From Saccharomycopsis phalli (taxonomy: Eukaryota; Ascomycota; Saccharomycetes; Ascoideales; Saccharomycopsidaceae), in NCBI GenBank assembly GCA_020342235.1, contig CP073212.1:1798001-1862000 (forward strand): a stretch of DNA of 64,000 bases. The letters are read 5' to 3'. Position numbers and translations under genes: made by a program. Shown here piece by piece: positions 1 to 64,000 of the stretch (its first letter is position 1; each line of letters begins with the position of its first letter). Under the pieces are notes generated by a model, which had not been told where the DNA came from, did no database searches, and saw nothing but the letters and a program-made list of their open reading frames with translations.

Positions 1-2
1 GA

Positions 3-185
3 CAGCGGGAGCAGTTGGTGAATTCGCGGAATACTTTGATGGAGGCTGACGGATATGTGGACAAGAGTATTCGGACTCTTCGGACAATGAGCCGGCGGAT
101 GGCGGCGAACAAGTTGATAAGCTATTCGATTATAGCGGTGTTGATTATTTTGATATTTTTAGTGTTGGTGAGCAAGTTTAGATAG
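3..185 (+). CDS. VTI1: Vti1-type Qb SNARE, C-terminal end only
   Basis: The window opens inside this gene; only the last 60 codons are present, in the frame starting at base 3 and stopping at 183-185. The residues read as the end of a SNARE helix (VDKSIRTLRTMSRRMAANK) followed by an 18- to 20-residue hydrophobic tail anchor and a short basic end (SKFR). The combination 'LRTM-RR--ANK-ISY-IIAVLI' is characteristic of Vti1, the v-SNARE for Golgi-to-prevacuole, vacuolar and intra-Golgi fusion. The protein would be anchored by its C-terminus with the SNARE motif in the cytosol. Identity is inferred from this tail alone, so another Qb SNARE such as Bos1 is not strictly excluded, but the tail fits Vti1 best. 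Confidence 0.82.
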   Translation, partial: QREQLVNSRNTLMEADGYVDKSIRTLRTMSRRMAANKLISYSIIAVLIILIFLVLVSKFR

Positions 186-308
186 TACATGAGTCTTGTG
201 ACTGTAGACTAGGTAATGAGAGGTTAACAGTTGTATGAGATGAGTGAGGAGATGAGTGGAGGGGATAAGAAAATGGGATAAAGAGATGGTTAGATATATA
301 ATGATTGA

Positions 309-619
309 TGCAATATAATAACTAGAATACGAGTTGGTAAATAGCTAAAATATATTCGCTGGATAATTCAGAGAAAAGTCGGGCTATTTATTCTTGAAAA
401 TGAAATAACCGTTTGTCAAAGAACCAAGACCTCTTGGGATTTTTTATCTTCAGATGTAATTTCAGGAAGTACAGCACAATAGAAAAGGAAGAAGCGCAGT
501 TACCAAGACGAGCACAATTGATAAAAGTTAGTGTAATTGCGGAAGGAAGTGGAAATGGTGCGTAGTCAAGTATTGAGAGACCAACGGATTAGTTTAGCTT
601 CATAAAGAGTACCCTTACA
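309..619 (-). mobile_element. Solo LTR of the TGTAATA/TATTACA family (copy 1)
   Basis: About 311 bp, with ends close to TGTAATA...TATTACA, flanked by a perfect 5-bp duplication ATTGA (304-308 and 620-624). It is homologous in reverse orientation to the copy at 5438-5715, including a TATA-like 'agtataaatag' segment and a shared 'CCAACTC.TAT.CTAG' end. No internal region adjoins it, so it is a solo LTR, a fossil of an LTR retrotransposon. Superfamily is unknown; a 5-bp duplication suits both copia-like and gypsy-like elements. Confidence 0.8.
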
Positions 620-827
620 ATTGAGATGAAAGGTGAAGAAGAAATGATGAAGAAATGATTATAGAAAATATGATAAAGATGAAGATCTGATGATAGAGAT
701 GGATGCCTAGATGATGGACAATGGAATGGTGATGGACAATGGAATGGAGATGATAGATTGAGATAATATATGGTGGACAATTGGTAGATGGAATGATTTA
801 TGGTGATGAACAATGGCTAGTTGATGA

Positions 828-1240
828 TAATAAATAATATGCTTATTTACTTCTATAGCTATACTAGGCTCCCCAGAAGGGTGTGATTGATATTTCACCG
901 TCTAAAAAACCAAGGACGGCGCTGCTAATTTTGGAGTCGAGAGAAAACCCTTTGAATGGGGATAAAAACTTTCGACTTGATCTTTAAGGAACTGTTGGAG
1001 AGAGATGACTCAGAAAGAGCTATGGAATCTCACCCCCGGAGGGACTACCTTCCCGGCCACCCTTCTTGTGTACTGTAAAAGGAAAAGGAATCTACCCATC
1101 CAGAACTAACGTGTAGAAACCTACAAGAGAATGGACTGATTTTGCGTCTGTAAAGAGGCGGCGAATCTGCGCTCTGGTTGTGAGGCCTTTGCCGATTGTT
1201 TCCTGAGTTCGGAATACCTCTAAACATGGGCATGATAGGT
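828..1240 (-). mobile_element. LINE-like 3' fragment (family B, copy 2)
   Basis: Read on the minus strand this is a ~410-bp piece ending in a conserved 3' module: a small hairpin (CCGTC/GACGG stem), then GAGCCTAGTATAGCTATAG, then an A/T-rich repeated tail at 828-842. It is about 95% identical by eye to the copy at 32843-33195 but extends some 80 bp further in the 5' direction, so the copies are 5'-truncated to different points, as target-primed reverse transcription gives. A reading frame ending in TQEGWPGR-stop is shared by both and may be the end of an ORF. The element's 5' end is not recognised. Confidence 0.65.
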
Positions 1241-1560
1241 CATGAAATATTGTTGGGGAGGGATTGTCGCACCTAGGGTAGTTGATGATGATTGATGGAA
1301 ATGGACAATTGGTGAATGATGATAGATGGTGGAAAACTGCTAGATGATGATAAATGTAGACGGGGATTATCAGATTACATTTAGTGACTCAATACACAAC
1401 GTCAAAGCACGAATAGCGACCATGTACCAGTATTAAACAATTACAACCAGTGAATATTTTAAATATTCACAATGCCAAAGTGGTCAATGCCAAACGGACT
1501 ACGAATAAACAAATAACTACGCACGGTGCTATGTCAGTACAGAATCGCAAGTCAACAGTA

Positions 1561-1662
1561 CTGTCTCGAGGGTATTAGAATCGTACGTCACTCTCTCAAA
1601 TATCAGAATCGTACGTCACTCTCTCGAGTATCAGAATCGTACGTCACTCTCTCGAGTATCAG
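1561..1662. repeat. 28-bp tandem repeat upstream of SIN3
   Basis: About three and a half copies of a 28-bp unit containing GAATCGTACGTCACTCTCTC, with unit starts at 1573, 1601, 1629 and 1657. It ends about 15 bp before the CACGTG site of the SIN3 promoter. Confidence 0.9.
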
Positions 1663-1674
1663 CAACCTCCACAC

Positions 1675-1690
1675 CACGTGATCTTACCCG
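1675..1690. promoter_or_regulatory. SIN3 promoter: CACGTG next to TTACCCG
   Basis: CACGTG (1675-1680) and TTACCCG (1684-1690) lie 43-58 bp before the SIN3 start codon. CACGTGA is the Cbf1-type E-box and TTACCCG is the core of the Reb1 site in budding yeasts. The same pair makes up the array at 16455-16670. Assignment to these factors is inferred from motif identity. Confidence 0.6.
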
Positions 1691-1732
1691 CCTGAACCTC
1701 ATCTTAATTCGCACCAGTTTTCCAGTCTAGAC

Positions 1733-4700
1733 ATGTCTGAACAACCAGTGATGCCAAATCAACCGGCATTGGCAGGGTCATTTACGCGAATTCCCCCCCT
1801 TCAGGAGACTGTGCCGGGTCCCGAGGCTGGGCGCAGAAACTTTGATGGGTACCAATTACCGTCGATTGACCGGGGCTACGACCAGGTAAGTTGTTGGAGT
1901 GAAAGAGTGTACTAACGTTAGGAATATCGAAAGGAGGAGTACCGAAAGGAGGAATATCGAAAAGAAGAGTTCCGAGAAGAGTTTCGAGAAGAGTTTCGAA
2001 AAGAGGTGCAGGATCAGCAGGACCTCCGGCAAGAAGAGCGGAACCAGCCGCGGACGGCGTATGGCCGCCGGTTGAACATTGACGACGCGCTCTCGTACTT
2101 GGACACGGTCAAGTCGCAGTTCCAGGGCAATCCGGACGTGTACAACAACTTCTTGGACATTATGAAGGAGTTCAACACCCAAAAGATCGACACTCCGGGG
2201 GTCATTGAGCGGGTGTCGACGCTCTTTCGCGGGCACACGTTGCTCGTCGAAGGTTTCAACACGTTTTTGCCACCAGGATACTCGATTGTGTGTTCGTCCG
2301 ACCCCAACGACCCGAACCCGATCCGCGTGACCACGCCCAACGGTACCATCACCACAGGATCAGAGCCGTGGCGATATCCGGCACGGTACGAGGAGCCGAA
2401 GCTCGAGAGCACGGTTCCGGTGGAGATGGACGATGCGATTGGCTATGTGAACAAGATCAAGGTGCGGTTCACCAACGAGCCGCACATTTACAAGAACTTC
2501 TTGGACTTGCTTCAGACGTACCGTCGGGAGCAGCGGCCGATCCTGGAGGTGTACCAGCAGGTTGCAGTGCTTTTCAAAGGCGCGCCGGACTTGTTGGCCG
2601 ACTTCAAGAAGTTTCTTCCTGAGCCCGAGTCCGTGGACGACGACCCGGCCGAGCTCCCGCCGTACGGGAACTTCCAGGCGGGTGCGCCGTACGTGCCCGA
2701 GGAGCCCGTTGGGTACGAGCCGCGGGAGCTGCACGAGCGCGGGCCGCCGGCCGCCCGGCAGCAGCCGGTGGTGTACACCAGTGGGGCGGTGCAGGCGGTC
2801 GGGGACATGGACGAGGTCTTGGGGCAGCTCGAGCGGGTGAAGAAGCACATCTCCAACAAGGCGAGCTACAGCAACTTTGTGAAGCTCCTCAACCTCTACT
2901 GCCAGGAGATTATCGACAAGCGCATGTTGGTCGAGCGCGTCGAGTACTATCTTGGCGACTCGGCCGAGTTGTTTGCCTGGTTCAAGCGGTATGTCGGCTT
3001 CAAGGACGCACCGCTCAGCATGGAGGCCATTGACTTCAAGAAGCACCGGCTCGAGCTCGGATTGTGCAAGCGGTATGGCGCATCGTACCGACAAATCCCC
3101 AAGTCCGAGACATACATGCCGTGTTCCGGCCGGGACCAAATGTGCTGGGAGGTGTTGAACGACGAGTGGGTGTCTCACCCGACGTGGGACTCCGAGGAGA
3201 GCGGGTATATTGCGCACCGGAAGAACCAGTACGAGGACAATTTGTTCCGCATCGAGGAGGAGCGGCATGAGTACGATTTCTACATGGAGAACAACTTGCG
3301 CACGATCCAGACGTTGGAGGTGATTGCCGCACAGCTCGAGAACATGTCTGCCGACGCCCGAGCCCGGCTCCGCTTGCCTGAGGGCTTGGGACACACCTCG
3401 AAGACAATCTACAAGAAGATCATCCGCAAGGTGTATGGCCGCGAAAAGGGCTTCAAGGTCATTGATGCGCTCCACGAGCGGCCTGACGTCGCAGTTCCGC
3501 TAGTCTTGCGCCGCTTGAAGCAGAAGGACCTCGAGTGGAGGCAGTCCCACTTTGAGTGGTGCAAGTTCTGGCGTGAGCAGGAGTTGAAGCTCTTCTACAA
3601 GTCCTTGGACCACATTGGCCTCACGTTCAAACAGACTGACAAGAAGCTCTTGACCACCAAACAGCTCATCAGCGAGCTCAGCCCAGTGCCAGTCGAGTCC
3701 GCTGGGAAACGGCTTATTCCCCTCGCACCAAAGGCCTCCGAGCAACTTGAATACGACTTCACCGACGAGCTGGTGTTGGTCGACGTCAGCCGTTTGGTGG
3801 TGGCGTTTCTCAACTGCAGCACATACTCGTCCAACGACAAGCTACGCTTGAACGGGTTCTTCAACGGATTTCTCGGGCTTTTTTTCCGCCTCGCACCGTC
3901 CACAGTGAGCCAGCTTCCAAAACTCGCAGTCAAGCATGACGACGAGGACACGCCGCGACAGAAAACCGACGAACGCAAACGGCATCGCGACCCGGACTTG
4001 TTGCGCGATGTCTTGCGGAAGCACAAGCGACCCAACCCAGGGAAACGCGACGCCGAGCCGCTCGACGAGTCCGAGCCAAGCACCCTTGATGAGCCGTGGA
4101 TCCAGACGTTGAGCAAGGACCAGCTCGAGACCATTGCCCAGCCCGACGAGCAGTTGAACACAGCAGGCCGTCGCGCAGTGTACAACTTGTTTGGCAACAC
4201 CACGATCTACGTGTTCTTCCGGTACTTGCGCACGCTCTACGAACGGTTGTCCGAGTTGAAGCAGATGAACCGCGAGATCGAGCAGGAGATCCGCAGCCGC
4301 AGAGACGTGCCGTTTGCCCGCGACTTGGACTTGCTCTCGCACCAATTGGAGGAGATGGGCATCCAGATCTCTGCCGAGGACAGCTACCTGCAGGTGCTCG
4401 CACTCTCCACCAGGCTCATTGAGGGTGAGATCGAGCACCAGTGGTTCGAAGAGACTTTGCGCCAGGCGTACCGAAACCGTGGATTCAAGTTGTTCACCGT
4501 CGATAAGGTGGTTCAGGGGTTGGTCAAGCACATGCACAACATCACCTCCGATCACCGGGCTTCCGAGATCATGGTGCTCTTTGAGCATGACCGCAATTCG
4601 CCCATCATGTCGACCCGCGGCCAGATCGTCTACCGGATGAAGGTCCGGGCCTTGATGAACCCAGAGGAAAACATGTTCCGCATCGAGTACAACGAGGATA

Positions 4701-5182
4701 AGCACCGGGCAGTAGTGCAGTTTGTCGCCTTGGACGACTTGACCTTGAAGGACAAGCGCAGCCCGCACGAGCAGTGGAACTACTACCTCACGAGCTACTT
4801 CATGAGCCATCCAACCGAGGGCGTGCCCTTGGACAGAATCAACTTTCCGTTTTTGCGCTCCTCGGTCAGCGACGACGCCTTGGAAAATGCCTCTGTCGAC
4901 GGCTATGTCTCCAACCAGCTCCAGTTGCAAATCTCTCAGGACGACTACAAGATGCGCTTCACCAAGCGCGGCCATGACGAGTATACACGATATACAGTAT
5001 ATACGTCTCCTCTGGACGAACGAACCACACGCAGCCGCGCCGATCGCCAGGAGAAATTGGCGTCGGTCGTTGATGGCGAGTTTGGCTGGAGAAACCAGTT
5101 GGAGGATGCAGAGATTGAGGCCGGCGAGGCTAGGTTTAGGGAATTGGTGTCGGAGCATAATGAAGGGCCGCGAGTGCTGTAA
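1733..5182 (+). CDS. SIN3: Sin3, scaffold of the Rpd3 histone deacetylase complexes (one intron)
   Basis: Coding exons 1733-1885 and 1922-5182 join to 1137 residues. The 36-nt intron has GTAAGT, a TACTAAC branch site and TTAG; unspliced, it brings a stop into frame. Sin3 carries no catalytic activity but bridges sequence-specific repressors to Rpd3. Three paired amphipathic helix domains lie near residues 103-172, 218-290 and 347-413, followed by the histone deacetylase interaction domain near 433-540 (LCKRYGASYRQIP...) and a conserved C-terminal region to about 1050. Just after the intron there is an unusual charged stretch of EYRKE and FREE repeats. At 1137 residues it is shorter than S. 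cerevisiae Sin3 (about 1536), mainly through less low-complexity sequence between domains. CTI6, another Rpd3L subunit, lies 10 kb away. Confidence 0.95.
1886..1921 (+). other. 36-nt spliceosomal intron in SIN3
   Basis: Donor GTAAGT, perfect branch site TACTAAC at 1910-1916 and acceptor TTAG ending at 1921. Only five bases separate the branch motif from the end of the intron. Removing it joins the reading frames exactly and removes an in-frame TAA. Confidence 0.92.
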
Positions 5183-5437
5183 ATGGGGTGTAGCTAGAGG
5201 TTAGGAATAGGATAGTTTATAATATAATAATTGAATTAATAGTGTAAGGATGTCGACAGTTGCTATTGTCTGTAGAAAGAAAGTCGGCACCTGCTGCACT
5301 GGTGTCTTTATTTACACTTGAATGCAATTCTCAGTAGAAACAATTGGACCTAGCTAAACCAACACCTTGCAACTGAATCACCAGAATGAGTCGAGAGGAA
5401 AATCTCTTCATTACTCAAATACTTTGATTATAGTGCG

Positions 5438-5715
5438 TGTAATAAAAGAGTTGCATTTCTTACTGAAGCTATACTAATCCATGCTTCTTGGCTACAATCT
5501 TTTCCTCTTCTTCCAGTAATTACGCTGGCTTTTATCAATTGTGTTCGTCTTGGAAACTGCGCTTCCTTTTTCCATTGTGCTGTACTTCTTCCTGAAATCA
5601 CATCTGAAGATGAAAACAATCACAATAGGTCTCAGTTCTTCTCCGACAAGATCATTTCATTTTCAAGTATAAATAGCCCAGCTTTTCGCCATTTGCCAAC
5701 TCCTATCCTATTACA
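5438..5715 (+). mobile_element. Solo LTR of the TGTAATA/TATTACA family (copy 2)
   Basis: 278 bp, beginning TGTAATAAAAG and ending CTATTACA, flanked by a perfect 5-bp duplication GTGCG (5433-5437 and 5716-5720). It contains a TATA-like box (AGTATAAATAG). It lies about 125 bp from tRNA-Glu, on the 3' side of the tRNA. No internal region remains; this is a relatively well-preserved solo LTR fossil. Confidence 0.88.
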
Positions 5716-5840
5716 GTGCGTGCCATCAGCTATCATTGCATCCCGCTGCAATCACTGGATCTACTTCTACATACGAAATAAATCATACTTTGGCCAATAT
5801 TAAATTCCTTTGCAAAAAAGAACAAAAAACAAAAAAGAAA

Positions 5841-5912
5841 CTCCGATACCGGGAGTCGAACCCGGGTCTGCTCGGTGAAAGCGAACCGTGCTAGCCGTTA
5901 CACTATATCGGA
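5841..5912 (-). tRNA. tRNA-Glu (anticodon UUC)
   Basis: The reverse complement starts TCCGATATAGTGTAACGGCT, has the anticodon loop CTTTCAC (anticodon TTC), a T-arm GGTTCGACTCC and ends TATCGGAG; it pairs as a 72-nt cloverleaf without an intron and closely matches yeast tRNA-Glu(UUC). CCA is not encoded. Downstream on the minus strand are several T-runs (5819-5840) suited to RNA polymerase III termination. Confidence 0.97.
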
Positions 5913-7084
5913 CCAATTACACGGATTTTTGAAATGTTAATTATTTATTCAAAGGAAATTTCCCATGCCTGATTGGGCAAATGTCTTTAAAGCGTCCCCA
6001 TAAACCCAAAGTCTGTCTGGCAGTCTAGATCAGTGATTAGTCTTGGAGGCCGAGTCACAAACTATCTGAATAGTCAGTAACTGAAAGCTTAGACTTGCCA
6101 GAGGGCTTGCCCAGACATGTTTAGCATCTTGGTGTCAGTCTAAGATGGACTGAACCACGATCCAATCATTCCCTGTGTTGAGTCCAAGGTATACTGTAAT
6201 AGAGAAAAGATGAAAAGCCAAAGGCCAAGGTTTAACCAGGATAAAGTGTTGCTCTTTGAATGGAGAAATCATTTACGGATTGGGGGTATAAGGCAAACGC
6301 AATTTAAGATCACGAATTAGATCTGAGATGGCTGCAATTTTGAATCGGTTCATATGAACAAAGACTATGATTGTGATGGTCTACGTGTATGGATGTTCAT
6401 CAAGCCAAAGAGTATACCAATGAAAGAAAAAGAAAAGTTTGTTTACATTGAAAAATGGCAGCAAGAGAAGCAGTTTGGTGATTATAGATGCCTGAGTACT
6501 GTTAAAATGAGAGCTGCACATTCAAGGAACAGACAATCATTAGAGAAGCTGAGAATGAATTTTACAATACGGGCCATGCCCCAGGGTGAGTCATACCTCA
6601 AGGCGAGTCCTTTGGTACGGTAATAGACTCAAACCATAGTTGGAAGTTCCAATGGCCATGAAAAGTCACACGGAGTTGCTCTGTAGAATAGAAAGAAAAT
6701 GGAGAATTTAGATGTAGGAACAGTCAATGCTGATTAAGTAGAATAGATCTAAGGAAAGGTATTGAATTAATTATTCAAGCAACAATTCAACACAGTCTAT
6801 CCTTTGTTGGAAATTGACACATTACTGATGTCGACATTTATTGCAGAGTTTGCTAATATGAAAACATCCCAAAGTGACTAGGCGACACTAGTTCCGTATC
6901 TAATTAGCCAGCAGACTAGTTGAGACTATTGGAACACCCTACCAGGTCAACTCTCACTACATTTCACCAACTACATTTCACTAACTCCATTTCACAGACT
7001 ACATCCCAGATTCACACCAACTACACCCTAAATCCAGGTTAATTCCACCTACACTATGACTTCTCACTGACATTCCATTTCTAC
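5913..7084. other. Gene-free stretch between tRNA-Glu and LHP1
   Basis: AT-rich DNA with no convincing gene. An 89-codon ORF (6354-6623, plus) has no recognisable domain and is treated as chance. At 6945-7020 a short imprecise repeat (CTACATTTCACCAACTACA) precedes the 3' end of LHP1. Confidence 0.5.
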
Positions 7085-7858
7085 CTAATCCTTGGAAACT
7101 CTCCCCGGCTTGCCCTTTCCTCGGTGAAACTTGCCCCTCTTCTGACCCTTTTTAAACTTATTCTCCGCCTCCTTCATCTCAACATACGCAGGCTTGCTCA
7201 TGGTCAACAACTCGGCCTCTTGGTACTTTGCCCCAGCCTTTAAGAAACCCTCGGCATCCTCAATCTTCTCAAACTCTACGAAAACACTACCCTTGAAAGG
7301 TTTCTCCTTGCCAAACCCACGGCGCATGCGAACTTGCTTGGTTTTGCCAAACTTTTCAAAGTACTTCTCCAACTCCTCTTGAAGACCAGTGGTCTCGTCG
7401 GTTGGGAACCCCTTGGCGTACACTGACCGTTGGAACGCATTGTTCTTCTGCTCATCGTTTGGGGCAACAAGCGGCTCCTTGCGTCTGACCAACGTGCCGT
7501 CTGGCGATACTTCCAAAACGCTCGATTCGCGAAGTGCTTGCACCACGCTCTCCACTGGACGGTACTTTTTCATCCGGGAAAATTGAGCAATCGTGGCGAT
7601 GGTGACGTATCCCTCTGGGTTTGACTGGACCAATCGCCAGAGAAACTTGTCGTTTGGAAGGTTCGAGTCCGAAAAGTAGAACTCGACTTGCTTCACCACT
7701 GCGTCCTTGTCAATTGGCTCTTCATTTGCCTCTGGCTTTGCTTCTGACTTTTCCTCAGTCTTTTCCTCGACTTTCTCGGTGACTGCCGTCTCAGTTGACT
7801 GCTTTTCAACTGGCTCTGCGCGGGTTTCCTCGACAATTGGTTTACTCTCCTCCGTCAT
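7085..7858 (-). CDS. LHP1: La protein, RNA chaperone for RNA polymerase III transcripts
   Basis: 257 residues, close to S. cerevisiae Lhp1 (275). La proteins bind the 3' UUU-OH of nascent pre-tRNAs, U6 and other pol III RNAs, protecting them from exonucleases and helping them fold. The order is an acidic, Glu/Lys-rich N-terminus (1-46), the La motif (about 48-132, with QVEFYFSDSNLPNDKFLW and the KYR segment), an RRM (about 145-225, SVYAKGFP and GSVFVEF as its RNP2 and RNP1 strands) and a basic tail (FKKGQKRGKFHRGKGK) typical of the family. It probably acts in the nucleus. An AAAAAAAATTTTT element lies about 20 bp upstream of the start (7879-7891), the kind of motif common before ribosome-biogenesis genes. 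Confidence 0.95.
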   Translation of the reverse strand: MTEESKPIVEETRAEPVEKQSTETAVTEKVEEKTEEKSEAKPEANEEPIDKDAVVKQVEFYFSDSNLPNDKFLWRLVQSNPEGYVTIATIAQFSRMKKYRPVESVVQALRESSVLEVSPDGTLVRRKEPLVAPNDEQKNNAFQRSVYAKGFPTDETTGLQEELEKYFEKFGKTKQVRMRRGFGKEKPFKGSVFVEFEKIEDAEGFLKAGAKYQEAELLTMSKPAYVEMKEAENKFKKGQKRGKFHRGKGKPGRVSKD

Positions 7859-8598
7859 GATGTATAGCAGAGGTGCTCAAAAAAAATTTTTCACGCGGCC
7901 AGATGCCGCAGTCACTTGGGATGGGCAGAGGATAGAGGGGAATGAGGAAGAAGGAGGGAGGAGGAGGAAAGAAGGAGAATGGGGGGAAAGAAGAAAAGGT
8001 GAAATATAGAGGGGGTAAAGAGTGAAAGTGGAGAGGTGATGATATGAGGAGTGTGGGATATATTTAATGCGGTGGGAGACGTAATACATGAAATGTGGTG
8101 ATGAATAAAGACGTGGAGATGGATTATGATAATGAATAAAGATATTAAGACAAATTATAATAATAAAAACGGAAAGACGGGAAGACGACAAGACGCCATA
8201 GAAGCGTACTTACAATCTATGTCAGACAAACAATGTGAGATTGTATGCAGTCTGATTTTTAACAGCAATGGTGCATATAATCCGACATTTGATCCACTCG
8301 GATATCAAGCAACTCATATTCAAGACCATTTAGCGTTGGAAATTGGCAATGGTGACGCCTTTTGGAGAATTCCCCTGGATGCCAGGGAATATAGACACTA
8401 AAACAATACTGAGTCGATATTTGTTCTCAGCTAGATGCGCATGGACTGACACTTGGGCCAAGTGCTGATAACATCGTGGTATAGTTATTAAAGTGGACGA
8501 TGTTATGTCATGGCATGAAATTATTCAAGGCTGTGCTATGTTGAGGATTTTGCTTGACTTGATTCATTATCTTTGGAGGCTGTAGTAGAACCACACGA

Positions 8599-8812
8599 TA
8601 TTCATTATCGAAGGTCGTGTCATATTCATATCGAAAGATGGCATATTCATTATTGAAGGTCGTGTCATATTCATATCGAAAGATGGCATATTCATTATCG
8701 AAGGTCATGTCATATTCATATCGAAAGATGGCATATTCATTATCGAAGGTCATGTCATATTCATATCGAAAGATGGCATATTCATTATCGAAAGTCATGT
8801 CTTTGATATTAT
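8599..8812. repeat. 45-bp minisatellite, almost 5 copies
   Basis: Unit of 45 bp containing CATATTCATATCGAAAGATG and CATATTCATTATCGAAGGTC. Because 45 is a multiple of three, both strands read as open repetitive frames (MSYSYRKMAYSLSKV on plus, YAIFRYEYDMTFDNE on minus). No start context, domain or promoter supports either as a gene. Confidence 0.9.
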
Positions 8813-8889
8813 CATCGAAAGTCATCGAAAGTCATCTCTCATGACTCTCCTATCTCTTGTCAACAATGGTCTAACCAGTTCGTTTATAA

Positions 8890-9080
8890 TAGCCATTTGC
8901 GCACTAAACTATACTAAGCTCCAGAAAAGGATATTAACAATTCACGTCCAAAGACAGCCCCGTTGAATAGGGCCAGAGAACCTTGGATACAATTTTGACT
9001 AAATCACATCAGGTTAATGACAAAAAGAGCCATGGTCTTGTTCCAGGACTACCTGGCTGCGCATTATCTTACAAAGAGGA
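8890..9080 (-). mobile_element. LINE-like 3' fragment (family B, copy 3, diverged)
   Basis: Diverged relative of the copies at 828-1240 and 32843-33195: it shares AAACTATACTAAGCTCC, the 'GTTGAATAGGG' and 'AAAGAGCCATGG' segments and the order of blocks. No hairpin or clean tail is preserved, so it is an old copy. Confidence 0.5.
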
Positions 9081-9129
9081 GCCTCAGGGTAGAGTTGATG
9101 GTAATTGAATATTAGCCAGGAAACGTATC

Positions 9130-9320
9130 CCATTCATGTTGTTAATACTACAAATCACTATTAAGTCGCTTTTAAGATAGTACAAGACACAATTAGGACA
9201 CTTCAAACCACTATTAATACACTATTCAGATACTACAAGCCACTACAATTACTATTAAGACACTATTCAGATACTACAAATCACTATTAAGACACTATAA
9301 CCCACTATAACTCACCTCAA
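9130..9320. repeat. Degenerate CACTATTAAGACACTA repeats
   Basis: Imperfect repeats of about 14-25 bp built from CACTATTAAGACACTATT and GATACTACAA, directly before the VPS70-like gene promoter. Confidence 0.7.
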
Positions 9321-9403
9321 GTCTCTACGTGATCTGGAACTTGTAATATCACGTGCATCGTGGCTTTATTCTATATATACTCCTTTGTTCCCTGTTTTCT
9401 TCA

Positions 9404-11872
9404 ATGCAAGATAAACACACACTACTTCCGTTGGTGACCCCACCAACTCGAACTAGGCGCTACAACCCTAGGAAAGCCCTCTTTGCCCTCTCTGGAGCAT
9501 TGCTTCTCCTCTGGCTCCACCTCCGCCGTGCCGGTTACGCAGCCCTGGCACGTGATGACTATCTCGGGGTGTTGCGGAGCAGCAACTTGGCGAGAAACTG
9601 GTCGTATGAGTTCACGCAGGAGCTGCATTTGGCAGGAACAAACTTGGCGTTGGTGCAATGGCAGATGGAGAAATTCAGGCAGTTTGGCTTGTCCAATGTC
9701 CATGCCGAGGACTTTGACGTTTACTTGAACTATCCCAACGGAACGTACCTTGCGCTTCTTGAAGACGGCAAAGAGGTGTATCGTCCGACTCTCAAAGAGG
9801 ACGAGCTCAGCGAGGATCCAACTACCGTTGGCCCGGGACTCGTTCCTGCGTTCCACGGGTACTCTGCCTCGGGGAATGTTTCGGCGGAGTATGTGTATGC
9901 CAACTATGGAACCCTCGGTGATTTCGAGCTCCTAGCGTCCAAGGGCGTGTCTGTGGCAGGCAAGATTGTCGTTGTGCGCTACGGCAAGATTTTCCGCGGA
10001 TTGAAGGTCAAATTTGCCCAGAGTGCCGGAGCCGTTGGCGTGTTGTTGTACTCTGAGCCGGCGGACGACGGCGAGATTTCCGTCGGAAACGGATACAAGG
10101 CCTATCCCAGAGGCCCTGCGCGCAATCCGTCGTCGCTTCAGCGCGGCTCGGTGCAGTTTTTGCTGCAAATCCCCGGCGACCCCACCACGCCAGGATGGCC
10201 GTCAAAAGGCGACGACGTGCGCCGGGTTGATCCGCACGGCTCGATCCCGCGGATTCCCTCGTTGCCAATTAGCTACCAAGAGGTCCGGCGGATTTTGGCC
10301 CAGCTCAATGGCCATGGCGTGAACTTGGGGCCAGACTGGACCGGTACTTTGAAAGGAGTGCGCTACAGCGTCGGACCCAACCCGTCGGCGACGCTCCATC
10401 TTGCCAACAGCCAGATCTACAACGTCCTGAAGCTCTACAACGTCTATGGCGAGATCGAGGGCTCGCGGAAACACGAAGTGGTGCTTGTGGGGAACCATCG
10501 CGACGCGTGGGTCCGTGGAGGAGCAGGCGACCCGAACTCGGGGTCCGCAGCGATTCTCGAGATTGCAAGAGCGTTGCACGAGGTTAAGTTGCGGAATCCG
10601 GGCTGGAAGCCGTTGCGGACGATCCGGTTTGCGTCCTGGGACGGAGAGGAGTATGGGTTGTTGGGACTGACGGAGTACGGCGAATTTCACCACAAACGGC
10701 TCCAGAAGGAAACCGTCGCGTATTTGAACGTCGACGTGGCTGCTAGCGGCACCCAGTTGCACTTGAGCGCATCACCATTATTATACAAATTGATGAACGA
10801 CGAGGCGCAGGCAGTGGCCCACCCGCGACAGGGGACGTTGTTTTCGCATTTCTACGAGTCCAGCGGCAAAATCGGCATCTTGGGCAGCGGCTCGGACTAT
10901 ACTGTGTTCTTGGAGCACTTGGGCATCCCGTCGGCGGACATTGGGTTCAAGCCGGGGAAGCGCGACCCAGTGTACCACTACCACTCGAACTACGACTCGT
11001 TCCATTGGATGGACAACTACGGCGACCCGGGGTTCAAGTACCACAATGCGATTGCCCAGTACGTGGGTCTTTTGGCGTTGCAATTGAGCGACGAGAAGAT
11101 CATCGGGTTTGGGTTGCAGGAGAATGCAAAACAGATTGAGCAGTTCTTGGGGACGGAGATCGACAAGGTGCCTCCTGAATGGTACAGTTTGAACGTCACC
11201 GAGGAGCGTGAGCCGGACTCTGGGGACGAGTATGATGAATTTTTGGAGACAATGCAGGAGGGCGGTGTTGATCTCCACGACCTTGACCAGTTTGTCAGTG
11301 AATTGGAGCATGGAAAGGAGAAGAAGGGTGGCAAGTATGGGAAGCATGGAGTGAATGGGAAGCACTGGAAGTATATGGACCATGGAAAACACTTGGGCCA
11401 TCGGAAATATTGGGACCACTGGAAACACGGGAAACACGATAATCACACCGGGAAGCGCCGCTTGAGACATTTAATCAAATCGGTGCGCCGCTCCGCCGCA
11501 AAGTTTGTCAAAGTATCTGCCTACGTCGAAAAACACATTGCAAGAATCAAGCAGCAATCTCAGGACCTCGACCGCCACTCAAAGTACAATCCAATACGAT
11601 GGATTAAAAAGCACCGGCTCGAGAAGGAGACCCTGCGCATCAACTTGAAGCTAAAGTACTTGGAACGTCTCTTCTTGTACTATCACGGCTTGAAGGACCG
11701 CACATGGTTCCGTCACGTGGTCTATGCGCCTGGACGAAATACCGGCTACACTGGGCAGCCATTACCCGGGTTGGGAGAGGCAATTGAGGATAACAACGTC
11801 AAGGAGGGGTACAAATGGTTTCGGATATTAAATCGGACGCTTCGTCGAGGCTCGTTGTTTTTGCACGTATAA
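9404..11872 (+). CDS. VPS70: Vps70/Tre-like M28 peptidase with PA domain
   Basis: 822 residues from the ATG at 9404. Another in-frame ATG at 9353 lies upstream of a TATATATA box (9372-9379), so I prefer the second; the choice is not certain. A type II membrane protein: basic N-terminus, one membrane helix (FALSGALLLLWL), then a lumenal protease-associated domain, a zinc peptidase domain and a dimerisation-like C-terminus, as in glutamate carboxypeptidase II and the yeast Vps70/Tre1/Tre2 group. The metal and catalytic residues appear intact: NHRDAW, GDPNSG, the WDGEEYGLLG glutamates, NVDVA and the YHYHSNYD histidine. Family role in yeast is vacuolar sorting and trafficking. An unusual His/Lys/Gly-rich insert (bases ~11320-11463) sits before the C-terminal domain. 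The CTG at 10667 falls where relatives have Ser (GLLGSTEW). Confidence 0.85.
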   Translation: MQDKHTLLPLVTPPTRTRRYNPRKALFALSGALLLLWLHLRRAGYAALARDDYLGVLRSSNLARNWSYEFTQELHLAGTNLALVQWQMEKFRQFGLSNVHAEDFDVYLNYPNGTYLALLEDGKEVYRPTLKEDELSEDPTTVGPGLVPAFHGYSASGNVSAEYVYANYGTLGDFELLASKGVSVAGKIVVVRYGKIFRGLKVKFAQSAGAVGVLLYSEPADDGEISVGNGYKAYPRGPARNPSSLQRGSVQFLLQIPGDPTTPGWPSKGDDVRRVDPHGSIPRIPSLPISYQEVRRILAQLNGHGVNLGPDWTGTLKGVRYSVGPNPSATLHLANSQIYNVLKLYNVYGEIEGSRKHEVVLVGNHRDAWVRGGAGDPNSGSAAILEIARALHEVKLRNPGWKPLRTIRFASWDGEEYGLLGLTEYGEFHHKRLQKETVAYLNVDVAASGTQLHLSASPLLYKLMNDEAQAVAHPRQGTLFSHFYESSGKIGILGSGSDYTVFLEHLGIPSADIGFKPGKRDPVYHYHSNYDSFHWMDNYGDPGFKYHNAIAQYVGLLALQLSDEKIIGFGLQENAKQIEQFLGTEIDKVPPEWYSLNVTEEREPDSGDEYDEFLETMQEGGVDLHDLDQFVSELEHGKEKKGGKYGKHGVNGKHWKYMDHGKHLGHRKYWDHWKHGKHDNHTGKRRLRHLIKSVRRSAAKFVKVSAYVEKHIARIKQQSQDLDRHSKYNPIRWIKKHRLEKETLRINLKLKYLERLFLYYHGLKDRTWFRHVVYAPGRNTGYTGQPLPGLGEAIEDNNVKEGYKWFRILNRTLRRGSLFLHV

Positions 11873-12320
11873 TGGTGTGGTGTATATGTTATCGGTATCT
11901 AATATGAGTATCGTTGTAGTGTCAAAGTGTACTTGTAACGATAAATCCCAGTGGTATCGTTGCAGACACTTGTAACTTTACCAATTAACAACATACAGTA
12001 TTATTAACATGATATATGTTGTATAGTTATCTCAGAATGTATCTCCAAGTTGATGATTTATTAGCTATTGATATTCTCTCAGTAGCAGGGTTATACTCCC
12101 GATTAGGAGTTGCCTCAAATCCCTTTATGGTCCCTTTCTTCCTTCTTGCTAAACCTTGTGTACAACTGTGTTGATCTTTCTTGGTCACCATGAGTGGCAT
12201 CTGCTATCTTAAATCAGACATGCGCAAGTCACGTGATCACGCGTGCCAAATGTAAACGATATTCCATCATTACGGTACCTTAGTATTCTTGCAACCCGGT
12301 TCGTCTCTTTTGGAGAATCA
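11873..12320. other. Gene-free stretch after the VPS70-like gene
   Basis: No gene seen. A CACGTGA site is at 12230. A weak resemblance to the start of the solo LTR family (GTAGCAGGGTTATACTCC near 12090) is too diverged to call. Confidence 0.35.
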
Positions 12321-12329
12321 GCACGTTCC

Positions 12330-12635
12330 TTTTTTATTGTTATTTCCTGTCTGGCAAAGGAAATGGCTAGGTCATTTCCCTCCACAACAGCATAGTCTTT
12401 CATAACTTATTCTTTTCATAACTTATACTTTCTGGATCTTCCTCTTGTTCTTGGAACTTGTCTTTTTCCTAACTCGTTTATGACCCAATCTCCTGTACAA
12501 AGGCATGGTCTAGCAAGTCCTCCTTTTATAAAGAGAACCAGTCTCTTTTTCCAAGTATAAATAGTAAGACTTTAAATGGTCAAGCGAATATATTTTAGCC
12601 GTTTTACCAACTCATATCCTAGTTAGTATATTATA
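12330..12635 (+). mobile_element. Solo LTR of the TGTAATA/TATTACA family (copy 3, diverged)
   Basis: Shares the AAGTATAAATAG box, the AATATATTTTAGCC segment and the CCAACTCATATCCTAGTTAG end of the LTR family. The left boundary is approximate and no target duplication could be seen, so this is an older, degraded solo LTR. Confidence 0.6.
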
Positions 12636-12844
12636 ATCTTAGGTATATATGAGTATCTTAGGCTATTGGTATAGTTATTGAATTCTTGATATCTTGGTAT
12701 ATTGACATTGGTATGTCATTGGTATATTGGCCTGACATTGGTATAGTTATTGATGACATTGATTCAATGTCATCTCACTTACCCTACCTCATATTATCCG
12801 GCCAATTGAGCCGATGGGATTACTAAATGCGATGGATAAGCACT

Positions 12845-12862
12845 CACGTGACAAAAAATTTT
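12845..12862. promoter_or_regulatory. HEM3 promoter: CACGTG plus AAAAAATTTT
   Basis: CACGTGA (from 12845) and an AAAAAATTTT element (12853-12862) are adjacent, 45-60 bp before the HEM3 start codon. The first fits Cbf1-type bHLH factors, the second the RRPE-like element. Roles are inferred from motif identity. Confidence 0.5.
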
Positions 12863-12906
12863 CACTCCATGAAAATTGGCTCAGGCCCTTGTACAATACC
12901 TGAGAA

Positions 12907-14031
12907 ATGACCACTGGGGAAAACAATCCATACGAAAGCAAAATCGTCCACATAGGAGGACGCAAGTCGCCGTTGGCTGTGGTGCAGTCAGAGTGTATCA
13001 AGGCACTCATCCAGACACACCACCCAGACTTTGATATCGACGTGTTGGCGTTTTCCACATTGGGCGATAAGGTCCAGAATGTGCCTTTGTATTCGTTTGG
13101 CGGCAAGTCGTTGTGGACCAAGGAGCTTGAGATTCTCTTGTTGCATAAGATCGAGCCGTTCCCTCGTCTTGACTTGGTGGTGCATTCGTTGAAGGACTTG
13201 CCAACCGCCCTTCCCGACGAGTTTGTGCTAGGGTGTATCACCAAGCGTGAGGATCCGTCGGATGCGCTTTGTATGGCCGCAGGATCGTCATACAAGTCCT
13301 TGGCGGATCTCCCGGCAGGATCTGTTGTAGGAACGTCGTCGCTCCGCCGATCGGCGCAAATGAAGAAGAATTACCCGCAGTTGAAGTACCAGGTTGTCCG
13401 GGGAAGCGTGGCGACACGGTTGGCCAAGTTGGACGACCCAAAGTCGCAGTTCAGCTGCATAGTACTAGCCACGGCCGGTTTGTTGCGCTTGGGACTTGGC
13501 GAACGGATCACCATGCGCATGAACTTGGAGAACTCCGGGATGTACCATGCAGTGGGCCAAGGGGCTCTTGGAATTGAGATCCAAAAGAACAACGTGCACT
13601 TGCAAAAGTTATTGTCTGAGATCGAGCACGTGAACACCACCGTCTGCTGTTTGGCCGAGCGCGCGTTGATGCGGTATTTGGAAGGCGGATGCTCAGTGCC
13701 AATTGGCGTGCAGTCAAGCTTCAATGAGGACACCAAGGAGTTGGTATTGAAGGGCATTGTCATTTCGCCAAATGGCAAGATCAGCGTCGAGGACGAGGCC
13801 CGTGGAATCATTAATGACGTCAGAGCCGACTCGGAGCGCGTGGGGAACACTTTGGCGCAGATGTTGATTGACAAGGGCGCTAAGGCAATTTTGGACGACA
13901 TTAACTTTGACAAGATCAAGAATGAGGAGGAGTTGGCCAAAAAGAGCGAGCATGAGATTCCGGAAGCGACGTTGCACAAGTTGAAGGTGGAGCACAGTGA
14001 TTTGCCTTTGGGAGACGGAATGGACATTTAG
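12907..14031 (+). CDS. HEM3: Porphobilinogen deaminase (heme pathway)
   Basis: 374 residues, slightly longer than S. cerevisiae Hem3 (327) through its C-terminal end. The enzyme condenses four porphobilinogen molecules into hydroxymethylbilane in the cytosol, the third step of heme synthesis. The catalytic Asp is in VVHSLKDLP (D97), the dipyrromethane cofactor cysteine is C262 in YLEGGCSVPIGV, and the substrate-binding GTSSLRR and RG..ATR segments are all present. The start is the first ATG after the CACGTG/AAAAAATTTT promoter elements. The last 40 or so residues are acidic and Lys/Glu-rich and probably not part of the catalytic fold. Confidence 0.97.
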   Translation: MTTGENNPYESKIVHIGGRKSPLAVVQSECIKALIQTHHPDFDIDVLAFSTLGDKVQNVPLYSFGGKSLWTKELEILLLHKIEPFPRLDLVVHSLKDLPTALPDEFVLGCITKREDPSDALCMAAGSSYKSLADLPAGSVVGTSSLRRSAQMKKNYPQLKYQVVRGSVATRLAKLDDPKSQFSCIVLATAGLLRLGLGERITMRMNLENSGMYHAVGQGALGIEIQKNNVHLQKLLSEIEHVNTTVCCLAERALMRYLEGGCSVPIGVQSSFNEDTKELVLKGIVISPNGKISVEDEARGIINDVRADSERVGNTLAQMLIDKGAKAILDDINFDKIKNEEELAKKSEHEIPEATLHKLKVEHSDLPLGDGMDI

Positions 14032-15257
14032 TCGATGGCATGGTTAATGATAATGACTTGTAAGTAGTGTTGTTCCAGTTATTCGGCGCTTGATGGTATC
14101 GATGGTATTGATGGCGTTTGCTTTGGAAATTGAATAGGGACATATGGAAAGAATTGGGATTTTCTGGGCATAGGCCTTTATATAATGTAGGTGTTGAGGT
14201 GGTGTAGTAATGATTTTTTTTCTGGTGATGCTGAGGTGGTGTAGTAATGGTTTTTTTTTGTGGTGATTTTTGTAGTGATTGCTAATGATTTGGCGCAAGT
14301 GAAAATGCAGCTTGAAAAGTAGTATATGCATATGCACAAAGGCAGCGAGATCTTACAGGGCGGAAAGAGGTGGAAAAAAGAACGGAAAACCGACGGAAAA
14401 CGGATTGGAAATAAGGGACGGAAGACGGACTGGAAACGGACTGGAAATAAGGGACGAAAAACCGACCGGAAATAACAGATACAAGTCAAGTATAACAGAA
14501 ATGAGAAATATCAAACATCTCCAGCAACACTACAGGAAATAACATGCACAATTCTCTCCACAATGACTCGCACGTCAAAGAAGAATGATAAAAAGTCGTG
14601 TATACAATACAATGTCATTGCCAAATACCACATACATACATTCCCAAATAAAAACCAGCTAGTGAAACCGACGATAACCAATGTGGAAAATGCTGTTTTA
14701 ATTGCCGATACCTGAGATTCCACAAAATTCCGTTTATATAATCAAATGCGTCACCAAGTATAACATGCACAGAGTGAATGTCACATTAATACAATAGGGT
14801 CAATATACCAATTCACCCAGAATGCGAGGTTGCATCTTGAAATGTGAAATACAAACCATCAAAGATGTGCTTGAATTTCCAATATGCCCAGGTCCCAAGG
14901 ACAGGCACCTGAGAGAAAGTCAGAATTGGTAAATACCAATTGACCACCAACTAACATGAATGGAGACAAGGTCAGAGTTGGTATATACCAACAAAAATAG
15001 TTGACTGAGTAGCACGAATGTCAAAAGAGAGAAATGGAAAATACCATTGGCCAACTGGGCACAACTGGCAAAAGACAATTGGCAAAAGACAATTGGCAAA
15101 AGAAATCTGGCAAAAGAAATCTGGCAAAATACAATCTTGCACAAATACTCTAGCAACTTCACGAATATCCAATCGCACCATTTCCCAATCCAATCACACT
15201 GCCAATCCCCAATAATCACCCCACCAAGCTCGACAATCACCCTACCAACCTCAATAA
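14032..15257. other. Convergent gene-free stretch between HEM3 and CTI6
   Basis: Both genes end here. It contains a GGAAATAAGGGACGGAAGAC-type repeat (14360-14470), a GGTGTAGTAATG repeat with T-runs (14200-14280) and a TTGGCAAAAGACAA tandem repeat (15050-15130). No gene is seen. Confidence 0.55.
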
Positions 15258-16406
15258 TCACACATACAGACCAAACGACTTTTCCCATTGGGAAATTAGG
15301 TCACGGAGCTGGGAAATCATCTCGACAGACCCCTTCTGGCTCCGCTCAAAGCCATCTTTAAAGCTGCGGATCAACCGCTCTTCCTCCTCCTCATCCTCGG
15401 TCATTGAGCTGAAACTGGTGTTGGCACTGCTGGACTTCTCCAAGAAGTTGTCAACCAACCGCTGGTACGACTTTTGCTCCTCGCCCAAGTCTACCAGCAC
15501 GTAGTAGATGTACTCTGAGATTGCGGCAATGCGCTTGCGCATCTCATTGATGGAGATTTTTGCTGACGGGATCCGCGGCTCGATCGGCTTGTCCGAGTTG
15601 AGAATCACCGCGTTGGCACCAGATTTCTGCGGCGTGCGTTTAGCCTTTTTGGGAAGGAGCGACGGCGACTGGGGGTGTTTCTTCTTGCGGGAACGTGGCG
15701 GCTCGTTGCTGGGCGACTTTTTTCCCCGGCGGAACTCGGCCTCGGGCGACGGCCGCTTAATCTCGGGCCGCTTGGGCTCGGGCCGCTTTACTTCAGGCTG
15801 CTTCTCCTCGGGTTCCTTGGGCTCGGGCTCCTTGGTCTCGGACTCCGACTCATCGCCCCGCCGGCGCTTCTTGGGCCGCGTCTCGTCGTCAGAGGGCGCG
15901 CCTTGCTTGAACTCCTTCTCGGACTCACGGAGCGCAAGAAGAAGCTGCTCCTCCTCGGTGGAATTGATCGTGGTGCGCTTTGGCTTGCGCTCCTCCCGGC
16001 GCTTTTCCTTGCTAGCCGGCTTGGTCTTGGGCTGCGCCCGGCGGTATTGCGACGTGGTGCCAAACGGCCCGACCTGGATGAAGTGCAAGTCTGGGCGACA
16101 ACTTTCGCACCAGTACTTTTCTGGAAGCTGGGTCTCCTCGTACAAGCCGACACAGTATCCGTGCTGCCAGACATTGCACTTGTCGCACTGGATGAACAAG
16201 CCCATGACGTTTTCGTTGTTGTAGTAAGGGTCGTCTTGGTCGAGGGTCAATTCCTGGTTGTGGCAGAGACACCGCGTGACCTCGCCGTTGCTGTTGGTCT
16301 CGTCGTCGTCCTTGTCGTCGTACTCCTCCTCACGGCGCTCCTCGAAATCCTCGTCGTCATATTGTAAGGCGTTGTACTTTGCCCGGGCTGATCTTCGGCT
16401 CACCAT
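15258..16406 (-). CDS. CTI6: Cti6-like PHD-finger subunit of Rpd3L
   Basis: 382 residues from the ATG at 16406; the frame runs open for 17 more codons upstream, but those overlap a TATATA box (16432-16437), so the internal ATG is preferred. After an acidic stretch there is a complete C4HC3 PHD finger: C46, C48, C74, C77, H82, C85, C100, C103. Such fingers read the histone H3 tail, and Cti6 brings this to the Rpd3L deacetylase complex. The middle is highly charged, with repeated KRPEPKRPEIKRP motifs that may act as nuclear localisation signals, and the last 100 residues are predicted helical (ISINEMRKRIAAISEYIYYVL), matching the conserved C-terminus of Cti6. Divergently transcribed from TCO89 across a tandem array of factor sites. 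Confidence 0.85.
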   Translation of the reverse strand: MVSRRSARAKYNALQYDDEDFEERREEEYDDKDDDETNSNGEVTRCLCHNQELTLDQDDPYYNNENVMGLFIQCDKCNVWQHGYCVGLYEETQLPEKYWCESCRPDLHFIQVGPFGTTSQYRRAQPKTKPASKEKRREERKPKRTTINSTEEEQLLLALRESEKEFKQGAPSDDETRPKKRRRGDESESETKEPEPKEPEEKQPEVKRPEPKRPEIKRPSPEAEFRRGKKSPSNEPPRSRKKKHPQSPSLLPKKAKRTPQKSGANAVILNSDKPIEPRIPSAKISINEMRKRIAAISEYIYYVLVDLGEEQKSYQRLVDNFLEKSSSANTSFSSMTEDEEEEERLIRSFKDGFERSQKGSVEMISQLRDLISQWEKSFGLYV

Positions 16407-16454
16407 GGTGTAGAAGGAAGCACGCGCTTCCCTTGTATATAGGGTTACCTGGTG

Positions 16455-16670
16455 CACGTGACCAAATATGATGAGTTACCCGCGCGAGTACAAAACAAAA
16501 TACACGTGATTACATTTATTAATTTACCCGGACATATAATGAAAACCAAACACGTGACCACTGATTTATGTTACCCGGTTTTGTGCACAAAATCGATTCA
16601 CGTGACCATCATAAATAATTACCCACACGAGTACAAATCAAAACACGTGATCATATCATTTAGTTACCCG
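16455..16670. promoter_or_regulatory. 48-bp tandem array of CACGTG and TTACCC sites, bidirectional promoter
   Basis: CACGTG occurs at 16455, 16503, 16551, 16599 and 16644, and TTACCC at 16476, 16524, 16571, 16619 and 16664, giving five units of 45-48 bp. Within each unit the TTACCC follows the CACGTG by 20-21 bp, about two helical turns. Four of the five are full TTACCCG. The sequence between the motifs has diverged while the motifs stay. It fills the space between the CTI6 and TCO89 starts. Cbf1-type and Reb1-type factors are the likely binders, by motif identity. Confidence 0.85.
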
Positions 16671-16711
16671 GACATCATGTAAAACCATGAGGACGGTTCG
16701 TGCCGTGGTGC

Positions 16712-18412
16712 ATGGTCGACAAGAAGAAGACCAAACGGGTTCCGCTCACAAAGTCAAAGAGTAGCGAGAGCATTGTGTACCGTGCGCGGAGCAAGGGCAC
16801 CAAGCGCGCGTTGCCGCGGAACAGTTCCAAGGGCAGTTTGAAGATGACCACATTGAGCAAGGTCAAGTCACATCCGAATTATGTCTTGTCGGCGCCATTG
16901 GCGAAATCAGCGCTGAGTATCAAGGGCAATGCAAAGAATGTGATTCTCCAGTTGTATGATGAGGATCCGGATGATGAGAATTCCGCTGATTATGTGGATG
17001 AGGAGGAAGGAGAAGGAGAAGAGGACAGGAGTAAGAATGAAGATAAAGGGAACAATGGTAAGAAGAATATGAATCATGTGGGCTTAACAGAAGATCATGC
17101 GAGTCTACATGAAGGGCATATGGACATTCAAGAAGACCATTTGGGTCTAAATAAAGATCAGATGGATATTCAAGAAGACCATTTGGGTCTACATGATGAC
17201 CATTTGGATATTCACGAAAACCAGATCTCTCAAAACCAGATTGGTCAAAACCAGGTCTCTCAAAACCAGATCTCTCAAAACCAGATCTCTCAAGCAAACC
17301 AAACCGACCAAGCCATGGAGCAAAACAAAAACGACCAAGCCATTGAGCAAAACCAATTCAACCTACTCGTACCCCAATCTCACCACAGATCAAACAGCAT
17401 CAACATCGTAGGAAGCAAACCGCGCATCGACTCCTCCAACCACCCATTGATCATCGAAGACACCCGCGTCCCATTCGAAGTTTCCCCACTGTCCTCCATA
17501 GAAGACCACCTCGATCTCGAAGACCCCGTGCTCAATATCCCAAACCCAAACACCTTGGCATCACGCTTCGACAAGAAGTTGCGTCTACAACGTGAACTGT
17601 CGCTTCTAAACGAATCGTCCAAGGACGACAAGGCCGGATACTCAATGAAATACAGCTCCGAAGATTTGCAGGGCCCGTTTTTCAATCTTCCAGGCGCGAA
17701 AAAAAGCGCGGCTTTGGTGTTTGGCGGCGACCTGCTGACTGAAGCCAAAGTCAATATCCGCAAATTGAATGACACCCTCTACTCCGACTACAATTACCTC
17801 CGTCATTTTCGAAACTCGTTGCTTGTAGCCGTCAAGCACGTGCACAGCCAGGGCAAGAAGACCATCGAGGTGAAAAAGCGTCAGGAGGAGCCATTGTCGG
17901 GCAACAAGAGCCTCAATCTCCGGCACGAGTTGATGCACTTGTATAACACAAACCTGGGCGACCGGTTGCCGGGAAAAGTCGAGCGGAAGCACGAGCTTCT
18001 CATGTACCAATATGAGGAAGTGTTGTTCAAGGACACCAAGGATAAGGTGATACGCCGGGACAAGAAGGACGACATCAATTTGGGCAAGGTGCTTGCAAAG
18101 GATAATTTGAACACCAATCTTCTCAACAAGTTGTACATTGAGACCATTGACAAGCACAAAAAGCATAGCATTGTGCCGAAGCACCAGCACGGGCAGCCGA
18201 ATTTCCCACAGGGCCGAGGGAACACGTTCCGGCGCCAGGAGGATCAGAAGCCACTTACAAAGGCCCAGGTCAATCTGTTGAAGGACCGGGATCCAATGTG
18301 GAAACCGCAGGACAGGAAACCAAAGGCCCAGGTCCACTTGAAGGAGAGCAACGGGTCTCAGCAGCCGCAGCAGTATTCTAATATTTTGAACTCGGCGTTT
18401 TTGAAGGATTAG
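16712..18412 (+). CDS. TCO89: Tco89-like TORC1 subunit
   Basis: 566 residues from the ATG at 16712; the codons before it in frame begin with GTG and are not a start. Two blocks match Tco89, a fungal-specific subunit of TOR complex 1 at the vacuole: LKMTTLSKVKSHPNYVLSAP near residues 43-62, and SRFDKKLRLQRELSLLNESS (relatives have TR-Q-KLWLQRE-S) near the middle, followed by a helical DYNYLRHFRNSLLVAV segment. Between them is a long disordered region of DIQEDHLGL and NQISQNQ repeats. S. cerevisiae Tco89 is 799 residues and poorly conserved outside these blocks. An ATG at 16687 in another frame overlaps the start and could act as an upstream ORF if transcribed. The start lies only 42 bp from the last TTACCCG. 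Confidence 0.75.
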   Translation: MVDKKKTKRVPLTKSKSSESIVYRARSKGTKRALPRNSSKGSLKMTTLSKVKSHPNYVLSAPLAKSALSIKGNAKNVILQLYDEDPDDENSADYVDEEEGEGEEDRSKNEDKGNNGKKNMNHVGLTEDHASLHEGHMDIQEDHLGLNKDQMDIQEDHLGLHDDHLDIHENQISQNQIGQNQVSQNQISQNQISQANQTDQAMEQNKNDQAIEQNQFNLLVPQSHHRSNSINIVGSKPRIDSSNHPLIIEDTRVPFEVSPLSSIEDHLDLEDPVLNIPNPNTLASRFDKKLRLQRELSLLNESSKDDKAGYSMKYSSEDLQGPFFNLPGAKKSAALVFGGDLLTEAKVNIRKLNDTLYSDYNYLRHFRNSLLVAVKHVHSQGKKTIEVKKRQEEPLSGNKSLNLRHELMHLYNTNLGDRLPGKVERKHELLMYQYEEVLFKDTKDKVIRRDKKDDINLGKVLAKDNLNTNLLNKLYIETIDKHKKHSIVPKHQHGQPNFPQGRGNTFRRQEDQKPLTKAQVNLLKDRDPMWKPQDRKPKAQVHLKESNGSQQPQQYSNILNSAFLKD

Positions 18413-19524
18413 AAGTGGGTCGAGGCGCGGTCATGTGTCAAATCGAGGTGGGAAGCTCAGTGAAATTCAGGCAAATGGCCAAGGTCATGAAGATTAATAC
18501 TTGGGCTAGTATTAAGAAGGTTGGTTAATGTTCTAATTAGCTCGATACAAGTCAACTCTCTGAAAAGCTAGAGGGCAAATACTTTTGTTGGTTATAATAT
18601 ATTAACTCGCCTGGAACGGTTTGGAGCTTGCAAAGCAGTCTACCTGATGTAAGCCAAATGGATATTCCATAGATATTGAAGAATGTTTATTACTGTCTAC
18701 AACTGGCTGACTGTATGCTGCAGACACTTTCAACTATTATGGCCGTCTTGAATTGTACAATATCAATGAGTATCGTATTGGAGTTTATTTAGCAAGATAT
18801 TCGTGGACTGGGTATTTCACACTTGAAATCCGAGCGGCTTGCATCAGTCCCAGAAAACCAGCCCATGCGAGGAATAATAGTAACAGGTGATAATTTTTGA
18901 TGACTATTTCTGACATTTAGCAATCTGGCTTGATTACCTGTATCGGTTTTGTTATTTGTGGCTACAATACCGTGACTCTTGAGAAGGCCTGTAGTGGTAG
19001 ATTTTTAGCCATGTAATTGACGTGAACTTGACATGGCTATGGAAGTTTGAAGTGATGATTGATGTTGTATGTGGTGATGTAGCGAGAATGTTGATTACAG
19101 AAGGAGCAATTGGGAGTAGGATGACGTGTTGTATTTTCATTGAGGTTGTATTTCCATTTTTGTATTTCCATTTTTGTATTTCCATTTTTGTATTTCCTTG
19201 ATGGTCGTATTTCCATTGTTATATTTCCATTGATAGTTGGTATATGTGCTTCATGCATATTTCATCTTTCATACTAGCCATTTTCCACACGCAAATCTAC
19301 TCATTTGCCATCCTAAGCAAATTCACTCATAGTTTAATCACATTCTGTTACTCACTTTTCTTGTATTCGTGCCATTGATGTGCAAATTATCTGATCTTCC
19401 ATTGATATTCAGTTTATCTGATCTTCCGTTGATATTCAGTTTATCTGGTCCTCATTGATATCAATCTAGTCCTCATTGATATCCATCTGCCTTCATTGAT
19501 ATCCATCTAATCTCAAACCTTTGT
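18413..19524. other. Convergent gene-free stretch between TCO89 and LDB19
   Basis: Holds a 14-bp repeat TATTTCCATTTTTG (19137-19230) and a TTGATATTCAGTTTATCTG/CCTCATTGATAT repeat (19390-19510), but no gene that I can support. Confidence 0.55.
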
Positions 19525-21255
19525 CTATATCTGCAAATTAGTCATCTCGGCCTCAACACTCAACACATCGCCATAACTTGGCGGCGAAAACGTGCTCACG
19601 TGGCTATACTGCGGCGGAACCTCCTCGTCCCACGATATACCAAAGCCAGACCGCTCAGTAAGAATCAACTTGAACTTCATGCGAAAGAGCCGCGTGATTC
19701 CGGTGGGAACCACTGCTTCGGGCGACTTCCCCTTGCTTCGGGCCGCGCCTGCAGCCGGGGTCTGCACGAGTTCCTCGGCGAGATTTGCTTCCATAATAAG
19801 GGAGTGGGTGACGTATATTCCGAGTTCCGGGTCACTGATATCGCAGGAGCAGTTTGCGTCTGAGCCGATATCCAAGCTGCGGTCGACTGATCCAGTTGGG
19901 CCCATTCTGGAATCGACTTTGCTGATGTAATTGACAAGACCGGTGCTGAGTTTCTTGCAATGGATATCGACCGGCAACTCGATGACCCCTGCGCCGGAGT
20001 AGTCGCTTTTCCAACCCTCACGAATGGTTGCCTTTTCAAGAACACGAATCTCCTGAAGATACAAGTCATTGTCCTTTTTGGTTGGCGCCTGGGCCTCGAC
20101 TGCCGACTCGTGCTGCACGTGATCCAGAGGATGAAGAAATCTGCCATCACGTGACGGTTCTTGGTCACGCGTCTGAGATTGCGGGTCGGTTGTTTCACGT
20201 GACCCCAACACGTAGGTGGAGTTTGCGACTTTATGTTCTTCATTGAGGCGGATGTGGCTTTCCAAGACCTTTAGCTTGGAGACGTGGTAGGATAAGTCGC
20301 AGGTGCGTGCTCTGACCTGGACGGTTTCCTCGATACGCCAGTTGAGTCGGCGCATGCGCCATCTTTTGGATCCTTCGACCAAGCCGTCGATCTTCAACTC
20401 GACGATGAAATCGGCCTTGGGAAACACAACTGCAGGAAGCGAAGCGGCCACTGTGACGTTCAGCGGCGGGAATACCCGGAGGGAGTTTTTGTCTGGGCCT
20501 CGGATGATGGAGCGCAGAATCCGCACCGGCAACTTTACCTGCACCAGGGACTCCTTATCCTTACCCGAGCGCAGTTTGTAGGAGCCCTTTGCCACTGCGA
20601 GCAACTCGTAGCGGATGGTGCATGCGCCTAGGCCGCCTAGAACCGATGTTTGCGGCAAGGACCCTGGCAAAAGGTGGGAGAACGGATAAGCCTGTTTTCC
20701 GGTGGAAAACACCGTTGGAGACGAGAGAATGTCCCACCGTGCGAGGGTGGTGACGCGGGACTTGCAATCTGAGCAGCTGCTCAATGTGTTGGATGGCGGG
20801 AGAAACGGTTTGCCATACGTCACGACCTGGTTCAATGAGAGGGTCACCGAGGACAACGTGACCTCGCGCGGCTCGGGCCGGGGGCCGCCCAACGGCAGGG
20901 AGGGTGAGTCGAGGTGCAGGCGGGACGCGGTGAGTTGCGGCAGGCGAGCCGCCTGGACTTGGGGCAGGGATTTGAGCCCGCGAAGCGTAGGAAGCACTGA
21001 CGAGGATGAGGAGCTGCGGAGCATCGAAGGACGGGCTTGGGCGGATGGCACGGAGAAGAAGAGGAGGCCCGAGAGCAAGTATCCTGCCGATTCGTCGGGG
21101 GGACCGTACATGACCACGGGTGGACTCTCGATCAGGATCAGGAGGGAGAACGGTTGCTTTGTGTCGAGCAAGACTGATTCCGGGGCGTTGATGGCCTCCA
21201 ATGACGGCGACGACGAGCGCGACGACTTGGTGATCTTGGCTAGGAGATTCGACAT
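19525..21255 (-). CDS. LDB19: Ldb19/Art1-type arrestin, adaptor for ubiquitin ligase Rsp5
   Basis: 576 residues from the ATG at 21255. The frame continues open upstream for 70 codons of Pro/Arg-rich sequence without family resemblance, so the MSNLLAKITKSS start is chosen. ART-family arrestins bind nutrient permeases at the plasma membrane and recruit Rsp5 for ubiquitination and endocytosis. The LDB19 arrestin signature is clear: SPPVVMYGPPDESAGYLLSG, AYPFSHLLPGSLPQ, KNSLRVFPPLNV, RWRMRRLNWRIEE and LTERSGFGISWDEE. Two PY motifs close the protein, PPQY and PPSY (about residues 548 and 559), the expected Rsp5 WW-domain contacts. A segment around 370-420 carries an inserted disordered region. S. 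cerevisiae Ldb19 is controlled by Npr1 downstream of TORC1. Confidence 0.9.
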   Translation of the reverse strand: MSNLLAKITKSSRSSSPSLEAINAPESVLLDTKQPFSLLILIESPPVVMYGPPDESAGYLLSGLLFFSVPSAQARPSMLRSSSSSSVLPTLRGLKSLPQVQAARLPQLTASRLHLDSPSLPLGGPRPEPREVTLSSVTLSLNQVVTYGKPFLPPSNTLSSCSDCKSRVTTLARWDILSSPTVFSTGKQAYPFSHLLPGSLPQTSVLGGLGACTIRYELLAVAKGSYKLRSGKDKESLVQVKLPVRILRSIIRGPDKNSLRVFPPLNVTVAASLPAVVFPKADFIVELKIDGLVEGSKRWRMRRLNWRIEETVQVRARTCDLSYHVSKLKVLESHIRLNEEHKVANSTYVLGSRETTDPQSQTRDQEPSRDGRFLHPLDHVQHESAVEAQAPTKKDNDLYLQEIRVLEKATIREGWKSDYSGAGVIELPVDIHCKKLSTGLVNYISKVDSRMGPTGSVDRSLDIGSDANCSCDISDPELGIYVTHSLIMEANLAEELVQTPAAGAARSKGKSPEAVVPTGITRLFRMKFKLILTERSGFGISWDEEVPPQYSHVSTFSPPSYGDVLSVEAEMTNLQI

Positions 21256-22945
21256 GTTTAAAGACGTGTGTGAAAGTTGCGCTCCATTTGCAAGAGCAGA
21301 AAAACCAGTCAAGAAAAACCAGCATGCACCTGCGGGCTCCCGTGGGCACCCGGCGGCTTGGCGCCTCGGCGGCACGTGCGGCGGCCCTGGACGGGTGGAG
21401 TGGGTGGGGGAAGTGAGTGGAAATGGTGGAAATGGGTGGAAATGGGGACTGTATATACTTGTCACTTTTGACGGTGGTGGAGTTGTCGTGTTGTGGCAAA
21501 TTATACACTGGTGTGATGTTATGAATATTCATTGGTACATTGCCATTTAGTTGTTGTCCTGCACACATTGATCTACAGAGTGCCCTTTGACCTTCGGAGA
21601 TCGACAGTGTAGGATAGTCACATGGATTGCCCAGTTGGTATTGTTTGAATGAGCTGAGGTGGTTACTAATATTATTGAGGTTTGATTACTCTAATATACC
21701 AGTCCTAGTGATGGTCCTAGTGATGGTCCTATTGTCTATTGACTATTGTTTCTGTTTTCTACTATTTCTATATCTACCATTTCTATTTCTATAATTTCTA
21801 TTTCTATTTCTATCTTTTCTACTATTTCTATTTCTACTATTTTTATTATTTCCAATACTCCTATCATTTCTATCATTTCTATCGTTTCTATCGTTTCTAC
21901 CATCTCTATACCTCTACCATGTCTACTATCTCTATTATTTTCATCATTTCTATTGCTTATATACTTCTACCAGTTCTATTGTTTCTATTACTTCATCAGT
22001 TTACTATTTCCATCATTTCCATCACTTCTATACTTCTACCAGTTCCATCATTTCTATTACTTCATCAGTTTACTATTTCCATCATTTCTAATTCACGGCT
22101 GACTAGTCACGGCTTTCACTAGTCACATGCACCACTTGATACATTCAAAATTGACTCTCGCCAAATCACATGCCATTTCAAACTCTAAATAGCCTCATTA
22201 TACAGTATTCATTCAGTAATCATTTCCCAGCACTCGTGTTTAATCCCATACAAATCATTAAATATAGTCCTATCCACTCTTTATATTATTACATCTCTTC
22301 TTATATCTTGTCTTGTATCTTCATCTCTCGTCTACTCTGCCTCCCTCCATTTTTTCACCTCATATCACTGGCTAAATCCAATATTCCCGTCCTTGCCATT
22401 ACCTAATTGCAACCCAATCCAGTCCTATTGTCTATCCATTCCAGTCCTATTGTCTATCCAATCCAGCCCCATTATCCATTCCAGCCCCATTATCCATCCA
22501 GCCCCATTATCTATCCAATTCTGTAGCCACAATTGCAACCACCAATCCATATCATTACAAGCAACTTTAATAATTCTGTACGCAACCTAATAGCCAGACT
22601 CGGCCATGTACAATTTCTCAACTTCAGCCTGGCCAATTATCCATCTCTCGGGCATCAATTTCTCAACTTCAGCCTGGTCAAATATCCATCTCTCGACAGC
22701 AACTGCTCAACTCCAGCCTCAACAATTGCTCAACTCAACCTGAACAAATATCTCACTAGGGATTACCCCATCCCCCTTCTCCACCCATCCCGCTACATCA
22801 TAACTAGTGTTCGTATTGCCTTCAGTACTCTTGTACCCTATACAATCACTTAATAGTACATACTTAGCCGATACACCTACTTCTCTCCCTTTACCTACTT
22901 TCTCAATTCACCTACTTTCTCAACTCACCTACTTTCTCAACTCAC
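21256..22945. repeat. Long pyrimidine-rich and simple-repeat intergenic stretch
   Basis: No gene seen. 21735-22100 is an imprecise TTTCTATTTCTA/TTCTATCATTTC array with a repeated block ACTTCATCAGTTTACTATTTCC; 22420-22520 repeats CCCATTATCCATCCAG; 22610-22720 repeats CAATTTCTCAACTTCAGCCT; 22890-22945 repeats CACCTACTTTCTCAACT. The open frames across it are products of the repeats. A CACGTG at 21373 belongs to the LDB19 promoter side. Confidence 0.7.
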
Positions 22946-25153
22946 CTACTTCTGACACTGCTTCACCGTCTCCAACAACTCATTCGTGTCCTTCACCCGG
23001 AGAAACATCATCTTCATCTTGCCTTCCTCCATAATCGGCACCTTTAGCAACGGACCCGAAAGCTGATAGTCAATATCCTTCAATATATACTGGTTAAATA
23101 TCACCCGGTTAGACCCCTCAGACCGCACCAAAAGTCGCGCCTTGCCACTCTTGGTGTCCTTTAGCACCTTCAAAAATCCCATGCCCTTCACCACCATCTT
23201 GTCTCCTTCCCGATCAAATACCTTCGCCTTCTTGTTGAACATAATGTCCTCGTTTTCTTCTCCAGCAAGCTTCTCGTCCAGAGGCGCCACTTGGCTCGAC
23301 GGAACATCGTCCGATGGCTCACCTTCTGTCAGTGGATTTGGATTTGAATTGGTGTCTGATGTTGCTGATGTGCTTGGAAACGAAAACGTAGACTTGTTTT
23401 CAACCGTGTTGCTAAAGGAAAACGCTGGCTTATCGGTCTTGGTCTCACCGGCTCCATTGCTGTTTCCAAAGGAGAATTTCGGCTTGTCTGACCCAAAGGT
23501 AAAGGCCGGTTTTGAATCCTTATTCTCAGGGTTTCCAAAGGTAAAGGCCGGCTTCGAGTCCTTATTCTCGGAGTTTCCAAACGAAAAGGCCGGCTTTGAG
23601 GTCTTGTTTTCACTCTTGTCTAAGGAAAATGCTGACTTGGTAGCATTGTTGCCAAACGAAAATGCTGGTTTTGATTCTTTACTTTCGCCACCAAATGAAA
23701 AGGCAGGTTTTGCTGAATCCTTGTTTTCATTATTTCCAAATGAAAAGGCAGGTTTTGCGGAATCTTTGTTCTCACTGTTTCCAAATGAAAAGGCCGGTTT
23801 GTCTGATTCTTTGTTTTCAGTGTTTCCAAACGAAAATGCTGGCTTCGTAGACACTTTGTTCTCACTACTGCCAAACGAAAATGCTGGCTTCGCAGAATCC
23901 TTGTTCTCACTGTTTCCAAACGAAAATGCCGGCTTCGAGTTCTCATTGCCACTCTTTCCAAAAGAAAACACCGGCTTGGATTCCAAACTCTCTGACTTTG
24001 ACTCAGCAATCATAGACTTGTTCTGTGAAAATTCAGGTTTTGTCTCAGACTTGTCTTCAGTGGAGCCAAAAGAAAATGACTTTGATTCAGCTGGCTCTTC
24101 AGCTGATTTGGCCCCGAATGAAAACGGTTTGGCCCCACCAAAAGAAAACCCTGGCTTTGCACTCTCGGGCTTTGCGCCAAAAGAAAACGCCGGCTTTGAT
24201 TCACTCTTTCCTGAGTTATCCTGTTTGCTGGCAGAGAAAGAAAACGGCTTGTCCTTTTGATCCTCAGACTTGCCAAAGGAAAAAGCAGGCTTGTCAGACT
24301 CTTGCGGCTTGAAAGTAGGTTGCTTGCCAAATGCAAATCCCTGGATCACGGGCTCGGGCTTTTTCTCTGGGAGTTTCTGTTTCTCTGCTTCCGCCTTACC
24401 TGGCTTGTTGCCCCAGGTAAATGCACTTTTGACTGGTTTCTGATCAGAAGTAAAGGTGAATTGCGGTCCTGTGACGTTGGCCGGCTTCTCAGAAACACTG
24501 CCGAACTTGAACACCTTGTCTTCGACCTTTTTTGTGATGGAGAATGTCGGGCCCTTGATTTCAATTTCGTCCTCTGAGTCGCTATCGACATTGACAATTT
24601 GCAGGGGTTTCTTTTGCGGCGCCTCAACCAGCTTTTGGTCTGGCTTTTGTACCGATTTTTGGTCTGGCATCTGGGCAGCTTGGCTAATCGAGCCGTCTCT
24701 AATTTGCTTAAAGTACGTGATGTACTTCTCACAAGTCTCAGTGTAGTCGCCCAATGGAGCCTCCTTGTTGCTCAATGTCAATGCCGCCATGAAATTGTCG
24801 TTCAACGCCTTGATTTGCGATGCAATCAGACTCTTTTCGTCCGCGGCTTCCACCTTCATCACCAGTGGCGCATCCCGCTTCACCACACCGGTTTGTGGCA
24901 TCCCAAACGTGTTGCTTTGTGGGATTCCAAACGGATTACTCGCTAGAGCCGACCCAAAGACATTTCCGCCACTGGTCTTTCCAAACACAGATCCAGCTGA
25001 ATCCGGGTTTGCCCTTCGTTTAGGCTTGAGTATTGTTCTCTTTGCCATCACTTCCGAGGTCGCAAATCCCCTGGATTCCTCTTCGCTCTCATCAGAAGAA
25101 CCAGCCGCCACCGAATCTTTACTGATTTGGAACCCAGCTGCTCGTTTGGACAT
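22946..25153 (-). CDS. NUP2: Nup2, FG nucleoporin with Ran-binding domain
   Basis: 735 residues (S. cerevisiae Nup2 is 720). Nup2 is a mobile nucleoporin at the nuclear basket that helps recycle importin-alpha and release cargo. The N-terminus (MSKRAAGFQISK) is the conserved importin-alpha/Nup60-binding type. Residues about 260-590 hold more than fifteen FSFG repeats in a spacer of SENKDS-KPA, very regular over 400-560. A Ran-binding domain occupies about 618-733 (IMFNKKAKVFDREGDK...GMGFLKVLKDTKSGKARLLVRSEGSNRVIFN). The regular FSFG block is encoded by an in-frame repeat of about 50-60 bp and may vary in copy number between strains. Confidence 0.95.
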   Translation of the reverse strand: MSKRAAGFQISKDSVAAGSSDESEEESRGFATSEVMAKRTILKPKRRANPDSAGSVFGKTSGGNVFGSALASNPFGIPQSNTFGMPQTGVVKRDAPLVMKVEAADEKSLIASQIKALNDNFMAALTLSNKEAPLGDYTETCEKYITYFKQIRDGSISQAAQMPDQKSVQKPDQKLVEAPQKKPLQIVNVDSDSEDEIEIKGPTFSITKKVEDKVFKFGSVSEKPANVTGPQFTFTSDQKPVKSAFTWGNKPGKAEAEKQKLPEKKPEPVIQGFAFGKQPTFKPQESDKPAFSFGKSEDQKDKPFSFSASKQDNSGKSESKPAFSFGAKPESAKPGFSFGGAKPFSFGAKSAEEPAESKSFSFGSTEDKSETKPEFSQNKSMIAESKSESLESKPVFSFGKSGNENSKPAFSFGNSENKDSAKPAFSFGSSENKVSTKPAFSFGNTENKESDKPAFSFGNSENKDSAKPAFSFGNNENKDSAKPAFSFGGESKESKPAFSFGNNATKSAFSLDKSENKTSKPAFSFGNSENKDSKPAFTFGNPENKDSKPAFTFGSDKPKFSFGNSNGAGETKTDKPAFSFSNTVENKSTFSFPSTSATSDTNSNPNPLTEGEPSDDVPSSQVAPLDEKLAGEENEDIMFNKKAKVFDREGDKMVVKGMGFLKVLKDTKSGKARLLVRSEGSNRVIFNQYILKDIDYQLSGPLLKVPIMEEGKMKMMFLRVKDTNELLETVKQCQK

Positions 25154-25648
25154 TTATTGTTTCCTCGTGGTTGTGGTTTTGAATTGAATTTTTCTGTGAT
25201 TGCAAGTCATGTGCGAGGTGCATGGCGCAGCAGCACTTGAAATCGTAACTTAAACTTGTAACATGCCTCACTAGATCGATGCTAATTACAGTGCTTGGAG
25301 TAAAATAAATATGTGATGTATATAATTAATGATTGTCTGGGTATTAGAGTGGTGTATTAGAATGGTAGGTTGCGTGTATATTTTACTTGCAAAAAAATGA
25401 AGCACAACTCAATGAATTTTGTTTGTCGTCTGACGATTAAATTATTGTGTTTAGTTATTAAACTTGTTTCAATGCCTACTAACCATGTTATTTTATTTGT
25501 TATTTGTTATTCATTATTCATTATTCATTATTCATCATACACTATTATTCATTATTCAACCATTATTATTCAACCATTATTATTCAACCATTATTATTCA
25601 ACTCACTCTTCCTCATTCTCCCACTCTTCCTCATTCTCCCACTCTTCC
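25154..25648. repeat. NUP2-REV1 intergenic simple repeats
   Basis: Contains TTATTCATTA repeats (25500-25560), CAACCATTATTATT repeats (25558-25605) and a CTCATTCTCCCACTCTTC repeat (25610-25660) that runs to the REV1 stop codon. REV1 ends here and NUP2 begins, on the same strand. Confidence 0.75.
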
Positions 25649-28600
25649 TCATTCTCCCACCTTCCCATTCACCTCCCTCAAAATCCTCTCATAAACCTCC
25701 TTCCAGCCTCGTCCAACCTTCCTATAATATATATTAAACTCCATCGTCTTGAGAACCTGCCCAAGCTTTCCATACGCCCCGTCTTCATTCAATTCACACA
25801 AAAACCTCTCCAATTTCTCTCCCCTCGACTCCTTAGTACATTCACTCATCCATGAATCTACAATCCCAACAATACTCGCCATCTTACTCTCATTCTCAAA
25901 AGTAGCCGGCTTCCAAATCCCCTCATAATAACAAAACTCCTTGGCATGCTCCCGCTTCTTCCGCCGCTTCTTGGACATTTCCATTCGCAAATCGTCCATG
26001 GTCTTGTCCTTGAACCCAAACACATTCCTCCTCCAGTCATTGATCAACTCTTTTTGAACACTAGTCGGTAGCTCCTCAAAATTTTTCTGCACAATCCCCG
26101 GATTGTCCTGGAGAAACACTTCCTGGGTAGCTATTATTCGCGAATTTTCGCTCGACAACATCTCCTCAGCATCTCTTGTCTTTCTAGAACGTAGCTTTTC
26201 ATGAAACCGCTGGCTCAACCAGTCAGACTTTATATTCAATTTGACCTCATGTTGTATCTCAGGCGGCAAGTTATTGTAAATCTCCATGTCATACTCGCTG
26301 GGAAATTTAAAACTCTCGGGTTTCTTCATCTCTTTATTCGGCTCCTTTTTTTCATTCACTAGTTTTGAAATCTTGATTCCAACGCCTCGGAGATCGTCAA
26401 ACTCCATATTGATTTGCTGGAATAAGCTCTTTATCTCGGTAAAGAGTATTCCAAAGTCATTCGTAGCAAGACCCAATCGAGAACTCTTGGTAACTGGAGT
26501 GCAATATCCCATTCCCAAATACTTGGCCCGCTCAGTATTGGGAATCCGCTTCATAAGCTTCATTGTGAGTAATGAGCCAACTTTATGGTGGTCTTTCATC
26601 CGCTTGATCAACTCCTCAGTGAAGTTGTACAAAAAATGTTCAATTTGGGCAAAATTGTCAAACCGGATGCCCCAGTTGACGTCCATGGAAATCGACAGCT
26701 TATTGAGGATATTGTCCCGGTACTCACGCTCCAAGATCTTGATTAGAGAAGTAAACTCGTCCTTACCGTTGATGTATCTAAAAAATCTGTCGCCTAGCTT
26801 CTTACCAAACAAATTTATAAAGTCAGAGGAACTCAATTGCTTTTCGTAAATTTGGCCAATGGAAATCAGACTCGGGTCCAGTAGCGAGAAATGATGTTCA
26901 GCCAACTTTTTTAAATTGTTTCTTCCCACACCAGGCAAGTCTTTAAATAATTGGTCCTTGAGAAATCCCCGAATGGCTTCCGGCAGATTGGCCAAGTACT
27001 TGATACCCTTAGGCTTGGCAAACTTGAGACAAAGTCTTGCTAAAATACGATTGTGGGCTACTCCAATGCTTACGTCGCAGTTTGTAAGTCGTTTGATGTC
27101 ACTTTGGAACGTCTGAGCCATTTGTCCGGCCACTTCGACGATACATTCGTCCACTGACACTGGGAGGATGCAGTTGACGTTTTCGTTGGAAATCAAGTAC
27201 TCATAAAACTGTCGTGACACTGACTCGTAACTTGGGAAGTCGTACTGTAAGCACACCAAATCTTTACAAAGCTCTTTTGCCTGGTTGATCCACATGCCGT
27301 TTTTGACTCCAAATTTCCGAGCCGTGTAGTTACAGCTGCTGACATCTGACGTCAGGGATCCGTGGGTTACACAAATGGGTAAGTTGTCAAAGTCCAAGTT
27401 GGGGAATTTCATTGCCGAGACTCTTACGAAGAAGCAGTCAAAGTCCATGTAGTAGAGCATGGTGTTTTGTGAAGTTCTTGCCTCCAGTGAGTACTTTTCA
27501 AGTGACTGTTTGATGTATTTGGCTCTGAATTTTGCCTTCCAATTGCTGAGATGATGCAATCTGGAGTTGGCAAAGAAGTGGGACAAAAAGTCTGGATGGC
27601 GGGAGTCTATTGCTGTTTGATTGGGTTTTCCATTGGGATTGGGATTGTGATTTTGATTTCCATTGGGGTTTCCATTGGGTTTTTGATTGGGTTTTCCATT
27701 GAGGCTTTGATTATGATTTTGATTGAGGCTTTGATTATGATTTTGATTGAGGCTTTGATTATGATTTCGATTGAGGCTTTGATTGGGTACTTGATTGAGG
27801 CTTTGACCAGGTTTTTGATCAAGATTTTGATTGGGCTGGTCAAGGTTTTGACCGTGTTTTTGATTGGGCTGGTCAAGTTTCAAGACATCCTGATCAAATG
27901 CCGGTTTTATGAGCCGGTATTTAAGCCAGCTGAGCAACTTATTCTGCTTTATACTGTCTAGAATCCACTCTGGAGACACTACTTTGTGGTGCTTAAACTC
28001 AATCATCTTACGTGGTGTCAAGTTACTGGCGACAATATGAGTCGCTGCAGATTTGCTGCTCAAATAATGGACAAATTTGCCGCCATTGACGATGATAAGC
28101 TTGTGTAGCTGGTTGATGTTTGGGTTTGTGTGTCCGTTGACGTGGATGCGGCAGTTTTGGAAAATTGTCGATTCCTGGGGATTATCTTTCATGACCAAGT
28201 GACGGTTTCTATTCCATTGGAGGAATTTTCTGTCTGCCTTTTGCTGCTTGAGCTGTTTTCGATGGAAGTATGCCGCATAGCTTCCGAATTCGTCGGAATC
28301 GTCGTCGGTGATTTGTAGGTCTGAGTCCAGGTCCTGGGAGATGGCTTTTGGATTTTTAGCCGAGGGTGTGGGAATTTGCAGATGAATTGTCATGGATGGA
28401 TTTGCGCTGGATGAGTCTGAGTCTTCCACTGGGTCAATGTCGAGATTCTGTCTTGATTTGACAATCAATTTATCCAGCTTTTCCCATTTATCCACATTTA
28501 CCAACTGATTCAACTGATTCAATTCATTTATATCTTCCAACTCATCTAATTCATTTATATCTTCCAAACCAGTTACATCTTCCAACTCACCCAACACATT

Positions 28601-29497
28601 TAAATTATTCACGACTTCCAACGCATTTACATCTTCTAAATTATTCGCGTGTTCCAACTGATTTATATCTTCCAAATTATCCAACTCATCTATATCATCC
28701 AACTCATCTATATCATCCAACACACTTACATTATCCAACTCATTTACATCATCCAACTCATTTACACCTCCCAATTCATTTACATTACCCTTTTCACTTT
28801 CGAAACCCTGTCTGAAACTCGCCGACTCCATATCAAAATCTTGAGAATTGATCATCTCGTTTGAATAGGTACTAAATCTGACTTGAGCCTTTTGTGGAGT
28901 GGACGTAACAATGCCTTTTCTGGCCATTGGTTCGTTTCTTAGAGGCTTGATTTTTTTCTCGATATACGTCTTAATGGACGCCATGGCAGATTTTGAGGCG
29001 GATTTGTTAATGTCTGCAGTGGCATTATCTTTAAGTGAATCTTCAATGGTATTGTCTTTGATGGTATTGTCCTTGATGGTATTGTCTTCCAAGGTATTGT
29101 CTTTCAAGGTATTGTCTTTCAAGGTATTTTCATAAAAAGAATTGACATTACCAGTCTTGTCTTGGATAGTATTTCCATCAAGAGCATTGTTAAAGGCATT
29201 ATTAGAAGCATTATCTTTGGCCTTGTCTTTCGTCTCGTCTTTAATAGTCTTATCCTCAATACCCCCCTCATCTCCCATCTCTCTAATCCTTTCAACCACT
29301 CTTTCACTCCCCATCTCAACCACTCTTCCACTCCCCATCCTCTCCCTTATAAACCGAAAAATCTCCTCGTCATCATCATCACCAAACGAACTCACCTTAA
29401 ACGACTCCTGACCATGCCGATCCAACCGACAAAACACCCTGTTCAATTCCTCAGTCTCATTGGTAAGCTCGCTAATATTGTCGCTTTCAAAGCTCAT
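25649..29497 (-). CDS. REV1: Rev1 translesion DNA polymerase (deoxycytidyl transferase)
   Basis: 1282 residues, well above S. cerevisiae Rev1 (985). Rev1 inserts dCMP opposite abasic sites and damaged G and scaffolds polymerase zeta. A BRCT domain lies near 440-530 (IFQNCRIHVNG...VVSPEWILDSIK). The Y-family catalytic core starts near 678 with YYMDFDCFFVRV and includes SCNYTARKFGVKNGMW and the metal-binding PVSVDE motif. Two ubiquitin-binding motifs follow (NLPPEIQHEVKLN near 1075, ELPTSVQKELIND near 1145), then the C-terminal domain that binds Rev7 and other polymerases. The extra length is N-terminal: DNTIKDN repeats, ELDDVNEL repeats and, after BRCT, an NQNHNQSLN repeat. The frame is open from an ATG 115 bp from the divergent permease start. 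Confidence 0.95.
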   Translation of the reverse strand: MSFESDNISELTNETEELNRVFCRLDRHGQESFKVSSFGDDDDEEIFRFIRERMGSGRVVEMGSERVVERIREMGDEGGIEDKTIKDETKDKAKDNASNNAFNNALDGNTIQDKTGNVNSFYENTLKDNTLKDNTLEDNTIKDNTIKDNTIEDSLKDNATADINKSASKSAMASIKTYIEKKIKPLRNEPMARKGIVTSTPQKAQVRFSTYSNEMINSQDFDMESASFRQGFESEKGNVNELGGVNELDDVNELDNVSVLDDIDELDDIDELDNLEDINQLEHANNLEDVNALEVVNNLNVLGELEDVTGLEDINELDELEDINELNQLNQLVNVDKWEKLDKLIVKSRQNLDIDPVEDSDSSSANPSMTIHLQIPTPSAKNPKAISQDLDSDLQITDDDSDEFGSYAAYFHRKQLKQQKADRKFLQWNRNRHLVMKDNPQESTIFQNCRIHVNGHTNPNINQLHKLIIVNGGKFVHYLSSKSAATHIVASNLTPRKMIEFKHHKVVSPEWILDSIKQNKLLSWLKYRLIKPAFDQDVLKLDQPNQKHGQNLDQPNQNLDQKPGQSLNQVPNQSLNRNHNQSLNQNHNQSLNQNHNQSLNGKPNQKPNGNPNGNQNHNPNPNGKPNQTAIDSRHPDFLSHFFANSRLHHLSNWKAKFRAKYIKQSLEKYSLEARTSQNTMLYYMDFDCFFVRVSAMKFPNLDFDNLPICVTHGSLTSDVSSCNYTARKFGVKNGMWINQAKELCKDLVCLQYDFPSYESVSRQFYEYLISNENVNCILPVSVDECIVEVAGQMAQTFQSDIKRLTNCDVSIGVAHNRILARLCLKFAKPKGIKYLANLPEAIRGFLKDQLFKDLPGVGRNNLKKLAEHHFSLLDPSLISIGQIYEKQLSSSDFINLFGKKLGDRFFRYINGKDEFTSLIKILEREYRDNILNKLSISMDVNWGIRFDNFAQIEHFLYNFTEELIKRMKDHHKVGSLLTMKLMKRIPNTERAKYLGMGYCTPVTKSSRLGLATNDFGILFTEIKSLFQQINMEFDDLRGVGIKISKLVNEKKEPNKEMKKPESFKFPSEYDMEIYNNLPPEIQHEVKLNIKSDWLSQRFHEKLRSRKTRDAEEMLSSENSRIIATQEVFLQDNPGIVQKNFEELPTSVQKELINDWRRNVFGFKDKTMDDLRMEMSKKRRKKREHAKEFCYYEGIWKPATFENESKMASIVGIVDSWMSECTKESRGEKLERFLCELNEDGAYGKLGQVLKTMEFNIYYRKVGRGWKEVYERILREVNGKVGE

Positions 29498-29540
29498 GAT
29501 AACATTCCTCGTGCGTCGATCTCATCTTGCATTGCCCAAT

Positions 29541-29572
29541 TTGACTCGGGCCGTTCCCGAGTCAATGAGTCA
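29541..29572. promoter_or_regulatory. Perfect inverted repeat and Gcn4-type site in REV1/permease promoter
   Basis: TTGACTCGGG-N5-CCCGAGTCAA is a perfect 10-bp inverted repeat (29541-29565), directly followed by TGAGTCA (29566-29572), the Gcn4/AP-1 site. Inside the repeat is CGG-N7-CCG, the layout bound by Zn2Cys6 dimers. It lies midway between two start codons 115 bp apart. Factor assignment is inference. Confidence 0.65.
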
Positions 29573-29612
29573 CTCACTTAAAAAGCCAAGAGACTAGCCA
29601 AATATCCGCACC

Positions 29613-31193
29613 ATGGACGATAAAAAAGATTCAGCCGAGCAGACTCAGGTAGAGGAGGAGAATATTCCTAGAAACAGATTTTTCGCCGCTTTGAAGCTCT
29701 TGTCCAAGAAGCTCGACTCGTATGGCGTCGAGTCCCGAGGAATTGAGCGTGTGCAGCCCTTTGAAAGATCCACCGATAAGCGACGGGCGTCGCTCCAGGT
29801 CTGGGGATTGTGGATGGCGGCTGCCGGAGGCTTGCTGTCGCTCTCGTCGTTTATTCTCGGCCCTCTAGTGTTTGAATTGGGTCTCAGAGACTCGTTTGTC
29901 TATGGGCAGCTCGGCCAGCTTGTGGGCTGTTTTATCGCGGCCTATTGCTCGATCATGGGCCCCCGGTCCGGGTGTCGGCAGATGGTCGGAGCCCGGTTCT
30001 TGTTTGGATGGTGGTTTGTGAAAATCGTGGCTCTAGCAGCAATCACCGGCGTTGTCGGCTGGTCGGTGACAAATTCCGTGCTTGGCGGACAAATTCTCAA
30101 GTCAGTGAGCGACGACAAGTGTCCGCTTGAGGTTGGTATCATTATTGTTGCGGCTGTGAGTGTGGTTGTGTCGATTTATGGAATCAAGCAGTTGCTCCGG
30201 GTCGAAACCTTGCTCTCGATCCCGATTCTCGCCTCGTTCTTGTTGATGTACATTGCCATGAACAGCAAGTACTCGATTTTGACCATGTCCAAGTCGCTCG
30301 GCGACCCAAGAACCATCAAGGGCCACCAGCTCTCGTTCTTTGCCTTGGCTTATTCGGTGACATCCACCTGGGGCTCCATTGCCTCGGACTACTACTTGGT
30401 GTTCCCAGAGACTTCTTCCGACGTCGAGGTGTTTTCCATCACCTTCTTTGGCGTACTTCTTCCCACCACCTTCACCTCAGTTGTCGGTACGCTTCTAGGA
30501 AACGTTGCCTTTGTCGACGCGACCTGGAACCAGGTGTATAGCGAAACCGGACTTGGTGGGCTCTTGAACCAGGCATTTGTATCCTGGGGAAAAGGTGCCA
30601 AGCTCTTCCCGGTGCTTCTCTTTCTCTCGCTCATCACAAACAACATCTTGAACAGCTACTCGGCAGCATTTGGTATCCAATTGGCCGCAGTCCACTTGGC
30701 CAAAGTGCCTCGGTTCATTTGGGTGATTTTCGTCACCACGTTCTACCTTGTTGCTGCGTTGGTTGGCCGGAACCACTTTAGCGAGATCCTCGGCAACTTC
30801 TTGCCGATGATCGGCTACTGGATCTCCATTTACTTTATTCTTCTCTTGGAGGAAAACTTGATCTTCCGCACCCGTTTCTTGTACCACTTGTTTACCAGGG
30901 AGCACGAGGTGCCTTCTGATAGCGACAACCTGAAATTCTCGCGAAAACAGTACTACAACTGGACCATCTGGAACGATTACGACCGCTTGACCCACGGTTA
31001 CGCTGCGATTTTCGCGTCGCTTTGCGGAGTCGCTGGCGCCATTGTCGGCATGAACCAGACCTACTATGCCGGGCCAATTGCCAAGAAAATAGGCAACGAT
31101 GGCGGCGATTTGGGAATGTGGTTGTCCATGGCGTTTGCAGGTGTGGTTTACCCTGGTTTGAGGTATGTGGAGTTGAAGGTGTATGGAAGATGA
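29613..31193 (+). CDS. NCS1-family permease, purine-cytosine (FCY2) or vitamin B6 (TPN1) type
   Basis: 526 residues with a hydrophilic N-terminus of about 60, then about 12 membrane helices. The segment GIERVQPFERSTDKRRASLQVWGLWMAA and the ending YPGLRYVELKVYGR are typical of the fungal purine-cytosine permease branch of the nucleobase cation symporter-1 family, proton symporters of the plasma membrane for cytosine, adenine, hypoxanthine or, for Tpn1, pyridoxine. The sequence does not settle the substrate. It shares a short promoter, with an inverted repeat and a TGAGTCA site, with REV1. Confidence 0.85.
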   Translation: MDDKKDSAEQTQVEEENIPRNRFFAALKLLSKKLDSYGVESRGIERVQPFERSTDKRRASLQVWGLWMAAAGGLLSLSSFILGPLVFELGLRDSFVYGQLGQLVGCFIAAYCSIMGPRSGCRQMVGARFLFGWWFVKIVALAAITGVVGWSVTNSVLGGQILKSVSDDKCPLEVGIIIVAAVSVVVSIYGIKQLLRVETLLSIPILASFLLMYIAMNSKYSILTMSKSLGDPRTIKGHQLSFFALAYSVTSTWGSIASDYYLVFPETSSDVEVFSITFFGVLLPTTFTSVVGTLLGNVAFVDATWNQVYSETGLGGLLNQAFVSWGKGAKLFPVLLFLSLITNNILNSYSAAFGIQLAAVHLAKVPRFIWVIFVTTFYLVAALVGRNHFSEILGNFLPMIGYWISIYFILLLEENLIFRTRFLYHLFTREHEVPSDSDNLKFSRKQYYNWTIWNDYDRLTHGYAAIFASLCGVAGAIVGMNQTYYAGPIAKKIGNDGGDLGMWLSMAFAGVVYPGLRYVELKVYGR

Positions 31194-32660
31194 TAGTGGG
31201 TAATATGTAATAGAGACGTGTGGTAATATGTAGTGAGGTGATATGTGATTGAAGTAAGTATGATAATTTATGTAGTGAGTTTGAGATGTTTATGAGATAA
31301 GTCCATGGTGATAGTTTATGGTGATAGTCTATGGTGATAGTTTATGGTGATAGTTTATGGTGATAGTCTATGGTGATAGTCTATGGTGATAGTCTATGAT
31401 AATAGTATGATAATAGTATGATAATAGTATGATAATAGTATGATAATGATACAGTGTTTAGCAATATACAATAACTTGAATATAGCAATTGGTAGCAGGT
31501 CTTGTCTACAGATTACTACGACTTGACGGATTCATGTACTCACTAAGCCACTGAATTGACTCATATTCTCGTATACCGGAACCAGACTAGTTTTGCAACT
31601 GTCCATTTTGGTTTTAGGACGTCCATCTTCGTATATGATCGTCCATCTTCGCCATGACCGTCCATCTTTGTTTAGAACCATCCATCTTTGTTTAGAACCA
31701 TCCATCTTCGCCATGACCATCCATCTTCGCTTACATCTTCAAAGGACTACAACTACATCAAATCGCTTCGCAGGTTCAATTTCCTAGGAAAATGCAACCA
31801 TTCCAAAACAGTACACTCAATGAATCTCCTCTTGTACCAAGACTGGAAAATTTTTCTTAATCTACCCGAAACATCTCATAATTGCCGGCATGTGCCGCAC
31901 GGTTGTATGATGATCAATGCAGAGTACTTATGCTGAATACGAGCTGCGGATTCATTCGGATTTGGTAAAAGCGGTGTATATCACATGCGATTCAACAAGA
32001 CAAGGGTATTGGAATGTGTAAATGTATCAATCTCAATGTGCCGACTTTATGATTTCAACCATGTACAAGAATTTGTAGCTTTCAGTGACATTTGTCTTGT
32101 ATTTACATTGCCAATCTTTCAGACCAACTGGGATTTCATCAAAGTGAATAGGATTTCGTCAGAATAATGGGATTCCATTCATCTGAATAAATAGGACTCG
32201 TTAGACTAGATGGAATTTCGTTAGACTAAATTTTGTATTGACAACCAAATTGGAAATGGCGTATTTATAGATTCTGACGACTATTTCCAAGTCAATTGAT
32301 GCACCAAACCAGTGCTTATAATAATGAACCATGTGATATCCAATTTGACGCCTTTTAATCTCTGGTATCTAATGGTTCAAAGTATTAGACACGGTGTTCT
32401 GGAAGAAACTCATGAATCAAGAAATTTCCACGACTCAATAAATCGACAATCTGTGATTTGATTCATTAATGTATTATGATAGCATGCAACTAGGACAGAG
32501 GTAAAATATTGACTTTTAGAGAATCTTTGAAAAGAGACTATGGTGGATTTTCCGTTGTAATGGATTGTAGTTTATTATATTTCCTTGACGTATTCCACTT
32601 GCATAATTTATTCATCTTGTATTCCATATTATATTCATATTTATTTCATCTGATCTTTAT
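31194..32660. repeat. Gene-free stretch with short tandem repeats
   Basis: 31305-31400 is a 13- to 14-bp repeat (TGGTGATAGTCTA), 31400-31450 repeats GATAATAGTAT, and 31615-31735 repeats ACCGTCCATCTTCG/ACCATCCATCTTTG. 32140-32220 repeats a GGATTTCGT(C/T)AGA motif. No gene seen. Confidence 0.65.
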
Positions 32661-32838
32661 ATTTCATTATATTTCATTATATTTCATTATATTTCATTAT
32701 ATTTCATTATATTTCATTATATTTCATTATATTTCATTATATTTCATTATATTTCATTATATTTCATTATATTTCATTATATTTCATTATATTTCATTAT
32801 ATTTCATTATATTTCATTATATTTCATTATATTTCATT
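32661..32838. repeat. 10-bp satellite (ATTTCATTAT)n
   Basis: About 18 nearly perfect copies of ATTTCATTAT, ending exactly where the LINE-like copy at 32843 begins. Confidence 0.97.
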
Positions 32839-32842
32839 CTTT

Positions 32843-33195
32843 AGATTCGCCGCCTCTTTACAGACGCAAAATCAATTCATTCTCTTATAGGTTTCTACAC
32901 GTTAGTGCTGGACGGGTAGATTCCTTTTCCTTTTGCAGCACACAAGAAGGGCGGCCGGGCAGGTAGTCCCCCTCGGGGGGCGAGACTCCATAGCTCTTTC
33001 TGAGCCATCTCTCTCCAACAGTTCCTTAAAGATCAAGTCGAAAGTTTTTATCCCCATTCAAAGGGTTTTCTCTCGACTCCAAAATTAGCGGCGCCGTCCT
33101 TAGTTTTTTAGACGGTGAAATATCAATCTCACCCTTCTGGGGAGCCTAGTATAGCTATAGAAGTAAATAAACATTATTATTATTATTATTTCATT
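32843..33195 (+). mobile_element. LINE-like 3' fragment with (ATT)n tail (family B, copy 1)
   Basis: About 350 bp, about 95% identical by eye to the minus-strand copy at 828-1240 but truncated at its 5' side. It ends with the CCGTC/GACGG hairpin, GAGCCTAGTATAGCTATAG, AAGTAAATAAAC and a clean (ATT)n tail (33172-33190). Hairpin plus short-repeat tail and 5' truncation point to non-LTR retroposition. It inserted about 100 bp before the REI1 start codon. Confidence 0.75.
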
Positions 33196-33270
33196 CTTTC
33201 TACCGATTATCCATCCACTGGTCACGTTGCCATCTCATCTTTTTCGTCCCCCGCTTTGGTATACCTGAAT

Positions 33271-33280
33271 AAAAATTTTT
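33271..33280. promoter_or_regulatory. RRPE-like AAAAATTTTT before REI1
   Basis: AAAAATTTTT 18 bp before the REI1 ATG. This matches the ribosomal RNA processing element common at ribosome-biogenesis genes. Its position is unusually close to the start codon. Function is inferred from the motif. Confidence 0.5.
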
Positions 33281-33297
33281 AGCCATTCTTTTATACA

Positions 33298-34434
33298 ATG
33301 AGTTCATACACTTGCAACACTTGTGGAATCGCATATGCGTCTCCAGATGGCCAGAGGAGTCACATGAAGTCCGAGTGGCACAGATACAACTTGAAAAGAC
33401 GAGTGGCCAACTTGCCTTCCATTACCCAGGAGGTGTTTGATGAAAAGGTGAGCGAGTTTACAAAGCCCGAGGGAGATGTAAAGGAGACACAACGAGAAAT
33501 CAAGCGCAAGAGAAAGGAAGAGATTCTTCGTCAGAAGCAGGCTTTGATTCAGGAAGCTATGGATCGGGCAAATGCCAAGGAGAAGGAGGAAAAGGAAGTG
33601 GAAAAGGAAGTGGAAAAAGAGCTGGAAAAAGAGCTGGAAAAAGAGGTGGAGCAAGAGCTAGAAACCAAAGACTCGGACCAGAGAGAGGAAGAAATTTTAG
33701 CAGACAAGTTGCTCAAAACCAAGCTCCAGAACCAAGTGAAAATCCCAAGCACCCAGTGTCTCTTTTGCAGAAACACTACATTTGAAACCGTAGAGGCCAA
33801 TGTCGAACACATGTTCAAAAGCCACGGGATGTTTATTCCCGAGCAACAATACTTGGTGGACTTGCCTGGATTGTTGGAATACTTGGGCGAAAAAGTCGGT
33901 CTTGGAAATGTTTGCTTGGTGTGCAATTATCAGGGCAAGAACATTGAGGCGGTCAGGGCACATATGATTTCCAAGTGTCATTTCCGGCTTCCATTTGAGA
34001 CCGAGGACGAGAAGATGGAGATTTCCGAGTTTTATGACTTTACTTCGTCGTACGGACCTTCAAACGACGACGAGTGGGAAGATGTCTCTGATGGCGAAGG
34101 CCAGAACCAAGACGTGGAAGAAGGAGAAGTGCCAAGAGACGTGTTGTATAACGACGGGGTGGAGCTCCACTTGCCAAATGGCGTGAAGATCGGACACAGA
34201 TCCATGGTAAGGTACTTTAAACAGGACTTGAAGCCAGAGAAGGAATTGACCGAGGGCCAGGGCACGGTTATTGCGGCTGAGTCACGACATCTTGTCACTG
34301 TTGCTGACAAGAAGGAATTGAGCACTAGAAAGCTCACGTGGAAGACCCAGGTTGTAAACAAAAAGAGAGATGACAAGAGGGCGGCGAAATTCATCAACAA
34401 CCAGCCACATTTCCGAGACCCATTGCTTCAGTGA
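33298..34434 (+). CDS. REI1: Rei1, cytoplasmic 60S ribosome maturation factor
   Basis: 378 residues (S. cerevisiae Rei1 is 393). Rei1 acts late in cytoplasmic 60S maturation, needed for release and recycling of Arx1 and Alb1. The N-terminal C2H2 finger has C6, C9, H22 and H28 (YTCNTCGIAYASPDGQRSHMKSEWHRYNLKRR), followed by a long Glu/Lys coiled coil (about 65-135) and two further fingers near 153-180 (CLFCRNTTF...HMFKSHGMFIP) and 205-228 (CLVCNYQGK...HMISKCHF). The C-terminal LPNGVKIGHRSMVRYFKQ segment is the family's ribosome-binding part. The coiled-coil region uses repeated EKEVEKE, encoded by a GGAAAA/GAAGTG repeat. Confidence 0.95.
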   Translation: MSSYTCNTCGIAYASPDGQRSHMKSEWHRYNLKRRVANLPSITQEVFDEKVSEFTKPEGDVKETQREIKRKRKEEILRQKQALIQEAMDRANAKEKEEKEVEKEVEKELEKELEKEVEQELETKDSDQREEEILADKLLKTKLQNQVKIPSTQCLFCRNTTFETVEANVEHMFKSHGMFIPEQQYLVDLPGLLEYLGEKVGLGNVCLVCNYQGKNIEAVRAHMISKCHFRLPFETEDEKMEISEFYDFTSSYGPSNDDEWEDVSDGEGQNQDVEEGEVPRDVLYNDGVELHLPNGVKIGHRSMVRYFKQDLKPEKELTEGQGTVIAAESRHLVTVADKKELSTRKLTWKTQVVNKKRDDKRAAKFINNQPHFRDPLLQ

Positions 34435-34892
34435 TGATTGGATGGTTGTATTGTGGTGTTTGGCGATGATTTGCGATTACCATAGGTTAAAGTGGGTTAT
34501 AGTGGGTTATAGTGGGTCATAGTGGGGTCATAGTGAGGTGAAAGTAGTGAGGTGAAAGTAGCGAGCTTCAAAGCATATAGCTTCATCTCTTCAAAGCTTA
34601 TACCTTATGCTTATAGCTTCATATCTATAGCTTCATACCTTATACTTATAGATTCATACCTTATACTTATACCTTCAACCTTACACCTTAAATTTGACAA
34701 ATCAACAGTCATTCTTGACAAATCAGTCAGCCTCGGCAAATATTCACCTATATATAAAATTCACACCAATGCTTAATTAATTCCAACATTACATCCTTGT
34801 ACCTAAACGATCCACAGCCATGGACCCTGGACATATCGTGCACGTCACATGATACATTCACGTGGGAAAAACTGTCACCCATTTTATACCTC
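34435..34892. other. REI1-LAS21 intergenic region with upstream ATGs
   Basis: 34485-34560 repeats GGGTTATAGTG/GTGAGGTGAAAGTA; 34575-34690 repeats ATACCTTATACTTATA. A TATATATA box is near 34750. Three ATGs precede LAS21 (34770, 34820, 34851), each opening a short ORF that ends before or near the start of LAS21. Confidence 0.55.
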
Positions 34893-37727
34893 ATGAAGTT
34901 GGCAACAAGGTCAGCTATTCTAGCAGGAGCAGTCCTCGTGCAGTATTTGTGCCTCCTCCTCTTTGCCAAGGGGTTTTTCCCCCAGAAAGTCCTTCTTTCG
35001 GGCGTGAATTCGTTCGAAAACGTCATCCAGCAGGCTCCAGTGTTGGCCCAGGTGCCTCAGAACCAGGCCAAATTTGACAAGTTGATCTTCATTGTCATTG
35101 ACGCACTTCGCTCCGACTTTGTGTTCTCGTCCAACTCCTCCATGGCCCATCTTCATGCGCTACTCAACAGCAACGAGGCAATTGGATTCACGGGCTTTGC
35201 CAATCCGCCAACTGTGACATTGCCGCGGCTCAAGGCTCTAACCACTGGCTCGATATCCAATTTCTTGGACGCGATTTTGAATCTCCACGAAAGTGATACT
35301 TCAGCCTCACTTGAGGCCCAAGACTCATGGTTACGACAGTTCCGCGACACTAACCGCACATTGAACTTCTTTGGTGATGACACCTGGCTCAAGCTCTTTC
35401 CTGGGTCGTTTTGCGAGTCCGAGGGCACGTCAAGCTTCTTTGTGTCTGACTTTACCGAAGTGGATAATAACGTCACGAGGCACATTGACTCTCAGTTGAA
35501 GCACGATTCGTGGGACGGTTTGATTTTGCACTACTTGGGCTTGGACCACATTGGCCATAAAAGTGGACCGAACTCGATCCACATGCCTGGAAAACAGCGT
35601 GAGTTGGATACAATCATCTACAACATCTACCGCGACTATGTGGTGCCAAAACATGCCCAGGGCCAAAACACGCTCATGGTTGTGGTCGGAGATCATGGGA
35701 TGAACGAAATTGGCAACCATGGCGGATCGTCGGTGTCAGAAACATCGTCTGGCATGGTGTTTTTCTCGCCGGTGTTCAAGGAAAGTCACGTGACCAACGG
35801 TCAGAGTGTACCAATTGCTGTTAACGATGAGTTCCAGTTTCTTACACCAATCAACCAGATTGACTTGATTCCTACATTGTGCCATATGTTCAACCTCCCA
35901 ATCCCAAAAAACAACTTGGGGGTCTTGATTGAAAAATTCGTACACGTGACCCGGGGCGGCCTGGCCAAGGTGTATGAGAATGCGTATCAGTTCAAGACTC
36001 TTTTGGAGGTCAAGTTTGGCAGGCTGCTCAGCAGTCACTATGACGCCCAGAAGACGTTTGAGGAGTCTTTATTTGGCAAGTTTGACCGACTTTGGCATGA
36101 TTCCGTGCTCAAGTCTCAGGTCCATGATACACCAATTTCCGAGGTGTATGGGTTCCTTAGAGAGACCCAGGACTTTTTGCAGTCGTCGTCGACAACGTAC
36201 GATGTCAACAGTCTCTATTACTCGGTTCTCGGCTTGTCAGGGTCTGTTTGTGTGCTATTCTGGTTGTACTTCCACATGGTCCGAGGCTTGCAATTAGAAG
36301 CAGTCGGATCGTTTTATGTTGTTTCAGCCGTGCTCTTTGGCACCACGACGTTTGCTTCCTCGCTTGTTGAGGAAGAACATCAAGTCTGGTGGTTGTTTTC
36401 CACCGTGTATCTTGTTTTCTTGGCCACTACTCTTTACCGACAGTACCAAAGTGCTCTCATGATGGTACTTGTCACCGGAATTTTGCTCTTGTTCCGGATA
36501 GTGCGCTACTGGAATGCGTCGGGACAGAAGTTTAACTTCCTTGACGAGTACATCCAGCACAATATAGCATACCATTTGACGGTGCATCAGAATGTGTCGC
36601 TCTGGTTTTTGCTTGCGGCACAGCTTCTCTACTCCCAGTTGGTGACAAACGGTGGCTTAAATGTCGTACACAAGTCCGTGGCATTTGTTTTCCCATTCAC
36701 ATTGACCATGTTGATTGTATCGTTCAAAATCTGCTTTGAGCATGCCAACACTGGAGGTGCAGAATTCAACAGATTTTTCAGCGCCGTGGTGGCGAAAACA
36801 AGCGAAATGTTTGTGAAATACGACGCAAAACAGCTTCTCATTGTTCTTGCCCAGTTGGCTTTCCGTCTTTGGTCCGCTCTTGTGGTGTTGCGTTTTGTTG
36901 TTCTCAAGGTAGACTACCTCTGGTTCACGCGTGAGCTCACGGAGGAAAAGTCGGAGTATGTTAAAGTTGAGGAAACCACCTCCTCCATTGTTAAGAAAAA
37001 GCTTCGTGGGAAGGTCCAGTTTAAAAAAGTTGTCAAGGTCACTCGCCAGCCAATCAGCGGCTCGTACCAATACCTCAATGACATGGCGAATCTAGTGACA
37101 ATGGTGTTGATTTTACAGTCAAAGACAGAAAATATTGGACTCTATATTGTTTTCTTTGGCATTCGGTACCTTGGATCCAAGCTCATTGACAAAATAATCG
37201 ATAGCGAGCTAAGCCAGTCCTCAATAGAATCGGCCTTCGTACGTGGAATCCATTTGAAAATAAGTGCATTTGCCACCATTTCGGGGCTTATTCTCCAGAA
37301 CCTTGCGTTTTTTCAGTTTGGGTTTACAAATTCGCTTTCCACCGTGGACTTGGCTCTTGCCTATAACGGCACATCAAGCTTCAACATGGGTCTTGTCGGG
37401 CTTCTAACCTTTGTCTCGAACTTTTCTGGGCCTATATATTGGGCTGTTCATTCATTGGTGTGGTCATTTGATAATAAATTGGTGAGTCAGGAGAGACCTG
37501 AGTTGTTTCGGTTGGTCAAGTGGGAGATGTTTTACGTGCGGTACCTTACATTGACACTCTTTTACGGTACTTTTGGGCTTTTTTTGCTTGTGGCGTGTTT
37601 CAATTTGCGGTTCCATTTATTTATATGGACGGTTTTTTCGCCCAAGTTGTTGTTTTATGGGGCTTGGAGTTTTCTAGTCAATGGTTTGGTTGAATTGGTT
37701 GTTTTTTTGATTATCTTACTGTGTTGA
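34893..37727 (+). CDS. LAS21: Las21/Gpi7, GPI-anchor ethanolamine phosphate transferase 2
   Basis: 944 residues from the first in-frame ATG (34893); S. cerevisiae Las21 is 830. The enzyme adds ethanolamine phosphate to the second mannose of GPI anchors in the ER. A signal-anchor helix (ATRSAILAGAVLVQYLCLLLFAKGFFP) is followed by a lumenal alkaline-phosphatase-superfamily domain: LIFIVIDALRSDFVF holds the metal-binding Asp, ANPPTVTLPRLKALTTGS the nucleophile Thr region, then FFGDDTWLKLFP, LHYLGLDHIGHKSGP and VVGDHGMNEIGNHGG with the other metal ligands. The C-terminal half is a bundle of membrane helices. All motifs are intact. Confidence 0.95.
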   Translation: MKLATRSAILAGAVLVQYLCLLLFAKGFFPQKVLLSGVNSFENVIQQAPVLAQVPQNQAKFDKLIFIVIDALRSDFVFSSNSSMAHLHALLNSNEAIGFTGFANPPTVTLPRLKALTTGSISNFLDAILNLHESDTSASLEAQDSWLRQFRDTNRTLNFFGDDTWLKLFPGSFCESEGTSSFFVSDFTEVDNNVTRHIDSQLKHDSWDGLILHYLGLDHIGHKSGPNSIHMPGKQRELDTIIYNIYRDYVVPKHAQGQNTLMVVVGDHGMNEIGNHGGSSVSETSSGMVFFSPVFKESHVTNGQSVPIAVNDEFQFLTPINQIDLIPTLCHMFNLPIPKNNLGVLIEKFVHVTRGGLAKVYENAYQFKTLLEVKFGRLLSSHYDAQKTFEESLFGKFDRLWHDSVLKSQVHDTPISEVYGFLRETQDFLQSSSTTYDVNSLYYSVLGLSGSVCVLFWLYFHMVRGLQLEAVGSFYVVSAVLFGTTTFASSLVEEEHQVWWLFSTVYLVFLATTLYRQYQSALMMVLVTGILLLFRIVRYWNASGQKFNFLDEYIQHNIAYHLTVHQNVSLWFLLAAQLLYSQLVTNGGLNVVHKSVAFVFPFTLTMLIVSFKICFEHANTGGAEFNRFFSAVVAKTSEMFVKYDAKQLLIVLAQLAFRLWSALVVLRFVVLKVDYLWFTRELTEEKSEYVKVEETTSSIVKKKLRGKVQFKKVVKVTRQPISGSYQYLNDMANLVTMVLILQSKTENIGLYIVFFGIRYLGSKLIDKIIDSELSQSSIESAFVRGIHLKISAFATISGLILQNLAFFQFGFTNSLSTVDLALAYNGTSSFNMGLVGLLTFVSNFSGPIYWAVHSLVWSFDNKLVSQERPELFRLVKWEMFYVRYLTLTLFYGTFGLFLLVACFNLRFHLFIWTVFSPKLLFYGAWSFLVNGLVELVVFLIILLC

Positions 37728-37891
37728 GACACGATGTAAGGAGAATATTCGAGAAGCATGTTATGTCGATTTAATAGTGGGAGACGTGATTACTGAAACA
37801 AGTTGATGATTCAGTGATGGAATACGAAACATGTCTGTGTGTGTATGAGTTGTGTAACTTGACTGGACAAGTAACCAGTTTGAATATGCAC

Positions 37892-38001
37892 TAATAAACG
37901 TTGTCTAAACGAGATCATAAACGTTGTCTAAACGAGATCATAAACGTTGTCTAGACGAGATCATAAGCATTGTCTAGACGAGATCATAAACATTGTCTAG
38001 C
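37892..38001. repeat. 23-bp tandem repeat
   Basis: Five copies of a 23-bp unit, ATAAACGTTGTCTAAACGAG plus ATC, with small differences (AAACG/AGACG). Confidence 0.92.
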
Positions 38002-38069
38002 TGTAGCATCATACAGTTGGGAATCAATTTGAGGTATTGTGAGGTCATGTGTCTTGCATGCATACAAAT

Positions 38070-38375
38070 ATCCTGTATTGTATTGTATTATTTATTGTAT
38101 TGTATTATTTATTGTATTATTTATTGTATTATTTATTGTATTATTTATCGTATTGTATTATTTTATGTAAGGCTACAGCTATACTTTGGCTCCGGAGAGA
38201 TTGATACTTTGCCGTTCAAGACTAAGGACGGTGCTGCTATGTAGTTGTCAAACTCCGTGACAGACCAAAAACGTTCAACTGGTGCTTATGAATATGTAAT
38301 GGGCATTTGAAGGGCAATGAGCTTTACCTAGGTCATTGGAGGTGACTTGAGTCACTCCCTGGGGTACTAGCATAT
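38070..38375 (-). mobile_element. LINE-like 3' fragment (family B, copy 4) with expanded tail
   Basis: Read on the minus strand it ends in the family module (CAGCACCGTCCTTAGTC, CGGAGCCAAAGTATAGCTGT), preceded by the block GTGACTCAAGTCACCTCC shared with the copies at 46545, 50780 and 60705. Its A/T tail (38070-38160) has grown into a TATTGTATTATT repeat. Confidence 0.65.
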
Positions 38376-38524
38376 ACTGGGAATGTTGATTTCGCTGGAA
38401 AGGCAGGTTATTATGATGGTCGTTGTTTAGCTGTAAACTGGTGTATATGAATATTGGATACTTTTCAGATGTACTTAATTGTAGGGATTATATTGGATTG
38501 GTGGTTGGATATAGTTGGATTGGA

Positions 38525-38620
38525 CTAAACAGAGTTTAGGACTGTCATTTAGGACTGTCATTTAGGACTGTCATCTAGGACTGTCATCTAGGACTGTCAT
38601 CTAGAACTATCATCTAGAAC
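38525..38620. repeat. 13-bp tandem repeat TTAGGACTGTCAT
   Basis: Six to seven imprecise copies of TTAGGACTGTCAT/CTAGGACTGTCAT, ending at the left edge of the solo LTR at 38622. Confidence 0.9.
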
Positions 38621-38621
38621 T

Positions 38622-38911
38622 TGTAATAAAAAGGATTCCACTTCCTTCTTGAAGCTACAACTATACCAAGTCGTTTGTTTCTCACATATCTTTGGTTGCT
38701 CACAATTTCCGTATCTTCTATCAACTGTGCTGTCTGGTAATTGTACTTCATTTAATCATTGTACTTCATTTAACCATAGTGCTTTATTTCTTACTGAAAC
38801 TACCTTGAAAAAACCAATCCAATAGCCTTTGGTTCTCTAGAAAATGGTTATTTCAAGTATAGATGGTCAGACTTCTGAATAGCTAAGCGGATATATTTTT
38901 GCTATATTACA
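38622..38911 (+). mobile_element. Solo LTR of the TGTAATA/TATTACA family (copy 4)
   Basis: About 290 bp from TGTAATAAAAAGG to CTATATTACA, with flanking pentamers GAACT and GAATT that resemble a decayed target duplication. It carries the family's TATA-like box and AATA..TTTTTGCTA segment but is clearly diverged from copies 1 and 2. It is a solo LTR fossil of intermediate age. Confidence 0.75.
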
Positions 38912-39079
38912 GAATTACATTTCCATATAAACGTCAACCGTGTCTACTTTTTATCTATGCGATTTTCTGGAGAGGCTTTGTCCAATTCCAAGAGTTGCCT
39001 TTGACGGTTTGCAAAGGGCAATTTCAACTTGGATATTCCATACAATCTTTTTGTTCTTGTATGATTAATCTACATGAAC

Positions 39080-39252
39080 ATTCATCCTTGTATAAGCTTC
39101 ACAGATATATATTCATCCTTGTATAAGCTTCACAGATCTAATTCATCCTTGTATAAGCTTCACAGATCTAATTCATCCTTGTATAAGCTTCACAGATCTA
39201 ATTCATCCTTGTATAAGCTTCACAGATCTAATTCATCCTTGTATAAGCTTCA
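39080..39252. repeat. 30-bp tandem repeat at the COQ2 3' end
   Basis: Six copies of a 30-bp unit, TTCATCCTTGTATAAGCTTC then ACAGATCTAA, running up to the COQ2 stop codon and so probably in its 3' UTR. Being a multiple of three, it leaves an open but meaningless frame. Confidence 0.93.
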
Positions 39253-39265
39253 CCAAGACCCACCA

Positions 39266-40393
39266 CTAGAGAAACCCAAGCAAGCGCAAAAAGTAATCGA
39301 TAAACACCCCCACACCCAAGATCTTGCCGGTGGTGACATTCTCATTAAAAGCCTTCCAGCAAGCAGCAGGAGAGTCCAAATTGGTCTTGCGAATCATCTG
39401 AAACACCCGATAACTGAACCAGCCCGAGCCAAGCCAGAAACCCGGTCCCAAGACACCATAGACCCCAACAAAGGCAAGCAACGAGACCTGAGCGCCAAAA
39501 ATACCGTAGCAAACGGGTTTGCTCTTGTCGCCCCACTTGAGAGCCGTGCTCTTGATTCCAGCATGTATGTCGAACTTCTTGTCCTGGTGAGCATACACGG
39601 TGTCATAGATCATACACCAGTTAAAGGCCAGAAGGTAGAGTGGCACCATCAAGTACCAGTCCCAGAGGCCCATTGCTGCAAAGCCAAGAAGCGCGCCCCA
39701 GTCGAAGCACAGACTGAGGACAATCTGGGGATAGTAGGTGATGCGCTTGAAGAGCGGGTACGTCATCACTGGGAGAAGCGAGGCGGCACCAAGAAGGAAG
39801 CAGTCCAAGGGAAGCGTGAGGAGAATGAGTCCGCCAGTGAACACTTGTGCGCCGAGAAAGGTGTATGCGTTTGCAAGCAGCACTCTTCCGCTAGCCAAGG
39901 GCCGGCTGATTGTGCGGGCAACCTTGTTATCCAAGTTGCGGTCGAGGATATCGTTGATGGTGCAACCTGCGCCTCGCATGATCACTGAACCGGCAGCAAA
40001 TGCCGACAATACCGACACAGTTTGCACGAGCGGTGCGGAAATGGTGTAGGCGGCGATTCCAATGGCCCATGCACCGGGAAGGAAGAGGAGCCAGGTTCCA
40101 GCGGGTTTTTCGAGGCGCATTAATTCGGCGTAGGGGATCCATTTCTCTGGGAGTTTGGTGAGATGGCCGAGGGAGTTTAGGCGGGCCTGTTCGGATGCCT
40201 GGATTTCCTGGGGGGAGAATGTGGGTTTTGGAGGGGATGGGGTGGATGGAAGGTTGGAGAAGGGTCTGAATAGAGGGGGAAAGAAGGGGGATTGGCGGGG
40301 GATTTTATGGAGGGGTGGAGGGAGGGATGGATGGAGGGGGATTGAGTGTTTCAAGCCCAAAGGAAGGCGTGATAAGGAGTATCGTAAAGCCAT
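39266..40393 (-). CDS. COQ2: 4-hydroxybenzoate polyprenyltransferase (ubiquinone synthesis)
   Basis: 375 residues from the ATG at 40393 (S. cerevisiae Coq2 is 372); an in-frame ATG 18 codons upstream lacks presequence character. Coq2 joins the polyprenyl tail to 4-hydroxybenzoate in the mitochondrial inner membrane. The Arg/Ser/Pro-rich first 50 residues suit a mitochondrial presequence. Both aspartate motifs of the UbiA family are intact: NDILDRNLDNKVARTISRPLASG and YDTVYAHQDKKFDIHAGIKSTAL, with RLEKPAGTWLLFLPGAW before them. About eight membrane helices follow from the hydrophobicity. Its two CTG codons fall at positions that are Ala/Ser in relatives (LSxCF and LYLxAF). Divergent from CCR4. 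Confidence 0.96.
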   Translation of the reverse strand: MALRYSLSRLPLGLKHSIPLHPSLPPPLHKIPRQSPFFPPLFRPFSNLPSTPSPPKPTFSPQEIQASEQARLNSLGHLTKLPEKWIPYAELMRLEKPAGTWLLFLPGAWAIGIAAYTISAPLVQTVSVLSAFAAGSVIMRGAGCTINDILDRNLDNKVARTISRPLASGRVLLANAYTFLGAQVFTGGLILLTLPLDCFLLGAASLLPVMTYPLFKRITYYPQIVLSLCFDWGALLGFAAMGLWDWYLMVPLYLLAFNWCMIYDTVYAHQDKKFDIHAGIKSTALKWGDKSKPVCYGIFGAQVSLLAFVGVYGVLGPGFWLGSGWFSYRVFQMIRKTNLDSPAACWKAFNENVTTGKILGVGVFIDYFLRLLGFL

Positions 40394-40434
40394 TGGGTAG
40401 TCAGGATAGTTAGATAGTCGGAATAGTCGGAATA

Positions 40435-41110
40435 GTTGGAATATCAATCAGAATATTAATCAGAATATTAATCAGAATATTAATCAGAATATTAATCAGA
40501 ATATTAATCCCAAAATATTATAATCAGAATATTAATTTCACAGAATATTAATTTCACAGGATGTTGATCTCACAATATTATTCTCAATATTAATCTCACA
40601 GAATATTAATTTCACAGAATATTAATCAGAATAATCAGAATATCTATCTCAAAATATCAATCTCAATATTAATCTCAATATTAATTTCACAGAATATTAA
40701 TTCACAGGATATTAATTTCACAGGATATTAATCGCAAAATATTAATCAGAATATTAATCTCAAAATATGATAATCAGAAATCAATCTCAAAATATTTTTC
40801 TCAATATTAATCTCACAATATTAATTTCACAGAATATTATTTTCTCAATTTTATTCTCAATATTAATCTCACAGAATATTAATCACAGTGTCGATAACAA
40901 TATTAATCACAACTAGTATAGGTATAGCCTCGAATAAATATTATTATTATTAATCACAATATTATTCACAGTATTAATCTCAATATTCTCAATCTCAATA
41001 TTCTCAATCTCAATATTCTCAATCTCAATATTCTCAATCTCAATTCTCAATCTCAATTCTCAATCTCAATTCTCAATCTCAATTCTCAATCTCAATGCTC
41101 AATCTCAATT
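40435..41110. repeat. AT-rich degenerate repeat block between COQ2 and CCR4
   Basis: About 670 bp made of AATATTAATC, ATTTCACAGAATATT and ATCTCAATATTCTCA variants, drifting in period from about 12 to 17 bp. It embeds a short LINE-like end (40905-40955). No coding potential. The CCR4-proximal 100 bp is ATCTCAATTCTCA repeats. Confidence 0.85.
40905..40955 (+). mobile_element. LINE-like terminal fragment (family B, copy 5)
   Basis: Only the last ~45 bp of the family: ACTAGTATAGGTATAGCCTC, AATAAAT and an (ATT)n tail. Confidence 0.55.
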
Positions 41111-41134
41111 CTCCATCTCACCCACTCTCCCCAC

Positions 41135-41141
41135 TTACCCG
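41135..41141. promoter_or_regulatory. TTACCCG site before CCR4
   Basis: TTACCCG (Reb1 core) 42 bp before the CCR4 start codon, followed by a GTATAC box. Confidence 0.5.
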
Positions 41142-41182
41142 CCCGTGTATACTTTTTCAGCCCGCCAGGCTTTGGTGTTGCC

Positions 41183-43084
41183 ATGGAACTACTAGACAAC
41201 AAAGAATACTACAATACCACCGGGGCCATTCCCCTCACAGAAGAACTCATGCAGTCCGACTACTGGCAGCAGCAGTTGACCCTCGCCCAAATCGCACGGA
41301 TGGCATCCGGCCAGGGCCATTTCTACGCCAAGGCACACGCCAAGTCCAGCAAGGCCGGCAGCAGCTCAAAAAAAGCGGTTCTCACCGGCCAGACAGTCGA
41401 CATGGCCAGCGGCGCAACACTTGTGGACGCCACATCTGAGTTGGTGGCCGCACTCTTTGAGAAACACAAGGGAAGCCACGATCACGTGACCTCGTTCGAG
41501 AGCAACCGGCTTCGAGTCGGTGACGATCTGGTGAATTTGGATGATGAGGCGTTGCTCAAGGAACAGGACAACTACCATCGGATCCGGCACCTCCCACGGA
41601 TTGGCCAACGATGGTCTTCTTTGGACATGTCGTCGCAGGGGATCTTCCATCTCTCGGTGAAGTTGTGCACGCGGTACGAGTTCTTGACCAAGTTGTACTT
41701 GAACAACAACCGGCTAGCCACGGTCCCCCGGGCGATTCTGAACCTCCGGTTTCTCCGGGTGTTGGATCTCTCAAACAACGAGCTTACTACGTTGCCCAAG
41801 GAGATGTGCCGCTTGTTCAACTTGCGGTATCTCTACTTGTTTGACAACAAGCTCACGTCTGTGCCGAAACAGTTTGGCAACTTGTACGAGTTGTTATTTC
41901 TCGGAGTCGAGGGCAATCCCTTTGATCCGGAGCTCGGCCTGATCATTGCCAAGGCCGGTACAAAAGGTTTGGTGCATCATCTTCGTGACAGCGTGCCAAG
42001 GATAGAAAATCCGCCGCAATTGCGCCAGTGGATCGGCCTCAACGACGAGGGCGAACCTGAGGAGCGGCCCATGCCGGAATCCGACCGCCAGTCGTTCACA
42101 GTGTTGACGTACAACACCCTCTGTCAGCACTATGCCACGTCAAAGTTGTACGGCTACACGCCGAGCTGGGCACTTGACTGGGAGTTCCGGAAGCAGACGC
42201 TTGTGCGAGAGGTTGCACAGTACCAGAGCGACATTGTGTGTCTTCAAGAGGTCGAGACCCAGCTGTTTGACGACATGTGGCACGGGTTCATGAAGGAACA
42301 TGGGTATCGGGGCATCTTCCACAACAAAGGACGCGCGCGGATACGCGGAAATGACCTGAAGAAGGTCGACGGGTGTGCGATCATGTACAAACTGGCCAAG
42401 TTTTCGCTTGTGGACAAGGTGTTTATCGACTTTTCGTCGGTGTTGTTGTCGAACGAGCGCTACAAGAAGACCGAGGACGTGTTCAACCGCTTCATCTACA
42501 AGGACAATATTGCAGTCGTCAGCTTCTTGGAGCACACAGACACCAAGAAGAAGCTCTTGGTCGTCAACACCCATCTCCATTGGGATCCCGCCTATAACGA
42601 CGTCAAGACGTTGCAGGTCGCAGTCATGCTCGAGGAGCTCCAGCTGCTCACGAAAAAGTATGCGAAAAACGGCCACAAGGACATCTCCATCCTCATCTGC
42701 GGCGACTTCAACTCCCAGATCCATTCGGCAGTGTACCAGCTTCTTTCCTCAGGCAAGTGTGTGTCTCATGACGACTTCAAGGGCATTGATTATGGCAAGT
42801 ATACCGACGAGGGCTTTCTGCATCCGTTCCAGTTCAAGTCTGCCTACAGCACCATTGGCGAATTGCCGTTTACAAACTTTACCCCGACGTTCACCGAGGT
42901 CATTGATTACATTTGGTACTCCACCCAGACGCTTGACATCAAGGGCATGCTAGGCAAGATCAGGGACGACTACTTCACCGATTTGATTGGCTTTCCCGAC
43001 CAGCTCCATCCTTCAGACCATATATCGTTGTTGAGCGAGTTTAAGTTTAAGGACAGTAAGAAGAGCCGGTCCAGGAAGATATAG
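41183..43084 (+). CDS. CCR4: Ccr4, catalytic mRNA deadenylase
   Basis: 633 residues from the ATG at 41183; S. cerevisiae Ccr4 (837) has a longer Q-rich N-terminus. Ccr4 shortens poly(A) tails as the main nuclease of the Ccr4-Not complex. The conserved DYWQQQLTLAQIAR segment is near 26-40, leucine-rich repeats span about 160-250 (LTKLYLNNNRLATVP, LRVLDLSNNELTTLP) and bind the Caf1 subunit, and the exonuclease-endonuclease-phosphatase domain spans about 306-633 with VLTYNTLCQHYA, DIVCLQEVE, NTHLHWDP, ICGDFNSQ, VIDYIWYS and PSDHISLL, all catalytic residues intact. CTG codons at 42263, 42356, 42392 and 42818 sit where relatives carry Thr or Ser, the best evidence here for CUG read as serine. Confidence 0.96.
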   Translation: MELLDNKEYYNTTGAIPLTEELMQSDYWQQQLTLAQIARMASGQGHFYAKAHAKSSKAGSSSKKAVLTGQTVDMASGATLVDATSELVAALFEKHKGSHDHVTSFESNRLRVGDDLVNLDDEALLKEQDNYHRIRHLPRIGQRWSSLDMSSQGIFHLSVKLCTRYEFLTKLYLNNNRLATVPRAILNLRFLRVLDLSNNELTTLPKEMCRLFNLRYLYLFDNKLTSVPKQFGNLYELLFLGVEGNPFDPELGLIIAKAGTKGLVHHLRDSVPRIENPPQLRQWIGLNDEGEPEERPMPESDRQSFTVLTYNTLCQHYATSKLYGYTPSWALDWEFRKQTLVREVAQYQSDIVCLQEVETQLFDDMWHGFMKEHGYRGIFHNKGRARIRGNDLKKVDGCAIMYKLAKFSLVDKVFIDFSSVLLSNERYKKTEDVFNRFIYKDNIAVVSFLEHTDTKKKLLVVNTHLHWDPAYNDVKTLQVAVMLEELQLLTKKYAKNGHKDISILICGDFNSQIHSAVYQLLSSGKCVSHDDFKGIDYGKYTDEGFLHPFQFKSAYSTIGELPFTNFTPTFTEVIDYIWYSTQTLDIKGMLGKIRDDYFTDLIGFPDQLHPSDHISLLSEFKFKDSKKSRSRKI

Positions 43085-43181
43085 TGTATAATATGGTGCA
43101 TGTATGATAGTGTAGATGTAAGTTGGGTGGATGATGTAGAGAGGTGGTATTGAGTTGATGCTGCGGAATTCAGTCCCAATT

Positions 43182-43330
43182 TGATTATTTGTAATTCTAC
43201 TCCCAATTTGATTACTTGTAATTCTACTCCCAATTTGATTACTTGTAATTCTACTCCCAATTTGATTACTTGTAATTCTACCCCCAATTTGATTACTTGT
43301 AATTCTACCCCCAATTTGATTATTTAATCA
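43182..43330. repeat. 27-bp tandem repeat after CCR4
   Basis: Six copies of a 27-bp unit containing TTGATTACTTGTAATTCTAC and CCCAAT, just beyond the CCR4 stop codon. Confidence 0.92.
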
Positions 43331-43407
43331 GTTCAGTCGCCAATTTGATTATTCAGTAATTCACTCAGCTCAACTCCTTCTCGCCAGCTCCATCGTCCCA
43401 TGACCAC

Positions 43408-43500
43408 TGTAATATAACAACTAGAATACGAGTTGGTAAAGTAGCTAAAATATATTCATTTGACTATTCAAATAGCTTGGCTATTTAGATTTGGAAAAAG
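43408..43500 (-). mobile_element. Partial LTR of the TGTAATA/TATTACA family (copy 5)
   Basis: Begins TGTAATATAACAACTAGAAT and closely follows copy 1 for about 90 bp (CGAGTTGGTAAAGTAGCTAA). After that the family similarity ends and no target duplication is seen, so this is a truncated fossil. Confidence 0.65.
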
Positions 43501-43759
43501 CAAGACACATTCCCTGATCAAAACGCGTATCCCTATCGAAAAGACCTTCGCGGCCTTTAACATCAGCATTCCTATCAATAACCATTTAAAGACATTTCTC
43601 AAGATAAACCAGAGGCGGAACAATTGATTCAAGATCAGACTGAACTGATACTGCCACGCTACGCCAAGGCTAGCCCATGAAATATATGGGGATGCCGAGC
43701 CATCTATCTCCACGACTTCACCAAGCCAGTGCTCTTGGGCTCGAAAGGTCAAGAACAGA

Positions 43760-44185
43760 TACAAAGGAATTACCAATGCTACTCAATCCCGCGTATTCAG
43801 ACAAGGCAAAGCTTAAAAGTCATAGAATTCCACTCGTCTGAGCTGGACTGGTGGTTCCCTTTTGCTACAGCACGTTAAGACTGTCGTGCTAGTACCCTGT
43901 GGCTCAAGTCACCATTAATCTAGGCAAAAGATGATTGCTCCTCCAATACCCATTAATTACATATTACATCTCTTTGCAGAGTTTCTTTCAACGACTACAT
44001 AGCATCACCGTTCTTTGTCATGGACTGGCTAGACCATTTCCTGGGAGTCAAACAGACGGTGAGTGGAATTTTAGGCAACTCTTTTTTTTTACAACCACAT
44101 TTCAACTTGTTTCAAGCACTAGCATATTGCCATTCTGCAAAGAATGAGTCTTTTGTTTTTGGTCTAGTATAGCTAAACTGAATTG
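43760..44185 (+). mobile_element. LINE-like 3' fragment (family B, copy 6), interrupted
   Basis: 43760-43925 matches the reverse complement of 46620-46790 (ACAAGGCAAAG, GGTTCC, GTGCTAGTACCCTG, GGCTCAAGTCACC). The match resumes at 43985-44030 (CAACGACTACATAGCATCAC) and at 44163-44180 (CTAGTATAGCTAAA). About 100 bp of unrelated sequence lies inside the 3' part and the tail is missing. Confidence 0.55.
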
Positions 44186-44439
44186 GCATGGAATATTTTG
44201 GCCATTGAGTCATGTATCCTGGTTTTATATTACCATGGATGAAACGTAATTGTAGTGGTTCAAGAGTCAGATTACAGGTGCAGTAGTTTATAATTTTCGA
44301 GCCTAGTGCATGGGCCTTGCTTTATTTTCACGGCATGATTCACATCTGTTGTATATTATGCAGAAATCTATTATATCTTACTTTACACCATACATCTACT
44401 TTATATAATCACATCCACCTCATATAATAATTCCTCCAT

Positions 44440-44520
44440 AAAATAATCCACCTAATAATCCACCTCATAATCCACCTCATAATCCACCTCATAATCCACC
44501 TCATAATCCACTCCCTCCAA
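44440..44520. repeat. 12-bp tandem repeat CCTCATAATCCA
   Basis: Five to six copies of CCTCATAATCCA, roughly 110 bp before the SPE3 start codon. Confidence 0.88.
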
Positions 44521-44624
44521 CTCCCCCCACTCTCTCCCACCTCCCATTTCGTACCTAGATCTGACCCGTGCCTCATTTTTCCATCTCAATTTTCTCCACC
44601 AAATTTTCTCCGCTGAAAATTCCA

Positions 44625-45529
44625 ATGTCCAACCTCACCCACACAACCATCAAAGGTACGCACACATCACTTCGACCCAACTAACCCCAGACGGCTGGTT
44701 CAGAGAAATCAGCGACACCATGTGGCCCGGCCAGGCCATGACTCTCAAAGTCAAAAAGGTGTTGCACACTGCCCAATCCAAGTACCAAGATGTGCTTGTG
44801 TTTGAGTCCGAGACCTATGGCAACGTGCTTGTGCTCGACAACGTGATCCAGGTCACCGAGCGTGACGAGTTTGCCTACCAGGAGATGATCACCCACTTGG
44901 CGTTGGCATCTCACCCAAATCCAAAACGGGTGTTGGTGATTGGCGGAGGCGACGGTGGGGTCTTGAGAGAGGCCTTGAAGTACGACTCGGTCGAAGAATT
45001 GGTGCTCTGTGACATTGACGAAATGGTCATTGATGTCTCGAAAAAGTACTTGCCAGGACTCAGTGCTGGTGCGTTTGACGACCCACGGGTCAAGACCCAC
45101 ATTGGCGATGGGTTTGAGTTCTTGAAGCAGTACACCAACCACTGGGACGTGATCATTACCGATTCGTCTGACCCAGAGGGTCCTGCAGAAAGCTTGTTCC
45201 AGAAGCACTACTTCACCTTGTTGCACAATTCCTTGACTGAGAGTGGTATCATCACCACCCAAGCTGAAAACGTCTGGTTGCACATGGAGATTATCAAGAA
45301 CTTGAAGCAGACCTGCACCGAGGTCTTTGCAACCGCAGAGTATGCTTACACCACGATTCCAACCTATCCTTCGGGGCAAATTGGGTTTATGGTTTGTTGC
45401 AAGGACAAGTCGGTGAATGTTAAAAAGGCAGTCAGACAGCCACGGGGCGAGTTGAAGTATTATAATCTGGCTATCCATGAGGCTTCGTTTGTTTTGCCTA
45501 CTTTTGCTGACCGTGAGTTGAATAAATGA
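44625..45529 (+). CDS. SPE3: Spermidine synthase (one intron)
   Basis: Exons 44625-44655 and 44691-45529 give 289 residues (S. cerevisiae Spe3 is 293). The enzyme transfers an aminopropyl group from decarboxylated S-adenosylmethionine to putrescine in the cytosol. Splicing restores the conserved start of the fold, [27 protein letters not shown], which the ATG at 44720 alone would cut in half. The nucleotide-binding [18 protein letters not shown], the [13 protein letters not shown] strand and the catalytic-loop [15 protein letters not shown] are all intact. The 35-nt intron carries GTACGC, ACTAAC and CCAG. Confidence 0.96.
44656..44690 (+). other. 35-nt spliceosomal intron in SPE3
   Basis: Donor GTACGC, branch ACTAAC ending at 44686, acceptor CCAG ending at 44690, so branch motif and 3' splice site are four bases apart. 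Joining gives AAA GAC GGC (Lys-Asp-Gly), as the family requires. Confidence 0.9.
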
Positions 45530-45599
45530 GTGATTTGGTAGATTTGTAGATGAGTTGGTGTGGTTGGTGTGGTTGGTGTGGTTGATGGTGGTTGATGGT

Positions 45600-46092
45600 G
45601 GTTATTCATTATTCATTATTATCAGTATTCATTATTATCGGTATTCATTATCATTATCATTCACTATCATTATAATTCATTATCACTATTCACTATTAAT
45701 TATAATTATTCGTTCACTATCATTATTCATTCATTATTCATTCATTATTCATTCATTATCACTACACAATCAATGCAAGCACTAAGTACCAACTACCAAC
45801 AACATGACTGCTCCCATTGAAGTTTTTAATCCCAAGCAACCAAGTGAGGGTTGACAAAGGATTTTCTTCAACAACAATTCTGCCTCAGGATGTTCCTGAG
45901 TGAACATATATTGGTCGAATAACCGTAATGCCAGAGACAATATATAGCTAAATACAAAAAGAAATATTATCATCACTATTCACTATCATTATCACTATTC
46001 ACTATCATTATCACTATTCACTATCATTATCACTATTCACTATCATTATCACTATTCACTATCATTATCACTATTCACTATCATTATTCATT
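45600..46092. repeat. 19-bp TATTCACTATCATTATCAC array split by an inserted element
   Basis: Repeats of ATTATCACTATTCACTATC flank the LINE-like copy at 45800-45975. The right arm (45965-46092) is a clean 19-bp array; the left arm (45604-45770) is more degenerate. Confidence 0.85.
45800..45980 (+). mobile_element. LINE-like 3' end (family C, copy 1)
   Basis: About 80% similar by eye to 61125-61280: TTTTTAATCCCAAGCAA, GAGGG.TGACA, GATGTTCCTGAGTGAA, GTCGAATAAC, AGACAATATATAGCTAAATA then an A/T-rich tail. The end resembles family B (ATAGCTA-then-ATT tail), suggesting related 3' ends. It interrupts a 19-bp satellite. Confidence 0.65.
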
Positions 46093-46119
46093 CCAAATCT
46101 ATCCTGGCTAGCTTGAAAC

Positions 46120-46520
46120 TTGGTAATTAATTTTTATTCACCGCAAGATTTGAAACAAAACGGCCTCAAGCATGTCTATTCAAACAATGACTCTCCAACA
46201 ATGACAATTCCAAAACAACGTTACACTGTAAATACGCAGATTTAAAATATCAATAGCATCCAACCATTTTCAATGAGCTTGAAACTGAAACTATATTGTA
46301 CTTGGATATTGTAACGCTCAATTGGAAATATCCTTGACAAATTTGGACGAATTTCACAACGCAAGTATCAGCGTAATCAACATATGCAAGGTCAACGTAA
46401 GAACGCAAGATTAAGAACATAATCAGCGCAAGAACGTAAATTAATAAACGTAAATCAATAAACGTAAATCAATAGAAAAACTTCAAAACAACTGCTCAAA
46501 GTTTTCAATTATATCCAATA
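46120..46520. other. AT-rich stretch upstream of a family B copy
   Basis: No gene seen. 46375-46480 has CGTAAATCAATAAACGTAAAT repeats. Confidence 0.5.
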
Positions 46521-46544
46521 CAACAATAACAAGTGTATTCACTT

Positions 46545-46790
46545 CTACATCTATACTAGGCTCTCAGCGGAGATTTATACTTTCCGTCTACGACAGAGAT
46601 GTAAACTTTCGACTAGAGCTAGGTCATTGGTGACTTGAGCCACTCCCCAGGGTACTAGCATGGTAGCCTCCCAACGCGATGTAACATAAAGGAACCACAG
46701 CTCAGCACAGACGAATAGATTCCTATAAGATTTTTAATCTTTGCCTTGTCCGAGAAATAGACATAGGCTTGATTAGCGTCAGGATGTCCC
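46545..46790 (-). mobile_element. LINE-like 3' fragment (family B, copy 7)
   Basis: Contains ATCTATACTAGGCTC, GGAGATTTATACTTTCCGTC, GGTGACTTGAGCCACTCC, CAGGGTACTAGCATGG and CTTTGCCTTGTCCGAGAAAT, colinear with copies 6, 8 and 9. Read on the minus strand, an open frame with YFSDKAKIKN matches YSDKAKLKS in copy 6 and may be the end of an ORF. Confidence 0.6.
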
Positions 46791-46884
46791 TATTTCAACA
46801 ATCGTTTTGACATACTTTGACATCCTACTTCATAATCATGCCCATCCTACAGCCATCTTATATGTGCAATAATCTATAAATACT

Positions 46885-48354
46885 CTAATTAATAATATAA
46901 ATGTCCGGGGTGCCTGGGTTCTCATTAATTGGTGCCATCGAAATCAGATGATTCTCAAGATCAAACACCACATAACTGCTTCTAAAGAACGGGTCCCCAA
47001 AGGTAACACTGCCGTCATCCGACAGACCCAAACCAAGAACACATGTATTCCCCTCCCTCTTGGAAGGCAATTCCATGGCACTAAACGGCACGTCGATCGC
47101 CTGCGATCCGAACATGAACCGGAAAAAGTTGTTTTTATTTTCAATAATCGAGCATTCAAGATAGTATCCGTTTGGTGCGGCTTCTCCCTGGGTGTAGTTG
47201 CCAACCAACGTGTGGAGCTCTTCTGGGAGAATCAAAAGACTGGTACCGGTGTCAAAGAGCCCAGTGAGCTTTTTCGACGACTTCTGGAACATGAGTGACA
47301 GTTGCGATCCCGTGGACTGAGTCTGAGGTTGCGTTCCGTTTTGACCACCCTCGTAGTACATTTCAACGGAATCAACTGATCCGTAGAAACCAGGCTGTTG
47401 CTGGAAATCAGCGTATTGAATGGTGTACAATGAGCCGGTGAACCGGGACTTGTCGACGGCACCAAAGAGAATCGAGCCGGTGGAGTTTTCTCCTGTAGAT
47501 AACTGGACAGAATAAGACGCCTTCTTCAAGTTGAACTGGTCCCGGACCTGGTACGGGAAAGATGCGTATGGTTTCAGGTTGTACAACATGGTGTTTGACT
47601 GGAGTCGTTGGTCGCCGATACCAAACACCGAGAGGGCGATATTTCCTTGTTCAATCAAGCCGAAGTTGAGGTTGGAGAAGTGCATGTCGCCGATGGTGGC
47701 ATCTTCCTGAGCAAAATGGCCTTGGCCCGACTGTCCGTCGCCATAGGCTACTTGGAATATGGTGGAGTTGGATTTGAAGGAACTGGAGAGTTTTGGTGCG
47801 ACAAACCCGTTTTTGAAGCAGTCTGTCTTTGGTGTTCCTGTGGATACTGCCTTGGACTGGACTCCGTTGCTGTCGTCCAAACTGATGATGTTTTTTCGCT
47901 TGGCAAGGGTGTGGGTATGATGGTCTCTTTTTTGCACGTCTGGGGAGATTATGTTTTTCCGCTTGGCAATTGTGGCCAGAGTAGCTGGTTTCGGCACACT
48001 TGAAGTGGCACTGTTCTGTGGCTGGCCAGGCTCCTTTTGCAAAGCAGCCAGCGACTGAGGAGTAGCCGCACACATGGAATTGTCGACGCTCTGAAGGAAT
48101 ATGTCCGAGGACCCAGTGTCCAACATGGCATTGATGCGTTGGCTAGGAGTGCCAATCTCCAACGACACAAGGTAGTATATCGACTTGTAGTTGGTCAACT
48201 GGAATCCCTCGACGCTCGAGTCGCGCTTTTCAAAGCGGATTTCCTTGTATCCATAAGGGCTGTTGCCTTTTTTTGTAAGAGAAATCATTGGCTGGCCCAC
48301 TGGCAAGGCCAATGTTTGTAAGATGCTCAATAGTAATACAAATCCAAACAACAT
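46885..48354 (-). CDS. Secreted aspartyl protease of the yapsin type
   Basis: 489 residues from the ATG at 48354, which puts the hydrophobic signal peptide (MLFGFVLLLSILQTLALPVG) at the N-terminus; a start 14 codons upstream is possible. Pepsin-fold protease with both catalytic motifs: AMLDTGSSDIFL and GLFDTGTSLLIL. A propeptide ending in RFEKR precedes the mature part. A yapsin-like loop after the first motif contains two copies of AKRKNIIS and a KRDHH site, likely Kex2-type processing points dividing the enzyme into two chains. Unlike classic yapsins the C-terminus (GTPDIYIIN) has no GPI-attachment signal, so it is probably secreted, as Saps or Bar1 are. Substrates cannot be told. Confidence 0.9.
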   Translation of the reverse strand: MLFGFVLLLSILQTLALPVGQPMISLTKKGNSPYGYKEIRFEKRDSSVEGFQLTNYKSIYYLVSLEIGTPSQRINAMLDTGSSDIFLQSVDNSMCAATPQSLAALQKEPGQPQNSATSSVPKPATLATIAKRKNIISPDVQKRDHHTHTLAKRKNIISLDDSNGVQSKAVSTGTPKTDCFKNGFVAPKLSSSFKSNSTIFQVAYGDGQSGQGHFAQEDATIGDMHFSNLNFGLIEQGNIALSVFGIGDQRLQSNTMLYNLKPYASFPYQVRDQFNLKKASYSVQLSTGENSTGSILFGAVDKSRFTGSLYTIQYADFQQQPGFYGSVDSVEMYYEGGQNGTQPQTQSTGSQLSLMFQKSSKKLTGLFDTGTSLLILPEELHTLVGNYTQGEAAPNGYYLECSIIENKNNFFRFMFGSQAIDVPFSAMELPSKREGNTCVLGLGLSDDGSVTFGDPFFRSSYVVFDLENHLISMAPINENPGTPDIYIIN

Positions 48355-48709
48355 CGCTGGAAATTGAACAGAATATCCCGGCCTTTTATCATCCATCCAT
48401 CACCAGAGACCAGTAATGTATCATTCACAGACAAACGCCATGGTGCGGATTCTGGAACATGCACGTTGAGAATTAGCACCCTGGGAGAATCCTGATTCAT
48501 GGACACGCCAAAAAATGTAGCTGCGGACCCTGGATCCAGGGTATTACCATTTATAGAGTATTACCAGAGAGTATTTGCAGAGAGTATTTACAGAAATTAT
48601 TATTTACAGAGCTTATTTCCATCTTGGCTATATTTTTCATCTTGGCTATATTCCATTTTCATTACATTTCCCGGCCTACGCCTCGCTCCTTATCATTCCG
48701 TTGCTAGGC
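48355..48709. other. Intergenic stretch between protease and tail-anchored protein genes
   Basis: Has a short GAGAGTATTTACAGA repeat (48555-48600) and ATCTTGGCTATATT repeats (48620-48660). No gene seen. It contains the 3' end of the tail-anchored gene and the protease promoter. Confidence 0.5.
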
Positions 48710-49873
48710 CTACATTCTTGAAAAAAGCCGTCCCAATCGTGCAGCCCGGCGCCTAAAAATAAGGGTCCCCAACGCAACTAGCAAGCACGCAATGTACTTC
48801 CAATGGTATTTGCTAGCCATGTTGTATCTGAATACTGTAAGTAGGTTGCCAAGCAACGACTTGTTTCGCGACAAGAAGATTTTTTCTTTGGATGGGGACT
48901 CTGATTGGGATGGGGACTCTGACTTGGATGGAGACTCCGACTTGAATGGTTCCAAGTGTCCCTCGAGCTTTTGGCCCATGTTGATATGGGGGTGTTTCTT
49001 TGCAAATTTCTTGTACACTGCCCGTTTTTTTTCTTGCAAATGGAGTTTGGTTTCGTCTTCTTGGATCTTTTCTTTGGCACTGTCTTTTTTTTTCCTTTCT
49101 CTCTCTCTCTCCCTCTCTCTCTCCTTCTCTCTCTCCATTTCCCTCTCCTTCTCTCTCTCCCTTTCCCTCTCCCTTTCCCTCTCCTTAATGTACGTCTTTT
49201 CAATTTCCTTAAACTTCCCCCGCCATTCCGAACTCAAATTCTTACTATACCAATTTCTCTCAATAAACCCCATCACATCCACCTTCTCCTTTCCCGTTTC
49301 CTTTTCCTTCTCCTTCCCCTTTTCCTTTTCCTTCTCCTTCCCCTTTTCCTTTTCCCCCTCCCTCCCATTCAAATGCCCCCCATACAACTCCAACAACTTA
49401 TCCGCATACAACTTCTGCCCACTGCTCCCTTCATACTCCACAAAGTTGTCAAAAAAATACTCAATCCGCCGCTGGACCGCCTCCGCATCCTCAAGCCCAT
49501 ACTTAAACTGAATCGCACTCACCAAATACACCACATCCGGCTCCTGGCCCAGTCCCTTTGCAATCTTATTGAGCACCAAATTGTCCGCACCCTCGCCCTT
49601 CAACAAGTCAAGACTCAACAAATACAACTTCACAAGCGTCTGGAACGCATCAGCAGTCCGCTTGTCCCGCATAACCTCCGGCGTGCCCACCTTTTCATCA
49701 ATAGTACCACTCAAAATACTCACGGCCTGCTTCAAGTTTTGCGTGCTCCAAGCGGCCAACAACGGGTCCAATTGCCCGGAAAACCCCAACACATTTGAAT
49801 TTACAATGATTATCGACCTTTGGAGATTCGGAATCGAGTCGTTCACGTCACTATTGATTATATACTCTGGCAT
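48710..49873 (-). CDS. Tail-anchored protein with extreme charged repeats; possible Pex15/Pex26-type peroxin
   Basis: 387 residues, not confidently recognised. The first 170 residues form a helical domain (DPLLAAWSTQNLKQAVSIL, TADAFQTLVKLYLLSLDLLKG, PDVVYLVSAIQFKYGLEDAEAVQRRIEYFF). Then come low-complexity KEKGKEKEK (about 175-200), an RERERERE and MEREKERE array (about 235-270), and SKSESPSQSESPS. The C-terminus is one hydrophobic helix (YIACLLVALGTLIF) with a strongly basic end (RRRAARLGRLFSRM). A helical N-terminal domain, single C-terminal anchor and basic tail are the layout of Pex15/Pex26, which tether the Pex1-Pex6 ATPases to peroxisomes, and the length is near Pex15 (383). An outer mitochondrial membrane protein is an alternative. 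It starts 73 bp after the stop of the gene upstream. Confidence 0.6.
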   Translation of the reverse strand: MPEYIINSDVNDSIPNLQRSIIIVNSNVLGFSGQLDPLLAAWSTQNLKQAVSILSGTIDEKVGTPEVMRDKRTADAFQTLVKLYLLSLDLLKGEGADNLVLNKIAKGLGQEPDVVYLVSAIQFKYGLEDAEAVQRRIEYFFDNFVEYEGSSGQKLYADKLLELYGGHLNGREGEKEKGKEKEKEKGKEKEKETGKEKVDVMGFIERNWYSKNLSSEWRGKFKEIEKTYIKEREREREREREKEREMEREKERERERERERKKKDSAKEKIQEDETKLHLQEKKRAVYKKFAKKHPHINMGQKLEGHLEPFKSESPSKSESPSQSESPSKEKIFLSRNKSLLGNLLTVFRYNMASKYHWKYIACLLVALGTLIFRRRAARLGRLFSRM

Positions 49874-49946
49874 CGCTAATCTGGGGTCACTAGATGCGAA
49901 AAACCACGGCCTACATGCAGAAACCCGTGCTTAGTCAGCACGTGCA

Positions 49947-50678
49947 TTACGCGAGTTCGCTCTTTAGCTTCCGAGACCCAAAGATGTTGGTACCAATTCG
50001 GATCGTGTTGGTTCCTTGCCGAATGGCCTCTTCGTAGTCGCTGCTCATCCCCATGGACAAGTCCACCGGCTTGATTCCGTGGGTTTCCTCAAGCCATCGC
50101 TTGATGTCAACCAACCGCTTGAAATCAACATTCTCACCCGTCCCTTTGGACTGCTCAACCGAGCCAATGGTCATGAGTCCGTTGAAAACCAAGTTCGTGC
50201 ACTCCTTCTCAATAAACCGCACCGTCTCCAAAATCAAGTCCCGGTTCGCGTACCCAATCCCCGACTTTTGGGCCTCCTCGGACGTGTTGATTTGCAAGTA
50301 GATCCGCACCTTGTCCAAGTTCTCCCGGAACCCGTTCAATTTCTTGAGCTTGCTCTGGCTGTCAATTGCTTCTACTGAGTAGAGGTTCGGCACCTTGGTC
50401 GCCAATTCTTTCACCTTGTTGCCTTGCAAGTTGCCTATAAAGTGCCACTTGATGTCTTGGGGCAATTCCTGCGCTTTTTCAACCAACTCTTGCACGTAGT
50501 TCTCTCCAAAGTGCCGGAGTTTGAGCTCAGAGTCGTACAACAACTTGATGTCGGACGCAGGCTTGTATTTGGAGACTGCGAGCACATTGACTGCGTTACG
50601 ATTGTACTTGGCACATGTTTGTGCCACTGTCTCTTTGATTTTGCTGTAGTTTTGAACTAGTTCAAGTGCTCGGGACAT
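49947..50678 (-). CDS. PLP-binding homeostasis protein (YBL036C/YggS/PROSC family)
   Basis: 243 residues (S. cerevisiae Ybl036c is 257). A single alpha/beta-barrel domain that binds pyridoxal 5'-phosphate but has no known catalytic activity; relatives keep free PLP and amino-acid pools in balance. The cofactor lysine is K37 in VNVLAVSKYKP. HFGENYVQELVEK, WHFIGNLQGNK, VEAIDS, NTSEEAQKSGI, GLMTIG and DLSMGMSSDYEEAIRQGTNTIRIGT are all intact family motifs. Only 73 bp separate its stop codon from the next gene on the same strand. Confidence 0.95.
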   Translation of the reverse strand: MSRALELVQNYSKIKETVAQTCAKYNRNAVNVLAVSKYKPASDIKLLYDSELKLRHFGENYVQELVEKAQELPQDIKWHFIGNLQGNKVKELATKVPNLYSVEAIDSQSKLKKLNGFRENLDKVRIYLQINTSEEAQKSGIGYANRDLILETVRFIEKECTNLVFNGLMTIGSVEQSKGTGENVDFKRLVDIKRWLEETHGIKPVDLSMGMSSDYEEAIRQGTNTIRIGTNIFGSRKLKSELA

Positions 50679-50779
50679 GTAGGTTAAAAACTGGCCTCAG
50701 ATGCTCATGTAAATGTGGCAGGGCTTCTATGCGGATGGGACTGGACTGATTTTGATAACAAGAATTTTATTTTTTTTAT

Positions 50780-51035
50780 TTAATATTTAATAAAGGCTAT
50801 AGTTATACTATGCTCCTAGAGGAGATTTATACTTGCCGTCTACGACTGACGGTGCTGCTATATGGCTTAGAGATTTATACTTTGCTGTCTACGACTGAGG
50901 ATGACTATGTAGTTGTCAAAAGAAAACACTACGACAGAGATGTAAACTTTTGACTAAAGCTAGTGAGTATGTAAATTAATGGTCATTGGAGGAACAATGA
51001 GCTTTCGCTAGGTCATTGGTGATATTTTCTGTTTG
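50780..51035 (-). mobile_element. LINE-like 3' fragment (family B, copy 8)
   Basis: Carries GGCTATAGTTATACTATGCTCC, the intact CCGTC/GACGG hairpin (near 50839-50857), GTTGTCAAAAGAAAAC and GGTCATTGG blocks, with an internal duplication of the GAGATTTATACTTTGC segment. The A/T tail is on the left (50760-50783). Confidence 0.65.
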
Positions 51036-51039
51036 GAGG

Positions 51040-51960
51040 GTTATCAGAAGATAAACCCAGTGGGTGTTGGGTTGAATATGTCAATAGGAGATTTATTTTC
51101 TCAGTCTTTTTTTTTTTTTTTTTTTTTCAAAGTTACTTTCTCTAAAATGACATTATAGTTTGTGAGGATGAATTTTCAAAATGTCCAATGTATAAATTTC
51201 AAAATGTGCAACGTATAAATTTCAAAAATGTAAAATGCATGGCAAAGTTGTCAAAGGCCATTTCTATTAGTCAACTAAATATTGGAATTATTTTAACATC
51301 TATAAACTTTGAAAATTACTATATTTCTTTGAGAGTGAGCCGGAGGTGGGTATAAACAGAAGTAACCATTTGCCTTTGAGGAAGAGTGTGGGTCTATGTC
51401 AAGCAAACCAAGCTGGTGTCGCCAACGGTTGATGACAGCAATAATGGCAAATATTGGGTAAAACCCAATATTCTGTTTACTTTTCCAATTTATTTGGACA
51501 CTGGTGTGTAATTTAATCACATGACTTGTGGAATGCTATTAGTTGACCATGACAGTTTTCCATCAACAAATATTAGTATACTAAAGCCAACTGAGAAAAT
51601 AGATAGAAAGTAGATAGAAGTAGATAGAAAGTAGATAGAAAGCAGATAGAAGTAGATAGAAAGTAGATAGAAAGTAGACAGTGACGGAAACCCATTACTA
51701 GATTATTAAACGTGCATTCTGAATTTTCACTAACTACACAAACCACACGAGTAGTGCAGTGGTTGAAAAATACCAGTCAATTCAATAACATAATTCAATA
51801 AGTTATAACATAATTCAATAAGTTATAACATAATTCAATAAGTTATAATATAATTCAATAAGTTATAACATAATTCAATAAGTTATAATATAATTCAATA
51901 AGTTATAATATAATTCAATAATTAATAACTAATTCAACAACTTCAATACTGGCAATGCAA
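51040..51960. repeat. MRPL3 upstream region: T-run and 20-bp repeat
   Basis: A ~22-bp T-run (51105-51127), an AAATTTCAAAATGTGCAACG-type repeat (51175-51235), GTAGATAGAAA repeats (51600-51680) and seven copies of a 20-bp unit CATAATTCAATAAGTTATAA (51788-51920). No gene seen; an ORF at 51293-51520 (minus) has no family features. Confidence 0.8.
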
Positions 51961-51984
51961 TAACTACTGTCACCACACGACAAG

Positions 51985-52013
51985 TTACCCGGCATTGCAA
52001 GGTAAAAAATTTT
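51985..52013. promoter_or_regulatory. MRPL3 promoter: TTACCCG and AAAAAATTTT
   Basis: TTACCCG (51985-51991, Reb1 core) and AAAAAATTTT (to 52013) lie 28-56 bp before the first exon of MRPL3. Confidence 0.5.
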
Positions 52014-52040
52014 ATATTTTCACATCAAGTATTGACGACA

Positions 52041-53032
52041 ATGAGGCAGGGGTTGTTAAAATGTAAGTAAAAAGAAGCGAAATTGCGACGGCACTAACGA
52101 CAGGCATTCGGCTGTACTCGACAAACAATTTTCGAGCGGTGATAACTGACGAAATGGCCTCAAAGTCGCCACAGTTGCATGCTCTCCACAGTCGACTTGG
52201 GCTTCCGGAATCGTACAAACTCTCGACGTTGGCGCGGAGTTTGACGTGTGAAAGCAAGGCAGAGCGGTATCCGAACAACAAGGGCCTTGCTGCCTTTGGA
52301 AAGAACCTTCTCACGTACCACATCACCGAGTATTTGCTAATAAAGTACCCACGTCTCCCGATGGCCGTGCTCAACCACGCGGTAAACTCGTCCATCAACG
52401 ACATACAGCTAGCCAACGTGGGTTTGCGGCACTGGGGCATTGAGATTGACACCAGCAGCGAGGCCGAGAAGTATCTCAGCCGGGAGTATGAGCGGCTCAG
52501 TATTGGGAAGTTGCGGTACAATTGCAAGAATGTGACGATCGACGGGTCCTTGACGGAGCATAAGAGTAGCCGGGGGTATTTGAGCAAGGAGGAGGCAGTT
52601 GGATCAGCAGTGAAGGCGATAGTCGCGGGTTTTTATGCGTCGACCAAGTCGCTTGAGCTCACCAAGAAGTTTTTGTACGACTATGTGTTGGTGAACCGGG
52701 ACTTGAAGGCGGAGAAGTTGTTTCATTTTGAGCAGCCTACGCGGGAGTTGTCAGTTTTGTGTCAGCGGGAGGGCATGGATGCTCCGGTGTCGCGGCTTCT
52801 TGGCGAGAGTGGCCGGTTGACCAAGGCGCCGTTGTTTTTGGTGGGGGTGTTTAGCGGCACCAATAAGCTTGGCGAGAGTTTTGGGAGCTCGTTGAAGGAG
52901 GCTAAGACCCGTGCGAGTGTGAATGCGTTGAAGAGTTGGTACTTGTACAGTCCGTTGCAGCACCATTTTCCAAGTGACGTGGAGTACAAGCCAGAGCAGC
53001 CTGTGATTGATCATGGGATAGTTATAGTATGA
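52041..53032 (+). CDS. MRPL3: Mitochondrial ribosomal protein mL44 (one intron)
   Basis: Exons 52041-52062 and 52104-53032 give 316 residues (S. cerevisiae Mrpl3 is 390). mL44 is a large-subunit protein of the mitochondrial ribosome with an RNase III-like fold lacking catalytic acids and a C-terminal double-stranded RNA binding domain. Splicing the 41-nt intron (GTAAGT, CACTAAC, ACAG) supplies a start, MRQGLLKCIRLYSTNNFR, that is a model mitochondrial presequence; the second exon alone has none. The RNase III-like part covers about 60-215 (GLAAFGKNLLTYHITEYLLIKYPRLP, EEAVGSAVKAIVAGFYAS) and the dsRBD about 225-300 (RLTKAPLFLVGVFSGTNKLGESFGSSLKEAKTRASVNALKSWYL). Confidence 0.93.
52063..52103 (+). 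other. 41-nt spliceosomal intron in MRPL3
   Basis: Donor GTAAGT, branch CACTAAC ending at 52098, acceptor ACAG ending at 52103. It joins AAA-T with GC-ATT in frame. Confidence 0.9.
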
Positions 53033-53102
53033 GCATTGTAAATAGCATAGGGAGGAGAATGACAAATACTAGGATGGTACTGTAGGAGGGAGGGGAGAGG
53101 GG

Positions 53103-53510
53103 AGAGGGAAGAGGATAAGAGGGAGAAGAGAGGATAAGAGGGAGAAGAGAGGATAAGAGGGAGAAGAGAGGATAAGAGGGAGAAGAGAGGATAAGAGGGA
53201 GAAGAGAGGATAAGAGGGAGAAGAGAGGATAAGAGGGAGAAGAGAGGATAAGAGGGAGAAGAGAGGATAAGAGGGAGAAGAGAGGATAAGAGGGAGAAGA
53301 GAGGATAAGAGGGAGAAGAGAGGATAAGAGGGAGAAGAGAGGATAAGAGGGAGAAGAGAGGATAAGAGGGAGAAGAGAGGATAAGAGGGAGAAGAGAGGA
53401 TAAGAGGGAGAAGAGAGGATAAGAGGGGGAAGAGAGGATTGAAGAGAGGAGAAGAGAGGATAAGAGGGAGAAGAGAGGATAAGAGGGGGAAGAGAGGATT
53501 GAAGAGGAGG
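53103..53510. repeat. 19-bp minisatellite of about 20 copies
   Basis: Tandem AGGATAAGAGGGAGAAGAG units, almost perfect for 17-18 copies, then a variant end with GGGGAAGAGAGGATTGAAG. Strictly purine on one strand. Because 19 is not a multiple of 3, all three minus-strand frames read SLLSSLLPLILSS-like protein; none is a gene. Confidence 0.97.
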
Positions 53511-54468
53511 TAGATATCAGAGGAGGTGAATAGACAGGGGAGGTGAAATGAGACAAGTGAAATGTAGGTGAAAAGTAGAGTACAGCCAATTGAAAAGTCG
53601 AGAGAAAAGTAAAGTGAAATGAAAAAAAAAGTAAAGCGAAAGAGAAAAGTAAAGTGATAGGTAAAGGCCAGTGAAATGAGGCAAGTAAACTGTAAAGAGT
53701 AAGCAAAGTGAGTGAAGTGAGTGAAGTAAGCGAAAGTGAAAGTAAAGTAAGCGAAAGTGAAAGTAAAGTAAGCGAAAAGTGAAAGTAAAATAGACCAAAG
53801 CAAAGTAGGCGAAGTAAGCAAAATAAGTGAATAAAGAACCACTGAAAGAAATTCTCCAGTCTAATAAACCAATTACCGTTATTTATCCCCCATCTAAATC
53901 TATTAACCATTTCTTCCTGCCTTATTTCTACTTGTCGCTTACTCTGTGCGTGGATTTTCGCATATTTTAGCATGGCATTTTGGTTCTTCAGTATTTGGTT
54001 TTTGCATTTTCACTGTGCATTTCACTTAGCATTGCACTTTTCACCACTTTACTCACACTTTATTCACACCTCACTTCATCACTTCACCACCCTCTGCACA
54101 AAACTTCCATTTCCATCACCATCGCCATCACCTCACCAAACCATCCAAATACCCCTGTAACCACCGTAAATCATGTCCCTGGTGTCGGAGCCACTGTGCG
54201 GTTTGACTGCGTCATGTAGCTGGCTATCATGTGAGATTACGCTTACTAATTATACCACATAAATCCTCACGAGCATCACTAGTCGCAAGATATCAGCTCA
54301 GAGACCATCACAACTGGAAATTCCACTTGCAAATATTCCCAGGAGAACCATTTCTGCCGCGAACCGGACCACGACTTTTGCCCGGCTGCCTGCTTTTGCT
54401 TCCCTTGCATCTCTTATCACTGGACCCCGAAAAATTTTATCCCAGCACCACCCATTGCACAATCCGCC
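53511..54468. other. Gene-free stretch before GSH1
   Basis: 53540-53830 is a purine-rich run of GAAAGTAAAGTAAGC repeats; 53970-54130 has ACTTCACCAC and CATCACCATCGC repeats. No gene seen. An AAAAATTTT element is at 54430-54438. Confidence 0.6.
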
Positions 54469-56504
54469 ATGGGACTTCTGTAAGTGCCTTGTTGTGTCTT
54501 CCGACGCCTACTAACCGCAGTTCTCGAGGCTCTGCCTTTCGATTCCCGGACAACGAGCCGTATATTGCGCGGGTGCACTCCCGAGGAATCACCCACATTT
54601 TGCAAGCATATCGCGACAACGTCGCCAGATCAGACGCAACGTTCTTCTGGGGCGACGAGATCGAGTACATGTTGGTGAACTTCAACGACGCCGCGGAAAA
54701 AGCCACGCTTGACCTCGAGCACGACGGGCTTTTGGATGTTTTCGCCGAGACTAGCGCAACGTTCCAGCAGCAGTGCGTGCCGCGCAACATCAGTTTCCAC
54801 CCGGAATATGGCCGGTTTATGATCGAGGCCACGCCGCTCCGGCCGTACGATGGCGGCTCCTTGGCCGACTTCTTGTCTGTCGAGCCCAACATGAAGACTC
54901 GTCGCGAGACCATCGTCGAACATCTTGGCGACTCCCAGGTGGTGCCAATGACCATCACGTCGTTCCCAATGATGGGCGTCGAGGGATTCACCACAAAACA
55001 GTACCCTGTCCGCGGTGCCGCGTCCCACTCGTTGTTTCTCCCCGACGACATCATCAACAGACACGTCCGCTTCCCGACCTTGACCCAGAACATCCGCATG
55101 CGACGAGGCGCAAAAGTCGCCATCAACGTGCCGATTTTCCCCGACACGCACACCCAGCCGTTGGACCGCATCGACGTCAACATTCCTCGGCGCGATTTGT
55201 TCCCAGAGGACTCCGACGCGTTCCTTGGTGCTGCAGCTCCTGGCCACATCTACATGGACTCCATGGGGTTTGGCATGGGCTGCTCGTGTCTCCAGGTGAC
55301 AATGCAGGCCCCCGGTATCGACGACGCACGGTACTTGTACGATGCTCTTGTTCCATTGACCCCGATCTTGCTCTGTGTGTCGGCCGCAGCTCCAATCTTC
55401 AAGGGCACTTTGGCCGACCAAGATGTCCGCTGGAACGTCATTGCTGCCGCTGTCGACGACCGGACCCCGATAGAACGCAGCGTTGAGCCATTGAAGGGCC
55501 ATTTGGCTCATGGAGGTACCGATCCAGGCCGAAACTTGGCCAGAATCCGCAAGTCACGGTACGACTCCGTCGACATGTACCTCGGGGATTATGACTCCCA
55601 GAGCAAAACTTTCCGCCGGTTCTGCCCCGAGTATAACGACTTGGACGTGGAAATCAACGACACGGTGTACGAGCGATTACGTGGTGACATGGACGACACG
55701 TTGGCACGGCATTTCGGCCACTTGTTTATCCGGGACTCGTTGGTGTTGTTTCTGGAGATTGTCGACAAGGACTCGCAGGAGAACGACGAGGACCATTTCC
55801 AGAACATCCAGTCGACCAACTGGCAGACGTTGCGCTTCAAACCAGCAGAAAAGACCTCGGGGCCTGGCTGGAGAGTCGAGTTCCGTCCAATGGAGATCCA
55901 GGTGACGGACTTTGAGAATGCCGCGTACTCGGTGTTTATTGTGTTGGTGGCCAGATCTGTGTTGAAGTACCGGCCGAATTTCTATATTCCAATGTCGTTG
56001 GTGGACGAGAACATGGGCACGGCGCATTTACGGGACGGGGTGAAGAAGGAGTATTGGTTTAGAGGGGACGAATGTGGGGGAGTTGATGGTGCCAATGGGA
56101 CTTCCAATGGGACTTCCAATGGGACTTCCAATGGAACTGTTGATGGTACCAACGGTCATGGCACCAATGGTCATGGTACAACTCCTTGGAAGAAATACAC
56201 AGTAAATGAAATCATCAATGGCCAAATCATTCCTATGGTCAAACGGTACGTAAAAGAAGAGCTTGGAGAAAGCGACAAGTTGGATTCGTACATTGAGTTG
56301 ATTTCCAAACGAGCGTCTGGCGAGTTGCCAACGGCAGCACGGTTTATCCGGGACTTTGTCACTGGGAACCCCGAGTATAAGCACGATTCGCTCATTGGGC
56401 AGCGACTCAACTACGAGTTGTTGAAGAAGCTTGAAAAGGTTCAACAATTGGACGGGGAGTCGTTGAGAGATTTTTTTGGTAGTATGGCAGAGAAGGTGGA
56501 ATAG
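54469..56504 (+). CDS. GSH1: Glutamate-cysteine ligase, first step of glutathione synthesis (one intron)
   Basis: Exons 54469-54479 (11 nt) and 54521-56504 give 664 residues (S. cerevisiae Gsh1 is 678). Joins glutamate and cysteine with ATP in the cytosol; rate-limiting for glutathione. The tiny first exon encodes MGLL, the start seen in relatives (MGLLSLG), and splicing leads into SRGSAFRFPDNEPYIARVHSRGITHIL. Catalytic and substrate motifs are intact: FFWGDEIEYMLV, FHPEYGRFMIEATPLRPY, MDSMGFGMGCSCLQVTMQ, IQSTNWQTLRFKPAEKTSGPGWRVEFRPMEIQ. An odd NGTSNGTSNGT/NGHGTNGHGT insert of about 35 residues (bases 56080-56180) lies in a surface loop before TPWKKYTVNEIINGQI, encoded by a 12-bp repeat. The open frame upstream of 54469 is not coding. 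Confidence 0.95.
54480..54520 (+). other. 41-nt spliceosomal intron in GSH1
   Basis: Donor GTAAGT, perfect TACTAAC branch site ending at 54515, acceptor GCAG ending at 54520. It follows an 11-nt coding exon. Confidence 0.93.
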
Positions 56505-58255
56505 ATTAATATTGTATGAATGTAGGCAGGGAGATTTAAGAATGGCGAGTAACACACAAAATGGCGAGTAACACACAGAATGGCGAGTAAAAACTTTGGC
56601 AAAAATGGCAGAGTAAACACTTGAAACAGAATGTGGGAGTAACCATGTTAGTAGAGATGGTAGAGTAACCATGTTAGTAGAGATGGTAGAGTAACCATGT
56701 TAGTAGAGATGGTAGAGTAACCACTTGAAACAGAAAGATGGGAGTAACCACTTGAGTCAGAATGTGAGAGCAACCACTTGAGACAGGCTGTATAACCAGG
56801 GTACCAGTTGGAATGGCCAAATATATTCGCTACACTACATAAAGACAAGAGAAAATCTCACAGGCCAACGCTACTATAAATCAAACTACAAATGACCAAT
56901 TGACAGCTGTTGGGACCAAACCACGTCAATAGTGCATTGGGTAATGTAGTCCGATGACATGGAAGGATAGTCATTTCGTATTGTTGTGGAAATAAAATCG
57001 GGCCCGAGGACCAGGAGCAGACACTAGGCTGTGGGTGCATGGGGCCGCGATTCAGGAGCGGGTATTTTTAGCATGAGCTACAACGGTGATTGAATAGACG
57101 AGCATGATAATAGGTGAGTAAGAAAATAGACGAGTAAGAAAATAGACGAGTAAGAAAATAGACGAGCATGAGAGAGAAAGAATAAATGAATAAAGGATAA
57201 TGAATCAAGGATAATGAACAAAGGATAGATGAAAGGAAAGTAGGAGGAGCGTGAGGAAGAGGTACAGGAAAAGGTGCAGGAAAATTGGTATAATAGAGAG
57301 TAAAGGTGGATGAAAAGATGGTGTAAATATAGGATGAATATAGGGTGAATATAAGATGAATATAGGTGAATATTGTGTAAAGTAATGTAAATATAGTGTA
57401 TAGTGTAAATATAGTGTATAGTGTAAATATAGTGTATAGTGTAAATATAGTGTATATTGTAAATATAGTGTATATTGTAAATATAGTGTATAGTGTAATA
57501 TAGTGTATAGTGTAAATATAGTGTATATTGTAAATATAGTGTATATTGTAAATATAGTGTATAGTGTACGTATAGTGTAGAGAAAGTATAGAGATCGCAT
57601 AGACAAAGTATAGAGATCGCACAAGTGTAGATAACACAGGGTAAATTGTGCAATAGAATACAGATAGATCGGGCAAGATACAGGAAAAAAGTGCCAAGAG
57701 CAGCTGAAAAGACAGCATACTATTCGGTACAGACGATCTTCTATATGCAAACCAATGTTTCTTTCCACTAGATTGAGCAATATGGGAATGTAAATCGTAT
57801 TGAGGTGCCGTGGCAAACGGACACTAAGCCTGTTTTACTAGATTGGATATGGGCCTTGGGGATGGTAATGGGGTAACGATCTGACTAGTGAGATTGTATT
57901 TACAATGGCATGTGTTGGACAAGACTAGTGCTGTGATAGTGTGGTTGCAATCAGCTAGTGTGGTTGCAATCGGCTAGTGAGATTGGCCATTGCCGATTAA
58001 CCACCAGGAGTCCTTGGATATTGCCATTTCATTGAATATCACTATTGCCTGCCATTTCATTGAATATCACTATTGCCTGCCATTTCATTGATATACACAA
58101 TCTACCGAGCGTTGTTCAATCCCACAATCTAGGAGTCTCAAGTACTCATGCATGCACATCAACATGATGGATTTGAAACACTGGATTACCACGCACACTG
58201 GAGCTTGGATCGTGAAATATATATAAGACACACAGTGGTTCGACAGCCCCACAGC
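56505..58255. repeat. 1.75-kb upstream region of the velvet gene, repeat-rich
   Basis: 56530-56590 repeats AATGGCGAGTAACACACA; 56640-56720 is a 28-bp repeat (GTAACCATGTTAGTAGAGAT); 57110-57170 repeats GAGTAAGAAAATAGAC; 57340-57590 is an 18-bp satellite TAGTGTAAATATAGTGTA with length variants; 57930-57980 repeats GTGTGGTTGCAATC; 58020-58090 repeats TGCCATTTCATTGAATATCA. 56800-56840 slightly resembles the LTR end (CCAGTTGGAATGGCCAAATA). No gene seen. Such a long upstream region fits a gene with complex regulation. Confidence 0.75.
58218..58226 (+). promoter_or_regulatory. TATA box of the velvet gene
   Basis: TATATATAA, 30 bp before the ATG at 58256. It lies inside the longer open frame, which argues against the upstream ATG at 58148. 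Confidence 0.55.
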
Positions 58256-59890
58256 ATGGTCAAATTTCTCAAGCACTCAGTCCAGCCATTGGACAAAAAG
58301 GACATTGCCCAGGTCCGTGCCGACTTGTCGTTGAACGTGGTGCAACAACCGGTCAAGGCACGTGTGGCCGGCCGCAAGCAAACCAGAAACTCCTCTAGGC
58401 GACTTGTCGACCCGCAACCAGTGATTGAAATCAGGCTCCACGACCTGAACAAGAATATCATCGACCACTCGCTCAGCATGTTCTTTGTCCGGGCCACAAT
58501 CGAGTGTATTGGCCTGAACGACAAGCTCTCCTTCTTCCAGAAGCAGCGCAAGTCCCGCTACTACGAGCCTCTGAAGGATGCCGTGGACAACTGCGATGAG
58601 GAAGAAGTCCTCCGAGGAACAACCACCGTCAGTGCCCAGTTCTACAGAGGAAGCCCCTACGTCGCTTGTGCGGTGTTTGACAACTTGTCGGTGCGCTACA
58701 AGGGCAGCTACAGGCTCAGATTCGACTTGTACGAGGTCCAGTCGCTCTCGCCAAACGGCTCCCTTGCTCCCCAGATTATAAAGTGGGAAAAGTCCACCCG
58801 TTACTCCAACGTGTTCACCGTGTACACCGATGCCGCTTTTGACGGTCTTGAGGCTAGTCCCGAGTTGAACAACGAGTTGAAAAAGGCAGGGTGCAAGATC
58901 CGGGCCCGCAAACAACGATCCATGCTCAATGACGCTTTCAAAGTCACCAAGGCCGCCAACCATTTTGGACTCGACCGCGACTTGTTCAAGCGGCCGAATA
59001 GTGCCATGGACTTTTCCATGATGAACATGCACCTGCAAATGGGACTCAGCATCAAACGGCCGCAGTCAGCTTTGCCTCAGCTAATCACCAGCAACAACAG
59101 ACTCGATTACGATATGCTCCGCTCGGGCTCGGAGTACTCCTCGTCTCCAATTGAACACCCACAGCCTCGACGGCCGTTTTCAGCCTCCACCAACCAGGGA
59201 TTTGACATGGGGTACAAGAAGCCAGATTATGGCATGAAGTATGGTGTCAAGTATGACATGAAGCAAGACTATGGTATGAAGCAAGACTATGGTATGAAGC
59301 AAGACTATGGTATGAATCAAGACTTTGGCATGAATCAAGACTTTGGCATAAAACAAAACTTTAGCATGCGGTCAGACTTTGGCATGAAATTGGAGTATGG
59401 CATCAAGCAAGAATATGCCGTCAAGCCAGACTACGCCGTCAAGCCTCAATTCGACTTGAAACCAGAATTCATCAGCGAAATCCAGAAACAAGACTCATTC
59501 AAGCCAAACGACGACTTTGTCTCCCCAGTCGTATACCCAAACGAGTTCCAAATCAACTTTGCCGACCAGTACAGTGACCAGTACACCGCAGCAAACTTGA
59601 TCGTCACCAGCAGCCAAACAAACAGCAGTCCGCTCTCCAACCAAGTTGTTGCTGCCGAGTTTGAAAAACCAGACGGTGTCTATGATATCCCGCGCTCGTT
59701 GGAACCAATCCCAGTGTCATGGGAATTGGGCAACCAGTACCAGCAACCTGCTCCAACAGAACAGAAAGCTCCCCCGGCACCAGAGCCACAACCTCTGCAA
59801 GACTACAGCCAGGACATTCAGTCCGAGTTGTTGAATGACATTTACCAGCAGACGGACATGATGTTGTTGCGCCAAAACTTTCAGATTTAG
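58256..59890 (+). CDS. Velvet-family transcription regulator (VosA/VelB/Ryp2-3 type)
   Basis: 544 residues from the ATG at 58256, chosen over an in-frame ATG at 58148 because a TATATATAA box lies between them. Velvet proteins are fungal DNA-binding regulators of development, sporulation and secondary metabolism with an Rel-like fold. The domain covers about 22-221: the entry motif LNVVQQPVKARVAG...RRLVDPQPVIEIRL (relatives: VRQQP..AR..G..DRRPIDPPPIVQL), then VFDNLSVRYKGSYRLRFDLYEV, FTVYTDAAFDGL and KKAGCKIRARKQRS, each a hallmark. There is no large insert as in VelB, so it is nearer VosA/VelC by layout. A second conserved-looking segment (NHFGLDRDLFKRPNSAMDF...IKRPQSALPQL) follows, then an eight-residue repeat YGMKQDYG (about 320-400) and a Gln/Pro-rich end that could be an activation domain. 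Expected location is the nucleus. Confidence 0.9.
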   Translation: MVKFLKHSVQPLDKKDIAQVRADLSLNVVQQPVKARVAGRKQTRNSSRRLVDPQPVIEIRLHDLNKNIIDHSLSMFFVRATIECIGLNDKLSFFQKQRKSRYYEPLKDAVDNCDEEEVLRGTTTVSAQFYRGSPYVACAVFDNLSVRYKGSYRLRFDLYEVQSLSPNGSLAPQIIKWEKSTRYSNVFTVYTDAAFDGLEASPELNNELKKAGCKIRARKQRSMLNDAFKVTKAANHFGLDRDLFKRPNSAMDFSMMNMHLQMGLSIKRPQSALPQLITSNNRLDYDMLRSGSEYSSSPIEHPQPRRPFSASTNQGFDMGYKKPDYGMKYGVKYDMKQDYGMKQDYGMKQDYGMNQDFGMNQDFGIKQNFSMRSDFGMKLEYGIKQEYAVKPDYAVKPQFDLKPEFISEIQKQDSFKPNDDFVSPVVYPNEFQINFADQYSDQYTAANLIVTSSQTNSSPLSNQVVAAEFEKPDGVYDIPRSLEPIPVSWELGNQYQQPAPTEQKAPPAPEPQPLQDYSQDIQSELLNDIYQQTDMMLLRQNFQI

Positions 59891-60690
59891 ATTCCAGCGG
59901 GCTGGAGTCATTTAAGGATGGGTATAGGATAATAGATATGGATATGCTTGTAGAGTTGTGCTGACCATCCAGTGGTCAATGCTTGATGTATAGTCAAGTT
60001 ATTCGAGTCAATGCCAATCAGGTGTAGGACTTGTACACTTTACAAGCTAGGGAACTCATTGTTTTGTCATTCTGATGTAATGAACGAGGATTTTACTTCT
60101 CGCTCCATTCTGATCCATTGATCATGAAAGTAATGGTCTAGCCCAGTCCATTCCCTTTTACGACTTTGTCTTTTCATTACAATAGGCTTGAATAAATATA
60201 TTCAGAGTAGTAAGAATGACAAGAATCCAACTGTTTAACATTTCAATTATTTACAACCACTTTCTTTGGCAATTTTATACCAAACTACTTTGAATTACAT
60301 ATTCAGTTCTACAGTGGCTAACCAGGTGAACCATTGCAGCCAGCAGGAATAATTCATTTTTAATTCACTTGATAGTCATTTGTGTAGAGGCCATCCTTTC
60401 TACATACCACTTGACCAAAGCAATGGTTCTTTGGTTATTAACTATTCATTGGAAAGTCCAAGTTGCACTCTTTTGCATTGACAAGACGGTTGTTGGACCT
60501 TTATACAAGAATAATTCTTTACAGAAAGCATAACATGACTCGCATCACAGCTACTCAGTGGAAAAGGCTTAACAGATGGCTCGTTGCTCAAACCATTTGG
60601 CAATGATGACCTGAAGTGCAAAAGATGTGGATTCACTCCCCCTCCATCATACATGACCTCCGATGCCCAGAGCTGTTGAAAGGGTAAATT
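59891..60690. other. Gene-free stretch after the velvet gene
   Basis: AT-rich, no repeats of note and no gene seen; a 70-codon minus ORF (60442-60654) has no supporting feature. Confidence 0.45.
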
Positions 60691-60694
60691 CTAT

Positions 60695-60920
60695 CACGCA
60701 TTGATAATAATAATAATATTTATACAAGGCTATAGCTATACTAGGCACCCAGAGGAGATTTATACTTTGCCGTCTACGACTGAGGGCGGTGCTGCTATGT
60801 TGTCAAAAGAAAACTCTGCGACAAACTTTTGACGAGAGCTTGTAAATATATAAGGTAATGTGTATTGGAGGGAAATGAGCTTTGCCTAGCTCTTTAGAGG
60901 TGACTTGAGCCACCTCCTCT
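60695..60920 (-). mobile_element. LINE-like 3' fragment (family B, copy 9)
   Basis: (ATT)n-type tail on the left (60705-60722), then GGCTATAGCTATACTAGGCACC, GGAGATTTATACTTTGCCGTC, GGCGGTGCTGCTATG, GTTGTCAAAAGAAAAC, GAGCTTTGCCTAG and GGTGACTTGAGCCACCTCC; the best preserved of the shorter subfamily. Confidence 0.7.
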
Positions 60921-61124
60921 CACGCATTGATGAGATGTAATTTCACTCATGGAATACACAACACATGGAAAGTGTTTGCCAATCAGTCCATACACTTTTA
61001 TAGTTTTACCAGAACGTGTGGACATGATTCTTCAGCACATGGCGAGATTCAGCGGTCAAGTTTGGCAGCAAAGGTGATCAGACTTCTTACAAATCCAATA
61101 AAAGTATTGGGTATTAATTATACG

Positions 61125-61283
61125 ACTGTTTACATTGAATTTTTAATCCCAAGCAATAGAATGAGGGCTGACAGGATTTCTTTAGCACTGGTGCCTGATG
61201 TTCCTGAGTGAAAATATGTCGAATAACTGCATTGCCGGAGACAATATATAGCTAAATACAAAAATAAAAATTATTATTATATG
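61125..61283 (+). mobile_element. LINE-like 3' end with (ATT)n tail (family C, copy 2)
   Basis: Partner of the copy at 45800-45980, ending AGACAATATATAGCTAAATA, CAAAAATAAAA and (ATT)n at 61270-61281. Confidence 0.65.
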
Positions 61284-61482
61284 ATTCGAGTGGTTCATGT
61301 ATGCATTCAACACATGCCAACGGTGTGACAATCACCAGTGTAATTAGAGTTAAATAGACATTACTTAGACAAGGGATGACAATGGACGTGAATAATCAAG
61401 TGTGGAATACAAGTGTGGAATAGTAGATTGCCAGATGACCCATTTATATCCATATAAACTATGAAAGTAAATCACCTTGCAA

Positions 61483-61683
61483 ATGGCACTGGTCATTACG
61501 ATACTGTTTCCGTCTGTCATAGACTTGATTATGCTGTCAATCCGGCGGATCTTTGAGGCTTATTGGTTGTTGCGTCAATCTGCGACTACAACGAATCTAG
61601 ATTGGCTTAGTGGGCGATTTCTACGAAACTTTTTAGATTACTCACCGGTGAGTAGTGAGTGTATATATGTATGTAGTATATAG
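61483..61683 (+). CDS. Possible small membrane protein, unrecognised
   Basis: 66 codons from an ATG at 61483: a hydrophobic start (MALVITILFPSVIDLIMLSI), then RRIFEAYWLLRQ and an amphipathic remainder. A TATATCCATATAAA segment lies 25-40 bp upstream. Against it, another ATG at 61461 in a different frame would be met first, the last residues run into simple sequence, and I recognise no family. It may be chance. Confidence 0.15.
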   Translation: MALVITILFPSVIDLIMLSIRRIFEAYWLLRQSATTTNLDWLSGRFLRNFLDYSPVSSECIYVCSI

Positions 61684-61692
61684 TATGTGGTA

Positions 61693-61815
61693 GCCCAGTA
61701 ATCTAGTAATCTAGTCTAGTAATCTAGTAATCTAGTAATCTAGTAATCTAGTAATCTAGTAATCTAGTAATCTAGTAATCTAGTAATCTAGTAATCTAGT
61801 AATCTAGTAATCTAC
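61693..61815. repeat. 8-bp satellite (CTAGTAAT)n
   Basis: About 15 near-perfect copies of CTAGTAAT between the possible small ORF and the 3' end of SLM1. Confidence 0.97.
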
Positions 61816-61908
61816 TAATCCAGAATCCAGAATCCAGTAATCCAATCCACAATCACAACCCACAATCAGTCCATCACCACTACACAATCTCGTGACCAAA
61901 GTTCTATA

Positions 61909-63774
61909 TTAATTATTCAATGTAAAGCTATTGTTATTCTGGACAAACGTCGCAGCGTTCGTGCCAAAACTGTCCTCCTGTGCACCAAGTGGTGGCGGCG
62001 ACACAGTATCCTTGATGGAGCTTGTTCGTTTCCCCACATGGATGTTCTGGTACGTTCCATCGTTCATGACGACGTACTCCACTGGTGGGCCCTGAGAGCC
62101 GTTTCCCTGATGCTGCTGGGGAAAGTTCTGGCTGGAGATGGTGGCCTGTCCGCTATTTGGCACGTATGCTCCTCCGTTCATGGACATCAGTCTGTTGACA
62201 AGGATCTGGTTGCCAGACTGGCTATTGTTTGCAATACTGTAGCTCCGCTGAATGTTGGTCGGAGAGCTGTAGAACGTCTGCTGCTGTGGAATGTAGCTGA
62301 TGGACCGTTGGTGTCTGGAATATTCTGCGGCTAGACCCGGTTCTTCTGGGACTGGGGCCGATGTCATTGACAGAACGGGATCCTGCTTTTGCAAACTGGT
62401 GCGGGAGATGTTTGTCGACTGGAACGACGAGCGACGGCCCTGGATCTCCAACTTCTCAGCAATGTAGTGTGAGCGAGCTTCTGGTGTTGGGAGCTGGGTC
62501 AACTTCTTGATGTCGTTGTACCAGCTGATCATCAAGTCGTACGACTCAGCGCGGAAAACCCAGTTGTGTCCGCGGTGGATGATCCCGTTCTGCTTGGTGT
62601 GCAACACAAACTTGTGCCAGCTGTTTGGATTGGCGGCATCCTTCTTGGAGTGTTCTGCGACCTGGCAGTCGTCGAGCGAGAGCGACATGATCGGGTAAAT
62701 GTCCTTCTTGCGGTCGCCCGACTTGAACTCGTGGAGAAACGTCGGGGTGAGCACGTACCAGCTGCGGGAATACGACTTGAGGAACTTCAGCCGGCGTTCG
62801 AGGAATGACGCCCGGATTTCCAACGTGAGCGGGTCGTCAATGTACTTGTACGCAATGTCTGCAAACTTGCGGATCCGGAGCTCGGTATTGATGAACGTGT
62901 GGGGGTTCTGCTTGATGAACGCGTCCCACTCAAACTCGCCCGGCCTGGTGACAAATCCGGCATCAAGCTTGGGAATAAGCACGTTGAAAATCACCTGGCT
63001 CTCTTCGCCAATGAGCCGCGCGTAGATCTTGAGCGCGTTTTGGATCTCCATGACCACAAGCTTCTCCAACTCCTTGCCCGAGGTCTGAATGTTGAGAAAC
63101 GCCTCATGGAGATACTTCTCCTCGAGCAACTGCTGCTTGATCTGCCGGTCGAGGTATATCTTGGTGAGGTACGGGTCGTTTTTCGCCAGCAAGTTGTTGG
63201 CACTCTTGATCTGGTCAATCAGCCCGTAAAACGCAGTAAGATCGACCCTGGTCTGTGCAACCTCCTTGGCAATCGTGTTCTTGAAGTCGCTGCTCAAGTT
63301 CTTGATCTCCTTCACCTTCACCGACAAGTCCCGGCGCAAATCCTCCAACCGAGGAATCACATTCTGCGAAAGCTCCTTCAGGGTCCGGGTAGTATAGCTG
63401 CCCACTGTCTTGTGGAACTCGTTCAACGCAGCAGGAACATCGAGAATCAGACCATACCCAGCCGGCATAAATAGCTTCTTCATCGCCGCTACCTCATCCG
63501 CACTGTTCGGTACCGTCTGGTTGGGAGCCCCGGTGTCGACGATGGGGGCTCCTCCAAGCGGGAAATTGTTGGCTAGAGAGTGCTGGAGGCGCATCTGCTG
63601 CAACACAGACTCTTCATGGATGGCAATCACGTCCTTGAGATATAAAATCAAACCCTTGATGATGGCGCGCCAGGCGCCAAACCGCGAAGCAAGAACATCA
63701 GTGGGATTGGCGTTGGCAGGAAGTTGCTGGTACAACGGATTCCGGAAATCCTGCGTCGTGGTGGTGAGGGACAT
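61909..63774 (-). CDS. SLM1: Slm1/Slm2-type PH-domain protein, TORC2 effector
   Basis: 621 residues (S. cerevisiae Slm1 is 686, Slm2 656). Slm proteins bind PI(4,5)P2 at plasma-membrane eisosomes and carry signals from membrane stress and TORC2 to Ypk1 and actin. An F-BAR-like helical domain covers about 30-290 (ASRFGAWRAIIKGLILYLKDVIAIHEE... GLILDVPAALNEFHKTVGSYTTRTLKELS... EKYLHEAFLNIQTSGKELEKLVVMEIQNALKIYARL), followed by a PH domain at about 325-425 (RRLKFLKSYSRSWYVLTPTFLHEFKSGDRKKDIYPIMSLSLDDCQV... SWHKFVLHTKQNG...WVFRAESYDLMISWYNDIKKLTQLP). The rest is disordered and Ser/Gln/Asn-rich. I do not see an unambiguous calcineurin-docking PxIxIT motif at the C-terminus, which S. cerevisiae Slm1/2 have. 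Confidence 0.93.
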   Translation of the reverse strand: MSLTTTTQDFRNPLYQQLPANANPTDVLASRFGAWRAIIKGLILYLKDVIAIHEESVLQQMRLQHSLANNFPLGGAPIVDTGAPNQTVPNSADEVAAMKKLFMPAGYGLILDVPAALNEFHKTVGSYTTRTLKELSQNVIPRLEDLRRDLSVKVKEIKNLSSDFKNTIAKEVAQTRVDLTAFYGLIDQIKSANNLLAKNDPYLTKIYLDRQIKQQLLEEKYLHEAFLNIQTSGKELEKLVVMEIQNALKIYARLIGEESQVIFNVLIPKLDAGFVTRPGEFEWDAFIKQNPHTFINTELRIRKFADIAYKYIDDPLTLEIRASFLERRLKFLKSYSRSWYVLTPTFLHEFKSGDRKKDIYPIMSLSLDDCQVAEHSKKDAANPNSWHKFVLHTKQNGIIHRGHNWVFRAESYDLMISWYNDIKKLTQLPTPEARSHYIAEKLEIQGRRSSFQSTNISRTSLQKQDPVLSMTSAPVPEEPGLAAEYSRHQRSISYIPQQQTFYSSPTNIQRSYSIANNSQSGNQILVNRLMSMNGGAYVPNSGQATISSQNFPQQHQGNGSQGPPVEYVVMNDGTYQNIHVGKRTSSIKDTVSPPPLGAQEDSFGTNAATFVQNNNSFTLNN

Positions 63775-64000
63775 GTGGAATGGGCCACCAGAAGCGGGTA
63801 TATATGGAGAAGTCGCTGGAGCAATGTTTGACTAAATATGGAAATGCTGGACATTTCAAAACGGGAAGGTTACCCGGCGACAGTATCGGACAAAGGTAAC
63901 CGTGATTTTTGCTTTATCTTTTTCCAGAGCCAGCCGTGGGGTTGAAAATCAAGCACTTTTGGTTACCGAGTCCGTTTCTCCAAATAAAGGTTCGTCAAGG
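63775..64000. promoter_or_regulatory. SLM1 upstream region with TTACCCG
   Basis: TTACCCGG at 63870-63877 (Reb1 core), 95 bp upstream of the SLM1 ATG, with GGTAACCG at 63894 and GGTTACCGAG near 63960 as related half-matches. No further gene begins inside the window as far as can be seen. Confidence 0.5.

Follow-up and report, generated by a model that had tools for sequence, protein, structure and literature searches.

A velvet-family gene in Saccharomycopsis phalli

Profile searches and alignment confirm that the gene at positions 58256–59890 of the window (the whole 64,000-nucleotide stretch of Saccharomycopsis phalli contig CP073212.1 that was analysed) encodes what is, by sequence, a real velvet-type regulator protein. 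We think it likely that the product functions as a velvet transcription factor, and that its gene belongs to a family of 13 retained and expanded in a yeast where CUG probably stands for serine. Velvet regulators are best known from moulds, and velvet proteins link development to secondary metabolism in filamentous fungi. The gene and its parts are as follows.

58256..59890, plus strand: velvet gene, 544 aa with CTG read as serine, the stop being counted in the coordinates (open frame, PF11754 and the start of the paralogue)
58316..58948, plus strand: velvet domain, approximately aa 21–231 of 544 (alignment with VosA, VeA and VelB chains, and Pfam)
58373..58402, plus strand: loop A, approximately aa 40–49, by alignment the equivalent of the loop through which VosA contacts DNA (K37, K39, R41, K42)
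59252..59433, plus strand: tandem repeat in the C-terminal tail, an in-frame 18-bp unit in 10.1 copies giving a hexapeptide of the YGMKQD kind

On the plus strand the frame is open from 58133 and ends with the stop codon at 59890. Translation from the ATG at 58148 would give 580 aa, and from that at 58256, 544 aa. The second of these ATG codons looks the better start, because the paralogue C1:727k likewise opens with MVKFLK. The predicted protein matches PF11754 with 88.6 bits (E 8.2e-25) under the standard code and 89.4 bits (E 4.7e-25) with CTG read as serine, well above Pfam's curated threshold (25 bits). A control profile built from three PDB velvet chains alone, scanned over 487 rows of frames of at least 60 aa, was clean, with 77 bits for the frame of this gene, 5.9 bits for the next frame in the window and 1.1 bits for the top reversed decoy. 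The velvet domain that the initial annotation had described in this budding yeast is thus borne out, as are the entry motif and the LSV(R/K)-G-(Y/F)RL core that it quoted; both are in place in the alignment with the three PDB chains, and neither includes a CTG codon. The same annotation held that a VelB-type insert is lacking. An insert of VelB length is indeed absent, although a shorter extra stretch lies at about the same place, and the protein thus differs from VelB of Aspergillus nidulans (PDB 4n6r), a member of the same domain family, in being without the long insert. Single-sequence structure prediction for aa 1–265 returned a mean pLDDT of 32.8, too low for the fold to be read from it.

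Proposed mode of action

From the sequence and from what is known of the family we infer the fold, dimerization, DNA binding and nuclear action of the protein, as well as a role in development or starvation. The velvet domain at the N terminus would adopt a Rel-like beta-sandwich, and the protein would form homodimers or pair with one of two partners, its duplicate C1:727k or the VelB orthologue C5:374k. The basic loop A would then contact DNA, the long repeat-rich C-terminal tail may be a flexible segment with a regulatory or activating function, and, to judge by its relatives, the protein would regulate development or the response to starvation.

Passages of a study of VosA mutants report that K37, K39, R41 and K42, all in loop A, are important for binding to DNA (PMC3876986). 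The alignment, in which gap placement is uncertain, puts K, S, R and R at these positions in the window protein, so that three of the four are basic and K39 lies opposite Ser; further Arg residues are present at 40 and 44, and loop A of the duplicate aligns as basic too. Dimer choice may differ from that of known velvets, because the window protein and its duplicate both have DAAFDG where other velvets carry KKFPG ahead of the last helix. These features bear on a different possibility, namely that the protein no longer contacts DNA and instead modulates other velvets by dimerizing with them. The altered DAAFDG motif is consistent with this, as are a lengthened loop A whose K39 position is not basic by alignment and the presence of a VelB orthologue in the genome, but the K, R and R retained in the loop, the additional Arg residues and the basic loop of the duplicate all argue against it, and we regard it as unlikely.

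Inspection by eye of 12 of the 14 Methyltransf_23 matches for the LaeA motif revealed no LaeA-like methyltransferase, and on this evidence a classical VeA-VelB-LaeA complex has no support in the genome.

The velvet family of the genome

Velvet searches covered the genome of 14.15 Mb in eight contigs, and by our count it contains about thirteen putative velvet-family genes, 11 above the Pfam cut-off and two divergent ones below it. The PF11754 search gave 14 matches corresponding to ten genes, whose whole frames all score over the cut-off (the weakest with 28.3 bits). The protein of C5:920k as query added C5:926k, C6:617k (72.9 bits) and C6:618k (65.3 bits); the Pfam scores of these three with CTG read as serine are 43.3, 13.2 and 21.8 bits, respectively. 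Searches with the window protein and two further members as queries yielded no velvet domain beyond the 13. Three weak matches to the window protein (E 0.002 to 0.006) fall in its repeat tail, and one of them lies within the frame of C6:617k (E 0.002). Thirteen may be an undercount, as more distant members could have been missed.

The 13 genes are spread over four contigs and include two tandem clusters, one of C5:920k, 922k and 926k and the other of C6:617k and 618k. At C5:920-928k the three velvet genes are divergent and have REFY, RQFY or REYY in place of the KKFPG of other velvets. At C6:617-619k there are two divergent tandem velvet genes, both below the Pfam cut-off. Gene models drawn by eye for C5:388k and C6:1244k are compatible with an intron at the identical place and phase. 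A profile of ten of the genome's own velvet domains has three significant PDB relatives, VelB (117.9 bits), VeA (102.4 bits) and VosA (99.5 bits). No VelC chain occurred in the PDB matches obtained with velvet queries. Scans of a viral collection with velvet alignments gave no relative; they returned 12 and 48 pattern-matching stretches, none of which was confirmed.

Phylogenetic position of the window gene

Two trees were built, the first of 13 rows, with four of the seven divergent genes, and the second of 16 rows, with all 13 own domains and the PDB references for VosA, VeA and VelB. In the 16-row tree the window gene groups with C1:727k at 100/99, a pairing also recovered in the first tree. 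This pair in turn appears to join two paralogues, C5:388k and C6:1244k, with moderate support (88/91, not starred, in the 16-row tree; 83/93 in the first). C5:374k pairs with A. nidulans VelB in both trees, at 100/99 in the second, and matches the VelB PDB chain with 181.1 bits; by tree and match it is the VelB orthologue. The seven divergent genes (C8:42k, C5:67k, C5:920k, 922k, 926k, C6:617k and 618k) are separated from the remaining nine rows with support of 99/97. In the first tree the divergent genes split off at 99/98, and three end branches are long.

The class of the window gene was addressed with clade tests, whose p-values are a guide only, most groups having been picked after the first tree and each reference class having one sequence. 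With these limits, the window pair together with the single VosA sequence gave p-AU 0.019 in the first tree and 0.012 in the second, and together with the single VeA sequence 0.028 in both; the four-gene clade gave 0.22 and 0.10 with VosA, and 0.42 and 0.31 with VeA; and in the first tree p-AU was 0.25 for the window pair with the four divergent genes and 0.48 for all own genes except the VelB orthologue as a single clade, an arrangement that the test does not reject. A VelB identity for the window gene was considered and rejected: VelB pairs with C5:374k, the long insert is absent, and the window pair with the two VelB rows gave p-AU 0.023 in the first tree.

VosA of Aspergillus is a repressor of asexual development and is needed for spore viability. 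The initial annotation had favoured a VosA-like regulator, and in its strongest form this would make the window gene a yeast orthologue with the same function as in Aspergillus. Two PDB chains match the window protein almost equally well, VosA being one of them (32.1 bits), the four-gene clade with VosA is not rejected at the p-AU values given above, and the protein resembles A. nidulans VosA (PDB 4n6q) in its basic loop A and in having no long insert. It differs from VosA, however, in a loop A that is three residues longer, in FDG for FPG and in its long repeat tail. VeA (PDB 9i2s), with which it has the entry motif and the LSVR core in common, is the top PDB match by a small margin (34.8 bits), although the pair with VeA alone has the low p-AU noted above. 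Moreover, the pair with VosA alone reaches only 0.019 and 0.012, and in the 16-row tree VosA sits on the VelB branch at 85/86 (not starred). A VosA-like assignment is not upheld by these results, and orthology with conserved VosA function seems quite improbable.

Probable retention, duplication and constraint

The initial annotation offered either an ancestral gene or a transfer. Retention with duplication looks likelier, given that 13 velvet-family genes are present, one of them a VelB orthologue. Horizontal transfer of the window gene from a filamentous fungus is very unlikely: one genome carries the 13 members on four contigs, among which are the orthologue of VelB and an old duplicate of the window gene, and velvet genes have been reported in part of the Saccharomycotina and number 12 in Saccharomycopsis fibuligera.

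Over 231 codons the window gene and C1:727k have 62% amino acid identity, and they differ at 33%, 20% and 55% of codon positions 1, 2 and 3, respectively. This pattern indicates that both genes evolve under constraint. The duplication is old, since 61% of 57 fourfold sites differ. That the window gene is a decaying pseudogene, as a tail full of repeats with little in common with the duplicate might suggest, is extremely improbable given 580 open codons, the codon-position pattern and the strong domain score.

Velvet genes in yeasts

The window gene adds to velvet genes already known from yeasts. Their presence in part of the Saccharomycotina is described in passages of a 2024 paper (PMC10845976), and an expansion to 12 genes in S. 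fibuligera is given in part of a paper of 2016 (PMC5106798), so that the view in the initial annotation of a gene without known yeast counterparts, and of new ground, had been overtaken by published work. A 2026 review nevertheless states, in the passage concerned, that velvet is absent from the Saccharomycotina (PMC13006574), and an excerpt of a second paper says likewise for budding yeasts. S. fibuligera, a yeast of the CUG-Ser2 clade, has a similarly expanded velvet family; the relevant passage of PMC5106798 gives the gene count without classification. Among the matches listed from the open-licence literature on velvet, Saccharomycopsis or predator yeasts, none was a functional study of velvet genes in a yeast or of their targets.

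In our view the size and shape of the velvet family are more interesting than the window gene itself. Tentatively, and with the odds against it, we suggest that the lineage's own velvet branches control a yeast-specific programme, such as starvation-driven predation or hyphal growth, without LaeA; one such branch is the window pair with its two relatives, and the other is the fast-evolving set of seven genes, which includes both tandem clusters and has a remodelled C-terminal part. With its 13 velvets, a VelB orthologue and a divergent branch containing tandem genes, and with LaeA so far not recognised, such a yeast would allow the roles of velvets outside the classical complex to be addressed.

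Genetic code and sulfur metabolism

The reading of CUG was examined by aligning the window genes CCR4, REV1, SIN3 and GSH1 to yeast PDB chains in 12 blocks, which were chosen for holding CTG; CTG-free blocks, gap sites and sites beyond the printed alignments were left out of the counts. CTG lies opposite a hydrophobic residue (L, I, V, M or F) at one of 15 aligned sites, the residues opposite being K at six, T, S and N at two each, and R, E and L at one each. Other Leu codons lie opposite L, I, V, M or F at 94 of 109 sites. In the velvet gene, the CTG at aa 87 is opposite a Ser of the duplicate that is Ser under the standard code too. CUG thus appears to be read as serine in this genome, another small residue such as Ala being also compatible, and five Leu residues of the 544-aa protein translated with the standard code are therefore probably Ser. 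Reading of CUG as serine is known from two yeast clades, according to an excerpt of PMC5951914. ARAGORN saw no tRNA with anticodon CAG in the window and 13 loci, in a genome with at least 64 tRNA places. Near a contig end, at C7:1518961-1519140, there are two adjacent low-scoring tRNA matches, one of which is called tRNA-Leu(taa).

No match to ATP sulfurylase (PF01747) was present in the genome, and APS kinase gave a single weak match of 27 bits, a result fitting organic-sulfur auxotrophy. Sulfate genes are reported missing from three Saccharomycopsis species in part of PMC6508603, and a passage of PMC11392346 describes the genus as an organic-sulfur auxotroph. The serine reading of CUG, the missing ATP sulfurylase and the expanded velvet family all suggest Saccharomycopsis or close kin. 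RPL3 scored 739.6 and 734.4 bits against PDB chains 6uz7 and 5it7 (both Kluyveromyces lactis), followed by 723.5 bits for 7pzy (Candida albicans) and 723.3 bits for 3j6x (Saccharomyces cerevisiae), which is weak evidence on lineage. The GC content is 45.6% in the window and 42.3% across approximately 94 kb sampled in other stretches, with a slight overlap between two of these.

Neighbouring genes and repeats

The velvet gene is flanked by GSH1 and by a gene for an Slm1-type BAR and PH protein, in agreement with the neighbourhood named in the initial annotation, and the repeat-filled region that it placed upstream was likewise located.

54669..56504, plus strand: GSH1, upstream neighbour, counted from the frame's first ATG, though the actual start may be farther 5′
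57386..57579, no strand assigned: upstream minisatellite, 18-bp unit in 10.8 copies
58022..58091, no strand assigned: repeat just upstream of the velvet gene, 28-bp unit in 2.5 copies
61909..63774, minus strand: Slm1-type BAR and PH protein, downstream neighbour (Pfam BAR_4, PH_20 and PH)

The GSH1 frame matches PDB glutamate-cysteine ligase with 480.3 bits, the match beginning at chain residue 54. The spacer that separates GSH1 from the velvet gene contains, at 56541–57621, several distinct minisatellites with units of 11 to 52 bp.
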